In this document: piece by piece, positions 1-64,000 of the stretch | Numbering within the stretch: the stretch's first letter is position 1 | Layout of the letters: every line of letters starts with the position of its first letter | Source: Desulfocicer vacuolatum DSM 3385 | GTDB lineage: Bacteria > Desulfobacterota > Desulfobacteria > Desulfobacterales > Desulfobacteraceae | Assembly: GCF_900176365.1 (NCBI RefSeq) | Contig: NZ_FWXY01000005.1 | Coordinates: 1 to 64,000, forward strand | Reading direction: 5' to 3' | Length of the DNA stretch: 64,000 bases | Translations under genes and position numbers: made by a program | Notes under the pieces: model-generated | What the model saw: the letters and a program-made list of their open reading frames with translations, nothing else | Databases searched by the model: none | Told to the model about the DNA's origin: nothing

Positions 1-948
1 GGGATGGATATTTCTTATAAAGGGATATGGGGCTATGCTCCTTTGATTGTCTCATTGAATAGAACCCGCGAACCCCTTTACATTGTCAATCGATCAGGAA
101 ATGCGCCATCTCACCTTGGATCAGCCCACTGGATTGATAAAAGCCTTGACCTTGTTTGCCCTGATTTTGAAAAAGTGATACTGCGCGGGGATACAGATTT
201 TAGCCTGACCGGCAATTTTGACAGATGGGATGAAAGGTGCACCTTTATCTTTGGTATGGATGCCAAAAAGAATTTGATAAAAAAAGCCTGTGATATCTCA
301 GAAACAGAATGGCAGTTGTTCAATAAACCTCAGCGGGTGATAAAGACTCAGGAACGTGAAAAACCGGAAAACATAAAGGCCCAGGTAGTAAAAAATAGAA
401 AATTTAAAAATCTTCAGACCGAATGCGAATTTTTTGCTGAATTTGAGTATCAGCCGGGAAAATGCCAGAAATCATATCGAATGATCGCTATCAGAAAAAT
501 AATCAATGTCTCAAAAGGAGAGGAACAACTTTTTGATGATTGTCGATTTTTTTTCTATATCACCAATGACCAGGTCAAAAGTACGGAATCATTGATTCAT
601 CTTTATCGGGATCGGGCAAACCATGAAAACGACATTGAACAGTTGAAGAATGGAGTTCAAGCCCTGAAAGCGCCTTCAAACACACTGAATTCCAATTGGG
701 CCTATATGGTCATAGCCGCCTTGGCATGGGATCTCAAAGCATGGTGTGGCATGTTGATGCCTTACCGGGTTCTGGGGAATCAGATTATGAAAATGGAATT
801 TAAGCGATTCATCCGTACCTTTATTAATATTCCATGTCTGATTATCAAAAAATCCAGAAAAATTGTCTATCGGATTGTCGGATATAATAATCAACTCAAC
901 CATGTTTTCAATTTTCTTTTCCTTTTGAAAAAATTTGAATTTTCATAA
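1..948 (+). mobile_element. IS1380-like transposase, 5' end cut off by the window edge
   Basis: The reading frame is open from base 1 and stops at 948, so the N-terminal part lies outside the window. The visible 315 or so residues resemble the C-terminal two thirds of IS1380-family DDE transposases. An 'RGDTDFSLT' segment near residue 61 fits the second catalytic Asp. A 'YRDRANHENDIEQLKNG' segment near residue 201 fits the family's conserved Y..R...EN.I..LK block that holds the catalytic Glu. Transposases of this group cut and paste their own element. I could not find a convincing terminal inverted repeat in the 290 bases after the stop, so the element's right end is not placed. Family assignment is moderately sure. 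Whether the full element is intact cannot be judged here. Confidence 0.75.
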
Positions 949-1239
949 TCAAGGGATAAACGGACAGCCATTTTAAACGGGTTGAAATGGTGAGTCATAA
1001 CCCAATCATAGCAAAAGGAAGGCACCAAGTGATCATGACTAAAAATTGTAACACAAATATTTCTTAGGGAGAGTTGCGCTCTTTTTTTTCTTGTTTTTTT
1101 CAACTTCGTTTCAAAAGTATCTATATGGAATTATCGAAAATGTCCACGATCGAACCTTAATGAACACGCTTGTTTTAGGTTTAGATGTCTATATATGCAA
1201 TGCAATATTAGGTTAAAACAAAATTAGCAAAGGCATTAA
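949..1239. other. Non-coding stretch between transposase and c-di-GMP gene
   Basis: AT-rich sequence with no ORF I would defend. It probably contains the right end of the insertion sequence and the promoter of the following c-di-GMP gene. I see no clear inverted repeat that would mark the IS boundary. Confidence 0.4.
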
Positions 1240-4200
1240 ATGAAATTACTGTCTAAATTAACCCTTACCATAGTCGCAGTATCGCTTTTTACATTTGGGG
1301 TGGTGCTTTATGTTACCTGGATCTCCAACATAAAGGCATTAGAGACACAGGTTAAGGAAAAAATTGGGGCGATGGCAGTTAATATCATGGATAAGATAGA
1401 TCGGGACCTTGCTGAAAGGATGCATAATCTGGAGACCATCTCCACTGATCCGATAATTATGTCCAGGGATTCCACTCCCCGGGACATCACTGAAAGATTG
1501 CTTGAATTCAGAAATATTTATAAAAGGTATATTTCCCTGTCTTTCTTTGACTTAGACCGAGTACGAATCGCGGACACCTCTGGACTGCATTTAGGTGTGA
1601 AGCAGGTCATGACAAAATACTGGGAGGATGTTTTACAAGACAAGTTGAGCATTGCATCAGACATCAGGGTTGCCGAAGAATTGAATAACCCTACTATCTA
1701 TTTTGCCTCACTCGTGAAGGATAAGAACAGCCGGCCGTTCGGAGCTGTGATCTCCAGAATGTCGGTGGCTGCAGTGTACGACATAATAGGGAGAAACAAT
1801 TCTACAGTACACATGGGAGAATGTTTGCGCATTAATCTATTGAACAAAGATGGTTTGATTATTTATTCTAATAATAACCGTAAAGGGATACTAAGAGAGA
1901 AATTTCCGGGCTGGGAAGAAGAAAATAATAATATTATCAAAGAAAAGGTAAATTTTAAAATTGGTACCCCTCCCGGAGAAGAAGAAATGATCATGGCTTT
2001 CTGCCACGAACAGGGCTATTTGGATTTTGAGGGAAATGGTTGGACGCTGTGTATCTATATTCCCACCCGTATCGTTTTTGCTCCGATTGTTGCATTAAAA
2101 AACACATGGTTGCTTATATTATTCCCCGGCATTATACTGATTTTTATTCTATCTTCCATTATTTCCATAAAGCTTTCTCGGCCTTTGAATAGGTTAAAGG
2201 ACGCTGTGGTTATGCTCGGTAATGGCAAAGTAGATACCAGGGTTGAGATTAAATCCCGCGATGAGATCGGTGAGTTAAGCAAAGCCTTTAATCAGATGGC
2301 GGACGACATATCCAGAACTACGGTTTCCAAAACCTATGTTGATAATATCCTTACATCCATGATTAACACCCTCATTGTGCTCAATCCGGATGCTACGATT
2401 CGTACTGTTAATCAAGCCGCACTCCTTCTCTTGAAATATGAAGAGCAGGAACTTGTGGGGCATACAATCCATCTGATCATAAAAAAAGAAGAAGCGTCTT
2501 TCAAAAAACCGGAAATTGAAAAATTATTTCAAAAAGGTTCTATCGCAGGGGTTGAAATTACTTACCAGGCAAAAAATGGTGAGAAATATCCCATGTTAGT
2601 TTCTGCCTCTGTTATGAATGATAAAGACGAAAAAAACCGGGGGATTGTCATCACAGCACAGGACATCACCGAGCGTAAAGAGGCGGAAGAAAAATTGCGG
2701 AAAACCAGCCGGACACTGGGAATGATTCACGCATGCAACACGCTTCTCACACGGACCGGTGATGAGCGCTTGCTGCTTGAAGGGGTATGCAATTGCATTG
2801 TGGAGCAGACCGGATACCGATTGGTATGGGTCGGTCTTGCCGAGCAGGATGAAGTCAAGACCATACGTCCTGTGATCAGGGCCGGATACGAAGAAGACTA
2901 TAACTATGCGGCAAAGCCCAGCTGGGCGGAAGACGGGCATGGCAGCGACCCTGCCGGTGCTGCCATCCGCACCGGCAGGCCCTGTATTATTGATAGCGTT
3001 GCGGCTGTGCCGGATTCTGCTCCCTGGATCAAGGAAAGAGCGATAAACGGCTATGGGTCGTTGATCGGACTGCCTCTTATGGATGGTGAAACAACCTTTG
3101 GTGTTTTAATCATTTGTGCCACAGAGCCCAGAGCCTTTGACGCCGAGGAAGTTGAGCTGCTGTCAGAAATGGCAAACGACCTGGGTTACGGCATTGTGGC
3201 GTTACGAACCCAGAGAAAGCACCAAGAAGCAGAGGAGAAGCTTACCTACCAAGCTTACCACGACAGCCTGACGGGCCTGCCCAACCGGGCCATGATCATG
3301 GAGAGCCTTACCTTTGCCCTGGCCCGGGCCAAACGTTTTTCGGGATCAGTGGCGATCCTTTTCATTGATCTGGATGATTTTAAGCTGATCAATGATATCC
3401 AGGGACACGAGGCAGGGGATGAGCTGTTGTGCCATGTTGCAGAGCGGCTGCGAGGTTCGATTCGAGAAACAGATATGGTGGCACGTCAGGGGGGAGACGA
3501 GTTCATCGTGCTCCTGACCAGCCATGACATCAACGGATTGTGGACGGTGAAACGCTTCGAAGAAGAAACCGCCGATGTTGCCCGGCGCATCATCAACATG
3601 ATTAAGATTCCATTTCAGATCAAAGGACAGGAATCATACATCGGTGCCAGTATCGGTATCAGTCTGTTCCCAGACAACGCTAAGGATGCGCACACTCTTA
3701 TGCAACAGGCGGACAGTGCCATGTACCACGCCAAAAAAAATGGCAAGGGGGGCTACCGGTTCTATTCCATAGAGTTGTCAGAGCGTGCTCATAAACGCCA
3801 TTCGCTTACTACCCGCTTGCACCGGGCAATTGAACAGCAAGAATTTGTGCTTTTTTACCAGCCTTTTGTCGAATTGACCTCAGGGCAAATGGTTGGGGCT
3901 GAAGCGCTGATCCGCTGGCAGGAAAAAAAAGGACGCCTGATTCCGCCTGCCGATTTCCTGCCGGTTGCAGAAGATACCGGCCTGATTATTCCTATCAGCG
4001 ACTGGGTCCTGATGGAGGTCTGTCGCCAGATCCGCGCCTGGCAGGATAAGGGCTTGGAACTGAAAGTTGCGGTGAATTTTTCGGTACGCCAGTTCTGGCA
4101 GGGAGATATCGTTTCTAAGGTGCTGGATGCCGTAAATAAATTCGGAATCCGGCACGATGCGCTGGAATTGGAAATCACCGAAAGCATGCTTAGTCTGGAC

Positions 4201-4584
4201 CCGGTGCACACGGAGACCGTCCTCAGGCAGTTCAGCGACCATGGGTTGAGCATTTCCCTGGACGATTTCGGCACCGGATATTCTTCATTGAACCGGCTCA
4301 AGCGGTTCCCAATAGATAAGCTTAAAATTGACAAATCGTTCGTGGACGGCATTCCCGGAAAGGAAAACGATACCGCCATTGTAACGGCCATCACTCAACT
4401 GGCGCATAACTTAGGACTCCAAGCCCTGGCCGAGGGCATTGAGACCTTCGAGCAGTGGCGTTTTCTGCATGACCTGGGTTGTCGTTACGGCCAGGGGTAC
4501 CATTTCAGCCGTCCTGTGCCAGCGAAGGAATTTGAGGCCATGCTGGAACGTGACCAATGCTGGACCCTTGAACACTTACTTTAA
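1240..4584 (+). CDS. Membrane-bound diguanylate cyclase/phosphodiesterase (HAMP-PAS-GAF-GGDEF-EAL)
   Basis: 1114-residue c-di-GMP signalling protein. Transmembrane segments at about 8-29 and 288-311 enclose a roughly 255-residue extracytoplasmic sensor, probably Cache-like. A HAMP linker follows (about 311-364), then PAS (368-480), GAF (495-655), GGDEF (670-845) and EAL (860-1105). The cyclase signature GGDEF at 751-755 is intact. The phosphodiesterase motif EAL at 888-890 and the downstream 'DDFGTGYSSL' loop are also intact, so both activities are possible on sequence grounds. Which one dominates, and the ligand sensed, cannot be told. The gene stands alone: the IS fragment lies upstream and a family A repeat begins 33 bases after its stop. 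Domain order is typical of proteobacterial hybrid c-di-GMP enzymes. Confidence 0.93.
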   Translation: MKLLSKLTLTIVAVSLFTFGVVLYVTWISNIKALETQVKEKIGAMAVNIMDKIDRDLAERMHNLETISTDPIIMSRDSTPRDITERLLEFRNIYKRYISLSFFDLDRVRIADTSGLHLGVKQVMTKYWEDVLQDKLSIASDIRVAEELNNPTIYFASLVKDKNSRPFGAVISRMSVAAVYDIIGRNNSTVHMGECLRINLLNKDGLIIYSNNNRKGILREKFPGWEEENNNIIKEKVNFKIGTPPGEEEMIMAFCHEQGYLDFEGNGWTLCIYIPTRIVFAPIVALKNTWLLILFPGIILIFILSSIISIKLSRPLNRLKDAVVMLGNGKVDTRVEIKSRDEIGELSKAFNQMADDISRTTVSKTYVDNILTSMINTLIVLNPDATIRTVNQAALLLLKYEEQELVGHTIHLIIKKEEASFKKPEIEKLFQKGSIAGVEITYQAKNGEKYPMLVSASVMNDKDEKNRGIVITAQDITERKEAEEKLRKTSRTLGMIHACNTLLTRTGDERLLLEGVCNCIVEQTGYRLVWVGLAEQDEVKTIRPVIRAGYEEDYNYAAKPSWAEDGHGSDPAGAAIRTGRPCIIDSVAAVPDSAPWIKERAINGYGSLIGLPLMDGETTFGVLIICATEPRAFDAEEVELLSEMANDLGYGIVALRTQRKHQEAEEKLTYQAYHDSLTGLPNRAMIMESLTFALARAKRFSGSVAILFIDLDDFKLINDIQGHEAGDELLCHVAERLRGSIRETDMVARQGGDEFIVLLTSHDINGLWTVKRFEEETADVARRIINMIKIPFQIKGQESYIGASIGISLFPDNAKDAHTLMQQADSAMYHAKKNGKGGYRFYSIELSERAHKRHSLTTRLHRAIEQQEFVLFYQPFVELTSGQMVGAEALIRWQEKKGRLIPPADFLPVAEDTGLIIPISDWVLMEVCRQIRAWQDKGLELKVAVNFSVRQFWQGDIVSKVLDAVNKFGIRHDALELEITESMLSLDPVHTETVLRQFSDHGLSISLDDFGTGYSSLNRLKRFPIDKLKIDKSFVDGIPGKENDTAIVTAITQLAHNLGLQALAEGIETFEQWRFLHDLGCRYGQGYHFSRPVPAKEFEAMLERDQCWTLEHLL

Positions 4585-4616
4585 TATGCCAATCCTTTCC
4601 AGAACGGTCCAAAGCC

Positions 4617-4773
4617 ATAGCTTGCCTTGGAGGCTGCATTGTATATAACCGCCACGGGCGGACCGTATTCTGTCCTCGCTCCGCCCACAACAAAACTTGA
4701 AATACACCCCTGATTTGCGGAGTATTTCATATAAACTGCCACGGGCAGACCGTATCCTGGCTTCGGCCTGCCA
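4617..4773. repeat. Family A repeat, locus a (core remnant + S + T + S)
   Basis: Starts with the outer edge of a core module (TTGCCTTGGAGGCTGC), then a full side hairpin (GGGCGGACC with TCCGCCC). A tail hairpin (GAAATAC paired with GTATTTC) follows, then a second, diverged side hairpin (GGGCAGACC). It sits between two plus-strand genes. The body of the core is missing, so this copy looks like a deletion derivative of the composite seen at 20598-20997. Confidence 0.85.
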
Positions 4774-4792
4774 TTATCTCCATTTTAAAAAT

Positions 4793-5005
4793 TTATTCTC
4801 CGTCTTTCTCCTCCAACCATGCCAGTTTGTTCACTCCTGATATGCTCTCAAGAATTGCACTTGTTTTGTCCCATGCAAAAGAGTTGTAATTGGTTATGAA
4901 TTCATGTAAATATTTTTTTTTGGAACCATATGGGGAAATAACAACCTCAAAAGCAGTCATTTCATGGGATCGTAAACAATAAGGATATAGTGTGTTACTG
5001 GACAT
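4793..5005 (-). CDS. Small hypothetical ORF (70 aa), doubtful
   Basis: A 70-codon ORF between the repeat and the ECF transporter gene, on the opposite strand, overlapping the transporter's GTG start by 14 bases. Amino-acid composition is protein-like (mixed charged and aromatic residues, 'ISPYGSKKKYLHEF', acidic C-terminus). I recognise no family and see no good ribosome-binding site. It could be the remnant of a larger gene or chance. Included because the space otherwise holds no gene. Confidence 0.2.
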   Translation of the reverse strand: MSSNTLYPYCLRSHEMTAFEVVISPYGSKKKYLHEFITNYNSFAWDKTSAILESISGVNKLAWLEEKDGE

Positions 5006-7043
5006 TCATTCTTTAAGCTGCACCATTGGAGAAAAATCAATTTTCACGCCACTGTCCTTTCAGGTGGATCATGGGGAACTGGTGTGCATTGAGGGCGGCT
5101 CAGGCAGGGGAAAATCCTCCCTGTTATTTGGTATCCGTGGGATCAGCCATGAAGAAAAAAAATACACCGGAAAAATTTTTTACAACAACGCCCCCGTGGA
5201 CACCGCTGCCCGGCAGGGCATGGGGTTGATTTTACAAAATCCCCACTCCCAGATGGTATCCACCCTGGTGCGTGAAGAGTTGATGTTTGGAATGGAAAAT
5301 GGTGCCCCCATGGATATCCGGGAACGCTTTCAAAAGGAAGTGGAGATTCTGGGGCTTGACTCCCTGCTGGATCAGTCAATCAGGACACTGTCCTCGGGCC
5401 AGAAACACTTGGTGGCCATTGCTGCTGCCGGGATTCGACATCCTGAATTGCTGTTAATGGATGAACCCTTTCTCTACCTTGATCCTGCTAATATTAGAAA
5501 AATTCTTGATTATATAAGCTATCTCCGAAAAAAGGGGGTGGGGGTGCTGCTCACCTCCCATCCCGGTATTATTCCTTCCCGGGAGGCAGAACAGGTTGTT
5601 TTGCTTGCCCCCCCACCCAAAAGAGTTTTATCCTTTCCTGAAATATCCCTTGCTGACCCTGCGGGAGAGCATGGAGGAAAAAAACTTATTCTTGACCGGG
5701 TGGGATACGGGTACGATGGTAAGTCACTGCTTGCGGCCAATATCTGCCTGGAATTCAGCCGGGGAAAGGAGTTCTGGATCGAAGGAAATAACGGCTCCGG
5801 TAAAACCACTTTACTCAATATTCTGTCCGGGGGCCGGGAACCTGAGTGGGGTGAAGTGATTGAAAGGGGAGGAAAAAACCCCTTTCGGGTGATAACCCTG
5901 ACCCAGAATCCAGACAGACATTTTTTTGAACCCACCGTTAAAAAGGAGATGGCCGCCGCATTAATGGGTAAACAAAGGGATCTTGAAAAACTCAAGGCTG
6001 CCACCCATGAAATCAATATCCTTCTGGACTGTGTGGGGCTCGCCGGAAAAGCACAGGTGTCTCCATTTAAACTCTCCTTTGGTGAAAAAGTTCATCTGGC
6101 GGCGGCCCAGGCGGTTCTACTGCGTCCGGATTTTATCTTTGTGGATGATATTTTGGGTTTTCTGGATGGAGCGGAGCGAGAGCACCTGCTCTTTTTTTTA
6201 CGCACGGCCATGGCCCGCACCGGTTGTGGTCTGGTGTTCACCAGCAGTCGGGGCCGATATGCCAATACCCCGGAGGCCATGGTTATCTGCCTGGGGGATT
6301 ATTTACCCAAAGCGAAAGAAAAAATTTCCCACCCAACCTGTTATTCCGGTATCCCGGGAAAAAATGGAAAGCAAAAAAAACGCACAGGAGGGGTCTTTAA
6401 ACAGATGCTCAAGGCATTCAAGGCCCCGGCCTATGATTATGTGCCTGGAACCTCACCGCTGCACAATGCTCCCCCCTGGATAAAAATGACCATCAATATG
6501 GCCATCTGGTTTCTCATCTACACCCTTGGACCCCGGGGATATCTCCCATTGGCTCTCCTTTTATTTTTTTATTATCTGCTCTCGGGCATGGGGGTGGGGC
6601 GTTTTCTGGCGGACAGTCGTTTTTTTGTGATTCAAAGTTTTGTGTTTGCCGTGTTTATGCCCATATTTCGCTGGGATATCAGTGCTGTCCGGGAGGGAGT
6701 CCTGGCCGGCGTCCGGGTGTGGCTGTTTTTTATTCCTGTGATGGTAATGATGCGGACCACCACCGTGGGGGAATGGATGTCCCTTTTTTCCCGGTTTTTG
6801 TCCCGGAATAAGAAACTGGCTATGGGTATTGCCTTTGGCCTGCTTCCCTGCATCACCGCCGATGCCAGGGAGATTATCCATATTCAGAGCCAAAAGGGAT
6901 TAATGCCTGATAAAAAAGATCTGCTCCATCCCAAACAATTGTTTGTGGGCCTTAAAGCCTTGTTTATTCCCCTTTTGATTCTTATGGAAGATATCTGTAC
7001 ATTGGCGGGATTGTCGTTGAAACTCAAAGGAATGGAAGAGTGA
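4992..7043 (+). CDS. ECF-type transporter, fused A-A'-T protein (two ATPase domains plus EcfT-like permease)
   Basis: 683 residues with a GTG start. ATPase 1 has Walker A GGSGRGKS at 35-42, signature LSSGQ at 133-137, Walker B LLLMDEP at 153-159 and an H-loop His at 190. ATPase 2 has Walker A GNNGSGKT at 265-272 and signature-like LSFGEK at 361. Its Walker B reads FIFVDDI, lacking the usual catalytic Glu, and Ser replaces the H-loop His ('FTSSRGR'). From about residue 495 a polytopic segment with an 'ADAREIIHIQSQKG' motif matches the coupling helix region of EcfT/CbiQ proteins. The energising module of an energy-coupling-factor vitamin or metal importer is therefore on one chain. It overlaps the next gene by one base, which encodes the probable substrate-binding S protein. 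The substrate is unknown; context (TonB receptor, TiaS-like protein) suggests a scarce cofactor or chelate. Confidence 0.87.
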   Translation: MLLDIHSLSCTIGEKSIFTPLSFQVDHGELVCIEGGSGRGKSSLLFGIRGISHEEKKYTGKIFYNNAPVDTAARQGMGLILQNPHSQMVSTLVREELMFGMENGAPMDIRERFQKEVEILGLDSLLDQSIRTLSSGQKHLVAIAAAGIRHPELLLMDEPFLYLDPANIRKILDYISYLRKKGVGVLLTSHPGIIPSREAEQVVLLAPPPKRVLSFPEISLADPAGEHGGKKLILDRVGYGYDGKSLLAANICLEFSRGKEFWIEGNNGSGKTTLLNILSGGREPEWGEVIERGGKNPFRVITLTQNPDRHFFEPTVKKEMAAALMGKQRDLEKLKAATHEINILLDCVGLAGKAQVSPFKLSFGEKVHLAAAQAVLLRPDFIFVDDILGFLDGAEREHLLFFLRTAMARTGCGLVFTSSRGRYANTPEAMVICLGDYLPKAKEKISHPTCYSGIPGKNGKQKKRTGGVFKQMLKAFKAPAYDYVPGTSPLHNAPPWIKMTINMAIWFLIYTLGPRGYLPLALLLFFYYLLSGMGVGRFLADSRFFVIQSFVFAVFMPIFRWDISAVREGVLAGVRVWLFFIPVMVMMRTTTVGEWMSLFSRFLSRNKKLAMGIAFGLLPCITADAREIIHIQSQKGLMPDKKDLLHPKQLFVGLKALFIPLLILMEDICTLAGLSLKLKGMEE

Positions 7044-7648
7044 TGCATTATAAAAAAACAGCCCAGAAAACGGCCTCCGGATCAACGGTTCTAAGTGAAG
7101 CAGGGCCTGCAAAGGCCCAAGGGGAGAAAAACAAGAAATCACCTTTGACCATTTCAGAAACCATACTGTTGACCCTGTTTGCCCTGGTGTCAGTGGCTGT
7201 GAAACAGATGCTTCGGCTGGATCTAAACCTTCCCGGCCATTCCTATGTGGTGTATATTTTTTTTCTGGTATTTGGGCCGTGTTATGTGAACAAAAAAGGG
7301 GCCGCGGCTTACATGGGGATTGTGGCAGGTATCTTTGCGGTGATTGCCGGGTCCAGAAAGGGTGTTTTGGATATATTGCGGTTTTGCATGCCCGCCTTTT
7401 TTCTGGAATTGACCCGGTATCTGCCCACCCTGGGCCATCCCATGGTCAACCGGATGGTGGAAGGTGTGCTGGCAGCTCTGATCATGCACGGGGTTAAATC
7501 AGGGCTCAACCTTGTCACAGGAAAACCCCTGGAAGTGGTGTTGATAAAATTTTATCCCGGCCTTGTAACCTATCCCCTCATCGGGTGCGCCTGTGGGGTG
7601 TGTGCCTATTTCATGTATGGTGCGGTGCGGGAATACAAAGGCAAATAA
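7043..7648 (+). CDS. Putative ECF transporter S component (membrane protein, 201 aa)
   Basis: Begins with ATG overlapping the stop of the fused ECF gene (TGATG), an arrangement typical of translational coupling; a GTG three bases earlier is an alternative. The first 30 or so residues are polar and Lys-rich. About five to six hydrophobic segments follow, and a short 'VREYKGK' tail ends the protein. Size, topology and position directly after the A-A'-T gene fit an S component (substrate-capturing membrane subunit), though I cannot match it to a named S family. The following gene is on the opposite strand and only 16 bases away, so the operon ends here. Confidence 0.7.
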   Translation: MHYKKTAQKTASGSTVLSEAGPAKAQGEKNKKSPLTISETILLTLFALVSVAVKQMLRLDLNLPGHSYVVYIFFLVFGPCYVNKKGAAAYMGIVAGIFAVIAGSRKGVLDILRFCMPAFFLELTRYLPTLGHPMVNRMVEGVLAALIMHGVKSGLNLVTGKPLEVVLIKFYPGLVTYPLIGCACGVCAYFMYGAVREYKGK

Positions 7649-7664
7649 ACGGGAGACCGAATAT

Positions 7665-8417
7665 TTACGGCCAGAGTTGTTTTATACGATCCTTGGTCAA
7701 CGTGATCCACACCGGAGCCCCTGACGAATCCCGGCCGGCCTCCACCGGAAGCACCTGTCTGCCAGCCTGGAGAATGATTTTTACCTTGTCATCCCCCAGC
7801 ACAACATGTTGATTCATATCCAGAGGATCACCGTTAAGGGGTTTGACCACATCCACAAAGGAATGTCTGCACAGGGCATCCACGCCCATGGTGGTACCGC
7901 TTTTATCAAAATGGTACCATCCCCGGAATCGCCCGTCATTGCCCCCCAGTCTTAAGCCCACCCCTGCCAGGGCACCGATGATGCCGTCTCCGGTACCGCC
8001 GTGCTCTGATAGATGAATTCCCAGATCTGCGGCCAGCGCATAGGCCATGGGTTTGTTTAATACGGTGTCTTTGGCCTTGTTGCCATAGGCCATGAGGCGT
8101 TTTTTATCCAGCGCTTCATTGTCCACAGCAACGCAAAGACCTGCATCAGAGCCCGGTGCACTTTCAATTTCAAGCCCTTTTTGCATGAAATCAATGAGGG
8201 GCTGCAGGGTCTTTCCATCAATGTTGGCCTTAAAGCACATGGAACTGTTGTGGGAGGTGTATGGGATATCCTCGTGCACAAACAGTTGATGGCGGCTGAT
8301 GGATGTGCAATTGCCCCATCCTTTTTTTTCAATGGCTTCGGCAAACAACTGGGACAGCTGCCCTGTGCCTCTGCTCTCAAGATTATCGGTATCGTCTATG
8401 CATACAAGAATTTTCAT
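7665..8417 (-). CDS. TiaS-like 'IDDTD' protein
   Basis: 250 residues beginning 'MKILVCIDDTDNLESRGTG'. This matches the N-terminal catalytic-domain signature of archaeal tRNA(Ile2)-agmatinylcytidine synthetase TiaS (IxxDDTD followed by a Gly-rich turn). The bacterial protein is shorter and lacks the TiaS C-terminal RNA-binding domains, so tRNA modification is not implied. A Gly-rich 'SEHGGTGDGIIGALAGVGL' block lies mid-protein. It is convergent with the ECF genes and in the same direction as the TonB receptor upstream, with only a family A repeat between. The location suggests a role in handling whatever the receptor and ECF transporter import, perhaps as an ATP-dependent ligase. That role is inference. 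Confidence 0.75.
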   Translation of the reverse strand: MKILVCIDDTDNLESRGTGQLSQLFAEAIEKKGWGNCTSISRHQLFVHEDIPYTSHNSSMCFKANIDGKTLQPLIDFMQKGLEIESAPGSDAGLCVAVDNEALDKKRLMAYGNKAKDTVLNKPMAYALAADLGIHLSEHGGTGDGIIGALAGVGLRLGGNDGRFRGWYHFDKSGTTMGVDALCRHSFVDVVKPLNGDPLDMNQHVVLGDDKVKIILQAGRQVLPVEAGRDSSGAPVWITLTKDRIKQLWP

Positions 8418-8440
8418 TTTTCACCGGTTTGTTTTTTTGT

Positions 8441-8625
8441 TATGAAAAGGCAAGCTAAGGCGAGCCGCCCCCCGACGGGCAATAGGAACCGGACAATTGA
8501 GCTGTCTACAGTTCCGGTCCGGGACCATTGCCCGTTGGGGGGCGGCGGTATAATACCATTTGGCTTCGCGTCTACGACCCTATGTTTGTTGTGGGCAGAT
8601 CGGGATCGGAATAAGGTGATCTGTC
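8441..8625. repeat. Family A repeat, locus b (core + S)
   Basis: Core hairpin in orientation 1 followed by a diverged side hairpin, ending one base before the stop codon of the TonB receptor gene. The stem arms are the GC-rich blocks around 8462 and 8540. The TATAAT of the core is preceded by a 6-G tract, giving a 15-base spacer from TTGCCC, the shortest among the copies. As a long hairpin just after a stop codon it may also act as a terminator for the receptor gene. Confidence 0.9.
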
Positions 8626-8626
8626 A

Positions 8627-10591
8627 TTAAAACCGGAGCACAGCCCCCACATAGAAAGTACGGCCCTGGGCAGGGTAGCCATAACTTTGTTCGTAATCTT
8701 CATCCAAAAGATTTGCTGCCCTTAAATAGACTTCCAGGGCATCTTCAAAAAGCGTTTGTGATACTTTGCAGTCAATGATTTGAAAATCATCCAGCTTGGC
8801 TTTTTCCAGGGGAGATTTTTTGCTGTAGTAGTATTGGTCTGCCACATGGAGAAAAGAGGCCTGGGCCGTTAAACCAAAGGGAAACTGATATGTTCCCTCC
8901 ACGGAAAATTTCTGTTCAGGTCGATTCTGGAGCTCATCTTTTTCCGTGTTGTCAGACTTGTCCTTGGAGGTCATAAACGCCGCAGAGCCGGTGAGGGTGA
9001 GATTTTCAACAAAGGTGTTTACCACCTCAAACTCAACGCCTTTGAAATGATAGTCTTCATAATTTCTGTAGATATCATCCACATCCTTTTCAATGAAATC
9101 TTCAGCATCTTTGATGTAACCGGTGACAGACACGGTGGTGGCTGCGGGCAGTTCCTGGGAAATCCCCAGTTCCCAGTTGTGGATGGTTTCCGGGGTGAGA
9201 TCCGGGTTACCTGCATCCAGGGAGTAGAGCTGCTTGGTGCTGGGAAATTTGATGCTTCGACTCCAGGAACCTTTTATTGTGGTGCCGGGTATCAAATCAT
9301 AGGAAAGTCCTGCCATGCAGGAAAAATCATCTTCATCATTCCCTGTATCCTTGTCCATGGCGTGATATCCAAATCCCACCACTGCCTTTAACTGCTCGGT
9401 GATTCGGGTGCTGTACTCCAGGGCAAGGCTGGCAAAATCAAGGTCTGTGTCAATGTCAAAGGCTTGTTCTTTTCCTTTTTTATCGATTTCATACCCATTG
9501 GATTCCCAGGAATCTCTTTCATAAAGGGCCGCAAGGGTGATGCGGTCCGATGCCCGGGGAAGCCAGGCAAGCTGTAGATTCACCCCGTTTACCTTGCTGG
9601 TGGCATCCTCATCATATCCGCCTTTTTTGGAAATGGTGGTGTAGGTGTCATCATCATAACGCTTGCTGGTGGTATCGCCCTGGCTGGCAAACACCCATCC
9701 CCGCAGCTGTAGGGGAACGCTAAAAGTATAATCAAATGCCGCTTGCAGTGATTGGGTTTCAACTTCTTCTGTGCGATCGTATTTTACGCTGGAAGCAAAC
9801 AGATCTTTTTTGTTGTTGATGGTGGAAGGTGGTGTGCCGTTTTCTCCGTCCTGGTAATTAAAGGTTATTCCAAGATTGAGTGCGTCTGTGGCAGCATAAT
9901 TAAGTCCCACAAAAGCGGTCTGACGTTCAAAATCACTGTTTTCCCGGGTGTCATCCGCCTGCATGGAGGTGTTGTCAAAATCGCCGGACAGTTCCACGTC
10001 ATCCAAGGTGGTGCTGCCAAGACTGACCACAGCGTCTGCCTTATCAGTACCGCCGGTGACGGTGGCATTGGTGGAATAATATCCGTTTTCCCCCAACTCG
10101 TTCAAAAGGGTAACATGGGGGATTTTGTCGCCGGTTTTGGTGATGATGTTGATGATGCCGGCACTGCCGTTGGCACCGTAAAGCACGGAGCCTCCGCCGG
10201 TGGTTACCTTGATGCGGGCAATGTTGTCCACGGGTATGGTGGTGGGATCAAATTGACCGTCATAGGTATCTTTAATGGGAATACCGTTGAGTAATAACAA
10301 AACATGACGGGTGCGAAGGCCCCGGATATCAATTCTGGGGATATTGGCCGCAGCTTGACGGACATAAACACCGGGGATGAGTTTTAACGCCTCATTCAGG
10401 GTTCTTACGCCCCTTTTTTCAATGTCCATGGCCGTTACCGTGTGCACCGTGGCCACGGATTCTGCAGAATTAACCTGATCGGTGACCACCACCTCTCCCA
10501 GATCATAAAAAGGGGACGATTTCTGGGCAAAAACCGTTGATATAAATGTGCATAAGAATAAAATTAAATAAAAGGATAATATTTTTTTCAT
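8627..10591 (-). CDS. TonB-dependent outer-membrane receptor
   Basis: 654 residues from the ATG at 10591. That start has AGGAGG six bases upstream and gives a clean signal peptide (MKKILSFYLILFLCTFIS...VFA); the longer ORF adds 11 unlikely residues. After the signal sits a TonB box-like 'LGEVVVTDQ'. A plug domain follows ('VYVRQAAANIPRIDIRG', 'TTGGGSVLYGANGSAGIINI'), then a 22-strand-type barrel ending in the usual terminal Phe (…GAVLRF). Such receptors pull iron chelates, cobamides or other large scarce ligands across the outer membrane. Together with the adjacent TiaS-like protein and ECF transporter it forms a plausible two-membrane uptake route. The plug resembles BtuB/FepA-like receptors, but ligand specificity cannot be read from sequence. 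Confidence 0.93.
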   Translation of the reverse strand: MKKILSFYLILFLCTFISTVFAQKSSPFYDLGEVVVTDQVNSAESVATVHTVTAMDIEKRGVRTLNEALKLIPGVYVRQAAANIPRIDIRGLRTRHVLLLLNGIPIKDTYDGQFDPTTIPVDNIARIKVTTGGGSVLYGANGSAGIINIITKTGDKIPHVTLLNELGENGYYSTNATVTGGTDKADAVVSLGSTTLDDVELSGDFDNTSMQADDTRENSDFERQTAFVGLNYAATDALNLGITFNYQDGENGTPPSTINNKKDLFASSVKYDRTEEVETQSLQAAFDYTFSVPLQLRGWVFASQGDTTSKRYDDDTYTTISKKGGYDEDATSKVNGVNLQLAWLPRASDRITLAALYERDSWESNGYEIDKKGKEQAFDIDTDLDFASLALEYSTRITEQLKAVVGFGYHAMDKDTGNDEDDFSCMAGLSYDLIPGTTIKGSWSRSIKFPSTKQLYSLDAGNPDLTPETIHNWELGISQELPAATTVSVTGYIKDAEDFIEKDVDDIYRNYEDYHFKGVEFEVVNTFVENLTLTGSAAFMTSKDKSDNTEKDELQNRPEQKFSVEGTYQFPFGLTAQASFLHVADQYYYSKKSPLEKAKLDDFQIIDCKVSQTLFEDALEVYLRAANLLDEDYEQSYGYPAQGRTFYVGAVLRF

Positions 10592-10835
10592 GAATTCCTC
10601 CTGATTATCAATAAAATGGTGCATTCCATTGTCAATACGCAGTTGTTAATAATCCAACCTTTCTTAATATTTTAGGATCGTTTTCTACTGATATTTGCCC
10701 AATCAGTCAAGTTTTATTGTTAGTATGGGTATTTTCTCGGTGTTTATTTAATGGGAGGGGATGCAGCTGCTCAATGATAGGTTTTTTTGACAATTTGTTC
10801 CATTGTATAACATTTTTATTTTTTTGCCGGGGTTT
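10592..10835. other. Upstream region of the TonB receptor gene, no gene seen
   Basis: AT-rich, presumably containing the receptor promoter; a TTGACA hexamer lies on the minus strand near 10634. I see no cobalamin riboswitch B12-box and no convincing Fur box, only a Fur-like half site overlapping the ribosome-binding site region. Confidence 0.35.
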
Positions 10836-10925
10836 TATGTGAAATACTCCGCAAATCAGGGGTGTATTTCAGGCTTTGTTGTGGGTGGAGCGGGGACAGA
10901 ATACGGTCCCCGTGGCAGTTATAAA
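10836..10925. repeat. Family A repeat, locus c (T + S)
   Basis: Tail hairpin (GAAATACTCC … GTATTTC) followed by a reversed side hairpin ending CCCGTGGCAGTTATAA, without a core. It lies in the divergent space between the TonB receptor and Nudix genes. Confidence 0.85.
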
Positions 10926-11044
10926 TATGTTGTAAAGCAGCAATTCTAATTGTGAAGGTTGATGTTTTTTTGTGTGATGACAATGCTGTAGGATTTAAAA
11001 CTGACAAAACTATTGAATGATATAGAAATCACCCATATAATTTG

Positions 11045-11175
11045 GTAAATATTCGGTCAGCTCCTCATCTTCATCTGTTTTGGTCTGCTAACCTGACATT
11101 AGTATGCGACGCAGCCCCAGACAGGCAAATATGGGGCACTGTCCAAACCTTTACACAAGCAAGCCGAATATTTAC
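11045..11175. repeat. Possible 131-bp miniature inverted-repeat element
   Basis: Perfect 12-base terminal inverted repeats GTAAATATTCGG / CCGAATATTTAC bound a 131-bp non-coding block. The flanks are similar but not identical (TATAATTTG left, TATAATTG right), which might be a decayed target duplication. Only one copy is present in the window, so mobility is a guess. Confidence 0.35.
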
Positions 11176-11324
11176 TATAATTGTAGCGCATAAGGATAGA
11201 TTAACGAGATTTAAATTCAATTGTTTTCCCAAGGATGTCTCTTGATTTGACCCCATGATTTCGCCAATTGCGGCAGCTGGCCAATGCTATGACCAAACCC
11301 TGATTTTGTTTTCCAAGGAAATCC

Positions 11325-11900
11325 ATGCAAATTAAAAATATTGAAAAAATAACTGAGCAAACCCATTTAAACCTCTTTTCCATTTCCTATGTGGATCAAA
11401 GGAGCCATGAAAAATCATGGGTATTTGCATCCAGAAAAAAGGTGCCCGAGGTGGCAGATAACAATTTTCCCCTTGCCGATGCCGTTGTCATTGTCCCCTT
11501 TCACCGGGAGGAGAAAAAACTTGTGATGATCCGGGAATTTTGGGTGCCCCTGGGGGGATTTCAGTATGGGTTTCCCGCAGGGCTTGTGGACCCCGGTGAA
11601 ACCATTGAAATGGCAGCAGCAAGGGAGCTCAAAGAAGAGACCGGTTTTGCCCTTAAAACCGTTTTGCGGACAAGCCCTCCCATTTACTCTTCATCCGGCA
11701 TGACAGATGAATCTGTTTCCCTTGTATTTGCCGCCTGTGACGGAAAAGAAAGCCTGGAAGGCAATGAGGATTCTGAAGAGATCAGCGTGCTTTTGCTTTC
11801 CCGGGAGGATGCAAAGGGGCTTTTAAATACCCCGGAATTAAAGTTTGATGTGAAATCCTGGATTATTTTGGAACACTTTGTAAAAACCGGAACTATTTAA
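11325..11900 (+). CDS. Nudix hydrolase, ADP-ribose pyrophosphatase-like
   Basis: 191 residues with a complete Nudix box (GLVDPGETIEMAAARELKEE, with TGF next) holding the metal-binding REXXEE core. A 'GFPAGLVDPGE' lead-in and a later 'SSSGMTDE' segment are typical of ADP-ribose or nucleotide-sugar pyrophosphatases of the NudF/ADPRase group. Probably cytosolic housekeeping: hydrolysis of ADP-ribose or a similar nucleoside diphosphate derivative. The stop codon is directly followed by the ATG of the next gene (zero-base gap), so the two are co-transcribed. Exact substrate uncertain. Confidence 0.88.
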   Translation: MQIKNIEKITEQTHLNLFSISYVDQRSHEKSWVFASRKKVPEVADNNFPLADAVVIVPFHREEKKLVMIREFWVPLGGFQYGFPAGLVDPGETIEMAAARELKEETGFALKTVLRTSPPIYSSSGMTDESVSLVFAACDGKESLEGNEDSEEISVLLLSREDAKGLLNTPELKFDVKSWIILEHFVKTGTI

Positions 11901-13724
11901 ATGTTTGCAAATTTTATTTATCTTCTGGTGGCCCTGGTGCTTTACTCCACCTGCGATTATCCAGGGGCGGATGTGGCCATTCCTGATTATGGGATGGGAA
12001 TTGCACTGGGTCTGGTGGCGCTTTTCTGGTGGGGCTGTCGATTTTTTTTTAACCGCCTTGAAAAAAAGATAAAACATGGTTTTGTCCCGGAGCTGAATAT
12101 CTCCATGGACAAGCTCATTGCCAGGTTTTCCATGGGAGCGCTTTGCCTTTTTGCCGTGGATCTTTATTTGTTGCACCTGAATCAACTCCTGGCTGATTTC
12201 AAAATTTTTAAGATTTTTCCCACCCTGGAAGCCCTGGTTTTTATGGGGTTGTTTTTGCTTTATCTTGTCATTGTCTGGGCCTGTGCCTGGCCTGTGCAGA
12301 AAAAATATTTTTCCGGTACATTATCCCAAAAAGAGTTTATACGTTCCAATATCTCTTTTTCCCTGCCAGCTTTGTTACCATGGTTTCTGGTTTCCATTCT
12401 GGCGGATTTACTGGAACTGCTTCCCTTTGAACAGCCCGGAGCATTTCTTGCCACCCCCCTGGGCGAAGTTGTGTATGTACTCACCTTTATGGTGGCCATT
12501 GCCGCATTGGGGCCTTTTTTAATTCAGAAGGTGTGGGGATGTCACTCTTTGAACCCGGGACCCATACGGCAACGCATTGAACAATTATGTCGCAGGGCCG
12601 GTGTGAAATATCGTGATATCCTCAAATGGGAGCTGTTTGGCGGTTCCATGATCACCGCCGGTGTCATGGGAATCTGGGGACGATTTAGGTATATTCTGGT
12701 GACTCCTTCTTTAATGTCTCTGCTTGGAAATGGGGAATTGGATGCTGTGATTGTCCATGAAATCGGCCATGTGGAAAATCGTCACATTCATTTTTATCTG
12801 TTGTTCTTTGTGGGATATATTGCCTGCATCTATGCTTTCCTGGACCCACTGATCATGATTATTGTTTCCGGCCCCATGCTGGAAGTGATGGCATTTGCGG
12901 GCATCTCCCGGGAAGCAATGATGACCTTGGTGCTCAGTTGTGTGCTTATTTTATTGTTTGTCCTTTATTTTAGATATGGCTTTGGGTTTTACATGAGAAA
13001 TTTTGAACGCCAAGCCGATCTTCATGTGTATCAATATTTGCCCAATGCAAGATCCATGATCACCACATTCCATAAAATAGCAGCCCACAGTCACCAGCCC
13101 TGGGACAAGCCCAACTGGCATCATTTCAGCATTAAGGAACGGGTACATTTTCTGGCCCGGTGTGAGGCAGATCACTTGCTCATTAAGGGGCACCATAAGA
13201 AAGTGCGTGCCATGATGTGGGGATATATTGTCTTTCTGGCTGGGGTGTGCATTTTGGCATATTATTTGAATTTTGGTCCCGGCAAAGTCGGTATCAATCA
13301 ATATGTAACGGAAAAAATTGTTCTCCAGAACCTGGAGCAACGGGGAAATGACCTGGAAGCTCAGCTTCTGGCCGGGGATTATTATTACGAGACCGGGGCC
13401 TTTGATAAGGCCATTGTGTTTTACCAGACCGCCATTGAGAATGATCCAGATAATGCCCATGCATTGAATAATCTTGCCTGGCTCTATGCCACCTGCAAGG
13501 ATTTTTCCCATCGTAATCCCCCAAGGGCTTTAACCCTGGCAAAACAAGCCGTATCTGTGGATCGTTCCCCCCATGTCTTGGACACCTTTGCCGAGGCATT
13601 GTTTATTAACGGGCATCTTGAGCAGGCCCTTAAGGTGGCAAAACAAGCCCTTGAAACAGCCGAGGATAGAAGAGACTATTACCAAGAGCAGGTGGCACGG
13701 TTCAAAAAATCACTTTCTATTTGA
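11901..13724 (+). CDS. Membrane M48-family metalloprotease with C-terminal TPR repeats
   Basis: 607 residues. About seven hydrophobic segments surround the zinc site: HEIGH at 286-290 supplies two His ligands and the catalytic Glu, and the third ligand is probably Glu369 in 'FERQAD', as in HtpX/Ste24-type proteases. After a last membrane segment near residue 440 the C-terminal 130 residues contain TPR-like repeats ('AGDYYYETGAFDKAIVFYQTAI', 'AHALNNLAWLYA'). Such proteins are usually membrane-protein quality-control proteases, with the TPR part thought to bind partners. Directly downstream of the Nudix gene. Its 3' end overlaps the convergent gspF gene by 8 bases. Confidence 0.88.
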   Translation: MFANFIYLLVALVLYSTCDYPGADVAIPDYGMGIALGLVALFWWGCRFFFNRLEKKIKHGFVPELNISMDKLIARFSMGALCLFAVDLYLLHLNQLLADFKIFKIFPTLEALVFMGLFLLYLVIVWACAWPVQKKYFSGTLSQKEFIRSNISFSLPALLPWFLVSILADLLELLPFEQPGAFLATPLGEVVYVLTFMVAIAALGPFLIQKVWGCHSLNPGPIRQRIEQLCRRAGVKYRDILKWELFGGSMITAGVMGIWGRFRYILVTPSLMSLLGNGELDAVIVHEIGHVENRHIHFYLLFFVGYIACIYAFLDPLIMIIVSGPMLEVMAFAGISREAMMTLVLSCVLILLFVLYFRYGFGFYMRNFERQADLHVYQYLPNARSMITTFHKIAAHSHQPWDKPNWHHFSIKERVHFLARCEADHLLIKGHHKKVRAMMWGYIVFLAGVCILAYYLNFGPGKVGINQYVTEKIVLQNLEQRGNDLEAQLLAGDYYYETGAFDKAIVFYQTAIENDPDNAHALNNLAWLYATCKDFSHRNPPRALTLAKQAVSVDRSPHVLDTFAEALFINGHLEQALKVAKQALETAEDRRDYYQEQVARFKKSLSI

Positions 13725-14952
13725 CCAGCTGATTCATTTCAAAGATGGGCAGGCACACCGACAGTACAATAAATCCCACAACCACGCCCATGACAAGGAT
13801 GATCACAGGTTCCAGCATGGCAGTCATGGCCGTAAGGGAGGTGTCCACCTCTTTTTCATAAAAGGCGGCGGTGCGTTCCAGCATTTTTTCCAGGGTGCCG
13901 CTTTTTTCCCCCACCTTGATCATCTGGGTGGCCAGGGGAGGAAAGGCACTGTGCTGCTCCAGGGCACGCCCCAGCTCTCCCCCCTGCTGTACTTCGGTTT
14001 CTGCCTGGGTGACAATACCGGAAAGAACTTTATTTCCAATGATGCTCTTTGCAATGTCAAGGGCTGTCAAAACCGGAACCCCATGTTCCAGAAGCGACCC
14101 CAGTATCCGTGAAAATCTTGCAGCTGCGGATTTTTTTAAGAGGGAACCGATTTTGGGAAGCATGAAAATGGTTTTATCAATGAAAAAAGCGCCTTTTTCT
14201 GTTCTTTTGAGCAGATAAAATCCTGCAGCCATCATCAAAACCGTCAACACTAAAACCCACCAGAAGGATTTTAAAAAATCGCTCACCGTAATGAGAAACC
14301 GGGTGGGGCCGGGCAGGGTCTGATTCATGTCAGAAAATATACCCACAAGGCCCGGCACAATATAGGTGAGCAAAAATAAAAGCACCAGCACCCCCACCAG
14401 GGCCATGAGTACAGGATACGCAAGGGATGCCTGTATCTTTGACCGGGTCTCTTCCTGGTTTTCCATGAGATCGGCCAGGCGTTCCAGCACAATGTCCAGG
14501 GTGCCGGAAGATTCCCCGGCTTTTACCATGTTGATATAAATGGGGGTGAAAATGGAAGGATAAAGGGACAGGGCCTGGGAAAAACTGCTGCCCTCTTCAA
14601 TGGCGTTTTTCATTTTGGATATCACTTTGATCAATGATTTGGACGGGGTCTGTAAAACCAATGTATTCAGGGCCGAAACAAGATTGAATCCGGCAGATAC
14701 AAGGGTGGCCAGTTGTCGAGTCATCATGGAAATCTCCCCTTTGGATATTCTGGAGAAAATCATGGTTCCGGTACTGGACAATTTTCCGTCAGCCCCCCTA
14801 TGGGTGGTTTCCGCGTTGATTTCATTGATGGAGACAAGGTACACGGCTTTTTTTTTCAAAAGTGATCCTGCAGCGGTTTTGCTGTCTGCTGTGATCAGTC
14901 CCTGCTCTTTTTTTCCCTTGCGGTTCAGGGCCGTATATTCAAAGGTGGTCAT
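13717..14952 (-). CDS. gspF: Type II secretion/type IV pilus inner-membrane protein GspF
   Basis: 411 residues with the start and layout of GspF/PilC. It has an N-terminal 'MTTFEYTALNRKGKK' strand and two copies of the T2SSF cytoplasmic helical domain (about 70-195 and 275-395). These carry the paired motifs 'MVKAGESSGTLDIVLERLA' and 'MIKVGEKSGTLEKMLERTA'. Three membrane segments lie near 175, 225 and 385. GspF anchors the assembly ATPase and pseudopilus at the inner membrane. No other gsp or pil gene is adjacent, so it is a solitary copy whose partners must lie elsewhere. It is convergent with and overlaps the M48 protease gene. Confidence 0.92.
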   Translation of the reverse strand: MTTFEYTALNRKGKKEQGLITADSKTAAGSLLKKKAVYLVSINEINAETTHRGADGKLSSTGTMIFSRISKGEISMMTRQLATLVSAGFNLVSALNTLVLQTPSKSLIKVISKMKNAIEEGSSFSQALSLYPSIFTPIYINMVKAGESSGTLDIVLERLADLMENQEETRSKIQASLAYPVLMALVGVLVLLFLLTYIVPGLVGIFSDMNQTLPGPTRFLITVSDFLKSFWWVLVLTVLMMAAGFYLLKRTEKGAFFIDKTIFMLPKIGSLLKKSAAARFSRILGSLLEHGVPVLTALDIAKSIIGNKVLSGIVTQAETEVQQGGELGRALEQHSAFPPLATQMIKVGEKSGTLEKMLERTAAFYEKEVDTSLTAMTAMLEPVIILVMGVVVGFIVLSVCLPIFEMNQLVK

Positions 14953-15190
14953 GGATCATGCAGCCTTTCTTTGTTTAAAAGTGCATGGCAGGCATTGCCT
15001 GTTTTTCAGTCATTATTAATTTACATTAATTATCACCATGAAAAATCAGGTCAAGGCTTAATGTTGCCGACAGCCGCAAAGGGTATGTTCTTCTTGACAG
15101 CGGCAGGTGCTATGGTAAATAAAGGGATTGAGTGAATGGTATAAAAATAGAAAATAAACGTTTATTATCCATTAATAAGGAATAAAATCA

Positions 15191-15487
15191 ATGATTATCA
15201 TTTCAAACGTGACCTATCCGCCGGAAAGTGCCAAAGAAGTGGCCAGGCGATTTTTAACAGCACCGGTGCTGCCCGATTATCTGACCAAAAAAGGCCCTTA
15301 TATTTCTGCGGATGTTAAAAAAGGTATTCATTCCATTACCTTTTATGAACTTGACAATGCGCGGCTTGCCCAGGGTTTGGTTGCTGTGGGAGAAAGCATG
15401 GCGGTCTACATTGGGGTGCCGGGATATAAGTATGAAATAAAAACCTATCTTGAAATTGAAGAAGGGCTTGGAATCATCGGGGCTTAA
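15191..15487 (+). CDS. Conserved-looking small protein of unknown function (98 aa)
   Basis: 98 residues starting 'MIIISNVTYPPESAKEVARRF' and preceded by AAGGAATAAAATCA, which contains a ribosome-binding site. The alternation of short strands and helices suggests an alpha-beta barrel of the ferredoxin-like dimeric kind, but I do not recognise a named family. A strong hairpin follows 23 bases after the stop. It is a single-gene unit between gspF (opposite strand) and the IscU-like gene (convergent). Coding status is supported by its RBS, composition and terminator; function unknown. Confidence 0.7.
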   Translation: MIIISNVTYPPESAKEVARRFLTAPVLPDYLTKKGPYISADVKKGIHSITFYELDNARLAQGLVAVGESMAVYIGVPGYKYEIKTYLEIEEGLGIIGA

Positions 15488-15510
15488 TCATATTCCCCGG
15501 AAGAAAATCC

Positions 15511-15550
15511 ATTCCCCTGCATTCTGTGGATGATGCAGGGGAATATTTGT
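15511..15550. terminator. Hairpin terminator, probably bidirectional
   Basis: A perfect 12-bp stem ATTCCCCTGCAT / ATGCAGGGGAAT (15511-15522 with 15533-15544) with a 10-base loop lies between two convergent genes. The T-run is weak (ATTTGTTG), so efficiency is uncertain. Confidence 0.6.
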
Positions 15551-15589
15551 TGTGGAAAGAGTCGGATCAGCACGTGGTCCGTTCGGCAG

Positions 15590-16018
15590 TTATACTGCGG
15601 CGGGCTGGGCCTGTGTTATTTCATCAAGGGCTTTGTTCATGGTCTTTACAGCCAAGCGGATGCAATGTTGCTTTTGATCGGGTATTTCAATCAATTTTCT
15701 GAAAATATCCCGGTCCGTGATGGTGCGGGCATATTCAATGCTCTGCCCCTTTATCATCTCCATGCACACCATGGCGGCGGAAATGGCACCGGGGCATCCC
15801 AATACCTGAATTTTGGCATTTTCAATGATGTCATTGTTCATTTTTAAAAAAATTTTCATGGTATCCCCGCACTGACCGGTGAGTTCACTCACATGGTCGG
15901 CATCGGCAAGGCTTCCCATGTCCGGCTGGTTCAGGTAGTAATCAATGGCCGTATTTGAATAACCGGAGTCCACCAGCATGGCACGAACGCTTTCATTGGG
16001 TTTGACGCTTATTTCCAT
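15590..16018 (-). CDS. IscU/NifU-N-like iron-sulfur scaffold protein
   Basis: 142 residues. Three cysteines occur in the order and spacing of IscU/NifU N-domains: 'TGQCGDTMKIF' (with the typical CGD Asp), 'LGCPGAISAAMV' and 'KQHCIRLAVKTM'. The short N-terminal extension is unusual. IscU proteins assemble [2Fe-2S] and [4Fe-4S] clusters for transfer to apoproteins. This variant has GCPGA in place of GCGSA-type loops and no isc or nif genes beside it except the NifX-like protein 15 bases upstream, with which it forms an operon. Probably a specialised scaffold or cluster carrier in anaerobic metabolism; the precise role is unknown. Confidence 0.75.
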   Translation of the reverse strand: MEISVKPNESVRAMLVDSGYSNTAIDYYLNQPDMGSLADADHVSELTGQCGDTMKIFLKMNNDIIENAKIQVLGCPGAISAAMVCMEMIKGQSIEYARTITDRDIFRKLIEIPDQKQHCIRLAVKTMNKALDEITQAQPAAV

Positions 16019-16033
16019 GGTATTTATTTCCCC

Positions 16034-16414
16034 TTAATGTGCACATCCGCCACCAAGGGCGTGTCCTTTACATGTTTGACCGGGAAGAAATTCAGAAAGC
16101 TTTCCCCCATTGAGCAGATCCAGGTTTTCTTGAACCGTGCCTTCCACGGCCCGGTATGTTTTAACCCCTCCTGCCAGGAGTTTATTTAAGGCACCCTTCC
16201 CAATGCCCCCCACCACAATGGCATCGGTTTTAATATCACCCAGGGCTTTTAACGGCTGGCATTGACCGTGGGCATGGTCTTTGTCTTTATTCTCAAGAAC
16301 TTCATGGGTCTGGGTGTCTGTATCCACCAGAATAAAAAAGGCTGCAGAACCAAAATGATTGTACACTTCACTTTGGAGCCCATTTTCACTGTTTGTGGGA
16401 AATGCTGCTTTCAT
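16034..16414 (-). CDS. NifX/NifB-type dinitrogenase iron-molybdenum cofactor-binding domain protein
   Basis: 126 residues. The start 'MKAAFPTNSENGLQSEVYNHFGSAAFF' and the central 'IVVGGIGKGALNKLLAGGVKTY' are the hallmark segments of the NifX/NafY fold that binds FeMo-cofactor precursors or other metal clusters. The C-terminus is rich in Cys, His and Gly ('TCKGHALGGGCAH') and could bind a metal or cluster. Small stand-alone members of this family are common in anaerobes without implying nitrogen fixation. It is the first gene of a two-gene operon with the IscU-like scaffold, pointing to joint Fe-S or metal-cluster handling. Confidence 0.82.
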   Translation of the reverse strand: MKAAFPTNSENGLQSEVYNHFGSAAFFILVDTDTQTHEVLENKDKDHAHGQCQPLKALGDIKTDAIVVGGIGKGALNKLLAGGVKTYRAVEGTVQENLDLLNGGKLSEFLPGQTCKGHALGGGCAH

Positions 16415-16802
16415 TGCTGTTTTACTCCTGTAAAAGATTGATGCTTCTGTTGCTCCGATTGTTTGAAAAAATGCGCTTTTTTAAATAAGCATTCACATTT
16501 GAAATCCAACATGGTCGAAAATAGCGTGCTTGAAAAATTGTCAGATTTGAGCAAATTTTTTTATAGAACGGACATAGATTATGTATGAAAAATTTAAATG
16601 TCAAGATGTTCAAATTTAAAGGGATGTGGCTGTTTTAATTCAAATTAGCCAGCGCTCAAATCAATCTTTTTTTCACAGGTATCAACACACCGATAAGTTG
16701 AAAATTAAATTGGCAAAAGTTCAAATTCACCACGAAAAAAGCTTGTATGGCCATGTAAAAAATATTAAGCTGAATGTTTAGAATTTATCTGCGGATTTTT
16801 TT
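16415..16802. other. AT-rich divergent intergenic region
   Basis: No gene I can support. Several CAAATT/AATTTG words recur (about 16495-16740), which may be promoter or regulator-binding sequence for the NifX-like operon or simply low-GC composition. Confidence 0.3.
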
Positions 16803-17082
16803 ATATATGAAAAGGCAGCCTCCAAGGCAAGCTAAGGCAGAGCCGCCCCCCGACGGGCAATAGGAACCGGACAATTGAGCTGTCTACAGTTCCGGTCCGG
16901 GCCCATTGCCCGTCGGGGGGGGCGGCGGTATAATACCATTTGGCTCCGCGTCTACGGCCCTATATTTGTTGTGTCCGACAGGAGATGCCCGTTATATCAA
17001 ATGCCTCGCAGATCAGGGGGTGTCTTTCAAGTTTTGTTGTGGGCAGAACCGGGTTAAAATACGGTTTTTCCCGTGCGGTTGG
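16803..17082. repeat. Family A repeat, locus d (core + T + S), upstream of rmlD
   Basis: A complete core in orientation 1, then a diverged tail and side hairpin, ending 37 bases before rmlD. The core stem pairs the blocks around 16843-16863 and 16904-16928. The promoter-like pair TTGCCC (16906-16911) and TATAAT (16929-16934) has a 17-base spacer containing 8 consecutive Gs, and points toward rmlD. Confidence 0.9.
16906..16934 (+). promoter_or_regulatory. Candidate sigma-70 promoter inside repeat d
   Basis: TTGCCC (4 of 6 to the -35 consensus), 17-base spacer, perfect TATAAT. A transcript would start near 16942 and run into rmlD. Prediction only: the same bases form one arm of a long hairpin, and the spacer is a G-run. 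Confidence 0.4.
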
Positions 17083-17119
17083 TAAAAATGTTTATCTGAA
17101 CACCGGAGAAGAGGTTAAA

Positions 17120-18007
17120 ATGAAAATAATGATATGTGGCAGTGACGGTCAACTGGGATGGGATTGTATCCGGGTGTTTGGAGCTGACAATGAAATTTTT
17201 TCCTTTAATCGTACCCAGCTGGATATAAGCGATTCCCATGCTGTGGAAGACACCGTGGCCCGGGTGATGCCCCAGGTGCTCATTAACTGTGCAGCCTTTA
17301 CCCATGTGGACCGGTGTGAAACAGAAAAAGAGACGGCATTTAAAATCAACACCCTGGGTCCCCACCATTTGGCAAAGGCCTGTGCCCGACATCGGGCAAC
17401 CCTTGTCCATGTATCAACGGATTATGTGTTTGACGGAAATCGTGAACTGCCGCTGGCCTGGTCGGAAAGCGATGCGCCCCATCCTGTGTCCGTGTATGGC
17501 CAGAGCAAACTTGAGGGTGAACAAAAACTGGCAACGGTGTGGGAGGATCATATTATTGTTCGAACGGCATGGCTTTACGGAGCCCATGGCAATAATTTCC
17601 TTAAAACCATGTTGCGTCTGACCCTTGCCAACCCGGAAAAAGAATTTAAGGTTGTGGATGATCAATACGGCTCCCCCACCTGGTCCTTGAGATTGGCACT
17701 TCAAATGGAAAGGTTGGTGAAAGAAGAGGGGCGGGGCATTTATCATGCCACTTCCGAAGGCTATTGTTCCTGGTATGAACTGGCTGTTTTTTTTCTAAAA
17801 AAAATGGATGTCCCCCATAACCTGATTCCCTGCACCACAGCCCAATACCCCACCCCCACGGCCAGGCCCTTTAATTCCATTCTTGAAAACAAACGCTTAA
17901 AGCAGGAGAACATCCATCGCATGACCGGATGGCGTCACGGTGTGGAACAGTTTGTATCTCGTTTTCGCAATGAACTACTGGAAGCGGCACGGCTGGAAAT
18001 TCAGTGA
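17120..18007 (+). CDS. rmlD: dTDP-4-dehydrorhamnose reductase
   Basis: 295 residues from the ATG at 17120, which has GGAGAAGAGG about seven bases upstream. The longest ORF starts 180 bases earlier inside the repeat and is rejected. Features of the extended short-chain dehydrogenase family are visible: GSDGQLG nucleotide-binding turn at 7-13, 'VSTDYVFDG', and the catalytic Tyr and Lys in 'VYGQSKLEGE'. RmlD makes dTDP-L-rhamnose, the donor for rhamnose in LPS or capsule. The other rml genes are not in the window. Glycogen phosphorylase follows in the same direction after 113 bases. Confidence 0.9.
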   Translation: MKIMICGSDGQLGWDCIRVFGADNEIFSFNRTQLDISDSHAVEDTVARVMPQVLINCAAFTHVDRCETEKETAFKINTLGPHHLAKACARHRATLVHVSTDYVFDGNRELPLAWSESDAPHPVSVYGQSKLEGEQKLATVWEDHIIVRTAWLYGAHGNNFLKTMLRLTLANPEKEFKVVDDQYGSPTWSLRLALQMERLVKEEGRGIYHATSEGYCSWYELAVFFLKKMDVPHNLIPCTTAQYPTPTARPFNSILENKRLKQENIHRMTGWRHGVEQFVSRFRNELLEAARLEIQ

Positions 18008-18120
18008 AAAAAACTGAAAACTGAACGCTGTAAATGTGTTTTGACCGGATATGCAAGGCCCCGGATATGTAGTTTTCAGGTGGCAACTGATGACCCATGA
18101 AGTACTGAAGGAGAATGAAT

Positions 18121-20562
18121 ATGGATTCCATTATAAAACCGGATCTTTCCGGGTTTGAAAATACAATTCGTGATTATGTGAGATATGTGCTGGGCAAACC
18201 CATGACCGATGCCACTTCCACAGATCTGTTCAACGGGGTCTCTTCTGCGGTGCGTAAATTACTCATGGATATTCGCATTGAAACGGAACAGCGGTATGAT
18301 AGAAGGGATGTCAAACGAATGCACTATATCTCCATGGAGTTTCTCACCGGTCCCCTTCTTGCCAATAATCTTTTGAACATGGGTATACAGGAAGATGTTC
18401 GTGCTATTTTAAAAAATATGGGGCTGGACCTGGATATTTTGATGGCCTGTGAGCCGGATCCTTCCCTTGGAAACGGGGGCCTTGGTCGTCTGGCAGCCTG
18501 TTTTCTGGATTCCCTGGCCAGTCTGGACATGCCGGGATTCGGATATGGCATAAATTATGATTATGGGTTGTTCAAACAGAGTATCATGGGAGGGTACCAA
18601 CGGGAAAAGCCCGATTATTGGCCCAGCAGGTCCTCGCCGTGGCTCATTGCAAGATCCGGTGAAAAATGCATGGTACCGGTGTATGGCCGCATTGTGGATA
18701 CCGAGGATATTGAAGGGGGATACAACCCCATGTGGTCAGAATGGAAGCTTGTGGTGGGCAGACCCCATGATATTCCTGTGGTGGGATATGGGGGGCACAC
18801 GGCAAACCGTTTGCGCCTTTTTTCTGCCTGGGCTTCGGAAGATTTTGATATTCAGATTTTCAACGAGGGGGATTATTTCCGGGCTGTGGAGCGAAAGATC
18901 AGTTCTGAAAATATTTCTAAAATTCTTTATCCTTCCGATTCCCAGGAGGCAGGAAGGGAGCTTCGTCTGGTCCAGGAATATTTTCTGGTGGCCTGCGCGG
19001 TGCAGGATATTATTCGCATCTATTTGAAACAGCACGATGATTTTAATCAGTTTTCCAAAAAAGTGGCCATTCAGCTCAATGACACCCATCCGGCCCTCAC
19101 CGTGGCTGAATTGATGCGATCGCTTGTGGATGTCCATGGCCTGGAATGGGATAATGCCTGGGATATCACCACCCAAACCCTGGCATATACCAATCATACC
19201 CTGCTGCCCGAAGCCCTGGAAAAGTGGCCCCTGGCCATTGTGGAAAAGGTGATTCCCCGCCACCTTCAGATCATATATGAGATTAATCGGCGGTTTCTGG
19301 AAACCCTTACCGTAAACTATCCGGATGATCCCCAACGCCTCCATCGCATGTCCATCATTGAAGAGGGAGATGAAAAACAGGTAAGGATGGCACACTTGGC
19401 CATTGTGGGCAGCCATTCGGTGAATGGGGTGGCAAAAATCCATTCCCATTTGGTGAAAACCGGTCTGGTGCCTGATTTTTATGATCTGTGGCCGGAAAAA
19501 TTCAACAATAAAACCAACGGAGTCACTCCCCGGCGATGGCTTTTGTCTGCCAACCCCGGCCTTGCCCGTCTCATCACCGAGTCCATCGGTGATAAATGGA
19601 TTGTTGATCTTGACACCCTTAAAGCCCTTGAATCACTGGGGCGGGACCCTGCTTTTCTGGAAAAATTTTCCATGATAAAAAGGGAAAATAAAGTTCGACT
19701 GGCAAGATTGATCAAAAAAACCGCTTACATTGATGTGGACCCTGATTCCATTTTTGACATCCATGCCAAAAGAATCCACGAATATAAAAGACAATTTTTA
19801 AATGTCATGCACATTATCCATGGATATTTCATGATCCAGGAAGAGGGGGTTATTCCCACGGCCCCCCGGACTTATATTTTTTCCGGCAAGGCTGCACCGG
19901 GTTATTTCCTTGCAAAGTTGCTCATTCGTCTGATACACGGTGTGGCGGATGTGGTGAACAAAGATCCCCTGGTGAGCCAATGGATCAAGGTGGCCTTTAT
20001 TCCGGATTACAAGGTTTCCCTGGCCGAAATTATTATCCCCGGTGCAGATGTCAGTGAGCAGATTTCCACTGCGGGCATGGAGGCCTCGGGTACAGGCAAC
20101 ATGAAGTTTGCCATTAACGGGGCGGTGACCATGGGTACCATGGATGGTGCCAACATTGAAATTGCCGAAGCCGTGGGGCCGGATAATATCTATATTTTCG
20201 GCCATGATGTGGAAGAGATCCAGGCCATGCGGGGGGCATATGATCCGGGAAAAATATTGGCACAAAGTCCCCATATCCAACGGGTGCTTAATGCTGTTAA
20301 TTCTCCGTTGTTCTGCGGATGGGAAAACGATCTTTTTTTTCCTCTCTTTGATGCAGTGGTCAACCACGGTGATTATTATATGAACCTTGCGGATTTTCAA
20401 TCCTATGTGGATGCCCAGGTTCGGTTGTCCGGGGATTATGTTGACAAAAAAAAATGGGCACAGATGACCCTGTTAAATACAGCCCGCACTGGTATTTTTT
20501 CCAGTGATCGTACCATCAGGGAGTATGCCGGGGAGGTGTGGGGACTGGAACGTCAGATATAG
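18121..20562 (+). CDS. glgP: Glycogen/alpha-glucan phosphorylase
   Basis: 813 residues when started at the ATG at 18121. AAGGAG at 18108-18113 is seven bases from this ATG but only one base from the ATG at 18115, so 18121 is preferred. Length and motifs fit the family: the N-terminal 'DPSLGNGGLGRLAACFLDS' block, 'NDTHPALTVAELMR', 'VTPRRWLLSANP', and the pyridoxal-phosphate lysine in 'EASGTGNMKFAING'. The enzyme releases glucose-1-phosphate from storage glucan in the cytosol, so the cell stores glycogen-like polymer. No other glg gene is adjacent. A large repeat composite follows. Confidence 0.96.
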   Translation: MDSIIKPDLSGFENTIRDYVRYVLGKPMTDATSTDLFNGVSSAVRKLLMDIRIETEQRYDRRDVKRMHYISMEFLTGPLLANNLLNMGIQEDVRAILKNMGLDLDILMACEPDPSLGNGGLGRLAACFLDSLASLDMPGFGYGINYDYGLFKQSIMGGYQREKPDYWPSRSSPWLIARSGEKCMVPVYGRIVDTEDIEGGYNPMWSEWKLVVGRPHDIPVVGYGGHTANRLRLFSAWASEDFDIQIFNEGDYFRAVERKISSENISKILYPSDSQEAGRELRLVQEYFLVACAVQDIIRIYLKQHDDFNQFSKKVAIQLNDTHPALTVAELMRSLVDVHGLEWDNAWDITTQTLAYTNHTLLPEALEKWPLAIVEKVIPRHLQIIYEINRRFLETLTVNYPDDPQRLHRMSIIEEGDEKQVRMAHLAIVGSHSVNGVAKIHSHLVKTGLVPDFYDLWPEKFNNKTNGVTPRRWLLSANPGLARLITESIGDKWIVDLDTLKALESLGRDPAFLEKFSMIKRENKVRLARLIKKTAYIDVDPDSIFDIHAKRIHEYKRQFLNVMHIIHGYFMIQEEGVIPTAPRTYIFSGKAAPGYFLAKLLIRLIHGVADVVNKDPLVSQWIKVAFIPDYKVSLAEIIIPGADVSEQISTAGMEASGTGNMKFAINGAVTMGTMDGANIEIAEAVGPDNIYIFGHDVEEIQAMRGAYDPGKILAQSPHIQRVLNAVNSPLFCGWENDLFFPLFDAVVNHGDYYMNLADFQSYVDAQVRLSGDYVDKKKWAQMTLLNTARTGIFSSDRTIREYAGEVWGLERQI

Positions 20563-20597
20563 ACCGAATTTTGACCCGATTATGTCCACAAAAAAAA

Positions 20598-20997
20598 TAA
20601 AATACGCCTGAGATTTGCGGAGTGTTTCATATAACCGCCACGGGCGGACCGTATTCTGATTCGGTTCCGCCCACAACAAAGTTAGAAATACTCCCCGGGG
20701 TTGCGGAGTATTTCATATAACCCACATGTCCTGGCGGACACAACAAATATAGGGTCGTAGACGCGGAGCCAAATAGTATTATGCCGCCGCCCCCCCGATG
20801 GGCAATGGGCCCGGACCGGAACTGTAGACAGCCCAATTATCCGGTTCCTATTACCCATCGGGGGGGCGGCTCTGCCTTAGCTTGGCTTGGAGGCTGTCTT
20901 TTTTATATGAAATACTCTACAGATCAGGGGCGTATTTCATGCTTCGTTGTGGGCAGGGCCGGATCAGAATAAGGTCTGCCCATGGCAGTTATATAAA
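20598..20997. repeat. Family A repeat, locus e: 400-bp symmetric composite
   Basis: The most complete copy, and the reference for the family. Order: tail hairpin T, side hairpin S (GGGCGGACC … TCCGCCC), T (GAAATACTCC … GGAGTATTTC), core C in orientation 2, T, and S in reverse. The two S units are inverted relative to each other, so the composite is roughly symmetric. The core arms are GCCGCCCCCCCGATGGGCAA at about 20783 and its complement at about 20855, a perfect stem of about 21 bp with further pairing (ACCGGAAC/GGTTCC) inside. It lies between glgP and a TetR-type gene. Confidence 0.92.
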
Positions 20998-21115
20998 AAA
21001 AAAGAAAAAATGTCATATGAAAGGTATTTTTTTCTTGAGGTTTTTTTGCGCCCCATGTATTTAATAAATCACTCAGTATACAGTAAAGAAGGTTCAAAAT
21101 ATAAAGAGGTTTGAT

Positions 21116-21757
21116 ATGGGAATACACGAACGTAAACAAAGAGAAAAAGAACAGCGTCGAAAACAGATCATGGAAGCGGCTAAAACAGTTTTTTCCGCCA
21201 AGGGGTTCAACAGAGCAACCATGGAAGAAATTGCAGGGGAGGCTGAACTCAGTCCGGGAACGCTGTATCTTTATTTTAAAAACAAAGAAGAGCTGCACAC
21301 ATCCCTTTCCATCAATATACTTCAACATCTGACGGAACAGATGATCGCTTTTGTCCATGATAAAAACCTTGATGCCATGGAAAAACTCATGGCCCTTAAG
21401 GACGTTTTCATTAAAGTGTATGAATATGACGCCATGGTGCTTATTAATCTTTTTCATCTCCAGTCCGGAGAAACGCTGAAGAACCTTTCCGGTCCGGTTT
21501 TGAATGAAATTAAAGAGACATCCGCCGATGCCATCGGGGCCATCACAGCCATTGTGCAAGAGGGGATTGACCAGGGGGTATTTGTGGAACGCCACCCCGT
21601 TGCCCTTGCAGATATTATCTGGGCAACCTACTCGGGTGTGGTGTTGTGGGTGGACAGTAAACGGCTTTTAAACAATGAAAAAGATTTTGTTATACAGACA
21701 CTGGAAACCGCCTTTGAGCTCATTGCCATCGGATTGACCCAATCTGACAAGCCTTGA
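21116..21757 (+). CDS. TetR-family transcriptional regulator
   Basis: 213 residues; AGAGG lies five bases before the ATG. The N-terminal helix-turn-helix is typical: 'IMEAAKTVFSAKGFNRATME' followed by 'EIAGEAELSPGTLYLYFKNK'. The remaining 150 residues form an all-helical ligand-binding and dimerisation domain. TetR proteins usually repress a nearby gene until a small molecule binds. No obvious target is adjacent: the next gene is on the opposite strand and the upstream one is glgP beyond a large repeat. The ligand and regulon are therefore unknown, though autoregulation is common. Confidence 0.9.
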   Translation: MGIHERKQREKEQRRKQIMEAAKTVFSAKGFNRATMEEIAGEAELSPGTLYLYFKNKEELHTSLSINILQHLTEQMIAFVHDKNLDAMEKLMALKDVFIKVYEYDAMVLINLFHLQSGETLKNLSGPVLNEIKETSADAIGAITAIVQEGIDQGVFVERHPVALADIIWATYSGVVLWVDSKRLLNNEKDFVIQTLETAFELIAIGLTQSDKP

Positions 21758-21804
21758 TTTTGTCTGCACACATGCGGTATCCCCGCATGTGCTGTGGTCA
21801 ACTT

Positions 21805-22386
21805 TCATTTTCGACACAACCTGTGAATGGTCTGGGCATGCCACTCCCCCCTGCCCGAAAACGTCGGTATGCCCCGGGCCTTCAACTCCAATGCAATTTC
21901 TCCAAATGTACATCTTTTTTCCCGCATTTCCTGGATGAGCCGGATCACTTCAGCTTTGGTAAATCGCTCACCATCCAGGGGAGGGGGGGCCGTGGTATTG
22001 CCTTTTTCCTGAAAAATATCACCGGTGGCACCTTGGGGAACCACCTTTTCTGTGAGAATATCATTTACATTATTAAAAAAGCAAGTAATCGCCCGGTGGA
22101 GTTCCGCCTGGGTTTCTGCCAGCTTTTCTCCGGTTTCGCACATTCGCTCCACAGCAGTGGAGATGGTTGTTAAATGAGCCTTTATGGTGGGAAGCGCCTG
22201 GATTAAAGTGTCGCTTTCCTGGGTGAGATCGTCAAAGGAGGGGGGTTGCGATGATCGTCGCTCTTTATTTCTCCGTTTGTCAACGGAAGGATGAAAATTT
22301 CCTTCCGCACCTTTTCGGGTGGTGGCACTGAATCTTGATTTTTGACTTCGCTGGGGATTTCTCAGATTTTTTAAAAATTCATTCAT
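21805..22386 (-). CDS. Hypothetical protein with recombinase-like C-terminal segment
   Basis: 193 residues from the ATG at 22386, chosen because AGGAGG is six bases upstream; the longer ORF adds 13 residues. The first 65 residues are basic and low-complexity ('RNPQRSQKSRFSATTRKG'). The middle is helical, possibly coiled coil ('IKAHLTTISTAVERMCETGE'). The last 50 residues ('VIRLIQEMREKRCTFGEI' and 'GEWHAQTIHRLC') resemble the helix-turn-helix of the serine-recombinase 'Recombinase' domain, in which a short linker precedes a zinc-ribbon. There is no catalytic resolvase domain, so it is more likely a DNA-binding protein than an active recombinase. It is convergent with the TetR gene. Confidence 0.6.
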   Translation of the reverse strand: MNEFLKNLRNPQRSQKSRFSATTRKGAEGNFHPSVDKRRNKERRSSQPPSFDDLTQESDTLIQALPTIKAHLTTISTAVERMCETGEKLAETQAELHRAITCFFNNVNDILTEKVVPQGATGDIFQEKGNTTAPPPLDGERFTKAEVIRLIQEMREKRCTFGEIALELKARGIPTFSGRGEWHAQTIHRLCRK

Positions 22387-22689
22387 GAAACCTCCTGAAA
22401 ATATGGCGATTATCATAAGGTACATCCATTGGAATAATGAAGGTACTTGGGCATTGCCACCCTGAATTGTCCATGGAGATAATGGGTTCTGGTTTTAATT
22501 TGGTATTTAAAAGGTCAGTGAACTGGAATTATTGAATACAGAAAGATTTATTTTTTATAGTTTATTTTTTTAATATATACGAAACCTTGAATAAGTCAAG
22601 CTGGAAAACGTAAAATTTGACGAGCACACTTTTTTATGAATACCGGTGGGGGTAAAGGCAGATTAGAAATTAATTTTTTAAATGGGGTT

Positions 22690-22762
22690 TATCAGGTGCG
22701 TATTTCAAGCTTTATTGTGGGCAGAGCCGGATCAGTATACGGTCTGCCCATGGCAGTTATAA
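22690..22762. repeat. Family A repeat, locus f (T remnant + reversed S)
   Basis: A partial tail (GCGTATTTC) followed by a reversed side hairpin (GGGCAGAGCC … GGTCTGCCC), ending GGCAGTTATAAAA. It fills part of the otherwise empty 412-base space between two minus-strand genes; I see no gene in the rest. Confidence 0.8.
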
Positions 22763-22798
22763 AAAGCGTTATGCCGGATTTCCCGGAAGAATGATCAA

Positions 22799-23230
22799 TT
22801 ATCGCCGGGGACCGGACAGGAGTTTTTCAGTCTCTTTTTGGATACAGTGGTAAATATCCTCGTCACTGCCGAAAACATCCACAACATCCCTGTGGTTGAT
22901 CAATTTTTCAAGAATAAAGGCTGTGAGATATATGCTGACCACATTGGGGTTCTGCACCAGGGTTCGAAAGGGCGCAATCTGAAAATCAATGTCAAAATCT
23001 TCGGCTTTGCAAAGGGTGTCAAGGGATTTGCCGATCTGTTCCTGGATGGCGTTTTTGCTCAAGGTTTCCACAATGCCGTTTTCCACAAGGGCCATGGATA
23101 CCTTGTTGCTGAACATATCAATATTTTCCCGTACCGCATGGATGGCCCGACCCCTTTCCCGTTCTTTGGAAGATTCTATTTTGGAAAGCAGTTTTGCTTC
23201 CCTGTGTCCCACATTAAATGTTTTACCCAT
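22799..23230 (-). CDS. Conserved-looking protein of unknown function (143 aa)
   Basis: 143 mostly helical residues beginning 'MGKTFNVGHREAKLLSKIES' and ending basic (GPRR). No family recognised, no membrane segment, no cysteine motif. It lies 89 bases downstream of recJ on the same strand and is probably co-transcribed with it. Codon use matches neighbours and an AAAGGGA lies upstream of the ATG. Possibly a nucleic-acid-associated accessory protein, but that is only from position. Confidence 0.65.
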   Translation of the reverse strand: MGKTFNVGHREAKLLSKIESSKERERGRAIHAVRENIDMFSNKVSMALVENGIVETLSKNAIQEQIGKSLDTLCKAEDFDIDFQIAPFRTLVQNPNVVSIYLTAFILEKLINHRDVVDVFGSDEDIYHCIQKETEKLLSGPRR

Positions 23231-23319
23231 AACCCTGTCCCTTTATGTTTAAATATGGTTTAAATCTTTTTTTCTTGTGGAATTATAATCGGAAATGAAC
23301 AAGGGTTACAAGATAAAAA

Positions 23320-25035
23320 TCATATGGCCTCAATAATAATCTGGGGGAAACTTTTTTTGTTGAATCGATTCATTCGAACCCTGAAAGCAATTCTTTCAAA
23401 GTGCATGGGAAGGGGATGGCGGACATCAATATTGAATTGAAATGCTTCAATGGTCGCGCCGGAACCCTGGGCGGATGACTTTTCCAGTGTCATTTTTCGG
23501 TGTTTATCTGCAATGATGAAAGAGGAGATTACTTTAAGATCGTTGCAGTAAAAAAGCGGTTCTGGATTGTCTGTACCAAAGGGACGGAGCCTGTCTATGT
23601 TTTTAATAAAATCCTCTGTTATTTCATTTATTTCCACAAAACAATCCAGAACTAATTTTTTTTCCAGAGGGTGACCCTGGACAGCCAGTGCTACCTTTTC
23701 TGAAAATAAACGGGCAAAGTGGTTAATGTTTTTTTCTTTAATGGAAATGCCGGCAGCCATCACATGCCCGCCAAATTTTTCCAGGAGGGTGTTGCACTGG
23801 GTTAAAATGGCATGAATATCCACACCGCCCACACTTCGGCAGGAGCCTGTGGCCGGTGTGGCAGCTGTGGAGATCAGTACCACGGGTTTAAAATATTTCC
23901 GGGCGGTTTTAGATGCGGCAATGCCCAGTACGCCGGGATTCCATTTTTCATGGGCAAGCACAATGGCCTGGTTGTCAAGAATATCCGGTTGTCGCTGTAT
24001 TTGATTTTCAATGTCTTCCACAATGCTTTTTTCTGTCTGCTGACGTTTCAGGTTCAGCTGATCTAAAAGGGCTGCAGTCTGCTCTGCACTGCTTTTTTCC
24101 CGGGTGGTGAGCATGCCCACACAGATGCGGGCATGGGCCATGCGCCCTGCCGCATTGATCCTCGGGGCGATGCGAAAGGAGATATCATCCGAGTCAAATA
24201 CAGTATGATCCACCCGGCTAACATCGGCAAGGGCCTTTATCCCCGGCCTTTTTCCCTGTTGAATTACCCGAATGCCAGCGGTGGTAAAAATGCGATTTTC
24301 GTTTTTCAGGGGAACCATGTCCGCCATGGTACCAATGGCCACAAGGTCACAATAGGACATGAGGTTCGGTTCCGTGATTTCTTTCCAGAAGTGTTGCTCC
24401 CTCATGTGTTTTCTAAGGGCAATGATCAGATAAAAAGCCACCCCCACACCGGCCAGGTGATCAAGCCCTGCCATGCAGTCTTGGCGTTTGGGATTGACAA
24501 TGGCAACAGCCCGGGGAAAGGGATGGGAAATCTCATGATGGTCGGTGATGATGACGTCCATGTCTTCTTTAAGTGCCGCATCCACGGCATCGTGATTGTC
24601 TGAACCGCAGTCCACAGTGATAATAAGATCAATGCGCTGTTCCACTGCCATGGCAATGTGTTCCGGTTTCATGCTGTACCCTTCCTTTGTCCGGTGGGGA
24701 ATGTACCAGGAAACTTCAGCATTTACATGGGTAAAAAAGTCATGGAGGATGGCTGTGGCAGTGATACCGTCGGCATCAAAATCTCCAAAAATCATAATTT
24801 TTTCCCGGTGACACACGGCTGTATAAATTCGTTCCACCGCAGGTTTCATATCTTTCATGACAAAGGGAGATGCAAGATTGTCAAAGCTGGGGTTCAGAAA
24901 GGAAAATGCCGCCTCCGGTGTGGTGATACCCCGGTTCACCAAAAGTTCGGCAACGGCCCGGTGACATCCGATGACGCGGGAAATTTTGGTCACCGTACCG
25001 GGATCAGCACTTTTGTATATCCATTCCATATCCAT
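23320..25035 (-). CDS. recJ: Single-stranded-DNA-specific exonuclease RecJ
   Basis: 571 residues, the usual RecJ length. DHH-phosphoesterase motifs are in order: 'IFGDFDADGITATAIL' (motif I), 'ITVDCGSDNHDAV' (motif II), 'VIITDHHEISHPFP' (DHH, motif III) and 'GVGVAFYLI' (motif IV). The DHHA1 domain has 'GGHVMAAGISI', and an OB-like C-terminal domain follows. RecJ digests single-stranded DNA 5'-to-3' in recombination and mismatch repair with manganese or magnesium. The start is either M1 (25035) or M3 (25029); neither has a strong ribosome-binding site. A family A repeat with a promoter-like core facing this gene lies about 100 bases upstream. Confidence 0.95.
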   Translation of the reverse strand: MDMEWIYKSADPGTVTKISRVIGCHRAVAELLVNRGITTPEAAFSFLNPSFDNLASPFVMKDMKPAVERIYTAVCHREKIMIFGDFDADGITATAILHDFFTHVNAEVSWYIPHRTKEGYSMKPEHIAMAVEQRIDLIITVDCGSDNHDAVDAALKEDMDVIITDHHEISHPFPRAVAIVNPKRQDCMAGLDHLAGVGVAFYLIIALRKHMREQHFWKEITEPNLMSYCDLVAIGTMADMVPLKNENRIFTTAGIRVIQQGKRPGIKALADVSRVDHTVFDSDDISFRIAPRINAAGRMAHARICVGMLTTREKSSAEQTAALLDQLNLKRQQTEKSIVEDIENQIQRQPDILDNQAIVLAHEKWNPGVLGIAASKTARKYFKPVVLISTAATPATGSCRSVGGVDIHAILTQCNTLLEKFGGHVMAAGISIKEKNINHFARLFSEKVALAVQGHPLEKKLVLDCFVEINEITEDFIKNIDRLRPFGTDNPEPLFYCNDLKVISSFIIADKHRKMTLEKSSAQGSGATIEAFQFNIDVRHPLPMHFERIAFRVRMNRFNKKSFPQIIIEAI

Positions 25036-25124
25036 ATGTTTGTCCTGTTTTTCTAAAATTTTTCTTTATATCCAATTGCTCACTTAAAGTCAAAATATAC
25101 CATGAATCCTTTCTGATGATCATT

Positions 25125-25430
25125 TTCATATAACCCACATGTCCCGGCGGACACAACGAATATAGGGTCGTAGACGCGGAGCCAAATGGTATTATACCGC
25201 CGCCCCCCCGATGGACAATGGGCCCGGACCGGAACTGTAGACAGCTCAATTGTCCGGTTCCTATTGCCCATCGGGGGGGCAGCTCTGCTGAGGTTGCCTT
25301 GGAGGCTGCTTTTTCATATAAACATATATGGCTGTAACCACCAGCCACAACGAATATTGAAACTCTCGTGATTCCAAGCCTTTGGACGGAGTTTTATATA
25401 AAACTGCCACGGACAGACCTTATCTGGTTG
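25125..25430. repeat. Family A repeat, locus g (core + diverged T + S), between recJ and miaB cluster
   Basis: Core in orientation 2, then a decayed tail hairpin (GAAACTCTCG … GGAGTTTTAT) and a diverged side hairpin (CCACGGACAGACC). It sits in a divergent promoter region. The core stem arms surround 25200 and 25272. Confidence 0.88.
25191..25218 (-). promoter_or_regulatory. Candidate promoter inside repeat g, facing recJ
   Basis: On the minus strand TTGTCC (25218-25213), a 16-base G-rich spacer and a perfect TATAAT (25196-25191) point toward recJ, whose start is about 150 bases downstream. Prediction from sequence only. Confidence 0.35.
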
Positions 25431-25540
25431 GAACAAAGACGTCGAGGGCGTTTTTTATAGAATTTGTTGGCCATGGTCTATCAATGGTGGTATATATATA
25501 GATTTTGAACTTTTCAGGTCAATCATGGGGGCAGGCAGAG

Positions 25541-25750
25541 ATGAATACCATCATAAAAAAATTCCAGGTGGATAAGACCCGAATCGGTTTTTTAAAATTT
25601 ATTTTTGAGGCCCATGACGGCCTTGCGGTTATCACCACCCTGGAAGCGGGTTCAGGATATGTGCAGTTTGCCATTGCACCGGGGTGTGTTGCCGAGGTGG
25701 AAGCCATTTTAGACGATTTGAAAAAGGATGTGAGCATTAATGAAGTGTAA
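25541..25750 (+). CDS. DUF4911 family small protein
   Basis: 69 residues from the ATG at 25541; the ORF extends upstream to a TTG but without a better ribosome-binding site. The sequence ('TRIGFLKFIFEAHDGLAVIT', 'GSGYVQFAIAPGCVAEVEAI') fits DUF4911, small proteins that in deltaproteobacteria are often encoded next to miaB. It overlaps miaB by 11 bases, so the two are translated together. Biochemical role unknown; linkage suggests a connection with tRNA thiomethylation or Fe-S supply. Confidence 0.75.
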   Translation: MNTIIKKFQVDKTRIGFLKFIFEAHDGLAVITTLEAGSGYVQFAIAPGCVAEVEAILDDLKKDVSINEV

Positions 25751-27098
25751 GGGGTACGCATATATTTATACCATTGGCTGTCAGATGAACAGCTATGATT
25801 CTGAGAAATTATTTGTCATTCTGGACAAGATGGGATACCAAAAAACAGAGGAGTTAAACCAGGCAGATATTGTGATCTGTAATACCTGCTCCATTCGGGA
25901 AAAAGCCCAGGAAAAGGCATTCAGCTTTTTGGGAAGGCTTGCTGACAAGAAAAAGAAAAAACCCCATTTGATATCCATCATGGCAGGTTGTGTGGCCCAG
26001 CAGGAAAAGGATAAGGTGTTTAAGCGAATCCCCCATCTGGATGTGGTGCTGGGCACCCATGCCGTGGAAACACTTCCCCGTATCATTGAGGCGGTTAAAT
26101 CAGGAAAAACCCGAATCACCGAAACCCGGGAGAGTCATACCATATTTGAAACCCCTCCCCGCATTGAAGAAAATACTGCGCCTAAAATTTCTCGATTTGT
26201 CACCATCATGCAGGGTTGTGATAATTATTGCACCTATTGTGTGGTGCCCTATGTCCGGGGCCGGGAGCGAAGCCGAACACCAGAAAGTATTGTGGAGGAG
26301 ATCTCCACCCTGGCTGACAATGGCGTAAAAGAGGTGACGTTGCTGGGACAGAACGTTAACTCCTATGGACAAAAAGAGGGCATTTGCTCTTTTGCCCAAC
26401 TGCTTGCCAAAATCAACGACATTCCAAAACTTGAACGGATACGCTTTGCCACCTCCCATCCCAAAGACCTTTCCGATGAATTGATTTTTGCCATGCGTGA
26501 TTTTGATAAAGTCTGCAACCAGCTTCATCTGCCTGTGCAGTCCGGTTCCAATGGGATTTTAAAAAAAATGCACCGGGGCTACACCCGGGAGATATACCTT
26601 GAGCGCATTGATATGCTGCGCACCCATTGCCCCGACGTGGGACTTTCATCGGATATGATTGTGGGATTCCCCTCGGAGACCCGCCACGATTTTGAGCAGA
26701 CCCTCTCCCTTGTTTCCACGGTGGGATTTGACGGCATATTTGCCTTTGCCTATTCCGACCGCCCCAATGCACCGGCCTCCAAATTTTCCGGGGCCGTGGA
26801 TGAAACAGAAAAAATGGCCCGGCTCAATGAGCTTCTGGCCCTTCAGGAATCCTTCACTGAAAAGAAAAACAATGCTCTTGTGGGGACCGTTCAAAGGGTG
26901 TTGGTGGAGGGGGAAAGTCTTAAAAAACGTCATACCGAACCCGGGGAAAACATCACAGAACCCCAGATGACCGGGCGTACAGATACAGGTAAAATTGTCC
27001 ATTTCTCTGCTGCGGGCGTTGTCCCGGGAGATTTGGTGAACATAAAAATAGCACATGCCTATTCCCACTCTCTCTGGGGAACATGTGCAGGGGAGTAA
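25740..27098 (+). CDS. miaB: tRNA (N6-isopentenyl adenosine(37)-C2)-methylthiotransferase MiaB
   Basis: 452 residues, normal MiaB length. The N-terminal cluster-binding domain has Cys14 ('IGCQMNSYD'), Cys50 ('CNTCSIREKAQEK') and Cys84 ('AGCVAQQ'). The radical-SAM domain has CxxxCxxC at 160, 164 and 167 ('GCDNYCTYCVVPYVRGRERS'). A C-terminal TRAM domain ends the protein. It inserts the methylthio group on adenosine 37 of tRNAs reading UNN codons. It is sandwiched between DUF4911 (11-base overlap) and map (2-base gap), forming a translation-related operon. Confidence 0.96.
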   Translation: MKCKGYAYIYTIGCQMNSYDSEKLFVILDKMGYQKTEELNQADIVICNTCSIREKAQEKAFSFLGRLADKKKKKPHLISIMAGCVAQQEKDKVFKRIPHLDVVLGTHAVETLPRIIEAVKSGKTRITETRESHTIFETPPRIEENTAPKISRFVTIMQGCDNYCTYCVVPYVRGRERSRTPESIVEEISTLADNGVKEVTLLGQNVNSYGQKEGICSFAQLLAKINDIPKLERIRFATSHPKDLSDELIFAMRDFDKVCNQLHLPVQSGSNGILKKMHRGYTREIYLERIDMLRTHCPDVGLSSDMIVGFPSETRHDFEQTLSLVSTVGFDGIFAFAYSDRPNAPASKFSGAVDETEKMARLNELLALQESFTEKKNNALVGTVQRVLVEGESLKKRHTEPGENITEPQMTGRTDTGKIVHFSAAGVVPGDLVNIKIAHAYSHSLWGTCAGE

Positions 27099-27100
27099 TT

Positions 27101-27991
27101 GTGAGAAACGCCGTTAAAAAGAAAAAAGTGGGCAGAAACAGTCCCTGTCCCTGTGGAAGCGGAAAGAAATTTAAAAATTGTTGCATGAACCCGACTCCCA
27201 AGGTAATGACCCTTAAGGAAGAGTACAAAAAGAAATTTGATATCACCCTTAAAGAACCCCATGAAATTGAGGGTATCCGAAAATCCGGAGTGCTTCTTCT
27301 GGATATCATGAACAAGGTGGAAAAGATGATTGCACCGGGCATAAAAACCGATGAGATCAACACCCTGGTCCATGAAGAGACCGTAAAAGCCGGTGCGATT
27401 CCTGCCCCTCTGGGGTATCGCGGGTTTCCCAAGAGCGTGTGCGTGTCCGTCAATGAGGTAATCTGCCATGGTATTCCAGGAGATCGTATCCTGAATGACG
27501 GGGATATTGTCAACGTGGATATCACCCCCATATTAAACGGATTCTATGCCGATGCCAATAAAACTTTTTTTGTGGGAACCCCCACAAAGGAAGGAAAAAA
27601 GATTGTGTCTGTGGCAGCTGAATCCCTGAAGCGGGGCATGGAAATGATTCGACCCGGAGCCCATCTGGGAGATATCGGCTGGGCCATCCAGAATTATGCC
27701 GAGGCCCAGGGCTGTTCCGTTGTCCGTGAATTTGTGGGTCATGGGGTGGGGCTGGATTTTCACGAGCAGCCCCAGGTGCTTCATTTTGGTAAAAGAGGCA
27801 GGGGGGTCAAGCTGGTTCCCGGCATGGTGTTCACCATTGAACCCATGATCAATCTTGGAAAGCGGGACCTTCACATTCTGGATGACCAATGGACCGCCGT
27901 TACAAATGATAGTTCGCTGTCTGCCCAGTTTGAACAAACTTTTCTGGTCACTGACACAGGCTGGGAAAGTTTGACACCATATCCTTTATAA
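27101..27991 (+). CDS. map: Methionine aminopeptidase type I with N-terminal SEC-C zinc motif
   Basis: 296 residues when started at the GTG at 27101, which has AGGGGAG five bases upstream and follows the miaB stop by two bases. An ATG 18 bases earlier is in frame but inside miaB. The N-terminus carries a SEC-C zinc knuckle ('GRNSPCPCGSGKKFKNCC'), which in such MetAPs is thought to bind ribosomes. The pita-bread metal ligands are visible: Asp in 'VNVDITP' and 'YADANKTF', His in 'GHGVGLDFHE', Glu in 'TIEPMIN' and 'QFEQTF'. It removes initiator methionine co-translationally. A repeat lies downstream between it and the convergent UPF0210 gene. Confidence 0.95.
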   Translation: MRNAVKKKKVGRNSPCPCGSGKKFKNCCMNPTPKVMTLKEEYKKKFDITLKEPHEIEGIRKSGVLLLDIMNKVEKMIAPGIKTDEINTLVHEETVKAGAIPAPLGYRGFPKSVCVSVNEVICHGIPGDRILNDGDIVNVDITPILNGFYADANKTFFVGTPTKEGKKIVSVAAESLKRGMEMIRPGAHLGDIGWAIQNYAEAQGCSVVREFVGHGVGLDFHEQPQVLHFGKRGRGVKLVPGMVFTIEPMINLGKRDLHILDDQWTAVTNDSSLSAQFEQTFLVTDTGWESLTPYPL

Positions 27992-28069
27992 CCCCATGAC
28001 AGGCTATCCTGTTACAGCGAACAATGAAAAAACAGTTGCTGTTAGCGCCCAAAATCCAGTCCTTTTTTG

Positions 28070-28312
28070 TATATAACCGCCACGGACGGATCAAAATACG
28101 CTCCGCCCGTGGCGGTTATATGAAAAGGTAACCTCCAAGGTTACCTCAGCAGAGCCGCCTCCCCGATGGGCAATAGGAACCGGACAATTGAGCTGTCTAC
28201 AGTTCCGGTCCGGGCCCATTGCCCGTCGGGGGGGCGGCGGTATAATACCATTTGGCTCCGCGTCTACGACCCTATATTTGTTGTGTCCGCCGGGACATGT
28301 GGGTTATAGAAA
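28070..28312. repeat. Family A repeat, locus h (S hairpin + core)
   Basis: Opens with a near-perfect 18-bp side stem (ATAACCGCCACGG… with …CCGTGGCGGTTAT, 28073-28120, one mismatch). A small AGGTAACCT/AGGTTACCT hairpin and a full core in orientation 1 follow. It fills the convergent gap between map and the UPF0210 gene and ends one base before the latter's stop, so it may also serve as a two-way terminator. G-tract of 7 gives a 16-base TTGCCC-TATAAT spacer. Confidence 0.92.
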
Positions 28313-28313
28313 A

Positions 28314-29687
28314 TTAATTTTTCATACTGTGGATAGGGGCTGGGATCCTGCCACCCTGTTTTACAAAGGTGTCCCTCAATTCGGCATGGGGCACATCCAT
28401 GATTTGGGATTCTCCCAAAAGACCGCCAAAATAGACTTTTTCTCCGGCTTTTTTCCCCGGCACAGGAATGATGCGCGTGGCTGTGGTTTTATTGTTAATC
28501 ATTCCAATGGCCATTTCATCGGCAATGATTCCTGCCAGGGTTTCCTCTGTGATATCACCGGGCACCGGCACCATGTCCAGACCCACGGAACAGACACAGG
28601 TCATGGCTTCCAGCTTTTCAATGGAAAGATATCCGTTGGCTGCGGCCTCGGCAATATTTAAATCCTCTGTCACTGGAATAAAGGCTCCGCTTAAACCGCC
28701 CACATGGGAACTTGCAAAGGCCCCTCCTTTTTTCACGGCATCGTTGAGCATGGCAAGGGCTGCCGTGGAGCCGGGCACGCCAATGCTGGTAAGCCCCAGT
28801 GCCTGGAAGATTTCTCCGATGCTGTCTCCCACCGTGGGGGTGGGGGCCAGGGAAAGATCCACCACACCAAATCGGATATTTAAGGTTTCTGCCACTTCAC
28901 GGCCAATGAGTTCCCCCACCCGGGTGACCTTGCACGCTGTGTTTTTAATTATTTCTGCAATTTGTCCCAACCGCAGTCCCGGGGATTTTTCCAAAGCCCT
29001 TTCAATGGCTTTTTTCACCACACCGGGGCCGCTGACCCCCACATTGATAACAGCGTCACCCACACCCACCCCGAGGTAGGCCCCTGCCATAAAGGGCATA
29101 TCCTGGGGGATGTTGCAAAACACGCACATTTTGGCGCATCCCAGTCCGTCATCATCTGCTGTCAACGCTGCGGATTTCTTAATCACCCGGGACATTTCAT
29201 ACACGGCATCCATGTTGATACCCGAGCGGGTGGTGGCCACATTCACCGAAGCACAAAGTCGCTGGGTCTGGGCCAGGGCCTGGGGCAACGCATCCATGAG
29301 AGCCCTGTCCCCCGGGGCAATGCCTTTTTCCACCAGGGCGGAAAAACCTCCCATGAAATCAATATTAACGGCCTTGGCAACATCATTGAGGGTATGGGCA
29401 ATTTCCACCATCTGGGGGGCGGAAAAAGGGGCCCCCACCAGACCAATGGGACTCAGTGAAATCCGTTTGTTCACCACGGCAATGCCGTATTTTTCCCCCA
29501 CAAAATCGCACACTTGAACAAGTTCCGCTGCATTGCGAAGAATCTTGGCACGGATGTTTTTCTTAAATACAGCAAGGTCGTCACTGACACAGTCAAAAAG
29601 ACTGATTCCCAATGTCACGGCACGCACATCAAGATGTTCGTTTTTAACCATTTCTATGGTTGATAAAATTTCCTGTTCATTATACAT
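28314..29687 (-). CDS. UPF0210 (DUF711/PFL-like) family protein
   Basis: 457 residues, the family's usual size. It matches the UPF0210 group: it starts 'MYNEQEILSTIEMV' and has 'FSALVEKG', 'GVSGPGVVKKAIE' and 'GVVDLSLAPTPTVGDS' segments with many Gly-rich turns. Cytosolic; a glycyl-radical-like PFL fold has been suggested for the family but the reaction is unknown. The upstream gene on the same strand encodes a double-ACT protein 44 bases away. That pairing (UPF0210 with UPF0237/ACT) recurs in many bacteria and suggests an amino-acid-regulated function. Confidence 0.87.
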   Translation of the reverse strand: MYNEQEILSTIEMVKNEHLDVRAVTLGISLFDCVSDDLAVFKKNIRAKILRNAAELVQVCDFVGEKYGIAVVNKRISLSPIGLVGAPFSAPQMVEIAHTLNDVAKAVNIDFMGGFSALVEKGIAPGDRALMDALPQALAQTQRLCASVNVATTRSGINMDAVYEMSRVIKKSAALTADDDGLGCAKMCVFCNIPQDMPFMAGAYLGVGVGDAVINVGVSGPGVVKKAIERALEKSPGLRLGQIAEIIKNTACKVTRVGELIGREVAETLNIRFGVVDLSLAPTPTVGDSIGEIFQALGLTSIGVPGSTAALAMLNDAVKKGGAFASSHVGGLSGAFIPVTEDLNIAEAAANGYLSIEKLEAMTCVCSVGLDMVPVPGDITEETLAGIIADEMAIGMINNKTTATRIIPVPGKKAGEKVYFGGLLGESQIMDVPHAELRDTFVKQGGRIPAPIHSMKN

Positions 29688-29731
29688 GATTATTCCTTAA
29701 TTTTGGGGTGCTGTGTGTTCTGTCCAGAGCA

Positions 29732-30286
29732 TCAAATTTTATTAATGGTTTCAAAAATATTTTTATGCTGAATTGAAATATCCAGGCCCAGCGTAGAGGC
29801 TTTGGCTCTTAGTGCCTCAAACAGATGGGTCTGGTCAGTGGTGTGGGTCACTGCAATTTCATACACCATGATGTTGGCATTGGGGTCATTCCCTCCCTTG
29901 AACACCGCAGTGAGGTTGGTTACGTTGACTCCATGATCTGCAATGATTTTTGTGAATCTGGCCACAAGCCCTTTCTGATCAGGTCCAATGGTGGTGATGA
30001 GAAATGTTTCTGAAACACCGGACACCTGTTTGGTATCCAAAGGGGACATTTGATCAATGTAAATTTGAAGCCCTTCTCCGGAAAGATCCCGGTCAAGGCG
30101 TTGCTGCAGGGTTTCCATGTTCAGTGTTTCCGGGGGCTCTACAATGAAGAAACCTGAAAATTCATTTTGCAGGATCATTTGATTAACATTTTGAAGGTTG
30201 CAGTCCAAGGCATACAGACCGGCAGATACCTTGGCGATGATTCCGGGTCTGTCCTTTCCCAGAACGGTGATAATCAATTTTTCCAT
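29732..30286 (-). CDS. Double ACT-domain regulatory protein (GcvR/UPF0237-like)
   Basis: 184 residues containing two ACT domains: about 1-85 ('MEKLIITVLGKDRPGIIAKV') and 95-180 ('LITTIGPDQKGLVARFTKII'). ACT domains bind amino acids; two-domain proteins of this kind include GcvR. No DNA-binding or catalytic part is present. It is the first gene of a pair with UPF0210 and probably senses an amino acid for it. Confidence 0.87.
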   Translation of the reverse strand: MEKLIITVLGKDRPGIIAKVSAGLYALDCNLQNVNQMILQNEFSGFFIVEPPETLNMETLQQRLDRDLSGEGLQIYIDQMSPLDTKQVSGVSETFLITTIGPDQKGLVARFTKIIADHGVNVTNLTAVFKGGNDPNANIMVYEIAVTHTTDQTHLFEALRAKASTLGLDISIQHKNIFETINKI

Positions 30287-30330
30287 GAATGATAACTCCT
30301 TATGTGGTGATCCCTGAAAATTTCAGAAAT

Positions 30331-30378
30331 TTTTATAACTGCCATGGGCAGACCTTATTTTGACCTCGGTCTGCCCAA
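30331..30378. repeat. Family A repeat, locus i (single S hairpin)
   Basis: A lone side module: TTATAACTGCCA followed by a 10-bp perfect stem TGGGCAGACC / GGTCTGCCCA. It lies in a divergent promoter region; the remaining bases up to 30727 hold no gene I can support. Confidence 0.8.
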
Positions 30379-30727
30379 AACTAAGCATGAAAGTTTGAAA
30401 AAAATCAAAGTCAGCAAAGAAAAACAATCCAGTAAGTAAATGGGTTTAATAAACCATTCCAGCCAAGAGGTAAACTAAAAATATTGATGTTTGGGGGAAC
30501 TATGCTTATACTGACAGGTATTCGGTTTTTGACGCAATCCCCAATGAAATGGTGCAAAGAATATCATGGGATATTTTTTCCATGGGTCGTAACTCATTTT
30601 CACAGGCAATATTGTGATGAAATCCAAAATTTGGGTCAGGTGTGCAGTTCTTTGATGGATAATGATATCCATTGCGACTGCATTGGATAATCCTTGTTTT
30701 TTTATTATGTGGAGCAAAGAAATTTAA

Positions 30728-31546
30728 ATGGTAGAAAAAGGCTGGTCAGCGTTTGTCAGGGAATATAAAGTTGTGCTGTTGATTGTCATTGTTGGATTTT
30801 TTCTCATTGAGCTGCAAATACTGGTGATGTCTTCCATGAAATCGGGTAGACAATCCTGGTTAAAGGTGGTGGATGACGGCGGGCAGATCATTTACGAAGT
30901 CAAAGGCTCCACCTTGACCAATTTTAATAAATACTATTTTGAAAACACCTTTGGTTCCCTGGATCAATACCAGGTAAAACTATATACCAAGGAAATTCCT
31001 TTCCCCTTCAGGGCTTGGTTGTCAGCATCGGTGGGGATTCCCGTGGGCCTGGTGCTCTTGCTGGCCTTTGTTCTCAAGGCGTTCAAGTCATTGATACAGG
31101 GAAGGGATGAAGAGGTTAATCTCTTTGATGACAAGGCGGATAATCCCCAGGGCCGTGCCCAAAGGTTACTCTCCAGTGCCGGCCGCCTCAATATTTTTAT
31201 CATCGGCTTTTTGCTGATCAGCGTGGTCCTGCTTTATTGGATTGTACCCAATATGCTCACTTTTCTTGCCAAGGCAGGCATTGAAACCTTTGAAAATTAT
31301 AAATATTTTTTCATGGGAATCATTGGCGTTCTTTTCCTTTTATTTGCCTGGTTCATGTACATGAGATATCAACTGGCCAAAAAAAGCATGGATGCCCAGA
31401 CGGAAATTCGCAAATTTGAACTCCAGCTTCAACATGAGCGACAGTTAAGCGGTGTTCCAGCTCTGGGGTATGACAGTGGTGAAAAGCCCCAGCTCATCGG
31501 GTATGAAGATGTTGAGGCGGAAGATGCGGTGGGGGCAGAGAAATGA
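30728..31546 (+). CDS. Hypothetical four-helix membrane protein
   Basis: 272 residues with membrane segments at about 14-34, 100-120, 155-177 and 195-215. An external loop follows the first helix, and a charged cytoplasmic tail of about 55 residues includes a coiled-coil-like stretch ('TEIRKFELQLQHERQLS'). No named family recognised. It overlaps the next gene (DHH-CBS protein) by four bases, so the two are translationally coupled and probably functionally linked. This might place a cytosolic phosphoesterase under control of a membrane partner; that is inference. Confidence 0.75.
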   Translation: MVEKGWSAFVREYKVVLLIVIVGFFLIELQILVMSSMKSGRQSWLKVVDDGGQIIYEVKGSTLTNFNKYYFENTFGSLDQYQVKLYTKEIPFPFRAWLSASVGIPVGLVLLLAFVLKAFKSLIQGRDEEVNLFDDKADNPQGRAQRLLSSAGRLNIFIIGFLLISVVLLYWIVPNMLTFLAKAGIETFENYKYFFMGIIGVLFLLFAWFMYMRYQLAKKSMDAQTEIRKFELQLQHERQLSGVPALGYDSGEKPQLIGYEDVEAEDAVGAEK

Positions 31547-32841
31547 AGATTATCACCACCCATAAAGGAACAGATTTTGATGCCCTGGCTTCCCTGGTGG
31601 CAGGGAAACTTCTGTATCCCGGTGCCAGGGCGGTGCTGCCCCATGTAATTAATCCAAACCTGAAGGCATTTCTTTCCATCCATAAAGATTTGTTTGGCTT
31701 TTACTCCCCCCGGGAAATTAATCTGGATGAGGTCACAGAACTTGTGGTGGTGGACACCAATACCTGGAAACGCCTGGACGGCATGGAGGACCTGCAAAAG
31801 CGTAAGGATTTAAGAATAACGGTGTGGGATCACCATGTCAATGGGGACATTGATGCCCATGAACTGCACCGGGAAGAGTGCGGAGCCAATATAACCCTGA
31901 TGATTCGGGAATTAAAGGTCCAGCGAAAATTATTGTCCCCCATACAGGCCACTCTTTTTCTCATGGGGCTGTATGAAGACACCGGTAATTTAACCTTTTC
32001 CTGCACCCTGGCAGAAGATGCCATGGCAGCGGCTTACCTTCTGGAACGGAAAGCAGATTTACAGATTTTATCCACTTTTCTTCGTCAGGCCTATGGCAAG
32101 CAGCAAAAGGATATCTTATTTCAGATGATCCAGAAAGCCCAAACCAGTGAGGTGGCAGGCTTTAATGTGAGCATTATTTCCATGGATATCATGGGGCATG
32201 TGCAAAACCTTTCCATGGTGGTTCAAATGTATCGTGAAATTGTCAATGTGGATGCGGCCTTTGCTATTTTTAAGGATATTGAACGGAACCGCTGCATGGT
32301 CATTGGCAGAAGTAATATTGATGGTCTTAATATCGGTGTGATCATGCGAAGCATGGGCGGCGGGGGGCATCCCGGGGCAGGCTCTGCTCTTTTGAAAAAC
32401 ACCAATCCCGTTGTGATCCGGGAGATGATTGAGGAAATGCTCAAGGGCAACCAGCACTCATCTGTGAAATTATCCGATATCATGTCCTATCCCGTTGTCA
32501 CAGTGCATGAAAATACCATTGTGGATGAAGTGGCCATGTTGCTGCGCGAACAAGGCTGTACCGGCATGCCTGTGGTGGATGATGATAACCGCATGGTGGG
32601 AATTATTTCCCGCCGGGATTTTAAAAAAATAAAAAAAGACAGTCACATGAGATCACCCATAAAGGCATTCATGAGCCGGGAGGTGATATCCATATCCCCC
32701 CACAGCAGTGCCATTGATGCCGCACGCCTCATGATAAAACATGATATCGGCCGGATCCCAGTCATCCAGGATGACGAGATCATCGGCATTGTCACCCGGT
32801 CTGACACCATGGTTTATTTTTATGATATCCTTCCTGACTGA
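31543..32841 (+). CDS. DHH-DHHA1 phosphoesterase with two CBS domains
   Basis: 432 residues. The N-terminal DHH domain ('TTHKGTDFDALASLVAGKL', 'ELVVVDTN', 'VWDHHVNGD') and DHHA1 ('GGGGHPGAGSALL') are followed by two CBS repeats (about 312-430: 'MSYPVVTVHENTIVDEV', 'MSREVISISPHSSAIDA'). DHH enzymes hydrolyse phosphodiesters such as cyclic dinucleotides or nano-RNA; CBS pairs bind adenine nucleotides and could gate activity. Many deltaproteobacterial homologues continue into a poly(A)-polymerase/tRNA-nucleotidyltransferase head. Here the protein ends after the CBS pair. It overlaps the upstream membrane-protein gene by ATGA. Confidence 0.87.
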   Translation: MKIITTHKGTDFDALASLVAGKLLYPGARAVLPHVINPNLKAFLSIHKDLFGFYSPREINLDEVTELVVVDTNTWKRLDGMEDLQKRKDLRITVWDHHVNGDIDAHELHREECGANITLMIRELKVQRKLLSPIQATLFLMGLYEDTGNLTFSCTLAEDAMAAAYLLERKADLQILSTFLRQAYGKQQKDILFQMIQKAQTSEVAGFNVSIISMDIMGHVQNLSMVVQMYREIVNVDAAFAIFKDIERNRCMVIGRSNIDGLNIGVIMRSMGGGGHPGAGSALLKNTNPVVIREMIEEMLKGNQHSSVKLSDIMSYPVVTVHENTIVDEVAMLLREQGCTGMPVVDDDNRMVGIISRRDFKKIKKDSHMRSPIKAFMSREVISISPHSSAIDAARLMIKHDIGRIPVIQDDEIIGIVTRSDTMVYFYDILPD

Positions 32842-33124
32842 CTTTGCAGATCCCGGGTCGTTGGGAGGGAAATATAAGGGGGCTCAGCAATTTTAAATCC
32901 GCCGATTTAAATCGGGGTTTCATTCATGGAAAATAATGGGCTTGGTCATAACGTGGGCCATGTTGTAATGAAATTTTAGGAATTGAAAATTAATGCTTTA
33001 ATTACGGTACGTTGCGGTCAATAAAATTTTATCTCACGTATGGTGGCCCAGCTTATGGTCAACCCCAAAATAATAACCGGAAATTGTTAAATGATAAATC
33101 CATGGGGTCTGAATCCCAACAAAT

Positions 33125-34777
33125 CTACGTATCAACTTTTTTGCCGGCCCACAGGGCCAGTTTTTCCCTGAAAATTTTAGAGTTGTGTCGGATGTCCACT
33201 GGAAAGCCCGGGTGGATGAATATGTGCTCAATGGCATCGGTCAAGGGGTGTTTGCCAGCCATGGTATAGAGTTCGTCCAGAAGCATCTGAGGGTTTGTAA
33301 TATCAGGTTGCGTCTCAATACACATCACCGCTGTCTGCATGTCCCGGGGGCCCACCCCTGTGAGGGCACTTCTGAACACTTGGGGATGATTATTAAAGAC
33401 AGCTTCCACGGGAATGGTGAACAGCGTGCCTTTACCCGTGGTAACCCGGTGACTTTTTCTGCCGCAGAACCAGATACGCCCCTTGGTATCCTGCCAGGCA
33501 AGATCCCCCATGCGGTGCCACACCCCCCCATCTCCGTCTTCAATTTTAGCCAGCATATCTGCCTTGGGATTGTTAAAATAACCTGAAGTGACCAGTGGAG
33601 CTTTAACAACAATTTCTCCCACCTCCTTGGGGGGCATTCTAAGGTCGTCATGCCATTGTACAATGGGATCATCGGTGATGGTGATGATTTCAACGGTGGT
33701 GTTACCAATGGGATATCCCACACACATGCCAAACCCCTGTTCACTCAAGCGTCGGGTTTCGGATAAAATCTCCTTGCTGCCGATGGAGACAATGGGCACT
33801 GCCTCTGTGGCCCCATAGGGGGTGTGTATCTCGGTGTCCGGTGACAGCATGGTGGAAAACTGCTCTATGTTGGCCGGGGTCACCGGCGCACCGGCAGACA
33901 CCACCCTTTTTAAAGATGGCAGTTTAATACCCATCTCTTTTCCATATTTCCCCACCCGGTTGAGAAGGGCAGGGGAGGCAAACATATTGGTTACACCCTG
34001 GTTTTCAATGGCCTCAATGATTTTTTCAGGATTGACATGGGCAGGTTTTGTGGGGTCCATATCCGGAATAACAGCGGTCATGCCAAGGGCCGGATCAAAC
34101 AGAGCAAACAAAGGAAAGGTGGGCAGGTCTATTTCATCCGCACCAATGTCAAAATGTGCCTGGATCTGTCTGAGTTGGGCATCAAAGTTGGCATGGGTGT
34201 AGATCACCCCTTTTGCAGGACCGGTGCTGCCCGTGGTAAAAAGAATGGCTGCGGTTTCATGGGGGGCTGTGGGTACCGTAGGAAAGGGCGTATTGGATTC
34301 ATAGGCAAGTAGCTTATCCAGGCTCAGGCCTCCCCACAATAACCGTCTTCCCACGGTGACAAAGGTGGTGACGGTTTTAAATCCCCACGGTTTGAGGACC
34401 CTTAAAAAATGGGCTTTTTCAATGCCGATGAATGCCGTGGGTTTACCTTGTTTAAAACAAGACAGCATGCGCTTGACTCCCATGCCGGGGTCCACCACCA
34501 CCGGTACGGCCCCCACCTTGAAAAGGGCAAAAATAATGGTAAAAAAATCAAGGCTCGGCGGAACCATCAAAATGGTTCTCACCCCCCGGGTGATGCCGTT
34601 TGCCTCAAAGGCAAAGGCCAGGTTGTCCGAGGCCGTGTCCAGCTGGCTGAAGGTCATGTGGCTGTAAAGTACCTGTCCCTTTGCGTCCCTGGAATCGGGT
34701 ACCACCACTGCCCTTTTATATGGAAAGGTTTCTGCGCTTGTTTTCAACCAGGATGAAATGTTCATAATATCGTTCAT
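33125..34777 (-). CDS. oleC: OleC-like acyl-AMP-forming ligase (beta-lactone synthetase)
   Basis: 550 residues of the ANL superfamily: P-loop 'ILFTTGSTGPAKGVIYTH', 'TPYGATEAVP', 'WHRMGDLAWQD' and a C-terminal lid. The ending 'HPGFPVDIRHNSKIFREKLA' is, from memory, characteristic of OleC rather than other acyl-CoA ligases. OleC converts the beta-hydroxy acid made by OleA and OleD into a beta-lactone using ATP; OleB then decarboxylates it to a long-chain cis-olefin. OleA and OleB are encoded 10 kb away in the same window, on the same strand, with unrelated genes between. No OleD is visible here. The start is uncertain between residues M1 and M5. It is convergent with the DHH-CBS gene. Confidence 0.83.
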   Translation of the reverse strand: MNDIMNISSWLKTSAETFPYKRAVVVPDSRDAKGQVLYSHMTFSQLDTASDNLAFAFEANGITRGVRTILMVPPSLDFFTIIFALFKVGAVPVVVDPGMGVKRMLSCFKQGKPTAFIGIEKAHFLRVLKPWGFKTVTTFVTVGRRLLWGGLSLDKLLAYESNTPFPTVPTAPHETAAILFTTGSTGPAKGVIYTHANFDAQLRQIQAHFDIGADEIDLPTFPLFALFDPALGMTAVIPDMDPTKPAHVNPEKIIEAIENQGVTNMFASPALLNRVGKYGKEMGIKLPSLKRVVSAGAPVTPANIEQFSTMLSPDTEIHTPYGATEAVPIVSIGSKEILSETRRLSEQGFGMCVGYPIGNTTVEIITITDDPIVQWHDDLRMPPKEVGEIVVKAPLVTSGYFNNPKADMLAKIEDGDGGVWHRMGDLAWQDTKGRIWFCGRKSHRVTTGKGTLFTIPVEAVFNNHPQVFRSALTGVGPRDMQTAVMCIETQPDITNPQMLLDELYTMAGKHPLTDAIEHIFIHPGFPVDIRHNSKIFREKLALWAGKKVDT

Positions 34778-34890
34778 AAAAAACCTGTTCCGCTGTGTGT
34801 GATTTATTCTTTATGATGTTTTAAATTTCGAATGTTATGTTACGTACTCTGGATATTTATTTCAGATTTTATCTGTTTTGTCAGTATTTT

Positions 34891-34943
34891 TTTATAACTG
34901 CCACGGGCAGACTGTATTTTGATCCAGTTCTATCCACAGGGAA
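34891..34943. repeat. Family A repeat, locus j (diverged S)
   Basis: A single, decayed side module (TTATAACTGCCACGGGCAGAC … GTTCTATCCAC) upstream of oleC. The stem is poor compared with other copies. Confidence 0.65.
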
Positions 34944-35098
34944 AGTTCAAACAATCAAAGGCTTTATGGCCTATTCTATGTAAAGAACATGGAAAATATA
35001 TGCTTGATATTCAATAATGCAGGCTCTTGCTTGACCAATAAATTTGATCCATGTACTTTAATTGTGCTTGATAATTCTTGTTCAGGGGTTATTATTCA

Positions 35099-35282
35099 CT
35101 CAACTTTCGGGCTTCATTTCAAAGCCGGCATTTTTAAATGTACCGATGGGCTCAGTGTGCTGACGGGGTCAGGCTTTTGTTATTGATGTTATCGACCAAG
35201 GCCTTTGCCAGCGAAAAAAGCCTCGATAATGTCAATAACGAAAGCCTGACCCCACCACGAAATGCGAACACCGAAAGTTGAG
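35099..35282. repeat. Family B MITE-like element, copy 1 (184 bp)
   Basis: Bounded by perfect 12-bp inverted termini CTCAACTTTCGG / CCGAAAGTTGAG. Inside is a long hairpin whose 31-base arms (35165-35195 and 35223-35253) pair with few mismatches. The flanking direct repeat is TTATTCA (7 bp). No coding capacity. Matches the copies at 55392 and 56205 almost base for base. Confidence 0.9.
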
Positions 35283-35297
35283 TTATTCATAAGTTTC

Positions 35298-35390
35298 ATA
35301 GAAACCGCCACGGGCAGACCGTATTCTGATCCCGTTCCGCCCACAACAAAAGCTGAAATACTCCCCGGATTTGCGGAGTATTTCATATGA
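35298..35390. repeat. Family A repeat, locus k (S + T), reaching the start of the DUF2868 gene
   Basis: A side module followed by a clean tail hairpin (GAAATACTCC … GGAGTATTTC), whose last bases (CATATGA) contain the annotated ATG of the next gene. It starts 15 bases after MITE copy 1. Confidence 0.88.
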
Positions 35391-37312
35391 AAAATATTGA
35401 GAATAAAAAAAATGCCATGAAATGGACACTTTCAGACATTGTGGACCTTGAATATTTTTTGGAACAGGACCGGGAAACAAAAGAAGAGACCCGCCTTAAA
35501 AAAAGAGACAGAGAGCTGTATCTAAATGCTATTCAACCCCATGTAAAGACGCTTGTTGCCCGTGATGCAAAAAATATTAAAGGGGACAAACTGGAAAGAG
35601 AGGTGATTTTTAAATGGCTTGAATTAAGGCGGAACGCAGAACAACAACAGGATGTTCTGCTTCCCGGGGCGCTTTATGGGGAGACATCAACCCTTGCCAC
35701 CTGGTTTTTCTTATGCGCCGGTCTCTTTCTTGGCATCATTGTGGTGGCCTCTTTTTTTTCCTACGCCGGGGCCCGTCCGTTAAATATTTCCTATTACCTG
35801 ACTCTGACCCTTTTGGGGCAATTGATATTGCTTGGGGTGGGCATGGTCGGGCTGGCGTTTAAAGGAATGGCCGGCACTTCTTCTCCAATGCCTTTACTCC
35901 AGCGCCTTTTGGCGCTTTGTGTTGATAAGACGGTGAAATTTTTTAAGCAAAAATCCCGGGCACATCTTCGTGGGGATCACCGGGATGCCATGGCCAGCGC
36001 CCTGGGACTTGTCCGGGCAAAACACCAGATTTACGGCTCCCTTTTTTTCTGGCCTTTGTTTATTCTGGCCCAGATATTTGCCCTGGGGTTTAATGTGGGG
36101 GTGATCGGCATGACCCTGGCCCGGGTATTTTTTTCCGACACTGCCTTTGGCTGGCAGTCCACGCTCCAGGTGGGCCCGGAACTGGTGCATAAAATGGTTT
36201 CTGTGGTGGCGTTGCCATGGTCCTGGCTTTTCCCCCAGGGAGTGGCCTGTCCCACACTGGAACAGATCGCCGGAAGCCGCATGATACTCAAAGACGGCAT
36301 CTACCATCTCACCACCGGAGATCTCATTTCCTGGTGGCCTTTTTTGTGTTTTTGTGTGTTTTTTTATGGGTTATTGCCCCGGCTGGGTCTGGCCGGTGTG
36401 GGATTATGGATGAAAAATCGCTGCCTTGGGGCCTTTGCCTTTAACCATGCCGCCTGCCAACGCCTTTTGGGCCGGATGACCACACCCGTGGTTTCCATTG
36501 ATGCTTCACTTTCCCCTTTATCCCCTCATCCTGAAGGAGAAGAAAAAATTGACATTTCAGATTGTGGTGGGGTAGATGAAAGAAAAAACAGCGACGTGCA
36601 GACAGATGTGAAAGAACAGGAAGAGTTACGGAAAAATTTAGAGGCAGATATATCAGACAAACCGCCTGTGGATATTTTTCCTGTGCCGGACAAAAAAAAT
36701 GAACCTGCTGTTTCCATGCACCCGGAACTGCCTTTCCCATCCCCTGGAGATCCATTGCTTTCCTCCCGCCGGGCCCTGGTGCTGGTATCCGATGATCTGG
36801 AAGAGATGCTGGCTGGGGAGGAACTGGGGGACCGGGTATTAATGCAATGCGGGGTTACCCTTGCGGTGCAGATGCCCGTGGGCATGGATATCCACAAAGA
36901 GCTTGGGCAGATTCAGTCCATATGCAGGGGTTCCCATATGTCGTTAAAAGAAAAAACAGAACAGCGTCCCGGTAATGAGATTAAACAAGAGATCCCAACC
37001 CAGCCGTCAAACCCCGACATGGGCCCCAAAAACTGTCACACGCAATCCACAAATTCCACCACCGGGGCAATTTCATCCATTGTATGGATGCACGAGGCCT
37101 GGCAGCCGCCCATCAAGGAGACACTCTCCTTTCTCAGGGAGCTTCGCAGGGTGGCAGGAGACAACATGGATATCATTGTGACTTTGGTGGGAAAACCATC
37201 GGCGGACACCTTATTTACCCCGCCGTCTGCCATGGATTTATCTGTGTGGCAGAAAAAACTGGATGCCCTGGGGGACCCTTGGCTTCGCATGGAATCCATG
37301 GAGAAAAAATAA
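35387..37312 (+). CDS. DUF2868 family membrane protein
   Basis: 641 residues. A polar N-terminus ('WTLSDIVDLEYFLEQDRE') is followed by about five membrane segments (near 105-125, 135-160, 220-245, 285-300 and 310-340). A long acidic, low-complexity cytoplasmic region comes next, and a C-terminal domain ('RALVLVSDDLEEMLAG … SIVWMHEAWQPP'). This is the layout of DUF2868, a proteobacterial family always seen with a DUF3482 GTPase, as here. The stop codon overlaps the next ATG by one base. The first ATG lies in the end of a repeat with no ribosome-binding site; ATG 35417 is an alternative. Function unknown; the pair is assumed to work as a membrane GTPase system. Confidence 0.83.
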   Translation: MKNIENKKNAMKWTLSDIVDLEYFLEQDRETKEETRLKKRDRELYLNAIQPHVKTLVARDAKNIKGDKLEREVIFKWLELRRNAEQQQDVLLPGALYGETSTLATWFFLCAGLFLGIIVVASFFSYAGARPLNISYYLTLTLLGQLILLGVGMVGLAFKGMAGTSSPMPLLQRLLALCVDKTVKFFKQKSRAHLRGDHRDAMASALGLVRAKHQIYGSLFFWPLFILAQIFALGFNVGVIGMTLARVFFSDTAFGWQSTLQVGPELVHKMVSVVALPWSWLFPQGVACPTLEQIAGSRMILKDGIYHLTTGDLISWWPFLCFCVFFYGLLPRLGLAGVGLWMKNRCLGAFAFNHAACQRLLGRMTTPVVSIDASLSPLSPHPEGEEKIDISDCGGVDERKNSDVQTDVKEQEELRKNLEADISDKPPVDIFPVPDKKNEPAVSMHPELPFPSPGDPLLSSRRALVLVSDDLEEMLAGEELGDRVLMQCGVTLAVQMPVGMDIHKELGQIQSICRGSHMSLKEKTEQRPGNEIKQEIPTQPSNPDMGPKNCHTQSTNSTTGAISSIVWMHEAWQPPIKETLSFLRELRRVAGDNMDIIVTLVGKPSADTLFTPPSAMDLSVWQKKLDALGDPWLRMESMEKK

Positions 37313-38727
37313 TGACAGATCAAGAGGTGCCTGAATTTGCCATCATCGGTCATCCCAACGAGGGGAAATCCTCAGTGGTTTCCACCCTCAGTGAGGATGA
37401 TACGGTGCGCATCGGCCCGTTCCCCGGAGAAACCACCGTGTGCCAGACCTTTCCGGTGGTGGTGGACGGCAAAGAGATCATCCGGTTTGTGGACACCCCG
37501 GGATTTCAGAATCCCCGCCAGACCCTGGCATGGATGCAGCGGTACAAAGGCCCGGGCCACGGCATTGTGGACGCCTTTATTGAGGCCCACAAAGATCACC
37601 TTGATTTTATGGATGAGTGTGAACTTTTAAGCCCCATTGCCCGGGGGGCAGGTATTATTTATGTGGTGGACGGCTCCCGGCCCCTGCGCAAGGTGGACCG
37701 CATTGAAATGGAAATTCTTCGTTTGACGGCCCGCCCCCGCATGGCCATCATCAACGCCAAGGAGAGTGACACCCAATATCTGGATGCCTGGAAAATGGAG
37801 TTCCGGCGCCAGTTCAATGCCATTCGTCAGTTCAATGCACACCACGCCACCTATGCCGAACGTCTGGAGCTTTTGGAGAGCTTGAAACGGGTGGACCAGG
37901 ACTGGCAACCGGCCTTGAACATTGTCATTGATGTTTTTAAACAGGAGTGGGATCACCGCATTGAGGGGACTGCCCGGATTATAATGCAATTGATTGAAGC
38001 AACCCTGGGCCTCACCTTGACCGGCAGCATCAAAAAGAACAAAGATGCCCAAAAGGTGAGAAAAGAGCTGGAAGAAAAACATCGCAGCAAAATTGAGGCC
38101 ATGGAAAAAAAAGCCCATGCAGGTATTAAAAAATGTTTTAAACATAATATTTTTAATCTCACCCTTCCGCCCAACAGTATTCTCCATGAAAACCTGTTCA
38201 GTCAGGATACCTGGCGTTTTCTGGGGTTAAAACCCGGGGAAGTTGTCCTGGCTGCAGGTGTGGCAGGGGGGGCCGCCGGAGCCGCCCTTGATGTGGCTGC
38301 CGCAGGCCTCACCTTTGGTGTCTTTTCCACCATCGGGGGGCTTGTGGGGGCGGGATCTGCTGCCATCAGCGGTCGGCGCATGGCCAATCTCTCTTTTAAA
38401 GGCGTCAAGCTGGGAAGGGATCAAATCCAGGTGGGACCGCCGTCATCCATTCAATTTTTTTACGTATTGCTGGATCGGGCGCTTATTTATTTTGCCAGCG
38501 TGATCAATTGGGCCCATGGACGGCGTGACGGGGATCAAAGGGGTGATCCGGACATGGCGGGCCGTCTGAAAAAAGGATACACTGCCTTTTGGAGCGCCCG
38601 GGATAAAAAAATCTGTAAAACGTATTTTGACGTCATCACCCAAAAAAAATCAAAGCAACGGGAGGCTGCCGCCAATGCCCTTCATTCTCTGCTGAAAAAC
38701 AAATTAGATCAACTGTCTGACAGATAA
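37312..38727 (+). CDS. DUF3482 family GTPase
   Basis: 471 residues from the ATG that overlaps the DUF2868 stop (TAATG); the longer ORF runs inside that gene. A dynamin/Era-like GTP-binding domain is evident: P-loop 'GHPNEGKSS' at 13-21, G3 'DTPG' at 61-64 and a likely G4 'NAKESD'. The C-terminal half has alpha-helical stretches and a Gly/Ala-rich hydrophobic region ('VLAAGVAGGAAGAALDVAAA') that may touch the membrane. Coupled to the DUF2868 membrane protein. The cellular role of the pair is not established. Confidence 0.87.
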   Translation: MTDQEVPEFAIIGHPNEGKSSVVSTLSEDDTVRIGPFPGETTVCQTFPVVVDGKEIIRFVDTPGFQNPRQTLAWMQRYKGPGHGIVDAFIEAHKDHLDFMDECELLSPIARGAGIIYVVDGSRPLRKVDRIEMEILRLTARPRMAIINAKESDTQYLDAWKMEFRRQFNAIRQFNAHHATYAERLELLESLKRVDQDWQPALNIVIDVFKQEWDHRIEGTARIIMQLIEATLGLTLTGSIKKNKDAQKVRKELEEKHRSKIEAMEKKAHAGIKKCFKHNIFNLTLPPNSILHENLFSQDTWRFLGLKPGEVVLAAGVAGGAAGAALDVAAAGLTFGVFSTIGGLVGAGSAAISGRRMANLSFKGVKLGRDQIQVGPPSSIQFFYVLLDRALIYFASVINWAHGRRDGDQRGDPDMAGRLKKGYTAFWSARDKKICKTYFDVITQKKSKQREAAANALHSLLKNKLDQLSDR

Positions 38728-38809
38728 AATAAGGTCCCTCGGGGGCGGTTCTATATCATTTTCCATAAATGAGCGTCTCCCGTGGCGATAACAAAATTAA
38801 GAGGTGAAT

Positions 38810-40552
38810 TTGAAACAGTTCCAATTACTGAAACCCTATCTTCTGGAGCGGAAATTTCACATTGCCGCAGGCCTTCTATCTCTTTTACTTGTGGACCTGT
38901 TTCAGCTGTATATTCCACGCATCGTCAAATGTGCCATTGACGACATCACCCTGCAATCGGTGACCCGGATGGCGTTGTTCAAATATGGATTGTACATTGC
39001 CCTGTCTGCCATGGCCATTGGTGTTTTCCGATTTTGCTGGCGCTATCTTATCATGGGTACGGCCCGGCGCATGGAAGAGGGCATCAGGGGGCAGTTGTTT
39101 GATCATATACAGACCCTGCCCACCCGTTTTTTTGATACCACTTCCAGTGGAGATATCATGGCCCATGCCACCAATGACATGACCAATATCCGCATGGCCC
39201 TGGGCATGGGCATTGTGGGGTTGACCGACACTGTTGTGCTGGGATGTGCTGCGGTTTTTTTCATGGCATACATTAATCTGGAACTTACCGTTCTTGCCCT
39301 TTTACCCATGCCTTTTATTGCACTTTTCACCAAGATATTAAGCAAAAAACTTTTCCGGGCATACCGGGACGTTCAGGAGTCCTTTTCCAATCTCATGGAG
39401 TCCACCCGGGAGCGCTTTGCCGGTATTCGCATCATCAAAGCGTTTAACCGGGAAGAAACAGAAGTGGCAGGCATGACCCGGGAATCCAAAGCCTACATTT
39501 CCAGCAACATGAAGCTTGTGAAACTCAGGGGATTGATTTTTCCCCTGGTGATTTTTCTTAATAATGTCAGCCTTGCCATCATATTGGGAGCCGGGGGCCG
39601 CAAGGTAATTCTTGCCGATATCTCCACCGGCGATTTTGTGGCATTTATCAGTTATATGAACCTTCTTACCTGGCCGGTGATGGCCGTGGGGTGGGTTACC
39701 AATATGATCCAGCGGGGAAAGGCTTCCATTGATCGCATTATTGCCATTCTGGATGTGCCCCGGGAACAGGAAAAACCGGGAAAAACAGTCACCCCTTCAA
39801 AAATTAACGGTGATATTGTTGTGGATAATATCTCTTTTTCCTTTGATAAAAAAGTCATTGACAAGGTGCGGTTTAAGCTGGAACCGGGCAAAGTACTTGG
39901 CATTGCAGGTCCCCCGGGCAGCGGTAAAACCACCCTGGCAAGCCTTTTACCCCGGCTGTATGATCCTGATCTGGGCACCATTTTCATTGACGGCATGGAC
40001 ATTGGCCACATCTCCCTTAAAACCCTGCGTCGATCCATCTCTTTCATGCCCCAGGAACCCTTTCTTTTTTCCGGCAGCATTGAAACCAACCTCAGATTTG
40101 GTGACCCCAACGCAGATGAAGAAAAAATCAATAACGCCTTGGCCATGGCCGGGCTCACAGACACCATTGCAGGGTTTCCCAAGGGGCTTGATACCGTTAT
40201 CGGTGAAAAAGGGGTGATGCTCTCCGGCGGTCAAAAACAGCGCATTGCCCTTGCCCGGGCCTTTTTAAAGGATGCCCCCATTTTGATCCTGGATGATCCG
40301 GTGAGCCAGGTGGACATGGGGACGGCCTCGGACATTATCCGGATCATTGATGCCATGGCAGGCAAAAAAACCATCATCATTATTTCCCATCGGTTTTCCA
40401 TTTTTAAGAATGCGGATCTGGTGATGGTATTGGAACAGGGCAGGATAGTGGAGCAGGGCACCCACCGGGAGCTCATTGATCACAACGGGTATTATGCCCG
40501 GTCCTGGCAGATGCAGGAAACAGAAGCGGCGTTGGTAAGGAGTGAGTCATGA
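38810..40552 (+). CDS. ABC exporter half-transporter, degenerate-site subunit
   Basis: 580 residues, TTG start five bases after GAGG; a GTG at 38804 is the alternative. Six membrane helices precede an ATPase domain with Walker A 'GPPGSGKTT', signature LSGGQ and Walker B 'ILILDDP'. The catalytic Glu is replaced by Asp. The next gene, overlapping by four bases, encodes a second half-transporter with a normal Glu. This pattern is typical of heterodimeric exporters with one consensus and one degenerate ATP site (BmrC/D, LmrC/D, TM287/288). Substrates are usually drugs or lipids, unknown here. Confidence 0.9.
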   Translation: MKQFQLLKPYLLERKFHIAAGLLSLLLVDLFQLYIPRIVKCAIDDITLQSVTRMALFKYGLYIALSAMAIGVFRFCWRYLIMGTARRMEEGIRGQLFDHIQTLPTRFFDTTSSGDIMAHATNDMTNIRMALGMGIVGLTDTVVLGCAAVFFMAYINLELTVLALLPMPFIALFTKILSKKLFRAYRDVQESFSNLMESTRERFAGIRIIKAFNREETEVAGMTRESKAYISSNMKLVKLRGLIFPLVIFLNNVSLAIILGAGGRKVILADISTGDFVAFISYMNLLTWPVMAVGWVTNMIQRGKASIDRIIAILDVPREQEKPGKTVTPSKINGDIVVDNISFSFDKKVIDKVRFKLEPGKVLGIAGPPGSGKTTLASLLPRLYDPDLGTIFIDGMDIGHISLKTLRRSISFMPQEPFLFSGSIETNLRFGDPNADEEKINNALAMAGLTDTIAGFPKGLDTVIGEKGVMLSGGQKQRIALARAFLKDAPILILDDPVSQVDMGTASDIIRIIDAMAGKKTIIIISHRFSIFKNADLVMVLEQGRIVEQGTHRELIDHNGYYARSWQMQETEAALVRSES

Positions 40553-42336
40553 AATTCGGCCTTGGCGGATACCAGGAAGAAGAACTGAAAAAACAAAAAG
40601 ATATACGGCTTCTGGCACGTTTTGTACCCCTTTTAACCAAGAATATCACCATGATTGTTTTTTCCATCCTGCTCATGGTGTTATTGTCCCTGTTGGATAT
40701 TGTGGTTCCCTTTGTCACCCGCATGGTGGTGGATGACTATATCATGCCGTCCATGGCAGACCCCGATAAATCCCGATACCTCATGGGTGCTTTCTGGGGC
40801 GGCATTGCCCTTTTCGGGGTGGCCCTGGCCCGGCTGATTTTCAGCTTTATTCAGATCATGGTCATGGAATATGCGGGCCAGCGCATGATGCACGAACTGC
40901 GTATCAAGGTTTTTTCCCACATCCAGGCCCTTCCCGTCTCCTTTTTCACAAAAAACACGGTGGGACGTCTGGCCACCCGGGTGACCAATGACATTCAGAA
41001 CATGCAGGAGATGTTCACCACGGTGATCACCTTTGTGATGAAAGATCTTTTTACCCTGACAGGCATTATTATCATTGTGGTGGCCATGGATGTGAAATTG
41101 TCCCTGGCCCTTTTTTTTGTGATACCTTTGGTGATTTTTTCCACATGGTTTTTTTCCCGGTACTCCCGGGCTGTTTTTCGTCGTCTCCGGGCCAACATTG
41201 CGGAGATTAATTCCATGTTTTCCGAATCCACCGGGGGGATCCGGGTGATACAGCTTTTTTCCCGGCAAAAACAGATGATGGAACAATTTAAGGAGATCAA
41301 CCATGAAAACTACCTGGCCGGGGTGAGCCAGGTGAAAATATTCGGCCTGTTCATGCCGGTGATTGACCTGTTGAGTTCATTTGCCCTTGCCATTGTGATT
41401 TTTTACGGCGGAGGAAGGGCTGTATCCGAGGCCCTGAGTCTTGGTACCCTGGTGGCATTTATTTCCTATACCAAAATGTTTTTCAGGCCGGTGCGGGATT
41501 TGTCAGAAAAACACAATGTCCTTCAGAATGCCCTCTCTTCCGGGGAGCGCATCACCCAGATTCTGGATAAAAAGGTGGATGAAACCGGGGGGGAACTGGC
41601 GCTTGACGGCCTTAAATCCCTTGAATTTAAGCATGTGGGGTTTGCCTACACCCCGGGGGAAGATATTTTAAAGGATATCTCCTTTGAACTTAATGCCGGT
41701 GAATCCCTGGCCATTCTTGGTCCCACAGGTTCGGGGAAGACTTCATTGATTAATCTTATTGTAAAATTTTATCCCAGAAATCGGGGAGAGATCCGGATAA
41801 ACGGTAAAGATATAGATGACTACACCACATGGGCTCTGCGCAATAAAATCGCCCTGGTAACCCAGGACCCCTATCTCTTTTCCGGCACCATCCGGGACAA
41901 CATTGTTCCCCCGGGAACCATCATGGATACCGCCACCCTTGATGCCATCCTGGAACGATCCCATGTCCGTTCTCTCATTGATCACATGCCCAAAGGGCTT
42001 GACACTGTTCTGTCCCAGGGGGGCAGCTCCCTTTCCAGTGGCGAACGACAGCTCATATCCATTGCAAGGGCCTTTGCCCGGGAGCCCCACCTGATTATTT
42101 TTGATGAGGCCACCTCCTATGTGGACACAGAATCCGAAGAGAAAATACGGCTGGCAACGGAGAAACTCAAGGAAAATCGCACCTCCATCACCATTGCCCA
42201 CCGGTTGAGATCTGCCATGACCGCTGACCGCATCATGGTATTAAAAGACGGTGAAATCATTGAGTATGGGGACCATGGGACCCTGATGGCGGAAAAGGGC
42301 TTTTATTATCATTTTCAAACCCTTGATAAAGATTAA
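40549..42336 (+). CDS. ABC exporter half-transporter, catalytic-site subunit
   Basis: 595 residues. Six membrane helices, Walker A 'GPTGSGKTS', a variant signature LSSGE, Walker B 'LIIFDEATS' with the catalytic Glu, and an H-loop 'TIAHRLRS'. Translated through an ATGA overlap with the preceding subunit, with which it should form a heterodimer in the inner membrane. In such dimers the variant signature here faces the partner's Asp-containing site. A large AT-rich inverted repeat follows about 60 bases after the stop. Confidence 0.92.
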   Translation: MKFGLGGYQEEELKKQKDIRLLARFVPLLTKNITMIVFSILLMVLLSLLDIVVPFVTRMVVDDYIMPSMADPDKSRYLMGAFWGGIALFGVALARLIFSFIQIMVMEYAGQRMMHELRIKVFSHIQALPVSFFTKNTVGRLATRVTNDIQNMQEMFTTVITFVMKDLFTLTGIIIIVVAMDVKLSLALFFVIPLVIFSTWFFSRYSRAVFRRLRANIAEINSMFSESTGGIRVIQLFSRQKQMMEQFKEINHENYLAGVSQVKIFGLFMPVIDLLSSFALAIVIFYGGGRAVSEALSLGTLVAFISYTKMFFRPVRDLSEKHNVLQNALSSGERITQILDKKVDETGGELALDGLKSLEFKHVGFAYTPGEDILKDISFELNAGESLAILGPTGSGKTSLINLIVKFYPRNRGEIRINGKDIDDYTTWALRNKIALVTQDPYLFSGTIRDNIVPPGTIMDTATLDAILERSHVRSLIDHMPKGLDTVLSQGGSSLSSGERQLISIARAFAREPHLIIFDEATSYVDTESEEKIRLATEKLKENRTSITIAHRLRSAMTADRIMVLKDGEIIEYGDHGTLMAEKGFYYHFQTLDKD

Positions 42337-42371
42337 AAGCCCGCTAAAAAATCAGGGGATTAAAATGAAAT

Positions 42372-42463
42372 TTCATGAGAAATGGAACCAATTTTCTCAA
42401 ATTTTCGATTAATAGTAGGACTATTAATCGAAAATTTTGAAAATTAGGGGCTGTTCTCATGGA
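42372..42463. repeat. Nested AT-rich inverted repeat after the ABC exporter genes
   Basis: An inner stem TCAAATTTTCGATTAATAG (42397-42415) pairs with 42421-42440 across a 5-base loop, with one bulged base. An outer pair CATGAGAA / TTCTCATG encloses it. There is no T-run and GC is low, so it is an atypical terminator; it could be a small mobile element or protein-binding palindrome. I see no gene between here and 42715, though a short AAAATGGGT word recurs near 42560-42590. Confidence 0.6.
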
Positions 42464-42715
42464 GGAGTAGCGGATTCATCTATTTTTAAACAGGCTCTAA
42501 GCCAATTATTATTGAAATAACCTTTCATTTGGCATATAAACCCCATGGAAGCTGAATTACCACCCATTTTTTAAGCACAGGTACTGGAAAATGGGTGCCC
42601 AGATACTGGATAATCAAATTTTTTGGTTGATGGATTAGGATGGGGAAAGCTTCTCCCGCAAAAACTTTATCATCAAACAACAATAGAATAATAGCTGCAT
42701 ATATGGGAGATAACC

Positions 42716-44389
42716 TTGAACATAAGCGGAATTATATTTCAAACACTTGGTGGGTTGGGGCTTTTTATCCTTGGCATGAAAATGATGACCGAAGGATTAC
42801 AGGCCGCAGCTGGACAGAAAATTCGAGGCATTCTTGAAGCCATTTCATCCAATCGTTTCTTAGGATGTCTCACCGGGGCCGGTGTTACGGCCATGGTTCA
42901 ATCTTCATCTGCCACCACGGTGATGCTCATCGGTTTTGTCAGCGCCGGTATCATGTCCCTGGAAAATGCCGTGGGGGTGGTCATTGGTGCCAATGTGGGC
43001 ACCACCATTACAGGACAGATGATCGCCTTTAAATTAACCAAAGTAGCCCTGCCTGCCATTGCCGTGGGTGTGGGGTTAAAATATTTTTCCAAGGAACGGA
43101 ATTTTCGCCACATCGGGGATGTGGTATTGGGATTCGGTCTTTTGTTTTACGGCATGACCGTGATGAAGCAGGGTCTTGCCCCCATTAAAACAGACCCGCA
43201 GTTCATCTCTTTTTTCACCACTTTTTCCACGGACAGCATGCTGGGCATCCTTTTATGCGTTGGCATGGGGGCGCTGCTGACAGTGATGGTGCAATCGTCT
43301 TCAGCCACTGTTGGCTTGACCATGACCCTTGCCACATCCGGTCTTTTGGAATTTCCCACAGCCATGGCCCTGGTGCTTGGAGAAAACATCGGTACCACCA
43401 TTACAGCCCAGCTTGCCACCATTGGCTCAAAAAATATCGAAGCCCATCAGACCGCCAATGCCCATACCGTGTTTAATGTGGCCGGGGTGGGTATTATTCT
43501 TTTAATATTTCCCGTCTTTGTCAATACAGTGCAGACCTTGTCTTTGAAAATAGGTGCAGGCCCTGTGGATTTGTTAGTTGATGGAGAGTACGTGAATGCG
43601 GCCCGGTATATTGCCAACGGTCACACCCTTTTTAATGTGATCAATGCGGCCATTTTTTTGATAATTTTACCCCGACTGGTGCAGTTGACCATTTTTATCT
43701 CTCCCAAGAAAAAGGCTAAAAAGGAAAGATATCAGATACCTGAATTTGACGCTCGTTTTATGGATTCTCCCATTGCTGCCCTGGCAAGGGTCAAAGGCGA
43801 AATTATCCGCATGGCAGATTTTGCACATATGGGTCTGAGAAAAACATCCACCTGCCTCAAGGTACGGGATGATGATATTCTGGGTGAGCGGGAGGCCATA
43901 GAAGATCATCTGGACTCTTTTCAAAAGGTGATCATTAAATATCTTATCACCATATCCCAGGGAGAAATCAACGCACCGGAATCAAAAGAGATTTCAGAAA
44001 TGATGCGCATTACCAATAATATTGAACGTCTGGGGGACACCATGGAAAACGTTTCCAGGACCCTTGAAAAAATCTATGACCAGGGATTTCAGTTCAGTGA
44101 TGCCGCCATTAAAGATCTTGTGGAGATTTCCGATGAGGTGGACCGTTTCATGGGATTTGTCATACGGGAAATGAACGAAAAAACCGAAGGGTTTTACCAA
44201 AAAGCCCTGGCCCAGGAAGACCTCATTGACCAAATGCGGGAAAAAATGCGTGAAAAACATATTAAACGCTTACAGGTCAGCAGCTGTTCCGTTGACACCG
44301 GAGTGCTGTTTGTGGCACTGATCTCCTATTATGAGAAGATGGGGGATTATTGTTATAACATTGCCACCGGGGTTAATCGGATTTTATAG
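42716..44389 (+). CDS. Na/Pi cotransporter family protein with C-terminal PhoU-like domain
   Basis: 557 residues, TTG start with GGGAGA five bases upstream. The two inverted Na/Pi-cotransporter repeats show the diagnostic QSSSAT signatures ('VQSSSATTVMLIGFVSAG', 'VQSSSATVGLTMTLATSG') and 'GANVGTTITGQ' / 'GENIGTTITAQ'. About eight membrane segments are followed by a helical PhoU-like domain (from about residue 345). The protein likely takes up phosphate with sodium in the inner membrane; the PhoU part may regulate it. Stand-alone gene, convergent with oleB. Confidence 0.93.
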   Translation: MNISGIIFQTLGGLGLFILGMKMMTEGLQAAAGQKIRGILEAISSNRFLGCLTGAGVTAMVQSSSATTVMLIGFVSAGIMSLENAVGVVIGANVGTTITGQMIAFKLTKVALPAIAVGVGLKYFSKERNFRHIGDVVLGFGLLFYGMTVMKQGLAPIKTDPQFISFFTTFSTDSMLGILLCVGMGALLTVMVQSSSATVGLTMTLATSGLLEFPTAMALVLGENIGTTITAQLATIGSKNIEAHQTANAHTVFNVAGVGIILLIFPVFVNTVQTLSLKIGAGPVDLLVDGEYVNAARYIANGHTLFNVINAAIFLIILPRLVQLTIFISPKKKAKKERYQIPEFDARFMDSPIAALARVKGEIIRMADFAHMGLRKTSTCLKVRDDDILGEREAIEDHLDSFQKVIIKYLITISQGEINAPESKEISEMMRITNNIERLGDTMENVSRTLEKIYDQGFQFSDAAIKDLVEISDEVDRFMGFVIREMNEKTEGFYQKALAQEDLIDQMREKMREKHIKRLQVSSCSVDTGVLFVALISYYEKMGDYCYNIATGVNRIL

Positions 44390-44439
44390 AACCACCATAG
44401 GTGAAGTCTGCCTGACCCAGAATGATGTAAGACTATCCT

Positions 44440-45351
44440 TTATGTTTCCATAAATTTTTTTATTAATGCTGTACTTTCCCCGGGTTTGTCCTCAAAAAGG
44501 TAATGTCCGGCATCATCAAACAGATGCACCGGTACCCGGGGAAACCGCAGTTTCCATTCGTTTAAAAACGAAAGATCAAAAACAAAATCATGGCGCCCCC
44601 AAAGAATCATCATGGGGATTTTTTCCAATTGCTGGAGGTTGTCCTCCACCTTTTTGACCAGGGCATAACTTTCATCCCGGGGGGATAGGGGGATATCCTG
44701 GACAAATTTCAGGGTGGCAATTCTGTTTTTCCAGGAATCATAGGGAGCGGTTAAGCCTTGTTTTATCTGCTTTGAAAGGGGAAAACGAGGGGCCATGTAA
44801 AGAGCCGCCCAAGAGAAAATATTGCCTGCCTGAACCGCAGGAATGGCAAAGGGGGCAAGATACTTTAAAAGCCACAGTCTCAATGGAAATTTTTTTCCCC
44901 GGGGCAGAAAAAAGCCGGAGGTGTTTGTGATGACAATGCGGTCCACACGATCCAGGTGATCCAGGGCCCAGGCAAGACCGATCATTCCCCCCCAGTCATG
45001 GACAATCAGGGAAATTTTTTCAGTGAGGTTTAATTTATTTATCAGAGTATCAAGATCCTCCACCCGGGATTGAAGGGTGTATTGGTACGCATTGGCATCG
45101 GGCTTGTCAGAAAATCCACACCCAATATGATCCGGCACAATGGTGCGGTGATTCGGTGACAACGCTTTTACCAGGTGACGATAGTAAAAAGACCAGGTGG
45201 GGTTGCCATGCACCATGAGTACTGGAGGACCGCTGCCCTCATCCAGATAGTAAAGCGCATGGCCCCGGGTATTTACATGCTTGGGCTTAAAGGGATAAAG
45301 AGATGCAAACTTTTGGGTGGACAGCACTTTCCCATTGATATTACGTTCCAT
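44440..45351 (-). CDS. oleB: OleB-like alpha/beta hydrolase (beta-lactone decarboxylase)
   Basis: 303 residues of the haloalkane-dehalogenase-like hydrolase family. The oxyanion segment is 'VHGNPTWSFYYRHL', the nucleophile Asp119 sits in 'HDWGG', and the catalytic His is near 283 in 'DAGHYLFED'. OleB opens and decarboxylates the beta-lactone made by OleC to give a cis-alkene. The 15-base gap to oleA upstream, with AAAGGA before the ATG, places it in the pfaC-oleA-oleB operon. Without context it could pass for a haloalkane dehalogenase. The oleA neighbour and an oleC in the window favour OleB. Confidence 0.83.
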   Translation of the reverse strand: MERNINGKVLSTQKFASLYPFKPKHVNTRGHALYYLDEGSGPPVLMVHGNPTWSFYYRHLVKALSPNHRTIVPDHIGCGFSDKPDANAYQYTLQSRVEDLDTLINKLNLTEKISLIVHDWGGMIGLAWALDHLDRVDRIVITNTSGFFLPRGKKFPLRLWLLKYLAPFAIPAVQAGNIFSWAALYMAPRFPLSKQIKQGLTAPYDSWKNRIATLKFVQDIPLSPRDESYALVKKVEDNLQQLEKIPMMILWGRHDFVFDLSFLNEWKLRFPRVPVHLFDDAGHYLFEDKPGESTALIKKFMET

Positions 45352-45366
45352 AATTTTCCTTTATTA

Positions 45367-46419
45367 TCACCATTCAATGCCCATCATAAGGCAATTCAGA
45401 CCAGATCCAATCCCCATAAATCCCACATAATCACCGGATTTTAAAAATCCCCGTTCATGCGCAATGGCAGCGGTCATGGGCAGGGACACTGTGCCCATGT
45501 TTCCCAGATAGGGAAAGGTGGAATAATCTTTTTTCGGATCAATATTCATGATTTTGTGAAACATCTTCTGGTGGGTGGACCCCACTTGATGACAGATGAA
45601 CTTGTCAGGCATGTTGTTGGGGATATCCATTTCCCGGGTGAAATCTTCAAAGGTTTGTCTGGCCAGGGCAAGGCCGTTTTCCAATACCCCGTGAGCATTG
45701 GTACGCATCCGCACCGTGGCATGGGTGGGCATGCCCGATTCATTGAAGGTCCATCGACAAAGATCATGGAATCTATTGTCATGTCTCACCACCCCGCCTT
45801 TGAGGGTATGTCTGCTCTCCACATTATTTCCCAGGGTGCCGTCGGTGAGAAGGACGGCAGCAGCACCGGCACCGCCGGTCATGGTGGCAATGGTTTTGCT
45901 ATAGAACTCAACGGTTTTTTCCCGGTTTATCTCATCAATGGTGGCATCAACAATCTGTCTTGCTGTTTCACAGGAGACCACCAGCCCTGCCCGGATTTGT
46001 CCCAGTTCAATGGCATTGGCCACTTCCACCATGCCGGTGATCATGCCAAGACAGGCATTGGAAACATCATAAATATGAGCGGTGTTGCTTATTTTAAGCG
46101 CATCGGCAACAGCACAGGCCGTGGCAGGTTCAAATCCATCCCGCCCAACGCCGCAAAACACCAGCGCACCGATATCATCTGGAGAGACATCAGCTGCCGT
46201 CAGGGCCTTTTGCCCGGCCTTGGCCGATCCCTGGGCCAGGGTATGGTCCACATCCCAGAATCTTCGCTCTTTTATGCCGGTTAACACCTCCAGTTGCCCC
46301 ATTTTAAAGCCGGCTGACGTATAAAAGGGCTCAAGGCGTTTTTCTATCTCATCGGTGGTGATGACGTTGGGGGCCAGCTCATAGCCCAGCGCGTCAATAT
46401 ATACCTTGGAATATTTCAT
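45367..46419 (-). CDS. oleA: OleA-like thiolase (head-to-head acyl condensation)
   Basis: 350 residues of the thiolase/KAS III fold. The catalytic triad Cys123 ('SNACLGM'), His277 ('CHQVGSTHQ') and Asn307 ('LGNMGT') is present. Glu97 ('FEPATA') lies 26 residues before the Cys, the same spacing as Glu117-Cys143 of Xanthomonas OleA. That Glu is specific to OleA and absent from FabH. OleA joins two fatty acyl-CoAs to a beta-keto acid, the first step to olefins or ketones. The ATG overlaps the stop of the PfaC-like gene by four bases, so the two are translationally coupled, and OleB follows. The acyl donor could be the PfaC-type product; that is inference. Confidence 0.88.
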   Translation of the reverse strand: MKYSKVYIDALGYELAPNVITTDEIEKRLEPFYTSAGFKMGQLEVLTGIKERRFWDVDHTLAQGSAKAGQKALTAADVSPDDIGALVFCGVGRDGFEPATACAVADALKISNTAHIYDVSNACLGMITGMVEVANAIELGQIRAGLVVSCETARQIVDATIDEINREKTVEFYSKTIATMTGGAGAAAVLLTDGTLGNNVESRHTLKGGVVRHDNRFHDLCRWTFNESGMPTHATVRMRTNAHGVLENGLALARQTFEDFTREMDIPNNMPDKFICHQVGSTHQKMFHKIMNIDPKKDYSTFPYLGNMGTVSLPMTAAIAHERGFLKSGDYVGFMGIGSGLNCLMMGIEW

Positions 46420-49400
46420 CTATTGCTCCAGAAATTTTCAATTTCCCGGCGGGAAAGTCCCACCAGTTTCATTCCCATGTTTTTATATAATACAATCCTG
46501 TGATCATCGGAGAACATATGGGCATCTGCCACCACAAAGGGTTCAGGGTCATATCCCATTGTTTTGATTTCTATTTCATATCGTGCTTTGCGGGTTTCCG
46601 GGGTGACCGGTCCCCGGCATTTAAGATCGCTTTCCATGCCGGGAATGATATCGTAATGCACATCATCTCCTTGGGAGATCCAGCCCACACGCTGGGTGAA
46701 AATTCTAAGGGCATGGGCACAGCACTCATACATCAGGGTGCCGGGCATCACCTTGTCATCCACAAAATGGCAGGTAAGAAACCAGTCATCAGGGTGGATA
46801 TCTGCTTCGGCAATGATCAGGCCAAGACCAAAACGCCCTCCAGCAGGGTCAAATGAGACAACCCGGTCAATAAGGTGCATGCGCCCCCCGGGCAGGCGTA
46901 ATTTTTTACCCAGAACAACACCTTCAAATATGGAGCCAAAACAGGCTGCCAGGTCCCCTTGACGCAGGGCTTCCACCTGGGTTTTGGTGTATTGTTCTTT
47001 TTGCACCGGCACAGGAATCTGAAAATCACAAATACGGGTATCCTTGGCAATTTCTTCTTTTTTAAGAATAATCCCACCGGAGTTTTCCACCTCCAGGGGG
47101 GTGAAAAAACCGGCACATCCGTCCCGCATGGATATGAAAAGGGTGTTATCTATGTAGCCTTTATAATGAAAGAAAAACAGATAGACATCCCCCTGTTTTA
47201 AAAATCGATCAATGACAATATGATATTCTATGGTCTCACCGGGTTGGGGCAACGGACGATGAAAGGTGACCCTGGCATCCAGCAGTCGGTATCGTCGATG
47301 CCCCTTTACCTTATGATCAATCCCTAAAAAGGAGCAGAGAAAAAGATCTGCCTGGCCCGCTTCAATGGAGATGGACACCGGGGCTTTGCCACCGTCAAGG
47401 TACCAGGCATCGGGGTGAACATCGTGCTGGGTGATGATTTTACCCGGCCCCATGGACAACATTTCACCTTCTATGGCCATGATGCGGTCCACCAGCATCA
47501 GGGGTTCATCCGGAAGTCTCACCCGTACAGGATAGGTGTCAATGATATTAAATTTTTTCCCCAGTACGGCACCGGCATTTCCCACAGCAAAGGTCAAACA
47601 ATGGTGCCGGTCAAACAGCGGTTCTTTTCTTTTGGCTGGTGGAATATCTGTTGGTGCATGGATTTGTTCTGTTCTTTTTTCCCGGGATATTTCCACAGAA
47701 TGATCTGCATTTTTCCGGCCACTTGAATTGTCTTTATCTGGAAAGGGAGAAAAAACATTGTCTTCACAGGTAACATCCATGAAACCTCCCCGGGCCATGG
47801 GGTTCGTTTTCACCAGGGTGGAAGCCAGGTGGGTCAGGGTATTGAATTGTGTTTCAAGGGCCTTTGTGTTTTCCTGGGATAGTTCAAGGAATTTCATGTG
47901 GGCCTTTTCAGTGGCAGTAATGGATTGTGCAAGGCCGTTACCGGAAAAATTTCCAGAAGCGACGGCATCTGAAGAGTTCCGGGAAAAGGATTGGATGGCA
48001 CCCTGGGAACGTGAATCTCTTTGGGGTAATGTGGTTCCGGAGTGAAGTTGTTTGTCCCGATTTTGCGGTGCCTTTATCCGTTCATGGGGTAAGGGCAGGG
48101 GGATAAATTTATCTGACGGAAAGCCATGGGCCTTTAAAATAATTTTATTTTCAGGAGAAATCGCCGGTGTCGTATTTTTTTCCCCGGCTTTTTTTGCGGT
48201 GTCAGCCAGGGCTGTGATTCCCATGGGGGGGGATTTAAGTATCACGTGGCCACAGGCACCGTCCCGGGTGACGCTTGCCACGCAGGCATGCACCGCTTTA
48301 TTTGTGGGGACATGACTGATCCATGGGGGTGGGGTGACAGGTGAGCGTGGGACCCCGTTTTCCCGGGAAGTGCCATGGCCCATGGATATGATATCTGTTT
48401 CCATGCCGGGAGTTAATCCATGGTAAAGGGCAAGGGATGCCTGAACCGTGGAAACAAGTCCGGAAATACCAAAGGTATGGCCCAGGGTATCACAGGAAGC
48501 CCCCATGGAGGGCACTTGGGTTCTTTTTTTGGGGGATTGATGCAGCTTTTTTAATATATCCATTTCCATGGAACGGCAGGCGCCACACCCCTGGATCATA
48601 TGAAATTCAATGTTTGAGAAAGAAAGATTTCCCCGGTCCAGGGTCGTTTTAAGGCTGGTTTCATAGGCTTTTTCCAGGACGGGGCTGGACAAGGATGGGC
48701 CTTCGGCGGCCATTTCCCCCCCACAGGTACCACCGGTGGCGGTGATGACACTGTAGATATTGTCCTTATCTGCCATGGCTTTTTCCAGGGACTTCAGCAC
48801 CACGGCCACGGCCCCTTCGGACCAGGAGGGCTCCTTTGGGGGGCTGTTTTTCAGGTCAGTATTCCGGCAATGATCTTGGGTGGCAAGACACCGGGCAAGC
48901 AGTGTTTGTCGCAGATCCCCGGCCATGTCCACGGCCCCGCAAAGAAAAATATCGGTCTCGTTGGCTTCAATGGCATTGATTCCCACTTCCAGGGCCTTTA
49001 AACCGGAGTTTGCATCGGCGGACAGGGTAAAGCAGGGGCCGCCCAGCTGAAATTCCCTGGCAATACGACTGGCCACAATGCCCCCCAGGGCCCCCAGTGT
49101 TTTGTTGGCTGTAAGGGAGGGGAGGGGCAATGCCCCATGGGATGCATTCGGCTGTGCTTTGCCATGCCGTTGCAGCCAGCCAAGATGGAAATCTGTGGCC
49201 CCATGATCAAACTCAATGCCAATGGCCGCACCAAACCGGTTTCTAAGGGCCTGTTTTTTGTTGGGACGGAGGGAAATACCGGCATCTTTCATGGCAGTCA
49301 TGGCAGCTTTGAGCATCATCAGATGCTGGGAGAGAAGATCCGGGATCTGGTTGGGGGGAATATGGAACTCCCCGGCAAAGGTGTGGATCTCATCCATCCA

Positions 49401-51101
49401 CTGGCCGATTGTGCCGTGGCAAAGGGATTCCGGGATGGGCGTGGTCTTTTTCTGCCCGGGGGATATCATTAACTGTGCCAGGGCATCAATGTCTTCTGCT
49501 CCGGGGGTGATCAATGCCATGCCTACGATGGCAACTCCATGGGATTGGGCGTTCTGATTTTTTTTATCGGGGGAGCTGTCCATGGAATGATCGGCATCAA
49601 TATTGTGCTGCCATGGCGGTACATCCCCGCCATTGCCATGGGGGGCAGATGCGGCCAAGGATCGGGAACGGTCTTGGAGCCTGTTTTTTTTGTCCGTATG
49701 GGCAAAGAGAGCGTTGGCAGTATAATAAAAGGCGGGAATCTCTTTTCGGTATTCTTCCACCAGAATATGAGCATTAATGCCGCCAAATCCAAAGGCACTG
49801 ACGCCCGCCCGTCGGGCCATGGCAATGGATTTATCCCGGGAAAGGGAACAGGGAATCCAGGGCTCAGGATCTGTCTGCACCCGGAAGGGGGTTTGATAAA
49901 GCGGGCTGTTTTTCGGGGGGGCCGTGAAGTTCAGTGAGGGGGGAAGTTGTTTTGTTTTCATGGCCATGAGGGTTTTAATAAATCCGGCAGCCCCGGCAGC
50001 GGTGAGCAGATGCCCCACCATGGATTTAACCGAACCAATGGCACAGGTAAGGTTATTATCTCCGGTAATACCGGCATTTTCCCACAAGGTCTTCATGGAG
50101 TTTAGTTCAACTCCGTCCCCCACCGGTGTGGCAGAGCCGTGACACTCAATGTGCTGCACATCTTTGGGGGACCACCCGGCCTGTTGATAGGCCGCTGCCA
50201 TGGCCCGGATTTGACCGTCGGAAGAGGGGGCCACAAGGTTGCCGCCAATGTCGTTGGACCACCCCGTGCCGGTGATGACGCCGTGGATGGTGTCTTGGCA
50301 GGCCAGGGCATCTGTCATGCGCTTTAAAACCACCATGCCGGTGCCTTCCCCCACCACAAGGCCGTCTGCCTGTTGGTCAAAGGGAGCGCATCGCCCTGAA
50401 GGAGAAAGGGCTTTTAACTGGGTAAATCCAACCTGGGTATAGAGAGAATCCGGGCGGGAAACACCGCCGGCGATCATCATGTCTGTCCGGCCCAGGGCAA
50501 GCTGATCGCAGGCAAGTTTGATGGCAAAAAGAGAGGATGCACAGGCCGCATCCAAAGTAAAACAACCGCCATGGAGTCCCATGGCCCGTGCCAGAAGTGC
50601 TGCCGGTACAGACACCACCCCGGCTGCCAGGGCCTGGGCCCGGGTCAACGCATCCCCACGGTGCTCCATGATCACCTGGCGGGCAATATCCGAGGTGCAT
50701 TGGGTGGGAAGGGCAATGGCTGCAAGGATCACCCCTGTTTTTGCCTTGATCTGTTCCGGGCAATGGCAATGGGACAAGGCCCGCTGCCCTGCGGAAAGCA
50801 CCAGGTGATGCAGGGGATCAAGGGCTGATAATAGATCCGGTGACAGGGTAAAGCCATGGGGATCAAAGATGAAATCCGTGATCAATCCCGCCCGTTTTGA
50901 GGCAACGGTGTCCGGCCGGTATACGGTGGAATGGGCCTGTTCCGGTGGAATGTCCCATCGACCGGGGGGCACGTCAATGACAGCTTCTTTTTTTGCCATG
51001 ATATTCCGGCTGAAGGTGTCCACATCTGGGGCTCCGGGGAAAATTCCGGAAATACCCACAACTGCTATTTTTTCTCTATGTAAAGTCATAACCCCAACCA
51101 T
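46416..51101 (-). CDS. PfaC-like polyunsaturated lipid synthase subunit (KS-CLF-DH-DH)
   Basis: 1561 residues. KS domain at about 10-450 has Cys187 ('LDAACASSL'), His321 ('ECHGSATPVGD') and His364 ('KSMVGHLLTAAG'). A second KS-like domain at about 522-960 has Ala697 where the Cys should be ('TLSADANSG'), the mark of a chain-length factor. A poorly conserved linker follows. Two FabA-like dehydratase domains end the protein: DH1 from about 1215 ('DAWYLDGGKAPVSISIEAGQ') and DH2 with the classic 'CHFVDDKVMPG' loop (His about 1445). This order is that of PfaC from PUFA synthases, though shorter than the roughly 1950-2000 residues I recall. No PfaA, PfaB or PfaD is in the window. First gene of an operon with oleA and oleB. 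An alternative start is M5 at 51089. Confidence 0.88.
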   Translation of the reverse strand: MVGVMTLHREKIAVVGISGIFPGAPDVDTFSRNIMAKKEAVIDVPPGRWDIPPEQAHSTVYRPDTVASKRAGLITDFIFDPHGFTLSPDLLSALDPLHHLVLSAGQRALSHCHCPEQIKAKTGVILAAIALPTQCTSDIARQVIMEHRGDALTRAQALAAGVVSVPAALLARAMGLHGGCFTLDAACASSLFAIKLACDQLALGRTDMMIAGGVSRPDSLYTQVGFTQLKALSPSGRCAPFDQQADGLVVGEGTGMVVLKRMTDALACQDTIHGVITGTGWSNDIGGNLVAPSSDGQIRAMAAAYQQAGWSPKDVQHIECHGSATPVGDGVELNSMKTLWENAGITGDNNLTCAIGSVKSMVGHLLTAAGAAGFIKTLMAMKTKQLPPSLNFTAPPKNSPLYQTPFRVQTDPEPWIPCSLSRDKSIAMARRAGVSAFGFGGINAHILVEEYRKEIPAFYYTANALFAHTDKKNRLQDRSRSLAASAPHGNGGDVPPWQHNIDADHSMDSSPDKKNQNAQSHGVAIVGMALITPGAEDIDALAQLMISPGQKKTTPIPESLCHGTIGQWMDEIHTFAGEFHIPPNQIPDLLSQHLMMLKAAMTAMKDAGISLRPNKKQALRNRFGAAIGIEFDHGATDFHLGWLQRHGKAQPNASHGALPLPSLTANKTLGALGGIVASRIAREFQLGGPCFTLSADANSGLKALEVGINAIEANETDIFLCGAVDMAGDLRQTLLARCLATQDHCRNTDLKNSPPKEPSWSEGAVAVVLKSLEKAMADKDNIYSVITATGGTCGGEMAAEGPSLSSPVLEKAYETSLKTTLDRGNLSFSNIEFHMIQGCGACRSMEMDILKKLHQSPKKRTQVPSMGASCDTLGHTFGISGLVSTVQASLALYHGLTPGMETDIISMGHGTSRENGVPRSPVTPPPWISHVPTNKAVHACVASVTRDGACGHVILKSPPMGITALADTAKKAGEKNTTPAISPENKIILKAHGFPSDKFIPLPLPHERIKAPQNRDKQLHSGTTLPQRDSRSQGAIQSFSRNSSDAVASGNFSGNGLAQSITATEKAHMKFLELSQENTKALETQFNTLTHLASTLVKTNPMARGGFMDVTCEDNVFSPFPDKDNSSGRKNADHSVEISREKRTEQIHAPTDIPPAKRKEPLFDRHHCLTFAVGNAGAVLGKKFNIIDTYPVRVRLPDEPLMLVDRIMAIEGEMLSMGPGKIITQHDVHPDAWYLDGGKAPVSISIEAGQADLFLCSFLGIDHKVKGHRRYRLLDARVTFHRPLPQPGETIEYHIVIDRFLKQGDVYLFFFHYKGYIDNTLFISMRDGCAGFFTPLEVENSGGIILKKEEIAKDTRICDFQIPVPVQKEQYTKTQVEALRQGDLAACFGSIFEGVVLGKKLRLPGGRMHLIDRVVSFDPAGGRFGLGLIIAEADIHPDDWFLTCHFVDDKVMPGTLMYECCAHALRIFTQRVGWISQGDDVHYDIIPGMESDLKCRGPVTPETRKARYEIEIKTMGYDPEPFVVADAHMFSDDHRIVLYKNMGMKLVGLSRREIENFWSNR

Positions 51102-51256
51102 ATAATGGAGAAAAAAAGGAAATACAAGTAAGGGTAATTTAATATTAATTTATTTATATCTTAATTTGCATTTTGCCGAATAGTTGTTTGGTTGTTATTT
51201 TAATGCTTTATGCGTGTAAAGTATGTTGAAAATGTTTTTGTAAAAAAAATGTAAAC

Positions 51257-51365
51257 TTCAAGGCATGCCAAGGCAGAGCCGCCCTCCGATGGGCAATGGG
51301 AACCGGACAATTGAGCTGTCTACAGTTCCGGTCCGGGACCATTGCCGTGGGAGGGACGGCATAAT
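51257..51365. repeat. Family A repeat, locus l (decayed core)
   Basis: A core in orientation 1 lacking its right flank and any side module. The promoter-like part is mutated (TTGCCG … CATAAT). It lies between pfaC and the histidine kinase gene, a divergent region of about 415 bases otherwise without a supported gene. Confidence 0.82.
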
Positions 51366-51517
51366 GCAATTAAAATTAAATGTTATTATTTGTCCATCGT
51401 GGTTTCTTATTCGTATATTTCAACGGATTTTGTCTTGACGTCTTGATTTTCACGGTGATTCTGTGTAAGTATGTATTTACATTTAAGACGAACGATCAAC
51501 TCCACAGGATCAGTCAC

Positions 51518-53362
51518 ATGAAAGCAATTTTTTCATATCTTAAAGACAAACTTTTTTCCCACAAAAGCATCACCCTGGCACAATGGCAGGAAAAGAGTTT
51601 TGTATTTGTTCTTATGTGTATCTGTGTGGTATCCTTGTTTCCGCTGATTAACAGCTGCATCAGAGCTGCCGGAGACGGTTTGTGGGTGAATCTGACCTTG
51701 TATGTACTATCATATCTGTTATGCTTTTTTATCACTGTGGCTTGGTATCTCCCGTTTAAACTGCGGGCCTGGATGGGGGTTATGGTGTTATTTGGGCTTG
51801 GCTGTCTGGCTATGTTCTCCATTGGTCCCCTGGGCAGTGGACGAATATGGATGTTTTTTGCCTCGGTTTTTGCCACCCTGGTTCTGGGGATAAATTCAGG
51901 AATATTTGTTCTAACGCTACAACTGATTGTTCTGCTCTGCTTTACCCATCTTCTTAAAATCAACTTTTCCTTCTGGGCAAACCTTCAAACCTATTCCAGA
52001 GATATATGGGTGACCACTTCCATTACTTTCATGTTTTTGAGTATTATTTCGGTTGTGAGCATGGGGCGGTTAATCCGGGGGCTTTCACGTTCCCTTGAAC
52101 GTTCCCGAAAGACCGGTGAAGAGCTTAAAAAAACTGCCCGACAATTAAATCGGCAGATCCAGGCCCACCGTGGGACCATTGCCACCCTGAAAGAGATGGA
52201 AAAGGAGCGCATTAAATACGAAACCCGTATTCAACAGATGCAGAAAATGGAAGCCATCGGCTCCCTTGCCGGGGGAATTGCCCATGATTTTAATAATATA
52301 CTTTCTCCCATGATCGGGTATTCGGAAATGATCAAGGAAGAACTTGTGGATAAGCCTGAACTCCAGAGTAATCTGGATGAGGTCCTCAAGGCATCTGTCC
52401 GGGCCAAAAATCTTGTTGCTCAGATTTTATCTTTCAGTCGCCAGGAATCAGAAATTCGTCAGCCGGTGGCTGTGCAAAAAGTGGCCAGGGAGTGTTTAAA
52501 TTTACTTCGTTCAACCATTCCCAGAACCATTCACATTGAATCCATCATAGACACACAATGCGACAAGGTATTTGGTGATCCCACAAAACTACACCAGGTG
52601 ATGATGAATCTTGGCATCAACGCCTACCACGCCATGGAGTTAACCGGAGGAACCCTGTGGGTTATTTTTGAAGAAAGTCTGGTTGAAGAGGGATTTTGTC
52701 CCACCCCGGATCTTCCCCCCGGTCGCTATGGGTTACTGGTCTTCCGGGATACAGGGGAGGGCATGGATAAACAGATCCTTGAAAAAATATTTGATCCCCA
52801 TTTTACCACCAAAAGCAGGGGGAAAGGCTCGGGACTGGGACTTTCCGTGGTGAAATCCATCATTGAAGAGTTCAAAGGAAATATCAGGGTACAAAGTCAA
52901 AAGGGCGTGGGTACTGAATTTTGCATCTACTTTCCCCTCATGTCCGGGGAACAGCAAATTCAATTTGTACCCGAGGAGATCCCTATTCCCCGGGGCAATG
53001 AACATATTCTTCTGGTGGATGATGAAAAATCCGTTGCCTGCATGGCACATCAGATGTTGGAGCGCCTTGGGTATCATGTGACCATGACAACTGCCGGTGA
53101 TGATGCCCTGCAGATATTTTCCCGAACACCTTCGGATTTTGATCTTTTGATTACAGATATGACCATGCCGCAAATGACCGGGGTGGAATTATTATCCCGT
53201 GCCCGGGCCATTCGGCAGAGTCTGCCGGTTATTTTATGCTCCGGGTTCAGTGATCAGGTCAATACTGAAAAGGCCCGGAAACTAAAATTCAATGCCTATC
53301 TGGATAAGCCTTTTTCACTCAGGAAAATTGGGGAAACCATTCGAGAGGTTTTGGATGAATGA
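51518..53362 (+). CDS. Hybrid sensor histidine kinase with C-terminal receiver domain
   Basis: 614 residues from the ATG at 51518, with AGGA about eight bases upstream; the ORF continues 46 residues further up without a ribosome-binding site. About six membrane helices (28-185) form the sensor with almost no periplasmic loop. A coiled-coil linker follows, then a HisKA-type domain with His256 in 'GGIAHDFNNIL'. The ATP-binding domain ('MNLGINAYHAM', 'DTGEGM', 'GSGLGLSVV') and a receiver (phospho-acceptor Asp547 in 'LLITDMTMPQ', Lys in 'YLDKPFS') complete it. The signal and the output partner are unknown; no response regulator gene adjoins. Confidence 0.93.
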   Translation: MKAIFSYLKDKLFSHKSITLAQWQEKSFVFVLMCICVVSLFPLINSCIRAAGDGLWVNLTLYVLSYLLCFFITVAWYLPFKLRAWMGVMVLFGLGCLAMFSIGPLGSGRIWMFFASVFATLVLGINSGIFVLTLQLIVLLCFTHLLKINFSFWANLQTYSRDIWVTTSITFMFLSIISVVSMGRLIRGLSRSLERSRKTGEELKKTARQLNRQIQAHRGTIATLKEMEKERIKYETRIQQMQKMEAIGSLAGGIAHDFNNILSPMIGYSEMIKEELVDKPELQSNLDEVLKASVRAKNLVAQILSFSRQESEIRQPVAVQKVARECLNLLRSTIPRTIHIESIIDTQCDKVFGDPTKLHQVMMNLGINAYHAMELTGGTLWVIFEESLVEEGFCPTPDLPPGRYGLLVFRDTGEGMDKQILEKIFDPHFTTKSRGKGSGLGLSVVKSIIEEFKGNIRVQSQKGVGTEFCIYFPLMSGEQQIQFVPEEIPIPRGNEHILLVDDEKSVACMAHQMLERLGYHVTMTTAGDDALQIFSRTPSDFDLLITDMTMPQMTGVELLSRARAIRQSLPVILCSGFSDQVNTEKARKLKFNAYLDKPFSLRKIGETIREVLDE

Positions 53363-53380
53363 TCAAGAAGTGCATTGATG

Positions 53381-53410
53381 CCCTGTACATAATTTTATTC
53401 ATACAGGGTT
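53381..53410. terminator. Weak hairpin between convergent genes
   Basis: CCCTGTA (53381-53387) pairs with TACAGGG (53402-53408), followed by TTTGGG. A 7-bp stem between the convergent kinase and argA genes could terminate both. Confidence 0.4.
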
Positions 53411-53428
53411 TGGGCAGGTGATCAATTG

Positions 53429-54787
53429 TCATAGATCCAGCAATAGTACTCTGGAATTTCGCTCCATGTTATAATTGTTTTTCCGATGTTCCGGTAAATC
53501 TTCCGGGCGGCCCTGGATAAAACCAAATTCAAAGAACCAGTCAGCGGCCCGGGTGGTGAGCAGAAAAAGGGTTTTTATGTTTTTATCACGGGCTTTCTGG
53601 ATGAGATATTGCATGATCCCCCGACCCACCCCCTTGGATTTATAGGCCGTGTTTACAGCAATGGCACCGATTTCTGCGCACCGTTGCCCCATGTCATAAA
53701 GGGCTCCGCATCCATATATGGCATGGTCCACCTCATAGATATAATAGTCGTTTATTTGATTCTTAATATCCAGGTCCGTGCGCATGACCAGATTTCCTTT
53801 TTTCACATATCCGTCCATGAGGTGCATTATTTCCGGAACATCATCCTGTGTTGCCCGGCGGATATGGGCATAACGGTTACCATACACCATGGTTCCGCCC
53901 CCCACACTGGTGAAAACTTCCTGGAGAAGCCTGCCTTCCTTTCTTCCATCTATGATGTGCACCCTGTTAACCCCGTTGGGACGGGAGATCACAGCCTTTG
54001 CATGGGCCAGCAACTCCCGGTCTTCAGGGCTTAAAACAGTGTGATTATTGCTCAGAATAAAATCCACATGGGAAAGATCAATGTTGGAGAGAATTTTTCC
54101 GTTGGGATGCACCTGGGCCCCCGGTGGAATGAGCAATCCCTTTGTTGTCAACGCATCCTGGGATCGGATGAAAAAAAGCTTTTCTATGTTCAGATCCAGA
54201 CACAGTTGCCGGGTGATCTGGTTGGAGTTAAGATTGTAGCAGTCCCCTTTGGCGTTCAGGCCGATGTTGTACAATACCGGAATAAATTCCTGGGCCAGCA
54301 ATTTATGAACAATGTCTGACCTGACTTTTTCAACCTGGCCGGTCCACTGGAAATCAATGCCTTTTCGAACCCCCAGAGAACGGGCCTTGGTCCAGTTGCC
54401 CATGATCCCGTTGGCACCGCCTGCGGCAAGGTGGGAGATAATGGTTTGCACCACCTCCATGGCAGCAAGTTTGATGTGGGGAAGAACGCTATCCGGGGTG
54501 ATGCGTATGCCTTTGACAAAGGTGCTTTTAATTCCGGCAGCAGTAAGATTTCTGGCAATGGTGGTCCGGGTACCGGTGACAATAATCAATTGGACACCGA
54601 TGTTATGAAGCTGGATAATATCCTTCATCAGCAAAGGAAATAAGGGGTTACCAATGAGGCTGTCTTCAATTTTAAGGACAAAAATTTTCCCCCTGTATCG
54701 GCTGATATAATCAAAGACCTCCCGTATGGTATTGACGCTGGCTCTGTTTGCATAACGCTGGGGAAGTTCGGTTTTTGATTTTGTCAT
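53429..54787 (-). CDS. argA: Amino-acid N-acetyltransferase (N-acetylglutamate synthase, ArgA type)
   Basis: 452 residues: an amino-acid-kinase domain (about 15-290; 'LIIVTGTRTTIARNLTAAGI', 'IPVLYNIGLNAKGDCYNLNS') fused to a GNAT acetyltransferase domain (about 300-450; 'AEIGAIAVNTAYKSKGVGRG', 'TTRAADWFFEFGF'). This is the classical ArgA architecture. It makes N-acetylglutamate, the first step of arginine synthesis, and the kinase-like domain is normally where arginine inhibits. A small helical protein gene lies 10 bases upstream on the same strand. Confidence 0.93.
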   Translation of the reverse strand: MTKSKTELPQRYANRASVNTIREVFDYISRYRGKIFVLKIEDSLIGNPLFPLLMKDIIQLHNIGVQLIIVTGTRTTIARNLTAAGIKSTFVKGIRITPDSVLPHIKLAAMEVVQTIISHLAAGGANGIMGNWTKARSLGVRKGIDFQWTGQVEKVRSDIVHKLLAQEFIPVLYNIGLNAKGDCYNLNSNQITRQLCLDLNIEKLFFIRSQDALTTKGLLIPPGAQVHPNGKILSNIDLSHVDFILSNNHTVLSPEDRELLAHAKAVISRPNGVNRVHIIDGRKEGRLLQEVFTSVGGGTMVYGNRYAHIRRATQDDVPEIMHLMDGYVKKGNLVMRTDLDIKNQINDYYIYEVDHAIYGCGALYDMGQRCAEIGAIAVNTAYKSKGVGRGIMQYLIQKARDKNIKTLFLLTTRAADWFFEFGFIQGRPEDLPEHRKNNYNMERNSRVLLLDL

Positions 54788-54797
54788 GGTTTTACCG

Positions 54798-54995
54798 TTA
54801 TGGGTTTTTGTTTAATGATCGTATTTTAAGTAAAATTTCATGGTATTCATCTTCAAGCGCTAAAAGATCCATCATCACCGCCGGTTTGGTGGAATGGGCC
54901 GGCAGTCGTTTTTTTGTTTCTGAGATGGCCTTTTTCAGCTCCCGGAGGCGAAGGGTTAAGGTTTTTATATTTTCCATGTCGTCCGTTTCTGTCAT
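54798..54995 (-). CDS. Small helical protein of unknown function (65 aa)
   Basis: 65 residues from the ATG at 54995, with GGAGGGA about six bases upstream; the longer ORF adds 18 residues without support. Charged, predicted entirely helical or coiled coil ('LTLRLRELKKAISETKKRL'). No family recognised. It is 10 bases upstream of argA on the same strand, so they are probably one transcript. Confidence 0.6.
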   Translation of the reverse strand: MTETDDMENIKTLTLRLRELKKAISETKKRLPAHSTKPAVMMDLLALEDEYHEILLKIRSLNKNP

Positions 54996-55391
54996 CTGTT
55001 CCCTCCGGTAAACTGTCCAGCCTGAACAATGTATTAACGATTTTTGCATATTTCGGTCAGGCTATCGGCGACTGAAAATAGAAGCAAGCCGGTATATTTT
55101 TTGACACAAATAGCCTTAAATGAGATTTGCGTTTTAAAATCCAATGGGACTTTTAACCACCTTTTTATCATAGCTTTTCTTATTTCGATAGAGGATGCCA
55201 TAAAATAATTTTGATATTTATGTAAAAATCTCCCCCGGCTGTTAAGGAATCTGTTTAAGGCAATGGACTTGATAATTCTGCAAATTATTAGTAAACTTCA
55301 TCACTGTTGAAATAATCTGCCGGACTGGGTTACAAGTCAAAAATCGGCCCTGACCTGCTGCATACGTTTTTGCCTTTTATGTAAAATCTAA

Positions 55392-55574
55392 CTCAACTTT
55401 CGGGCTTCATTTCAAAGCCGGCATTTTTAAATGTACCGATGGGGTCAGTGTGCCGACGGGGTCAGGCTTTTGTTATTGATGTTATCGACCAAGGCCTTTG
55501 CCAACGAAAAAAGCCTCGATAATGTCAATAACGAAAGCCTGACCCCACACGAAATGCGAACACCGAAAGTTGAG
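55392..55574. repeat. Family B MITE-like element, copy 2 (183 bp)
   Basis: CTCAACTTTCGG … CCGAAAGTTGAG ends, internal long hairpin, flanked by a perfect 10-bp target duplication TAAAATCTAA (55382-55391 and 55575-55584). It is inserted immediately before the ribosome-binding site of the HNH gene. The rest of the 54996-55603 space shows no gene. Confidence 0.93.
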
Positions 55575-55603
55575 TAAAATCTAACTTAGGAGAAAATTTT
55601 AAA

Positions 55604-55978
55604 ATGGCTTCAAAAAAATCAGGGACCATTGCCGTTTCAGACATGATCCGCAGCCAACGGGAACGTGAAAAAAGCTATCGGGAACGGGCCCTTAAAATGT
55701 TTCCCTGGATATGTACTCACTGTTGCCGCGAATTCAACGGCAAAAATCTTAAAGAGCTCACCGTACATCACAAAGACCATAACCATGATAACAATCCACC
55801 TGACGGAAGCAACTGGGAGTTACTCTGCATTTACTGCCATGAAAATGAGCATTCCCGGGATCTGGTTGCCGATGCCTATGATTCCACGCCATCCACGGAC
55901 AGAGATACAGAACCGGATAACGATTTTTCAGATAACCCCTTTGCCGGGCTTGCAGATCTGTTAAAGGATAAAAAATAA
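55604..55978 (+). CDS. YajD-like HNH nuclease family protein
   Basis: 124 residues. A metal-binding HNH core is visible: Cys-x-x-Cys in 'WICTHCCREF', 'LTVHHKDHNHDNN' and a second Cys-x-x-Cys 'LLCIYCHENEH'. This is the arrangement of the small YajD HNH proteins. These are probable endonucleases or DNA-binding proteins of unknown role. The C-terminal 40 residues are acidic. AGGAGA precedes the ATG, directly after a MITE insertion; another MITE copy lies 226 bases downstream, so the gene is bracketed by two copies in the same orientation. Confidence 0.85.
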   Translation: MASKKSGTIAVSDMIRSQREREKSYRERALKMFPWICTHCCREFNGKNLKELTVHHKDHNHDNNPPDGSNWELLCIYCHENEHSRDLVADAYDSTPSTDRDTEPDNDFSDNPFAGLADLLKDKK

Positions 55979-56204
55979 ATTCCATAAAATTTTGTTGGCA
56001 TTATTCATCCCTGCATTAAATTTTCAGGGTAATCTTACCATTTCCCGGGACAACTTAATCGAAAGGTGTAAACTTCTTTTGGGAGCATATGATGGATGCC
56101 GAAATTTTTAATTCTTGGTTTCCTTTATGTTGTTTGTTAAAAGGGGGCACGTTTTTAAAGATAGCCCATAATTCGGGAATGAAAGAGCCAGGTTGTTTAA
56201 TTGT

Positions 56205-56371
56205 CTCAACTTTCGGGCTTCATTTCAAAGCTGGCATTTTTAAATGTACCGACGGGGTCAGGCTTTTGTTATTGATGTTATGGACCAAGGCCTTTGCCAA
56301 CGAAAAAAGCCTCGATAATGTCAATAACGAAAGCCTGACCCCACCACGAAATGCGAACACCGAAAGTTGAG
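56205..56371. repeat. Family B MITE-like element, copy 3 (167 bp)
   Basis: Same termini and hairpin as copies 1 and 2 but missing about 15 bases where the others have two short direct repeats (CCGATGGGGTCAG and CCGACGGGGTCAG). The target duplication is TTAATTGT (8 bp, 56197-56204 and 56372-56379). It is inserted 29 bases before the efpL ATG, just ahead of its AAGGAG. The space from 55979 to 56204 holds no supported gene. Confidence 0.92.
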
Positions 56372-56400
56372 TTAATTGTTTTAAGGAGTCATAAAAGAAA

Positions 56401-56967
56401 ATGCCCAATGCGTGTGATTTGAAAAAAGGCCATGTGGTGGAAATCAACAATGAACCCTATGTGGTAAAAGATATCACTGTGAAATCCCCAACGGCAAGGG
56501 GGGCTGCCACCCTCTACAAAGTCAGATTCAGTAATGTAAAAACCCGGCAGAAATACGAAGATACCTTTAAGGGAAATGACATGCTCATTGATGTGGATCT
56601 TCTAAAACGGTCGGTGCAATATCTCTATCCCGATGGAAATCTCCATGTGTTCATGGACAAAGAAGACTATACCCAGTATATGATCTCCACCGAAGACATG
56701 GAAGATGAACTGGTGTGGATCTCCGATGAGATGGAAGGGCTTTTGGCCACCATCATTGATGAAAACATGGTTTGCCTTGAAATACCCAAATCCCTTGTCT
56801 TTGAGGTCACAGAAACGGCCCCGGGAATGAGGGGAGCCAGTGCAACGGCAAGGACCAAACCTGCCACCTTGTCCAACGGCGTTGAAATCCAGGTCCCGGA
56901 ATACCTTGAACCCGGAGAAATGGTGAAGGTGAATACTGAAACCAGAAAGTTCATGTCCAAGGCATAA
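56401..56967 (+). CDS. efpL: Elongation factor P-like protein EfpL (YeiP)
   Basis: 188 residues with all three EF-P domains. The loop 'KSPTARGAATLYKVRF' and the later 'FMDKEDYTQY' and 'ETAPGMRGASATARTKPATL' match YeiP/EfpL rather than ordinary EF-P. In EfpL the tip of the first loop carries an unmodified Arg that helps the ribosome pass difficult (polyproline and other) sequences. A MITE sits just upstream, leaving AAGGAG about 12 bases before the ATG, a long spacing that may lower initiation. A strong terminator follows. Confidence 0.93.
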   Translation: MPNACDLKKGHVVEINNEPYVVKDITVKSPTARGAATLYKVRFSNVKTRQKYEDTFKGNDMLIDVDLLKRSVQYLYPDGNLHVFMDKEDYTQYMISTEDMEDELVWISDEMEGLLATIIDENMVCLEIPKSLVFEVTETAPGMRGASATARTKPATLSNGVEIQVPEYLEPGEMVKVNTETRKFMSKA

Positions 56968-57003
56968 CCCCGGCAGGGGACGTACTTCAAACTTTTTTAT
57001 GTT

Positions 57004-57055
57004 AAAAAACCGCCACACGGACCCATATTGCATTGGGGCCGTGGTGGCGGTTTTT
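57004..57055 (+). terminator. Rho-independent terminator after efpL
   Basis: AAAAACCGCCAC-ACGG (57005-57020) pairs with CCGTGGTGGCGGTTTTT (57039-57055), one bulged base, ending in a T-run. The best terminator in the window. Confidence 0.85.
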
Positions 57056-57074
57056 AAATCATACAGGAATTAAA

Positions 57075-57284
57075 ATGAATGAAGAAAGATTGATGGACAT
57101 TGAAATGAAAATTGCATTTCAGGAAAAAACCATCAAAGAGCTCAATGAGGTGATTTACGAACAACAACAGGAAATTGAACGCCTTGGTGCTATTTGTGAG
57201 CTTGTGCTAAAACGCACCCGGGAGTTTTCAAATTTTGTTCCAGGCAGTGACGGCCCGGCAGATGAGAAACCACCCCATTATTAA
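57075..57284 (+). CDS. slyX: SlyX family protein
   Basis: 69 residues from the ATG at 57075, with CAGGAA six bases upstream; the longer ORF begins inside the efpL terminator. Typical SlyX: 'ERLMDIEMKIAFQEKTIKEL' begins a heptad coiled coil, and the protein ends in a short polar tail with 'KPPHY' in the last residues. Function of SlyX is poorly known; it is a small cytosolic coiled-coil protein. Its stop lies two bases from the end of the convergent ABC-F gene. Confidence 0.87.
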   Translation: MNEERLMDIEMKIAFQEKTIKELNEVIYEQQQEIERLGAICELVLKRTREFSNFVPGSDGPADEKPPHY

Positions 57285-57285
57285 A

Positions 57286-58911
57286 TCAGGCCGCTTTTTG
57301 CATCAAGGACTCCCGGGTTTTGGCAACTTCTGTGCTTTTGAGATACTCTTCAAAGGTCATGAACCGATCAATGACCCCGCCGGGGGTGATTTCAATGATG
57401 CGGTTGGCCACGGTGTTGACAAATTCCTGGTCATGGGAGGTGAAAAGAATTACCTCTTTGAATTTTACCAGACTGTTATTTAAGGCGGTGATGGATTCCA
57501 GATCCAGGTGATTGGTGGGTTCATCCAGCATTAAAACATTGGACTCGGCAAGCATCATCCGTGACAGCATGCACCGCACTTTTTCCCCCCCGGACAGGAC
57601 GTTTATTTTTTTGGTGGCTTCTTCACCGGAAAAAAGCATGCGGCCAAGAAAGGTTCGGGCAAAGCTTTCCCCCTCCTGGGGCGGGGCAAATTGCAGCAGC
57701 CATTGAATGAGGTTACAGTCTCCTTTGAAATAGGCGCTGTGTTCCTTGGGAAAGTGGGAGTGGGATATGGTAACCCCCCAGCGAAAACTGCCGCTGTCCG
57801 GTTCCATTTCTCCTGCCAGAATCTGGAATAAAGTGGTTTTGGCCACACTGTTGCCACCCATGAATGCGATTTTATCCCCGCCGTTCACAGTGAAACTTAC
57901 ATTATTGAGCACCTTTTCGCCCTCAATGGTCTTGGACAGGCCTTCCACTTCCAGAATCACATTGCCGCAAGGGCGTTCCGGTGCAAAAGAGATAAAAGGG
58001 TATTTCCGGGAGGAGACAGGCATATCTTCAATGGTGAGTTTTTCCAGCAGTTTTTTCCGGGAGGTGGCCTGCTTGGATTTGGAGGCATTGGAACTAAAAC
58101 GCTGGATAAAGGATTTCAGTTCATTGGCCCTGTGGGTCACCTTTTTATTTTCCGCCTGTTTTTGCTTCAGGTTCAGCTGGCTTGCCTGGTACCAGAAATC
58201 ATAATTACCCACATATATGGAAATTTTTCCAAAATCAATGTCTGCAATGTGGGTGCACACCTGGTTCATGAAATGGCGATCATGGGACACCACAATCACC
58301 GTGTTTTGAAACCGATAAAGAAAATCCTCCAGCCAGGCAATGGATTTAATGTCCAGGTTGTTGGTGGGCTCATCCAACAACAGCACATCAGGGTTACCAA
58401 ACAGGGCCTGGGCAAGAAGCACCCGCACCTTTTCGCCACCTTCAAGCTCTTTCATTTTTTTCTGGTGCAGGCCCTCGGGGATGTCCAGATTATTTAACAA
58501 TACGGCTGCTTCAGGTTCGGCATCGTAGCCGTCCATTTCAGCAAATTCCACCTCAAGCTCCCCGGATCGGATGCCGTCTTCTTCGGAAAAATCCGGTTTG
58601 GCATACAAAGCATCCCTTTCAGCCATGATGGTGTACAGCTTTTTGTGGCCCATGATCACGGTGTTTAAAACGGTTTCTTCATCAAAGGCAAAGTGATCCT
58701 GGCGTAATACGGCAATGCGTTCCCTGGAGCCCACAGATACCGTTCCGGAATCAGATTCAATGTCCCCTGCAAGAATTTTTAAAAAGGTGGATTTCCCCGC
58801 CCCATTGGCTCCGATGAGCCCATAGCAGTTTCCCGGGGCAAATTTTATATTAACGTCTTTGAACAGAACCCGTTTGCCGTAGGCCAGGGAGACGTCGGTT
58901 GTGCAGATCAT
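57286..58911 (-). CDS. ABC-F family ATPase, YbiT-like
   Basis: 541 residues, two ATPase domains in tandem and no membrane segment. Domain 1: 'GANGAGKST', signature 'LEGGEK', Walker B 'LLLDEPTNNLD'. Domain 2: Walker A reads 'GGNSVAKTT' (the usual Gly before Lys is Ala), then 'LSGGEK' and 'LMLDEPTNHLD'. The linker between them ('QKQAENKKVTHRANELKSFI') is the ABC-F tRNA-interaction motif region. ABC-F proteins bind the ribosomal E site and rescue or gate translation. I recall Ala-variant Walker A sequences in some YbiT relatives, so activity is not excluded. Confidence 0.9.
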   Translation of the reverse strand: MICTTDVSLAYGKRVLFKDVNIKFAPGNCYGLIGANGAGKSTFLKILAGDIESDSGTVSVGSRERIAVLRQDHFAFDEETVLNTVIMGHKKLYTIMAERDALYAKPDFSEEDGIRSGELEVEFAEMDGYDAEPEAAVLLNNLDIPEGLHQKKMKELEGGEKVRVLLAQALFGNPDVLLLDEPTNNLDIKSIAWLEDFLYRFQNTVIVVSHDRHFMNQVCTHIADIDFGKISIYVGNYDFWYQASQLNLKQKQAENKKVTHRANELKSFIQRFSSNASKSKQATSRKKLLEKLTIEDMPVSSRKYPFISFAPERPCGNVILEVEGLSKTIEGEKVLNNVSFTVNGGDKIAFMGGNSVAKTTLFQILAGEMEPDSGSFRWGVTISHSHFPKEHSAYFKGDCNLIQWLLQFAPPQEGESFARTFLGRMLFSGEEATKKINVLSGGEKVRCMLSRMMLAESNVLMLDEPTNHLDLESITALNNSLVKFKEVILFTSHDQEFVNTVANRIIEITPGGVIDRFMTFEEYLKSTEVAKTRESLMQKAA

Positions 58912-59020
58912 GTGTGTTTATCCTTATTTTTTATACCAGACATTGGTTTTTATGTTTTGTTGTGGACATACCAAAGTCAAAATAATTAGTCTGGGTTGTT
59001 ATGACGGGTACCAAAATAGG

Positions 59021-59050
59021 AAACCACGGAATTTTTATCCCGTGGTTTTT
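59021..59050. terminator. Hairpin terminator between nucleotidase and ABC-F genes
   Basis: A perfect 9-bp stem AAACCACGG / CCGTGGTTT with a 10-base loop. The T-run is on the plus strand, but the symmetric stem could stop minus-strand transcription from the nucleotidase gene. Confidence 0.5.
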
Positions 59051-59099
59051 TACGAAATCAGCCATATAGCATATTTATGGACAAAAACCGAATTGTTTT

Positions 59100-60689
59100 T
59101 TAAAATCGTTTAATGGCGTTTTGTATCTGAAACTCACCCATGGTGACGGTTTCTCGATGTTTAAACAATTCAATAATTGCCTGATCCATTGTATATCCAG
59201 TGTCCAGGTAGGATAAATGACCGGAGATATCTGGATAACCGTCACCACCTGTGGCAATGAAATTATTCAGGGCCACGCTGTACTGACTGTCATCTGCCAC
59301 TGTTTTTCCATTCACTGAAATTTTTATCAGTTTTCCTTTCTTAAGGGTTGCGCAAAGGCCCCAGGTCTGGGCAAAACTGCCATGCCCTGCCGGAAGGGAG
59401 AGCACCTTTTCAAGATATGTTTTTAATTCACGCCCTGTGAGGGTCACCTGGCTGATGGTATTGCCAAAGGGATTTATTTTAATGAGGTCCCGGAAGGTAA
59501 CAGGTCCTTTGGGCAGGCTGTCCCTGATGCCGCCGCTGTTCTGAATACCCATGCTGCAACCGGTAATGGATGCCATGGCACAGGCCACCAGATTGCCAAG
59601 GTTGGTTTCCTGGGTTCGGATTACATCCCGATTGCCTTCAAAATATCCGTCCACAGTACCGATTTGCTGTTGTAACTGTTTTTCCACCTTTGCCGCATAG
59701 GGAGCAAGAAGCGCTGTCATTTCCGGATGGGGGGAAATTTTTAAAGGGGATGATTGCCCGGCCCGGGTCTGGTCCATGGCGGTGGATTGTAATTCTTTTA
59801 TTTCAAGATTTATGGGAATGAGTTGGTAATTTTTTAATAAAATGCCTGTTTCCCGGGAGTACTCCAGATCTGTGCGGGAGATGTATTTCCCCCACTCCCC
59901 GGCCTGGACAATGAGTGTGTTGTTTATTTTATAAGGAGATGTCAATAGCTCGTGGGTGTGCCCCCCTGCAATGAAATCTATGCCCTCAATTCGGCGGGCA
60001 AGGGTGACATCTCCCGGGGCATCAATGCCGTGGTTTCCATCTTTGTAATACCCCATGTGGGTGACGGCGATGATCATGTCACTTTCCTGCTTCAAGGTTG
60101 GCATGAGTGTTTGAATCACTTTTTCCGGTTCCTTAAATACCAGGCCTGTCACATTTTCACCACTGGTGCGCATGGGTGTATCTGTGGTGGTTAATCCCAC
60201 AATGGCCACGCGCAGGGCACCTGCCTTTTTAATGATATAGGGCACAAATGCAGGCTGTTGTGTTTTTTCCCAAAAAATATTGGCAGATAAAAAGGGAAAA
60301 TCAGCCCATTGAATTTGTTGTTTCAGCACCTCAAGCCCTTTGTCAAATTCGTGATTGCCCACGGCCATGGCCGTATATCCCATGAGATTCATGGCTTTTA
60401 TGTCGGGCTCTGCCTTTAAAAAATCTGATTCCGGTGTGCCTGTGTTGACGTCTCCGCCTGAAAGCAATAAGAGATGGCCGCCACTTTCCCGGACCTCCTG
60501 TCGTATTTTTTCCACCAAGGTCATCCTTGCAGCCATACCATATTCACCCTTACGGTTGGCCATAAAATGTCCATGGTGATCATTGGTGGTTAATATGGTG
60601 AGTTTCTCAGCACCAAATACTGCTGCATGTGCTGATATCACAAGGACAAAAACAATGGTGATCATTGATATGAATTTACGAATTGACAA
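59100..60689 (-). CDS. Periplasmic 5'-nucleotidase/UshA-like metallophosphoesterase
   Basis: 529 residues with a signal peptide (residues 1-27, ending AVFGA). The metallophosphatase domain has the five metal-binding blocks 'TTNDHHGHF', 'SGGDVNTGT', 'AVGNHEFDKG', 'VTHMGYYKDG' and 'IAGGHTHELL'. The 5'-nucleotidase C-terminal domain follows (about 345-500; 'NSGGIRDSLPKG', 'NFIATGGDGYPD'). Enzymes of this group release nucleosides and phosphate from nucleotides or UDP-sugars outside the cytoplasm. Monocistronic by appearance. Confidence 0.93.
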   Translation of the reverse strand: MSIRKFISMITIVFVLVISAHAAVFGAEKLTILTTNDHHGHFMANRKGEYGMAARMTLVEKIRQEVRESGGHLLLLSGGDVNTGTPESDFLKAEPDIKAMNLMGYTAMAVGNHEFDKGLEVLKQQIQWADFPFLSANIFWEKTQQPAFVPYIIKKAGALRVAIVGLTTTDTPMRTSGENVTGLVFKEPEKVIQTLMPTLKQESDMIIAVTHMGYYKDGNHGIDAPGDVTLARRIEGIDFIAGGHTHELLTSPYKINNTLIVQAGEWGKYISRTDLEYSRETGILLKNYQLIPINLEIKELQSTAMDQTRAGQSSPLKISPHPEMTALLAPYAAKVEKQLQQQIGTVDGYFEGNRDVIRTQETNLGNLVACAMASITGCSMGIQNSGGIRDSLPKGPVTFRDLIKINPFGNTISQVTLTGRELKTYLEKVLSLPAGHGSFAQTWGLCATLKKGKLIKISVNGKTVADDSQYSVALNNFIATGGDGYPDISGHLSYLDTGYTMDQAIIELFKHRETVTMGEFQIQNAIKRF

Positions 60690-60827
60690 AATAACCTCCT
60701 TTAAACAGGCTTTTATTCATCTCCGCCGGAAATCCGGTGCCGGGATTATTCAAAATAATATTTTACTGTGCATTCCACTGTTGCACCTGCCAATGAGCAA
60801 ACCTAAAAAATGGGAATGTCCCATACC

Positions 60828-61595
60828 TCATCCCCGTGTAAAAACCCATTCATGGGTGCTGGAAAGATCCGGATTGAAACAATATCCATTGTCGGTGAAT
60901 TTTTTTAAATTTTCTGTTTGTTCAATGCGGTTTTTTATGATGAAATTCACCATTAATCCCCGGGCACGTTTGGCGTGGATGCCGATGACTTTAAAGTTGT
61001 CACCTTTTTTTTCTTTAAACAACACCGTTAAAATCGGTATCTTAAACGCTTTGGGTTGAATGGCCTTGAAATACTCCTGGGATGCCAGATTTACCAGCAC
61101 CTGTTCTCCACGGGATTGATCCATTTCCCGGGTGAGCTGTTCAGTGATACGGTTTTTCCAGAATGCATATAAATTTTTTCCCCACTCTCCGGACAAACGG
61201 GTTCCCATTTCCAGGCGGTAGGGCTGAATAAGATCCAGGGGACGTAACAGCCCATAAAATCCCGATAAAATGCGCAGATGTTCCTGGGCAAAATCAAGAT
61301 CGTCATCACAGTATTGTTCCAGCTCAATGCCCCGGTAAACATCACCTTTAAATGCCAACAGGGCCTGGCGGGCATTTTCCGGGTTAAAGGGCATGTGAAA
61401 TGTTTGATAACGCTGATGGTTAAGGGCTGATAATTTGGGACTGATTTTCATCAGACTTTCCAGATTCTTCTGGGAAAGGGTCTTCATATGGTCTGCCAAT
61501 ACCTGGGTGTGGGGCAATAGAGCAGGCATGGTGTAACGCGGGTGGGGGATGCATTGGAAATCCAGGGTTTTGGATGGGGAAATAACACTTATCAT
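60828..61595 (-). CDS. yaaA: YaaA family protein (peroxide stress, DUF328)
   Basis: 255 residues, full length for YaaA: 'MISVISPSKTLDF' start, 'AFKGDVYRGIE', 'LRILSGFYGLLRPLDLIQPY' and 'VNLASQEYFKAI'. E. coli YaaA lowers free iron and protects DNA during peroxide stress; the mechanism is unclear but it binds DNA. Here it stands alone between the nucleotidase and helicase genes. Confidence 0.93.
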   Translation of the reverse strand: MISVISPSKTLDFQCIPHPRYTMPALLPHTQVLADHMKTLSQKNLESLMKISPKLSALNHQRYQTFHMPFNPENARQALLAFKGDVYRGIELEQYCDDDLDFAQEHLRILSGFYGLLRPLDLIQPYRLEMGTRLSGEWGKNLYAFWKNRITEQLTREMDQSRGEQVLVNLASQEYFKAIQPKAFKIPILTVLFKEKKGDNFKVIGIHAKRARGLMVNFIIKNRIEQTENLKKFTDNGYCFNPDLSSTHEWVFTRG

Positions 61596-61908
61596 GGCAA
61601 CTCTCTTTTTTTGATCTGTTTTTAAAGGTTTTTGGCATCTTTCATTTTTACTTTATATTTTCGCAGGGGGAATACCCATTTCCCGGTGATCGTTTTTAAA
61701 GATTTGGTCATAAGCTGGGCCACTATACGGGGAATAAAATTTTATTCATTTCAAGATACTGTAATGATTGGGCTTGATTGTTAGCACTAAACTTTTACAA
61801 TAAAATGGCCGACTTTATGACCAAACCCATTTTTAAAAAATGTAATATAGTATAAAAAGCAAAAAATAGAAACTGGCAGAGCCAATCAGAATATGGTACC
61901 AGATACAT
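61596..61908. other. Divergent intergenic region between yaaA and hrpB
   Basis: 313 AT-rich bases; presumably holds both promoters. No repeat of family A or B, no hairpin of note and no ORF I would support. Confidence 0.4.
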
Positions 61909-64000
61909 ATGACAAATTCACTTCCCATTGATGAAATACTATCTCAAATCAGCACCACCCTGATCCATCACAATACATTGGTGATCCAGGCCCCCCCGGG
62001 GGCCGGCAAAACCACCCAGGTTCCCCTGGCCCTTTTGGATGCTCCCTGGCTGGGGCACCGGAATATAATCATGCTGGAACCCCGCAGGGTGGCAGTAAGG
62101 TCAGCGGCCCGTTACATGGCCTCCCGTCTGGGACAGGCTGTGGGAGAGCGCGTTGGATATCAAATTCGCATGGAGCGTAAAATATCCAAGGCAACCCGCA
62201 TTGAAGTGGTCACCGAAGGAATTTTAACGGCACGGCTTCAGTCCGACCCTTCCCTGGAGACAGTGGGGGCTGTGATATTTGATGAATTCCATGAACGAAA
62301 TTTAAACAGTGACCTTGGCCTTGCCCTGTGTCTGGAAATTCAGGAGGCCCTGCGGGAGGATTTAAAAATAGTGGTGATGTCCGCCACCCTGGATTCACAA
62401 TCGGTGTCAACCATGATGGACAATGCCTCCATCCTTATCTCCCGGGGAAAATCCTGGCCGGTGAAAACCCATTATGTGGACCCGACCCAGTTTTTATCCA
62501 AAGCCCGGGGCAATTTCACCGGAGGGGTTAAATACCGGCAGCACCAGGAAACAACAGCCCTGGAAAAAGCGTGTGCAGCGGCCCTCAGGCAGGCCCTGAC
62601 CCGGGAACAAGGGGACATTCTGGTGTTTTTACCGGGAATGCGTGAAATTCGAAACATGGAAAAACGCATTAAAACAGATCTTTCAGATATCCTCACCCCT
62701 GCCATGGAAGTGCTTCCCCTCCATGGCAGCCTTCCTCCCCAGGCCCAGGACCGTGCCATTTTAAAACATCCCATGGGACACCGAAAAATAGTCCTGGCCA
62801 CGGCCATTGCCGAAACCTCCATCACCATGGAAGGGGTCACCATTGTCATTGATATGGGATTGATGCGTATATCCCGGTTTTATCCGGGCAGGGGCATGGA
62901 CCGTTTGGAAACCGTGGTGGCCCCCATCTCCTCTGTGGATCAGCGACGGGGAAGGGCAGGGCGCACGGCTCCGGGGGTCTGTTTTCGGTTGTGGTCCCGG
63001 GCAAACCATGCTTTGCGTCCCCCTTTTCCCGCCCCGGAGATTACCCAGACAGACCTTGCAGACACGGTGCTGCAGCTGGGCCTGTGGGGGGTGAAAAAAC
63101 CGTCACAATTAAAATGGCTGGACCTTCCCCCGGAAAGCACCTTTTCCCAGGCAAGGGATCTGTTGATTGAACTTGGGGCACTGGATGAAAACCATGGTAT
63201 TACCCAACATGGTAAAAACTTGGCCCGGCTTGGCATTCATCCCCGTCTGGGGCATATGATCTGCCGGGCAAAGGCCATGGGAGACGCCCTGACGGCCTGT
63301 TACATGGCAGCATTGCTCCAGGAGCGCGATATTATCAGTTTTAAACATGGTCCCAGGGATGTGGATATCACCCTTCGCCTGGAACTTGTTTATGCCCGTG
63401 CCAAGCATGGCAATGTCCAGTGTGGTGGCAGAAACAATATGTCCAATCATTCCGGTGGGGATCGCCACCACTCCCATGGCATTGGCAAAGACAATAAAAA
63501 TCCCCCTGCATGGGAAAAAAATAATGGTATTATCATCAACGGCAAAGCCGTGGATCAGGTCATTCGAACGGCCCGCCATCTGGCCCGGAAAATAAAATTT
63601 TCAGACAATCAGGACACAAAAAAACCTTTTTTAAACTTTAAACGGGCCGGTTCATTGCTTTCCTTTGCCTTTCCGGAACGCATTGCCATGGCAAGACCCG
63701 GGCAGCGCGGTTTTTTTCTAATGGCCTCCGGTGCCGGGGTAAGAGTGCACAGGGAAGCCCCCCTGGCAGGGGCACCCTTTATTGTTGCAGCCCAGCTGGA
63801 CGGCCAGGGAAACAATGCCCTTGTTTTTCTGGGAGCTCCCCATGATGCCGCCTGTGTGAAAAGGGATTTTAAGGACAAAATCATTGAACAGGAGATCGTC
63901 ACCTGGGATGATACAACTAAATCCGTCCGGGCCCGGAAAGAGAAAAAATACGGGGCATTGCAGCTTTCCTCATCTGTTCTTAAAAAGGTGGATGAACACA
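61909..64000 (+). CDS. hrpB: ATP-dependent helicase HrpB, 3' end beyond the window
   Basis: The frame is open from ATG 61909 to the window end, 697 codons of an expected 800 or more. DEAH-box helicase motifs: 'APPGAGKTTQVPLALL' (Walker A), 'EPRRVAVRSAAR', 'DEFHERNLNSDL' (DEFH form of motif II), 'VMSATLD' (III), 'TAIAETSITMEGVTIVID' (V) and 'QRRGRAGRTAPGVCFR' (VI). The HrpB-specific C-terminal region is under way ('VRARKEKKYGALQL'). An insert of about 40 His/Asn/Gly-rich residues ('CGGRNNMSNHSGGDRHH') interrupts the helical domain near residue 505. HrpB is a widespread putative RNA helicase of uncertain role. Confidence 0.93.
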   Translation, partial: MTNSLPIDEILSQISTTLIHHNTLVIQAPPGAGKTTQVPLALLDAPWLGHRNIIMLEPRRVAVRSAARYMASRLGQAVGERVGYQIRMERKISKATRIEVVTEGILTARLQSDPSLETVGAVIFDEFHERNLNSDLGLALCLEIQEALREDLKIVVMSATLDSQSVSTMMDNASILISRGKSWPVKTHYVDPTQFLSKARGNFTGGVKYRQHQETTALEKACAAALRQALTREQGDILVFLPGMREIRNMEKRIKTDLSDILTPAMEVLPLHGSLPPQAQDRAILKHPMGHRKIVLATAIAETSITMEGVTIVIDMGLMRISRFYPGRGMDRLETVVAPISSVDQRRGRAGRTAPGVCFRLWSRANHALRPPFPAPEITQTDLADTVLQLGLWGVKKPSQLKWLDLPPESTFSQARDLLIELGALDENHGITQHGKNLARLGIHPRLGHMICRAKAMGDALTACYMAALLQERDIISFKHGPRDVDITLRLELVYARAKHGNVQCGGRNNMSNHSGGDRHHSHGIGKDNKNPPAWEKNNGIIINGKAVDQVIRTARHLARKIKFSDNQDTKKPFLNFKRAGSLLSFAFPERIAMARPGQRGFFLMASGAGVRVHREAPLAGAPFIVAAQLDGQGNNALVFLGAPHDAACVKRDFKDKIIEQEIVTWDDTTKSVRARKEKKYGALQLSSSVLKKVDEH

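Follow-up and report, generated by a model that had tools for sequence, protein, structure and literature searches.

A pfaC-oleA gene pair in Desulfocicer vacuolatum: a known Pfa/Ole partnership in rearranged form

Partnerships between Pfa-type synthases and the Ole hydrocarbon pathway have been described in several bacteria, and three papers provide the frame for the case presented here. In Geobacter bemidjiensis, the genes pfaD, A, B, C, oleA, B, C, D and pfaE lie in tandem and a C31:9 hydrocarbon is made (PMC4882568). Shulse and Allen (2011, PMC3098273) list this cluster as Type I; in their count, 44 of 80 genomes combine pfa-like with ole genes, and the two sets are often linked. For Shewanella, Allemann et al. 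(PMC6463001) show that the hydrocarbon requires both pathways, and that an E. coli fadD mutant given Shewanella OleA and PfaA-E makes a 31:8 ketone, with acyl-ACP inferred as the substrate; the idea of Pfa chains as the substrate of OleA, advanced for our locus in the original prediction, has thus an experimental basis for the Shewanella proteins. According to the same source, P. profundum SS9 carries both operons and the hydrocarbon was not detectable. For S. oneidensis, a PfaC with four FabA-like dehydratase (DH) domains has been described, PfaB being a separate protein (PMC4882568). The notation of Shulse and Allen for this PfaC is KS-CLF-DH2 (PMC3098273); we take each DH in it to be one pair, which reconciles it with the four domains. 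Moreover, these authors reported fabA/fabZ as missing in Desulfobacterium autotrophicum HRM2 and proposed its Type S synthase as the core synthase (PMC3098273), and a later review regards the pfa genes of this organism as possible remnants (PMC4882568).

The PfaC-type subunit and its coupled ole genes

The window analysed here is a stretch of 64,000 nucleotides from Desulfocicer vacuolatum DSM 3385, with the following features:

46416..51101, minus strand: PfaC-type megasynthase subunit, KS-CLF-linker-DH1-DH2, 1561 aa (ORF, Pfam, KS tree)
49743..51074, minus strand: KS domain, residues 10-453, with Cys187 and His321 (Pfam, motif reading)
48777..49535, minus strand: chain-length factor (CLF), the PF00109-matched part of a second KS fold, without active-site Cys
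47142..47516, minus strand: DH1, FabA-like half with invariant Glu1247; no His at the usual His position, as the motif reads
46491..46895, minus strand: DH2, FabA-like half with His1445 and Glu1459 (alignment)
46416..46419, minus strand: four bases, ATGA, shared by the megasynthase stop and the start of oleA (sequence)
45367..46419, minus strand: oleA, thiolase-fold head-to-head condensing enzyme, 350 aa (NCBIfam models, structure matches)
44440..45351, minus strand: oleB, haloalkane-dehalogenase-like alpha/beta hydrolase, 303 aa (Pfam and model searches)
33125..34777, minus strand: oleC, olefin beta-lactone synthetase homologue, 550 aa (743 bits, cut-off 478)

Coordinates and Pfam confirm the gene arrangement first read from the sequence, a 1561-residue KS-CLF-DH-DH protein overlapping oleA by ATGA, with oleB following after 15 bases. 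Pfam finds two ketoacyl-synthase stretches and two FabA stretches in this frame; the second synthase stretch reads SADANSG where the first has its Cys187, so that an active KS is followed by a CLF, as in PfaC. An alignment of 59 sequences, the window protein included, revealed that His1445 and Glu1459 of DH2 are invariant (59/59), and also Glu1247 of DH1. The KS phylogeny bears out the PfaC identity originally proposed: the window KS falls inside a 19-row PfaC-KS clade (support 100/99) with Geomonas, Planctomycetales, Sumerlaeota and Elusimicrobia, and six PfaA KS rows form a separate clade (100/99). The branch of the window CLF is long in the tree (1.07). Altogether, domains and tree support the assignment of the 1561-aa protein as a PfaC-type KS-CLF subunit, which has two FabA-like DH domains and not the four described for the S. 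oneidensis PfaC (PMC4882568). An Rfam search of positions 44000-51600 gave no match up to an E-value of 1.

The OleA protein reaches 449 bits against PRK09258 (cut-off 285) and 88 bits against the FabH model TIGR00747 (cut-off 292). Its best solved structures, 3row, 3s21, 4kti and others, align over nearly the full length with E-values of 1e-53 to 3e-52, and the next group after the OleA-like ones, named synthase 3, follows at 7e-16 or worse. We take 3row, 3s21, 4kti and their companions to be the Xanthomonas OleA, deposited under the name of 3-oxoacyl-ACP synthase III. The four residues singled out in the original prediction, Cys123, His277, Asn307 and Glu97, do align with the Cys, His, Asn and Glu of 3row, and a FabH identity was discarded given the score below the TIGR00747 cut-off and the structure matches. 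The role of OleB, assigned by context, is presumably that of a beta-lactone decarboxylase.

Pfa and Ole partners in the genome

Neither a stand-alone PfaC nor a minimal Pfa unit, as originally proposed, is compatible with the rest of the window genome (5.04 Mb in 80 contigs, 98.4% complete), where both PfaD and PfaA are encoded on contig C42. The pfaD gene scores 630 bits (cut-off 449) and, 282 bases on, we find a PfaA of 2711 aa (TIGR02813, 1405 bits, cut-off 1010) with the domains KS-AT-ACP2-KR-PKS-type DH, then a second FabA-like DH pair. Together with two PPTase-family matches, the genome contains these Pfa partners, though unlinked to PfaC. A PfaB acyltransferase is missing, with no AT domain detected in the window PfaC and no separate AT gene found in the window genome; another megasynthase may supply its AT in trans. 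From the complete pfaABCD cluster with a second PfaC that the original prediction named as evidence against itself, PfaA and PfaD do occur elsewhere, but no second PfaC was found in the window genome, except for a KS-KS stretch within a different megasynthase on contig C50.

All four OleABCD genes are present in the same genome: oleA, oleB and oleC in the window, and oleD, proposed at the outset as a gene to search for, on contig C44 (62% identity with OleD from an intact ole operon). The window oleC had been overlooked in the original prediction. It lies ~9.7 kb past oleB, separated from it by genes on the opposite strand, and oleC is at most ~5 kb from oleA in 19 of 27 loci of the family. 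The scores of OleC and OleD are below the cut-offs of narrow olefin-specific NCBIfam models (625/850 and 595/900; 414/580). A 262-aa protein sitting between oleB and oleC in relatives has no Pfam match, and a search of the window genome for it, run without a positive control, gave no match either. An Ole pathway lacking oleC and oleD, with a ketone as its end, was ruled out by the oleC in the window and the oleD on C44. Since both genes occur in one genome, of the 'long-chain ketone or hydrocarbon' first suggested the hydrocarbon is the likelier end product.

The genes and domains observed, the key residues of OleA, KS and DH2, the conservation of the neighbourhood and the presence of partners within one genome make it likely that a Pfa-type synthase, nearly complete but split, has one of its halves in the window, alongside the first step of the OleABCD hydrocarbon pathway. 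In such a system, PfaA and PfaD would work with PfaC, the acyl chain being built on the ACPs of PfaA; PfaC would interact with PfaA and contribute the KS-CLF and the first DH pair, and PfaD would contribute the enoyl reductase. OleA presumably shares one message with PfaC; it would accept acyl-ACP and join two of these chains head to head. From the resulting beta-keto acid, OleD, OleC and OleB would then produce a long alkene with an internal double bond, by analogy perhaps of about C31 and polyunsaturated. We counted against this explanation the missing AT (PfaB), the long CLF branch, the OleC and OleD scores below the narrow cut-offs, the existence of oleA loci without PfaC and the case of P. 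profundum SS9.

Gene order and dehydratase content across the order

An order-wide set of 389 genomes, 76 from the window's family and 313 from other families, was searched for the same genes. OleA matches appeared in 266 of them (E<=1e-30), 43 of these being weaker than 1e-90 and possibly corresponding to other thiolase-fold proteins. For the DH pair of the window PfaC, 261 genomes gave a match (E<=1e-20). In a sample of 40 OleA loci from the order (27 from the family, 13 from other families), 25 of the 27 family loci have a PfaC DH pair upstream of the gene and on its strand. The two genes overlap or lie at most 158 bases apart in 24 of these 25, with an overlap of exactly 4 bases in 15, and a gap of 1.6 kb occurs in L083. 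In the family, no such pair precedes the oleA of L064, and at L063 no match was found in the ~670 bases of contig present upstream. The loci of other families are divided, seven of the 13 with PfaC upstream and six without. PfaC also precedes oleA in 26 of 27 named loci from Desulfobacterales, Geomonas/Geobacter, Planctomycetales, Sumerlaeota and Elusimicrobia, a set that comes from a single-protein query, is no census and shares L108, L110, L111 and L112 with the 27 family loci; at L114, no PfaC match was found in the 3.7 kb upstream of oleA. Among the same named loci, 13 of 27 have the PfaA KR and PKS-type DH immediately upstream of PfaC and on its strand. At L108, pfaA ends ~7 kb past oleA on one contig and faces it.

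Because it recurs in many genomes, this gene order is more than chance, and the pfaC-oleA arrangement is old and common. What had seemed an unusual arrangement is therefore widespread in the sampled loci, and was already published for G. bemidjiensis (PMC4882568). OleA (E<=1e-90) co-occurs with the DH pairs of PfaC and of PfaA (E<=1e-20 each) in 60 of the 76 family genomes, and in 42 of the 44 that are at least 95% complete. The OleA and PfaC distances correlate (r 0.88 and 0.90, 41 loci), which shared ancestry alone may explain. A coupling of pfaC and oleA kept over several phyla fits a direct hand-over of chains from the Pfa synthase to OleA.

Other families of the order carry both DH pairs in one frame, mostly of 2300-2500 aa where the contig is uncut; in L086, for example, the protein before oleA reads KS-CLF-AT-DH1-DH2-DH3-DH4 over 2311 aa, with the AT below the Pfam cut-off. 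In the window's family, DH1-DH2 stand alone on PfaC and the DH3-DH4 matches fall in the C-terminal part of a PfaA that is not linked to it and whose frames have 2500-2800 aa, or ~1200 aa in one genus where PfaA is apparently split. In this line, the second DH pair on the PfaA of the window genome is homologous to DH3-4 of the other families, and two genomes of another family (G017 and G082) likewise have DH3-4 on PfaA. An AT with the motif GHSLG is retained in seven family loci (L059-L062, L065-L067), and no AT stretch was detected in the window protein nor in the other 18 family loci with PfaC. As the window KS groups in the tree with those of the AT-bearing relatives L059 and L061 (100/97), the AT has probably been lost more than once. 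The DH content of the two subunits is complementary, with the second pair apparently moved to the unlinked PfaA and the AT gone. We found no report of such a DH transfer, or of a family-wide FabZ loss, in searches of one open-access library, although Figure 1 of PMC3098273 may show the transfer. A DH pair moved between subunits offers a natural test of the role of each pair in the synthases of polyunsaturated fatty acids.

A lost AT, a split cluster and a fast-changing CLF, together with a PfaC DH pair matched only in two pieces in the relatives G176 and G269, might also be taken as signs that the Pfa genes are a decaying remnant and that OleA uses other acyl thioesters. The KS of the window protein keeps its Cys and His, however, the His and Glu of DH2 are the invariant ones of all 59 sequences, and OleA occurs jointly with the two DH pairs in 42 of the family's 44 near-complete genomes. 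We regard decay as very improbable.

Type II fatty acid synthesis and likeness to known systems

The PF00109 matches of the window genome comprise four megasynthase loci and one 389-aa KS, the only KS outside megasynthases, which lies beside genes that read as bioF/bioD-like and reaches 277 bits against the FabF model (cut-off 494); seven weaker matches would be thiolases, to judge from the matched stretch. AT domains occur only in the megasynthases of C42, C50 and C62, in a search that was positive in 10 of 14 control genomes, and consequently no FabD was found in the window genome. FabA/FabZ-fold matches (9 of 14 controls) are restricted to the window PfaC, PfaA and a 98-aa protein beside a BioB-like gene, with no ordinary FabZ or FabA in the genome. 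Given that neither FabD nor an ordinary FabZ/FabA was found, the Pfa or the C50 synthase is the likely maker of the membrane fatty acids, unless these are taken up. FabZ exceeds the curated cut-off in 253 of the 389 order genomes, and at E<=1e-30 it is found in 4 of 76 family genomes (G252, G350, G351 and G378) versus 256 of 313 others (Fisher p 3e-37, kinship not corrected for).

Such a contrast, and KS, AT and FabA/FabZ folds almost confined to megasynthases in the window genome, would be expected if housekeeping fatty acid synthesis in the family were a further, or even the main, task of the split Pfa synthase, replacing a lost type II system, with OleA using the general acyl-ACP pool of this synthase. 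A core role of this kind is what Shulse and Allen propose for the Type S synthase of D. autotrophicum HRM2, with fabA/fabZ missing (PMC3098273). We put this explanation somewhat below an even chance: the type II searches covered KS, FabD and FabA/FabZ, with FabD in the window genome only; moreover, six genomes of another family (f18, genus g106) show no strong match to FabZ, OleA or PfaC, and must have some other substitute for FabZ. The second type I synthase, on C50, could also do the same job. This megasynthase (3907 aa, ER-KS-KS-AT-ACP3-KR-DH, near parA/parB) has domains that suffice for a self-contained fatty acid synthase, and it, or the one on C62, might make the main fatty acids, the Pfa/Ole set then giving only a secondary hydrocarbon. 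Its third KS-like stretch is weak, however, and its DH is under the Pfam cut-off, and we see this division of labour as conceivable, with more doubt than confidence. Neither a C50 homologue nor ParB was matched in the ends of contig C1 that were covered (20 kb at the start and 40 kb at the far end in six family genomes, the first 20 kb in two others), so that these ends do not bear on the spread of C50.

Returning to the split Pfa synthase, this enzyme, or the other type I synthase of the genome, may be the main fatty acid synthase. Extended to the whole family, we can only tentatively suggest that a Pfa-type synthase replaced type II synthesis, and that its KS-CLF-DH subunit shares one message with OleA, hydrocarbon synthesis being wired into the core synthase. 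Of the points raised here, a possible loss of type II synthesis most deserves follow-up; if type II is truly gone in the family, the synthase would be essential and not 'secondary', which bears on the lipid biomarkers of sulfate reducers.

Among the known systems, the Type S synthase of D. autotrophicum HRM2 resembles our case in its NCBI family, Desulfobacteraceae (as printed for L115), and in the fabA/fabZ reported missing (PMC3098273). L115, a metagenome-assembled genome under the name Desulforapulum autotrophicum, carries the short form with two DH domains, 6 bases ahead of oleA, its OleA being only 55% identical to the window OleA and its organism label possibly wrong. Shewanella shares PfaC and OleA with the window genome, but here PfaC has one DH pair and there is no PfaB. 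With G. bemidjiensis, the likeness includes a PfaC-type protein directly before oleA, OleABCD, the Pfa partners and an obligately anaerobic life. In that bacterium, however, all genes form one tandem cluster, and the Geomonas/Geobacter loci analysed here carry both DH pairs and an AT-like stretch on one protein, whereas the window genome has its genes in several loci, no AT on PfaC, and the DH pairs split between PfaC and PfaA. The locus described here is thus a known and conserved gene partnership in rearranged form.

Variation around the ole genes in relatives

In three genomes of the genus g127 (loci L163, L164 and L167), oleB, oleC and oleD directly follow a gene for a PfaBC-type protein with no oleA in between, and the OleA matches found in these genomes are weak (E about 1e-55). 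Between oleB and oleC of the relative's locus L068 lies an additional gene:

L068, 11003-11791: 262-aa protein

Further matches to this protein occur in 15 others among the 27 family OleA loci, as well as in locus L096; a Pfam search gave none, and neither did a search of the window genome, run without a positive control. Inspection of its sequence points to a likely single membrane helix. In six genomes of family f18, genus g106 (G119, G147, G169, G185, G201 and G213), no strong FabZ match was found, and both OleA and PfaC/PfaA DH matches were missing at the thresholds applied.

A 21-bp repeat in the window

The sequence GGCAATGGTCCCGGACCGGAA occurs six times, with at most two mismatches per copy, against 0 copies expected:

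Window 8512, 16890, 20801, 25214, 28203 and 51326: GGCAATGGTCCCGGACCGGAA copies, 21 bp each

One copy lies within the 299-nt leader of the megasynthase gene; this leader has a folding z of -4.4. The motif resembles repeats of the REP or terminator type.

Another megasynthase in the genome

A different contig, C50, encodes a further megasynthase, with parA/parB nearby:

L099 (contig C50), 78-11801: megasynthase, 3907 aa, ER-KS-KS-AT-ACP3-KR-DH

This protein could be a type I fatty acid synthase.
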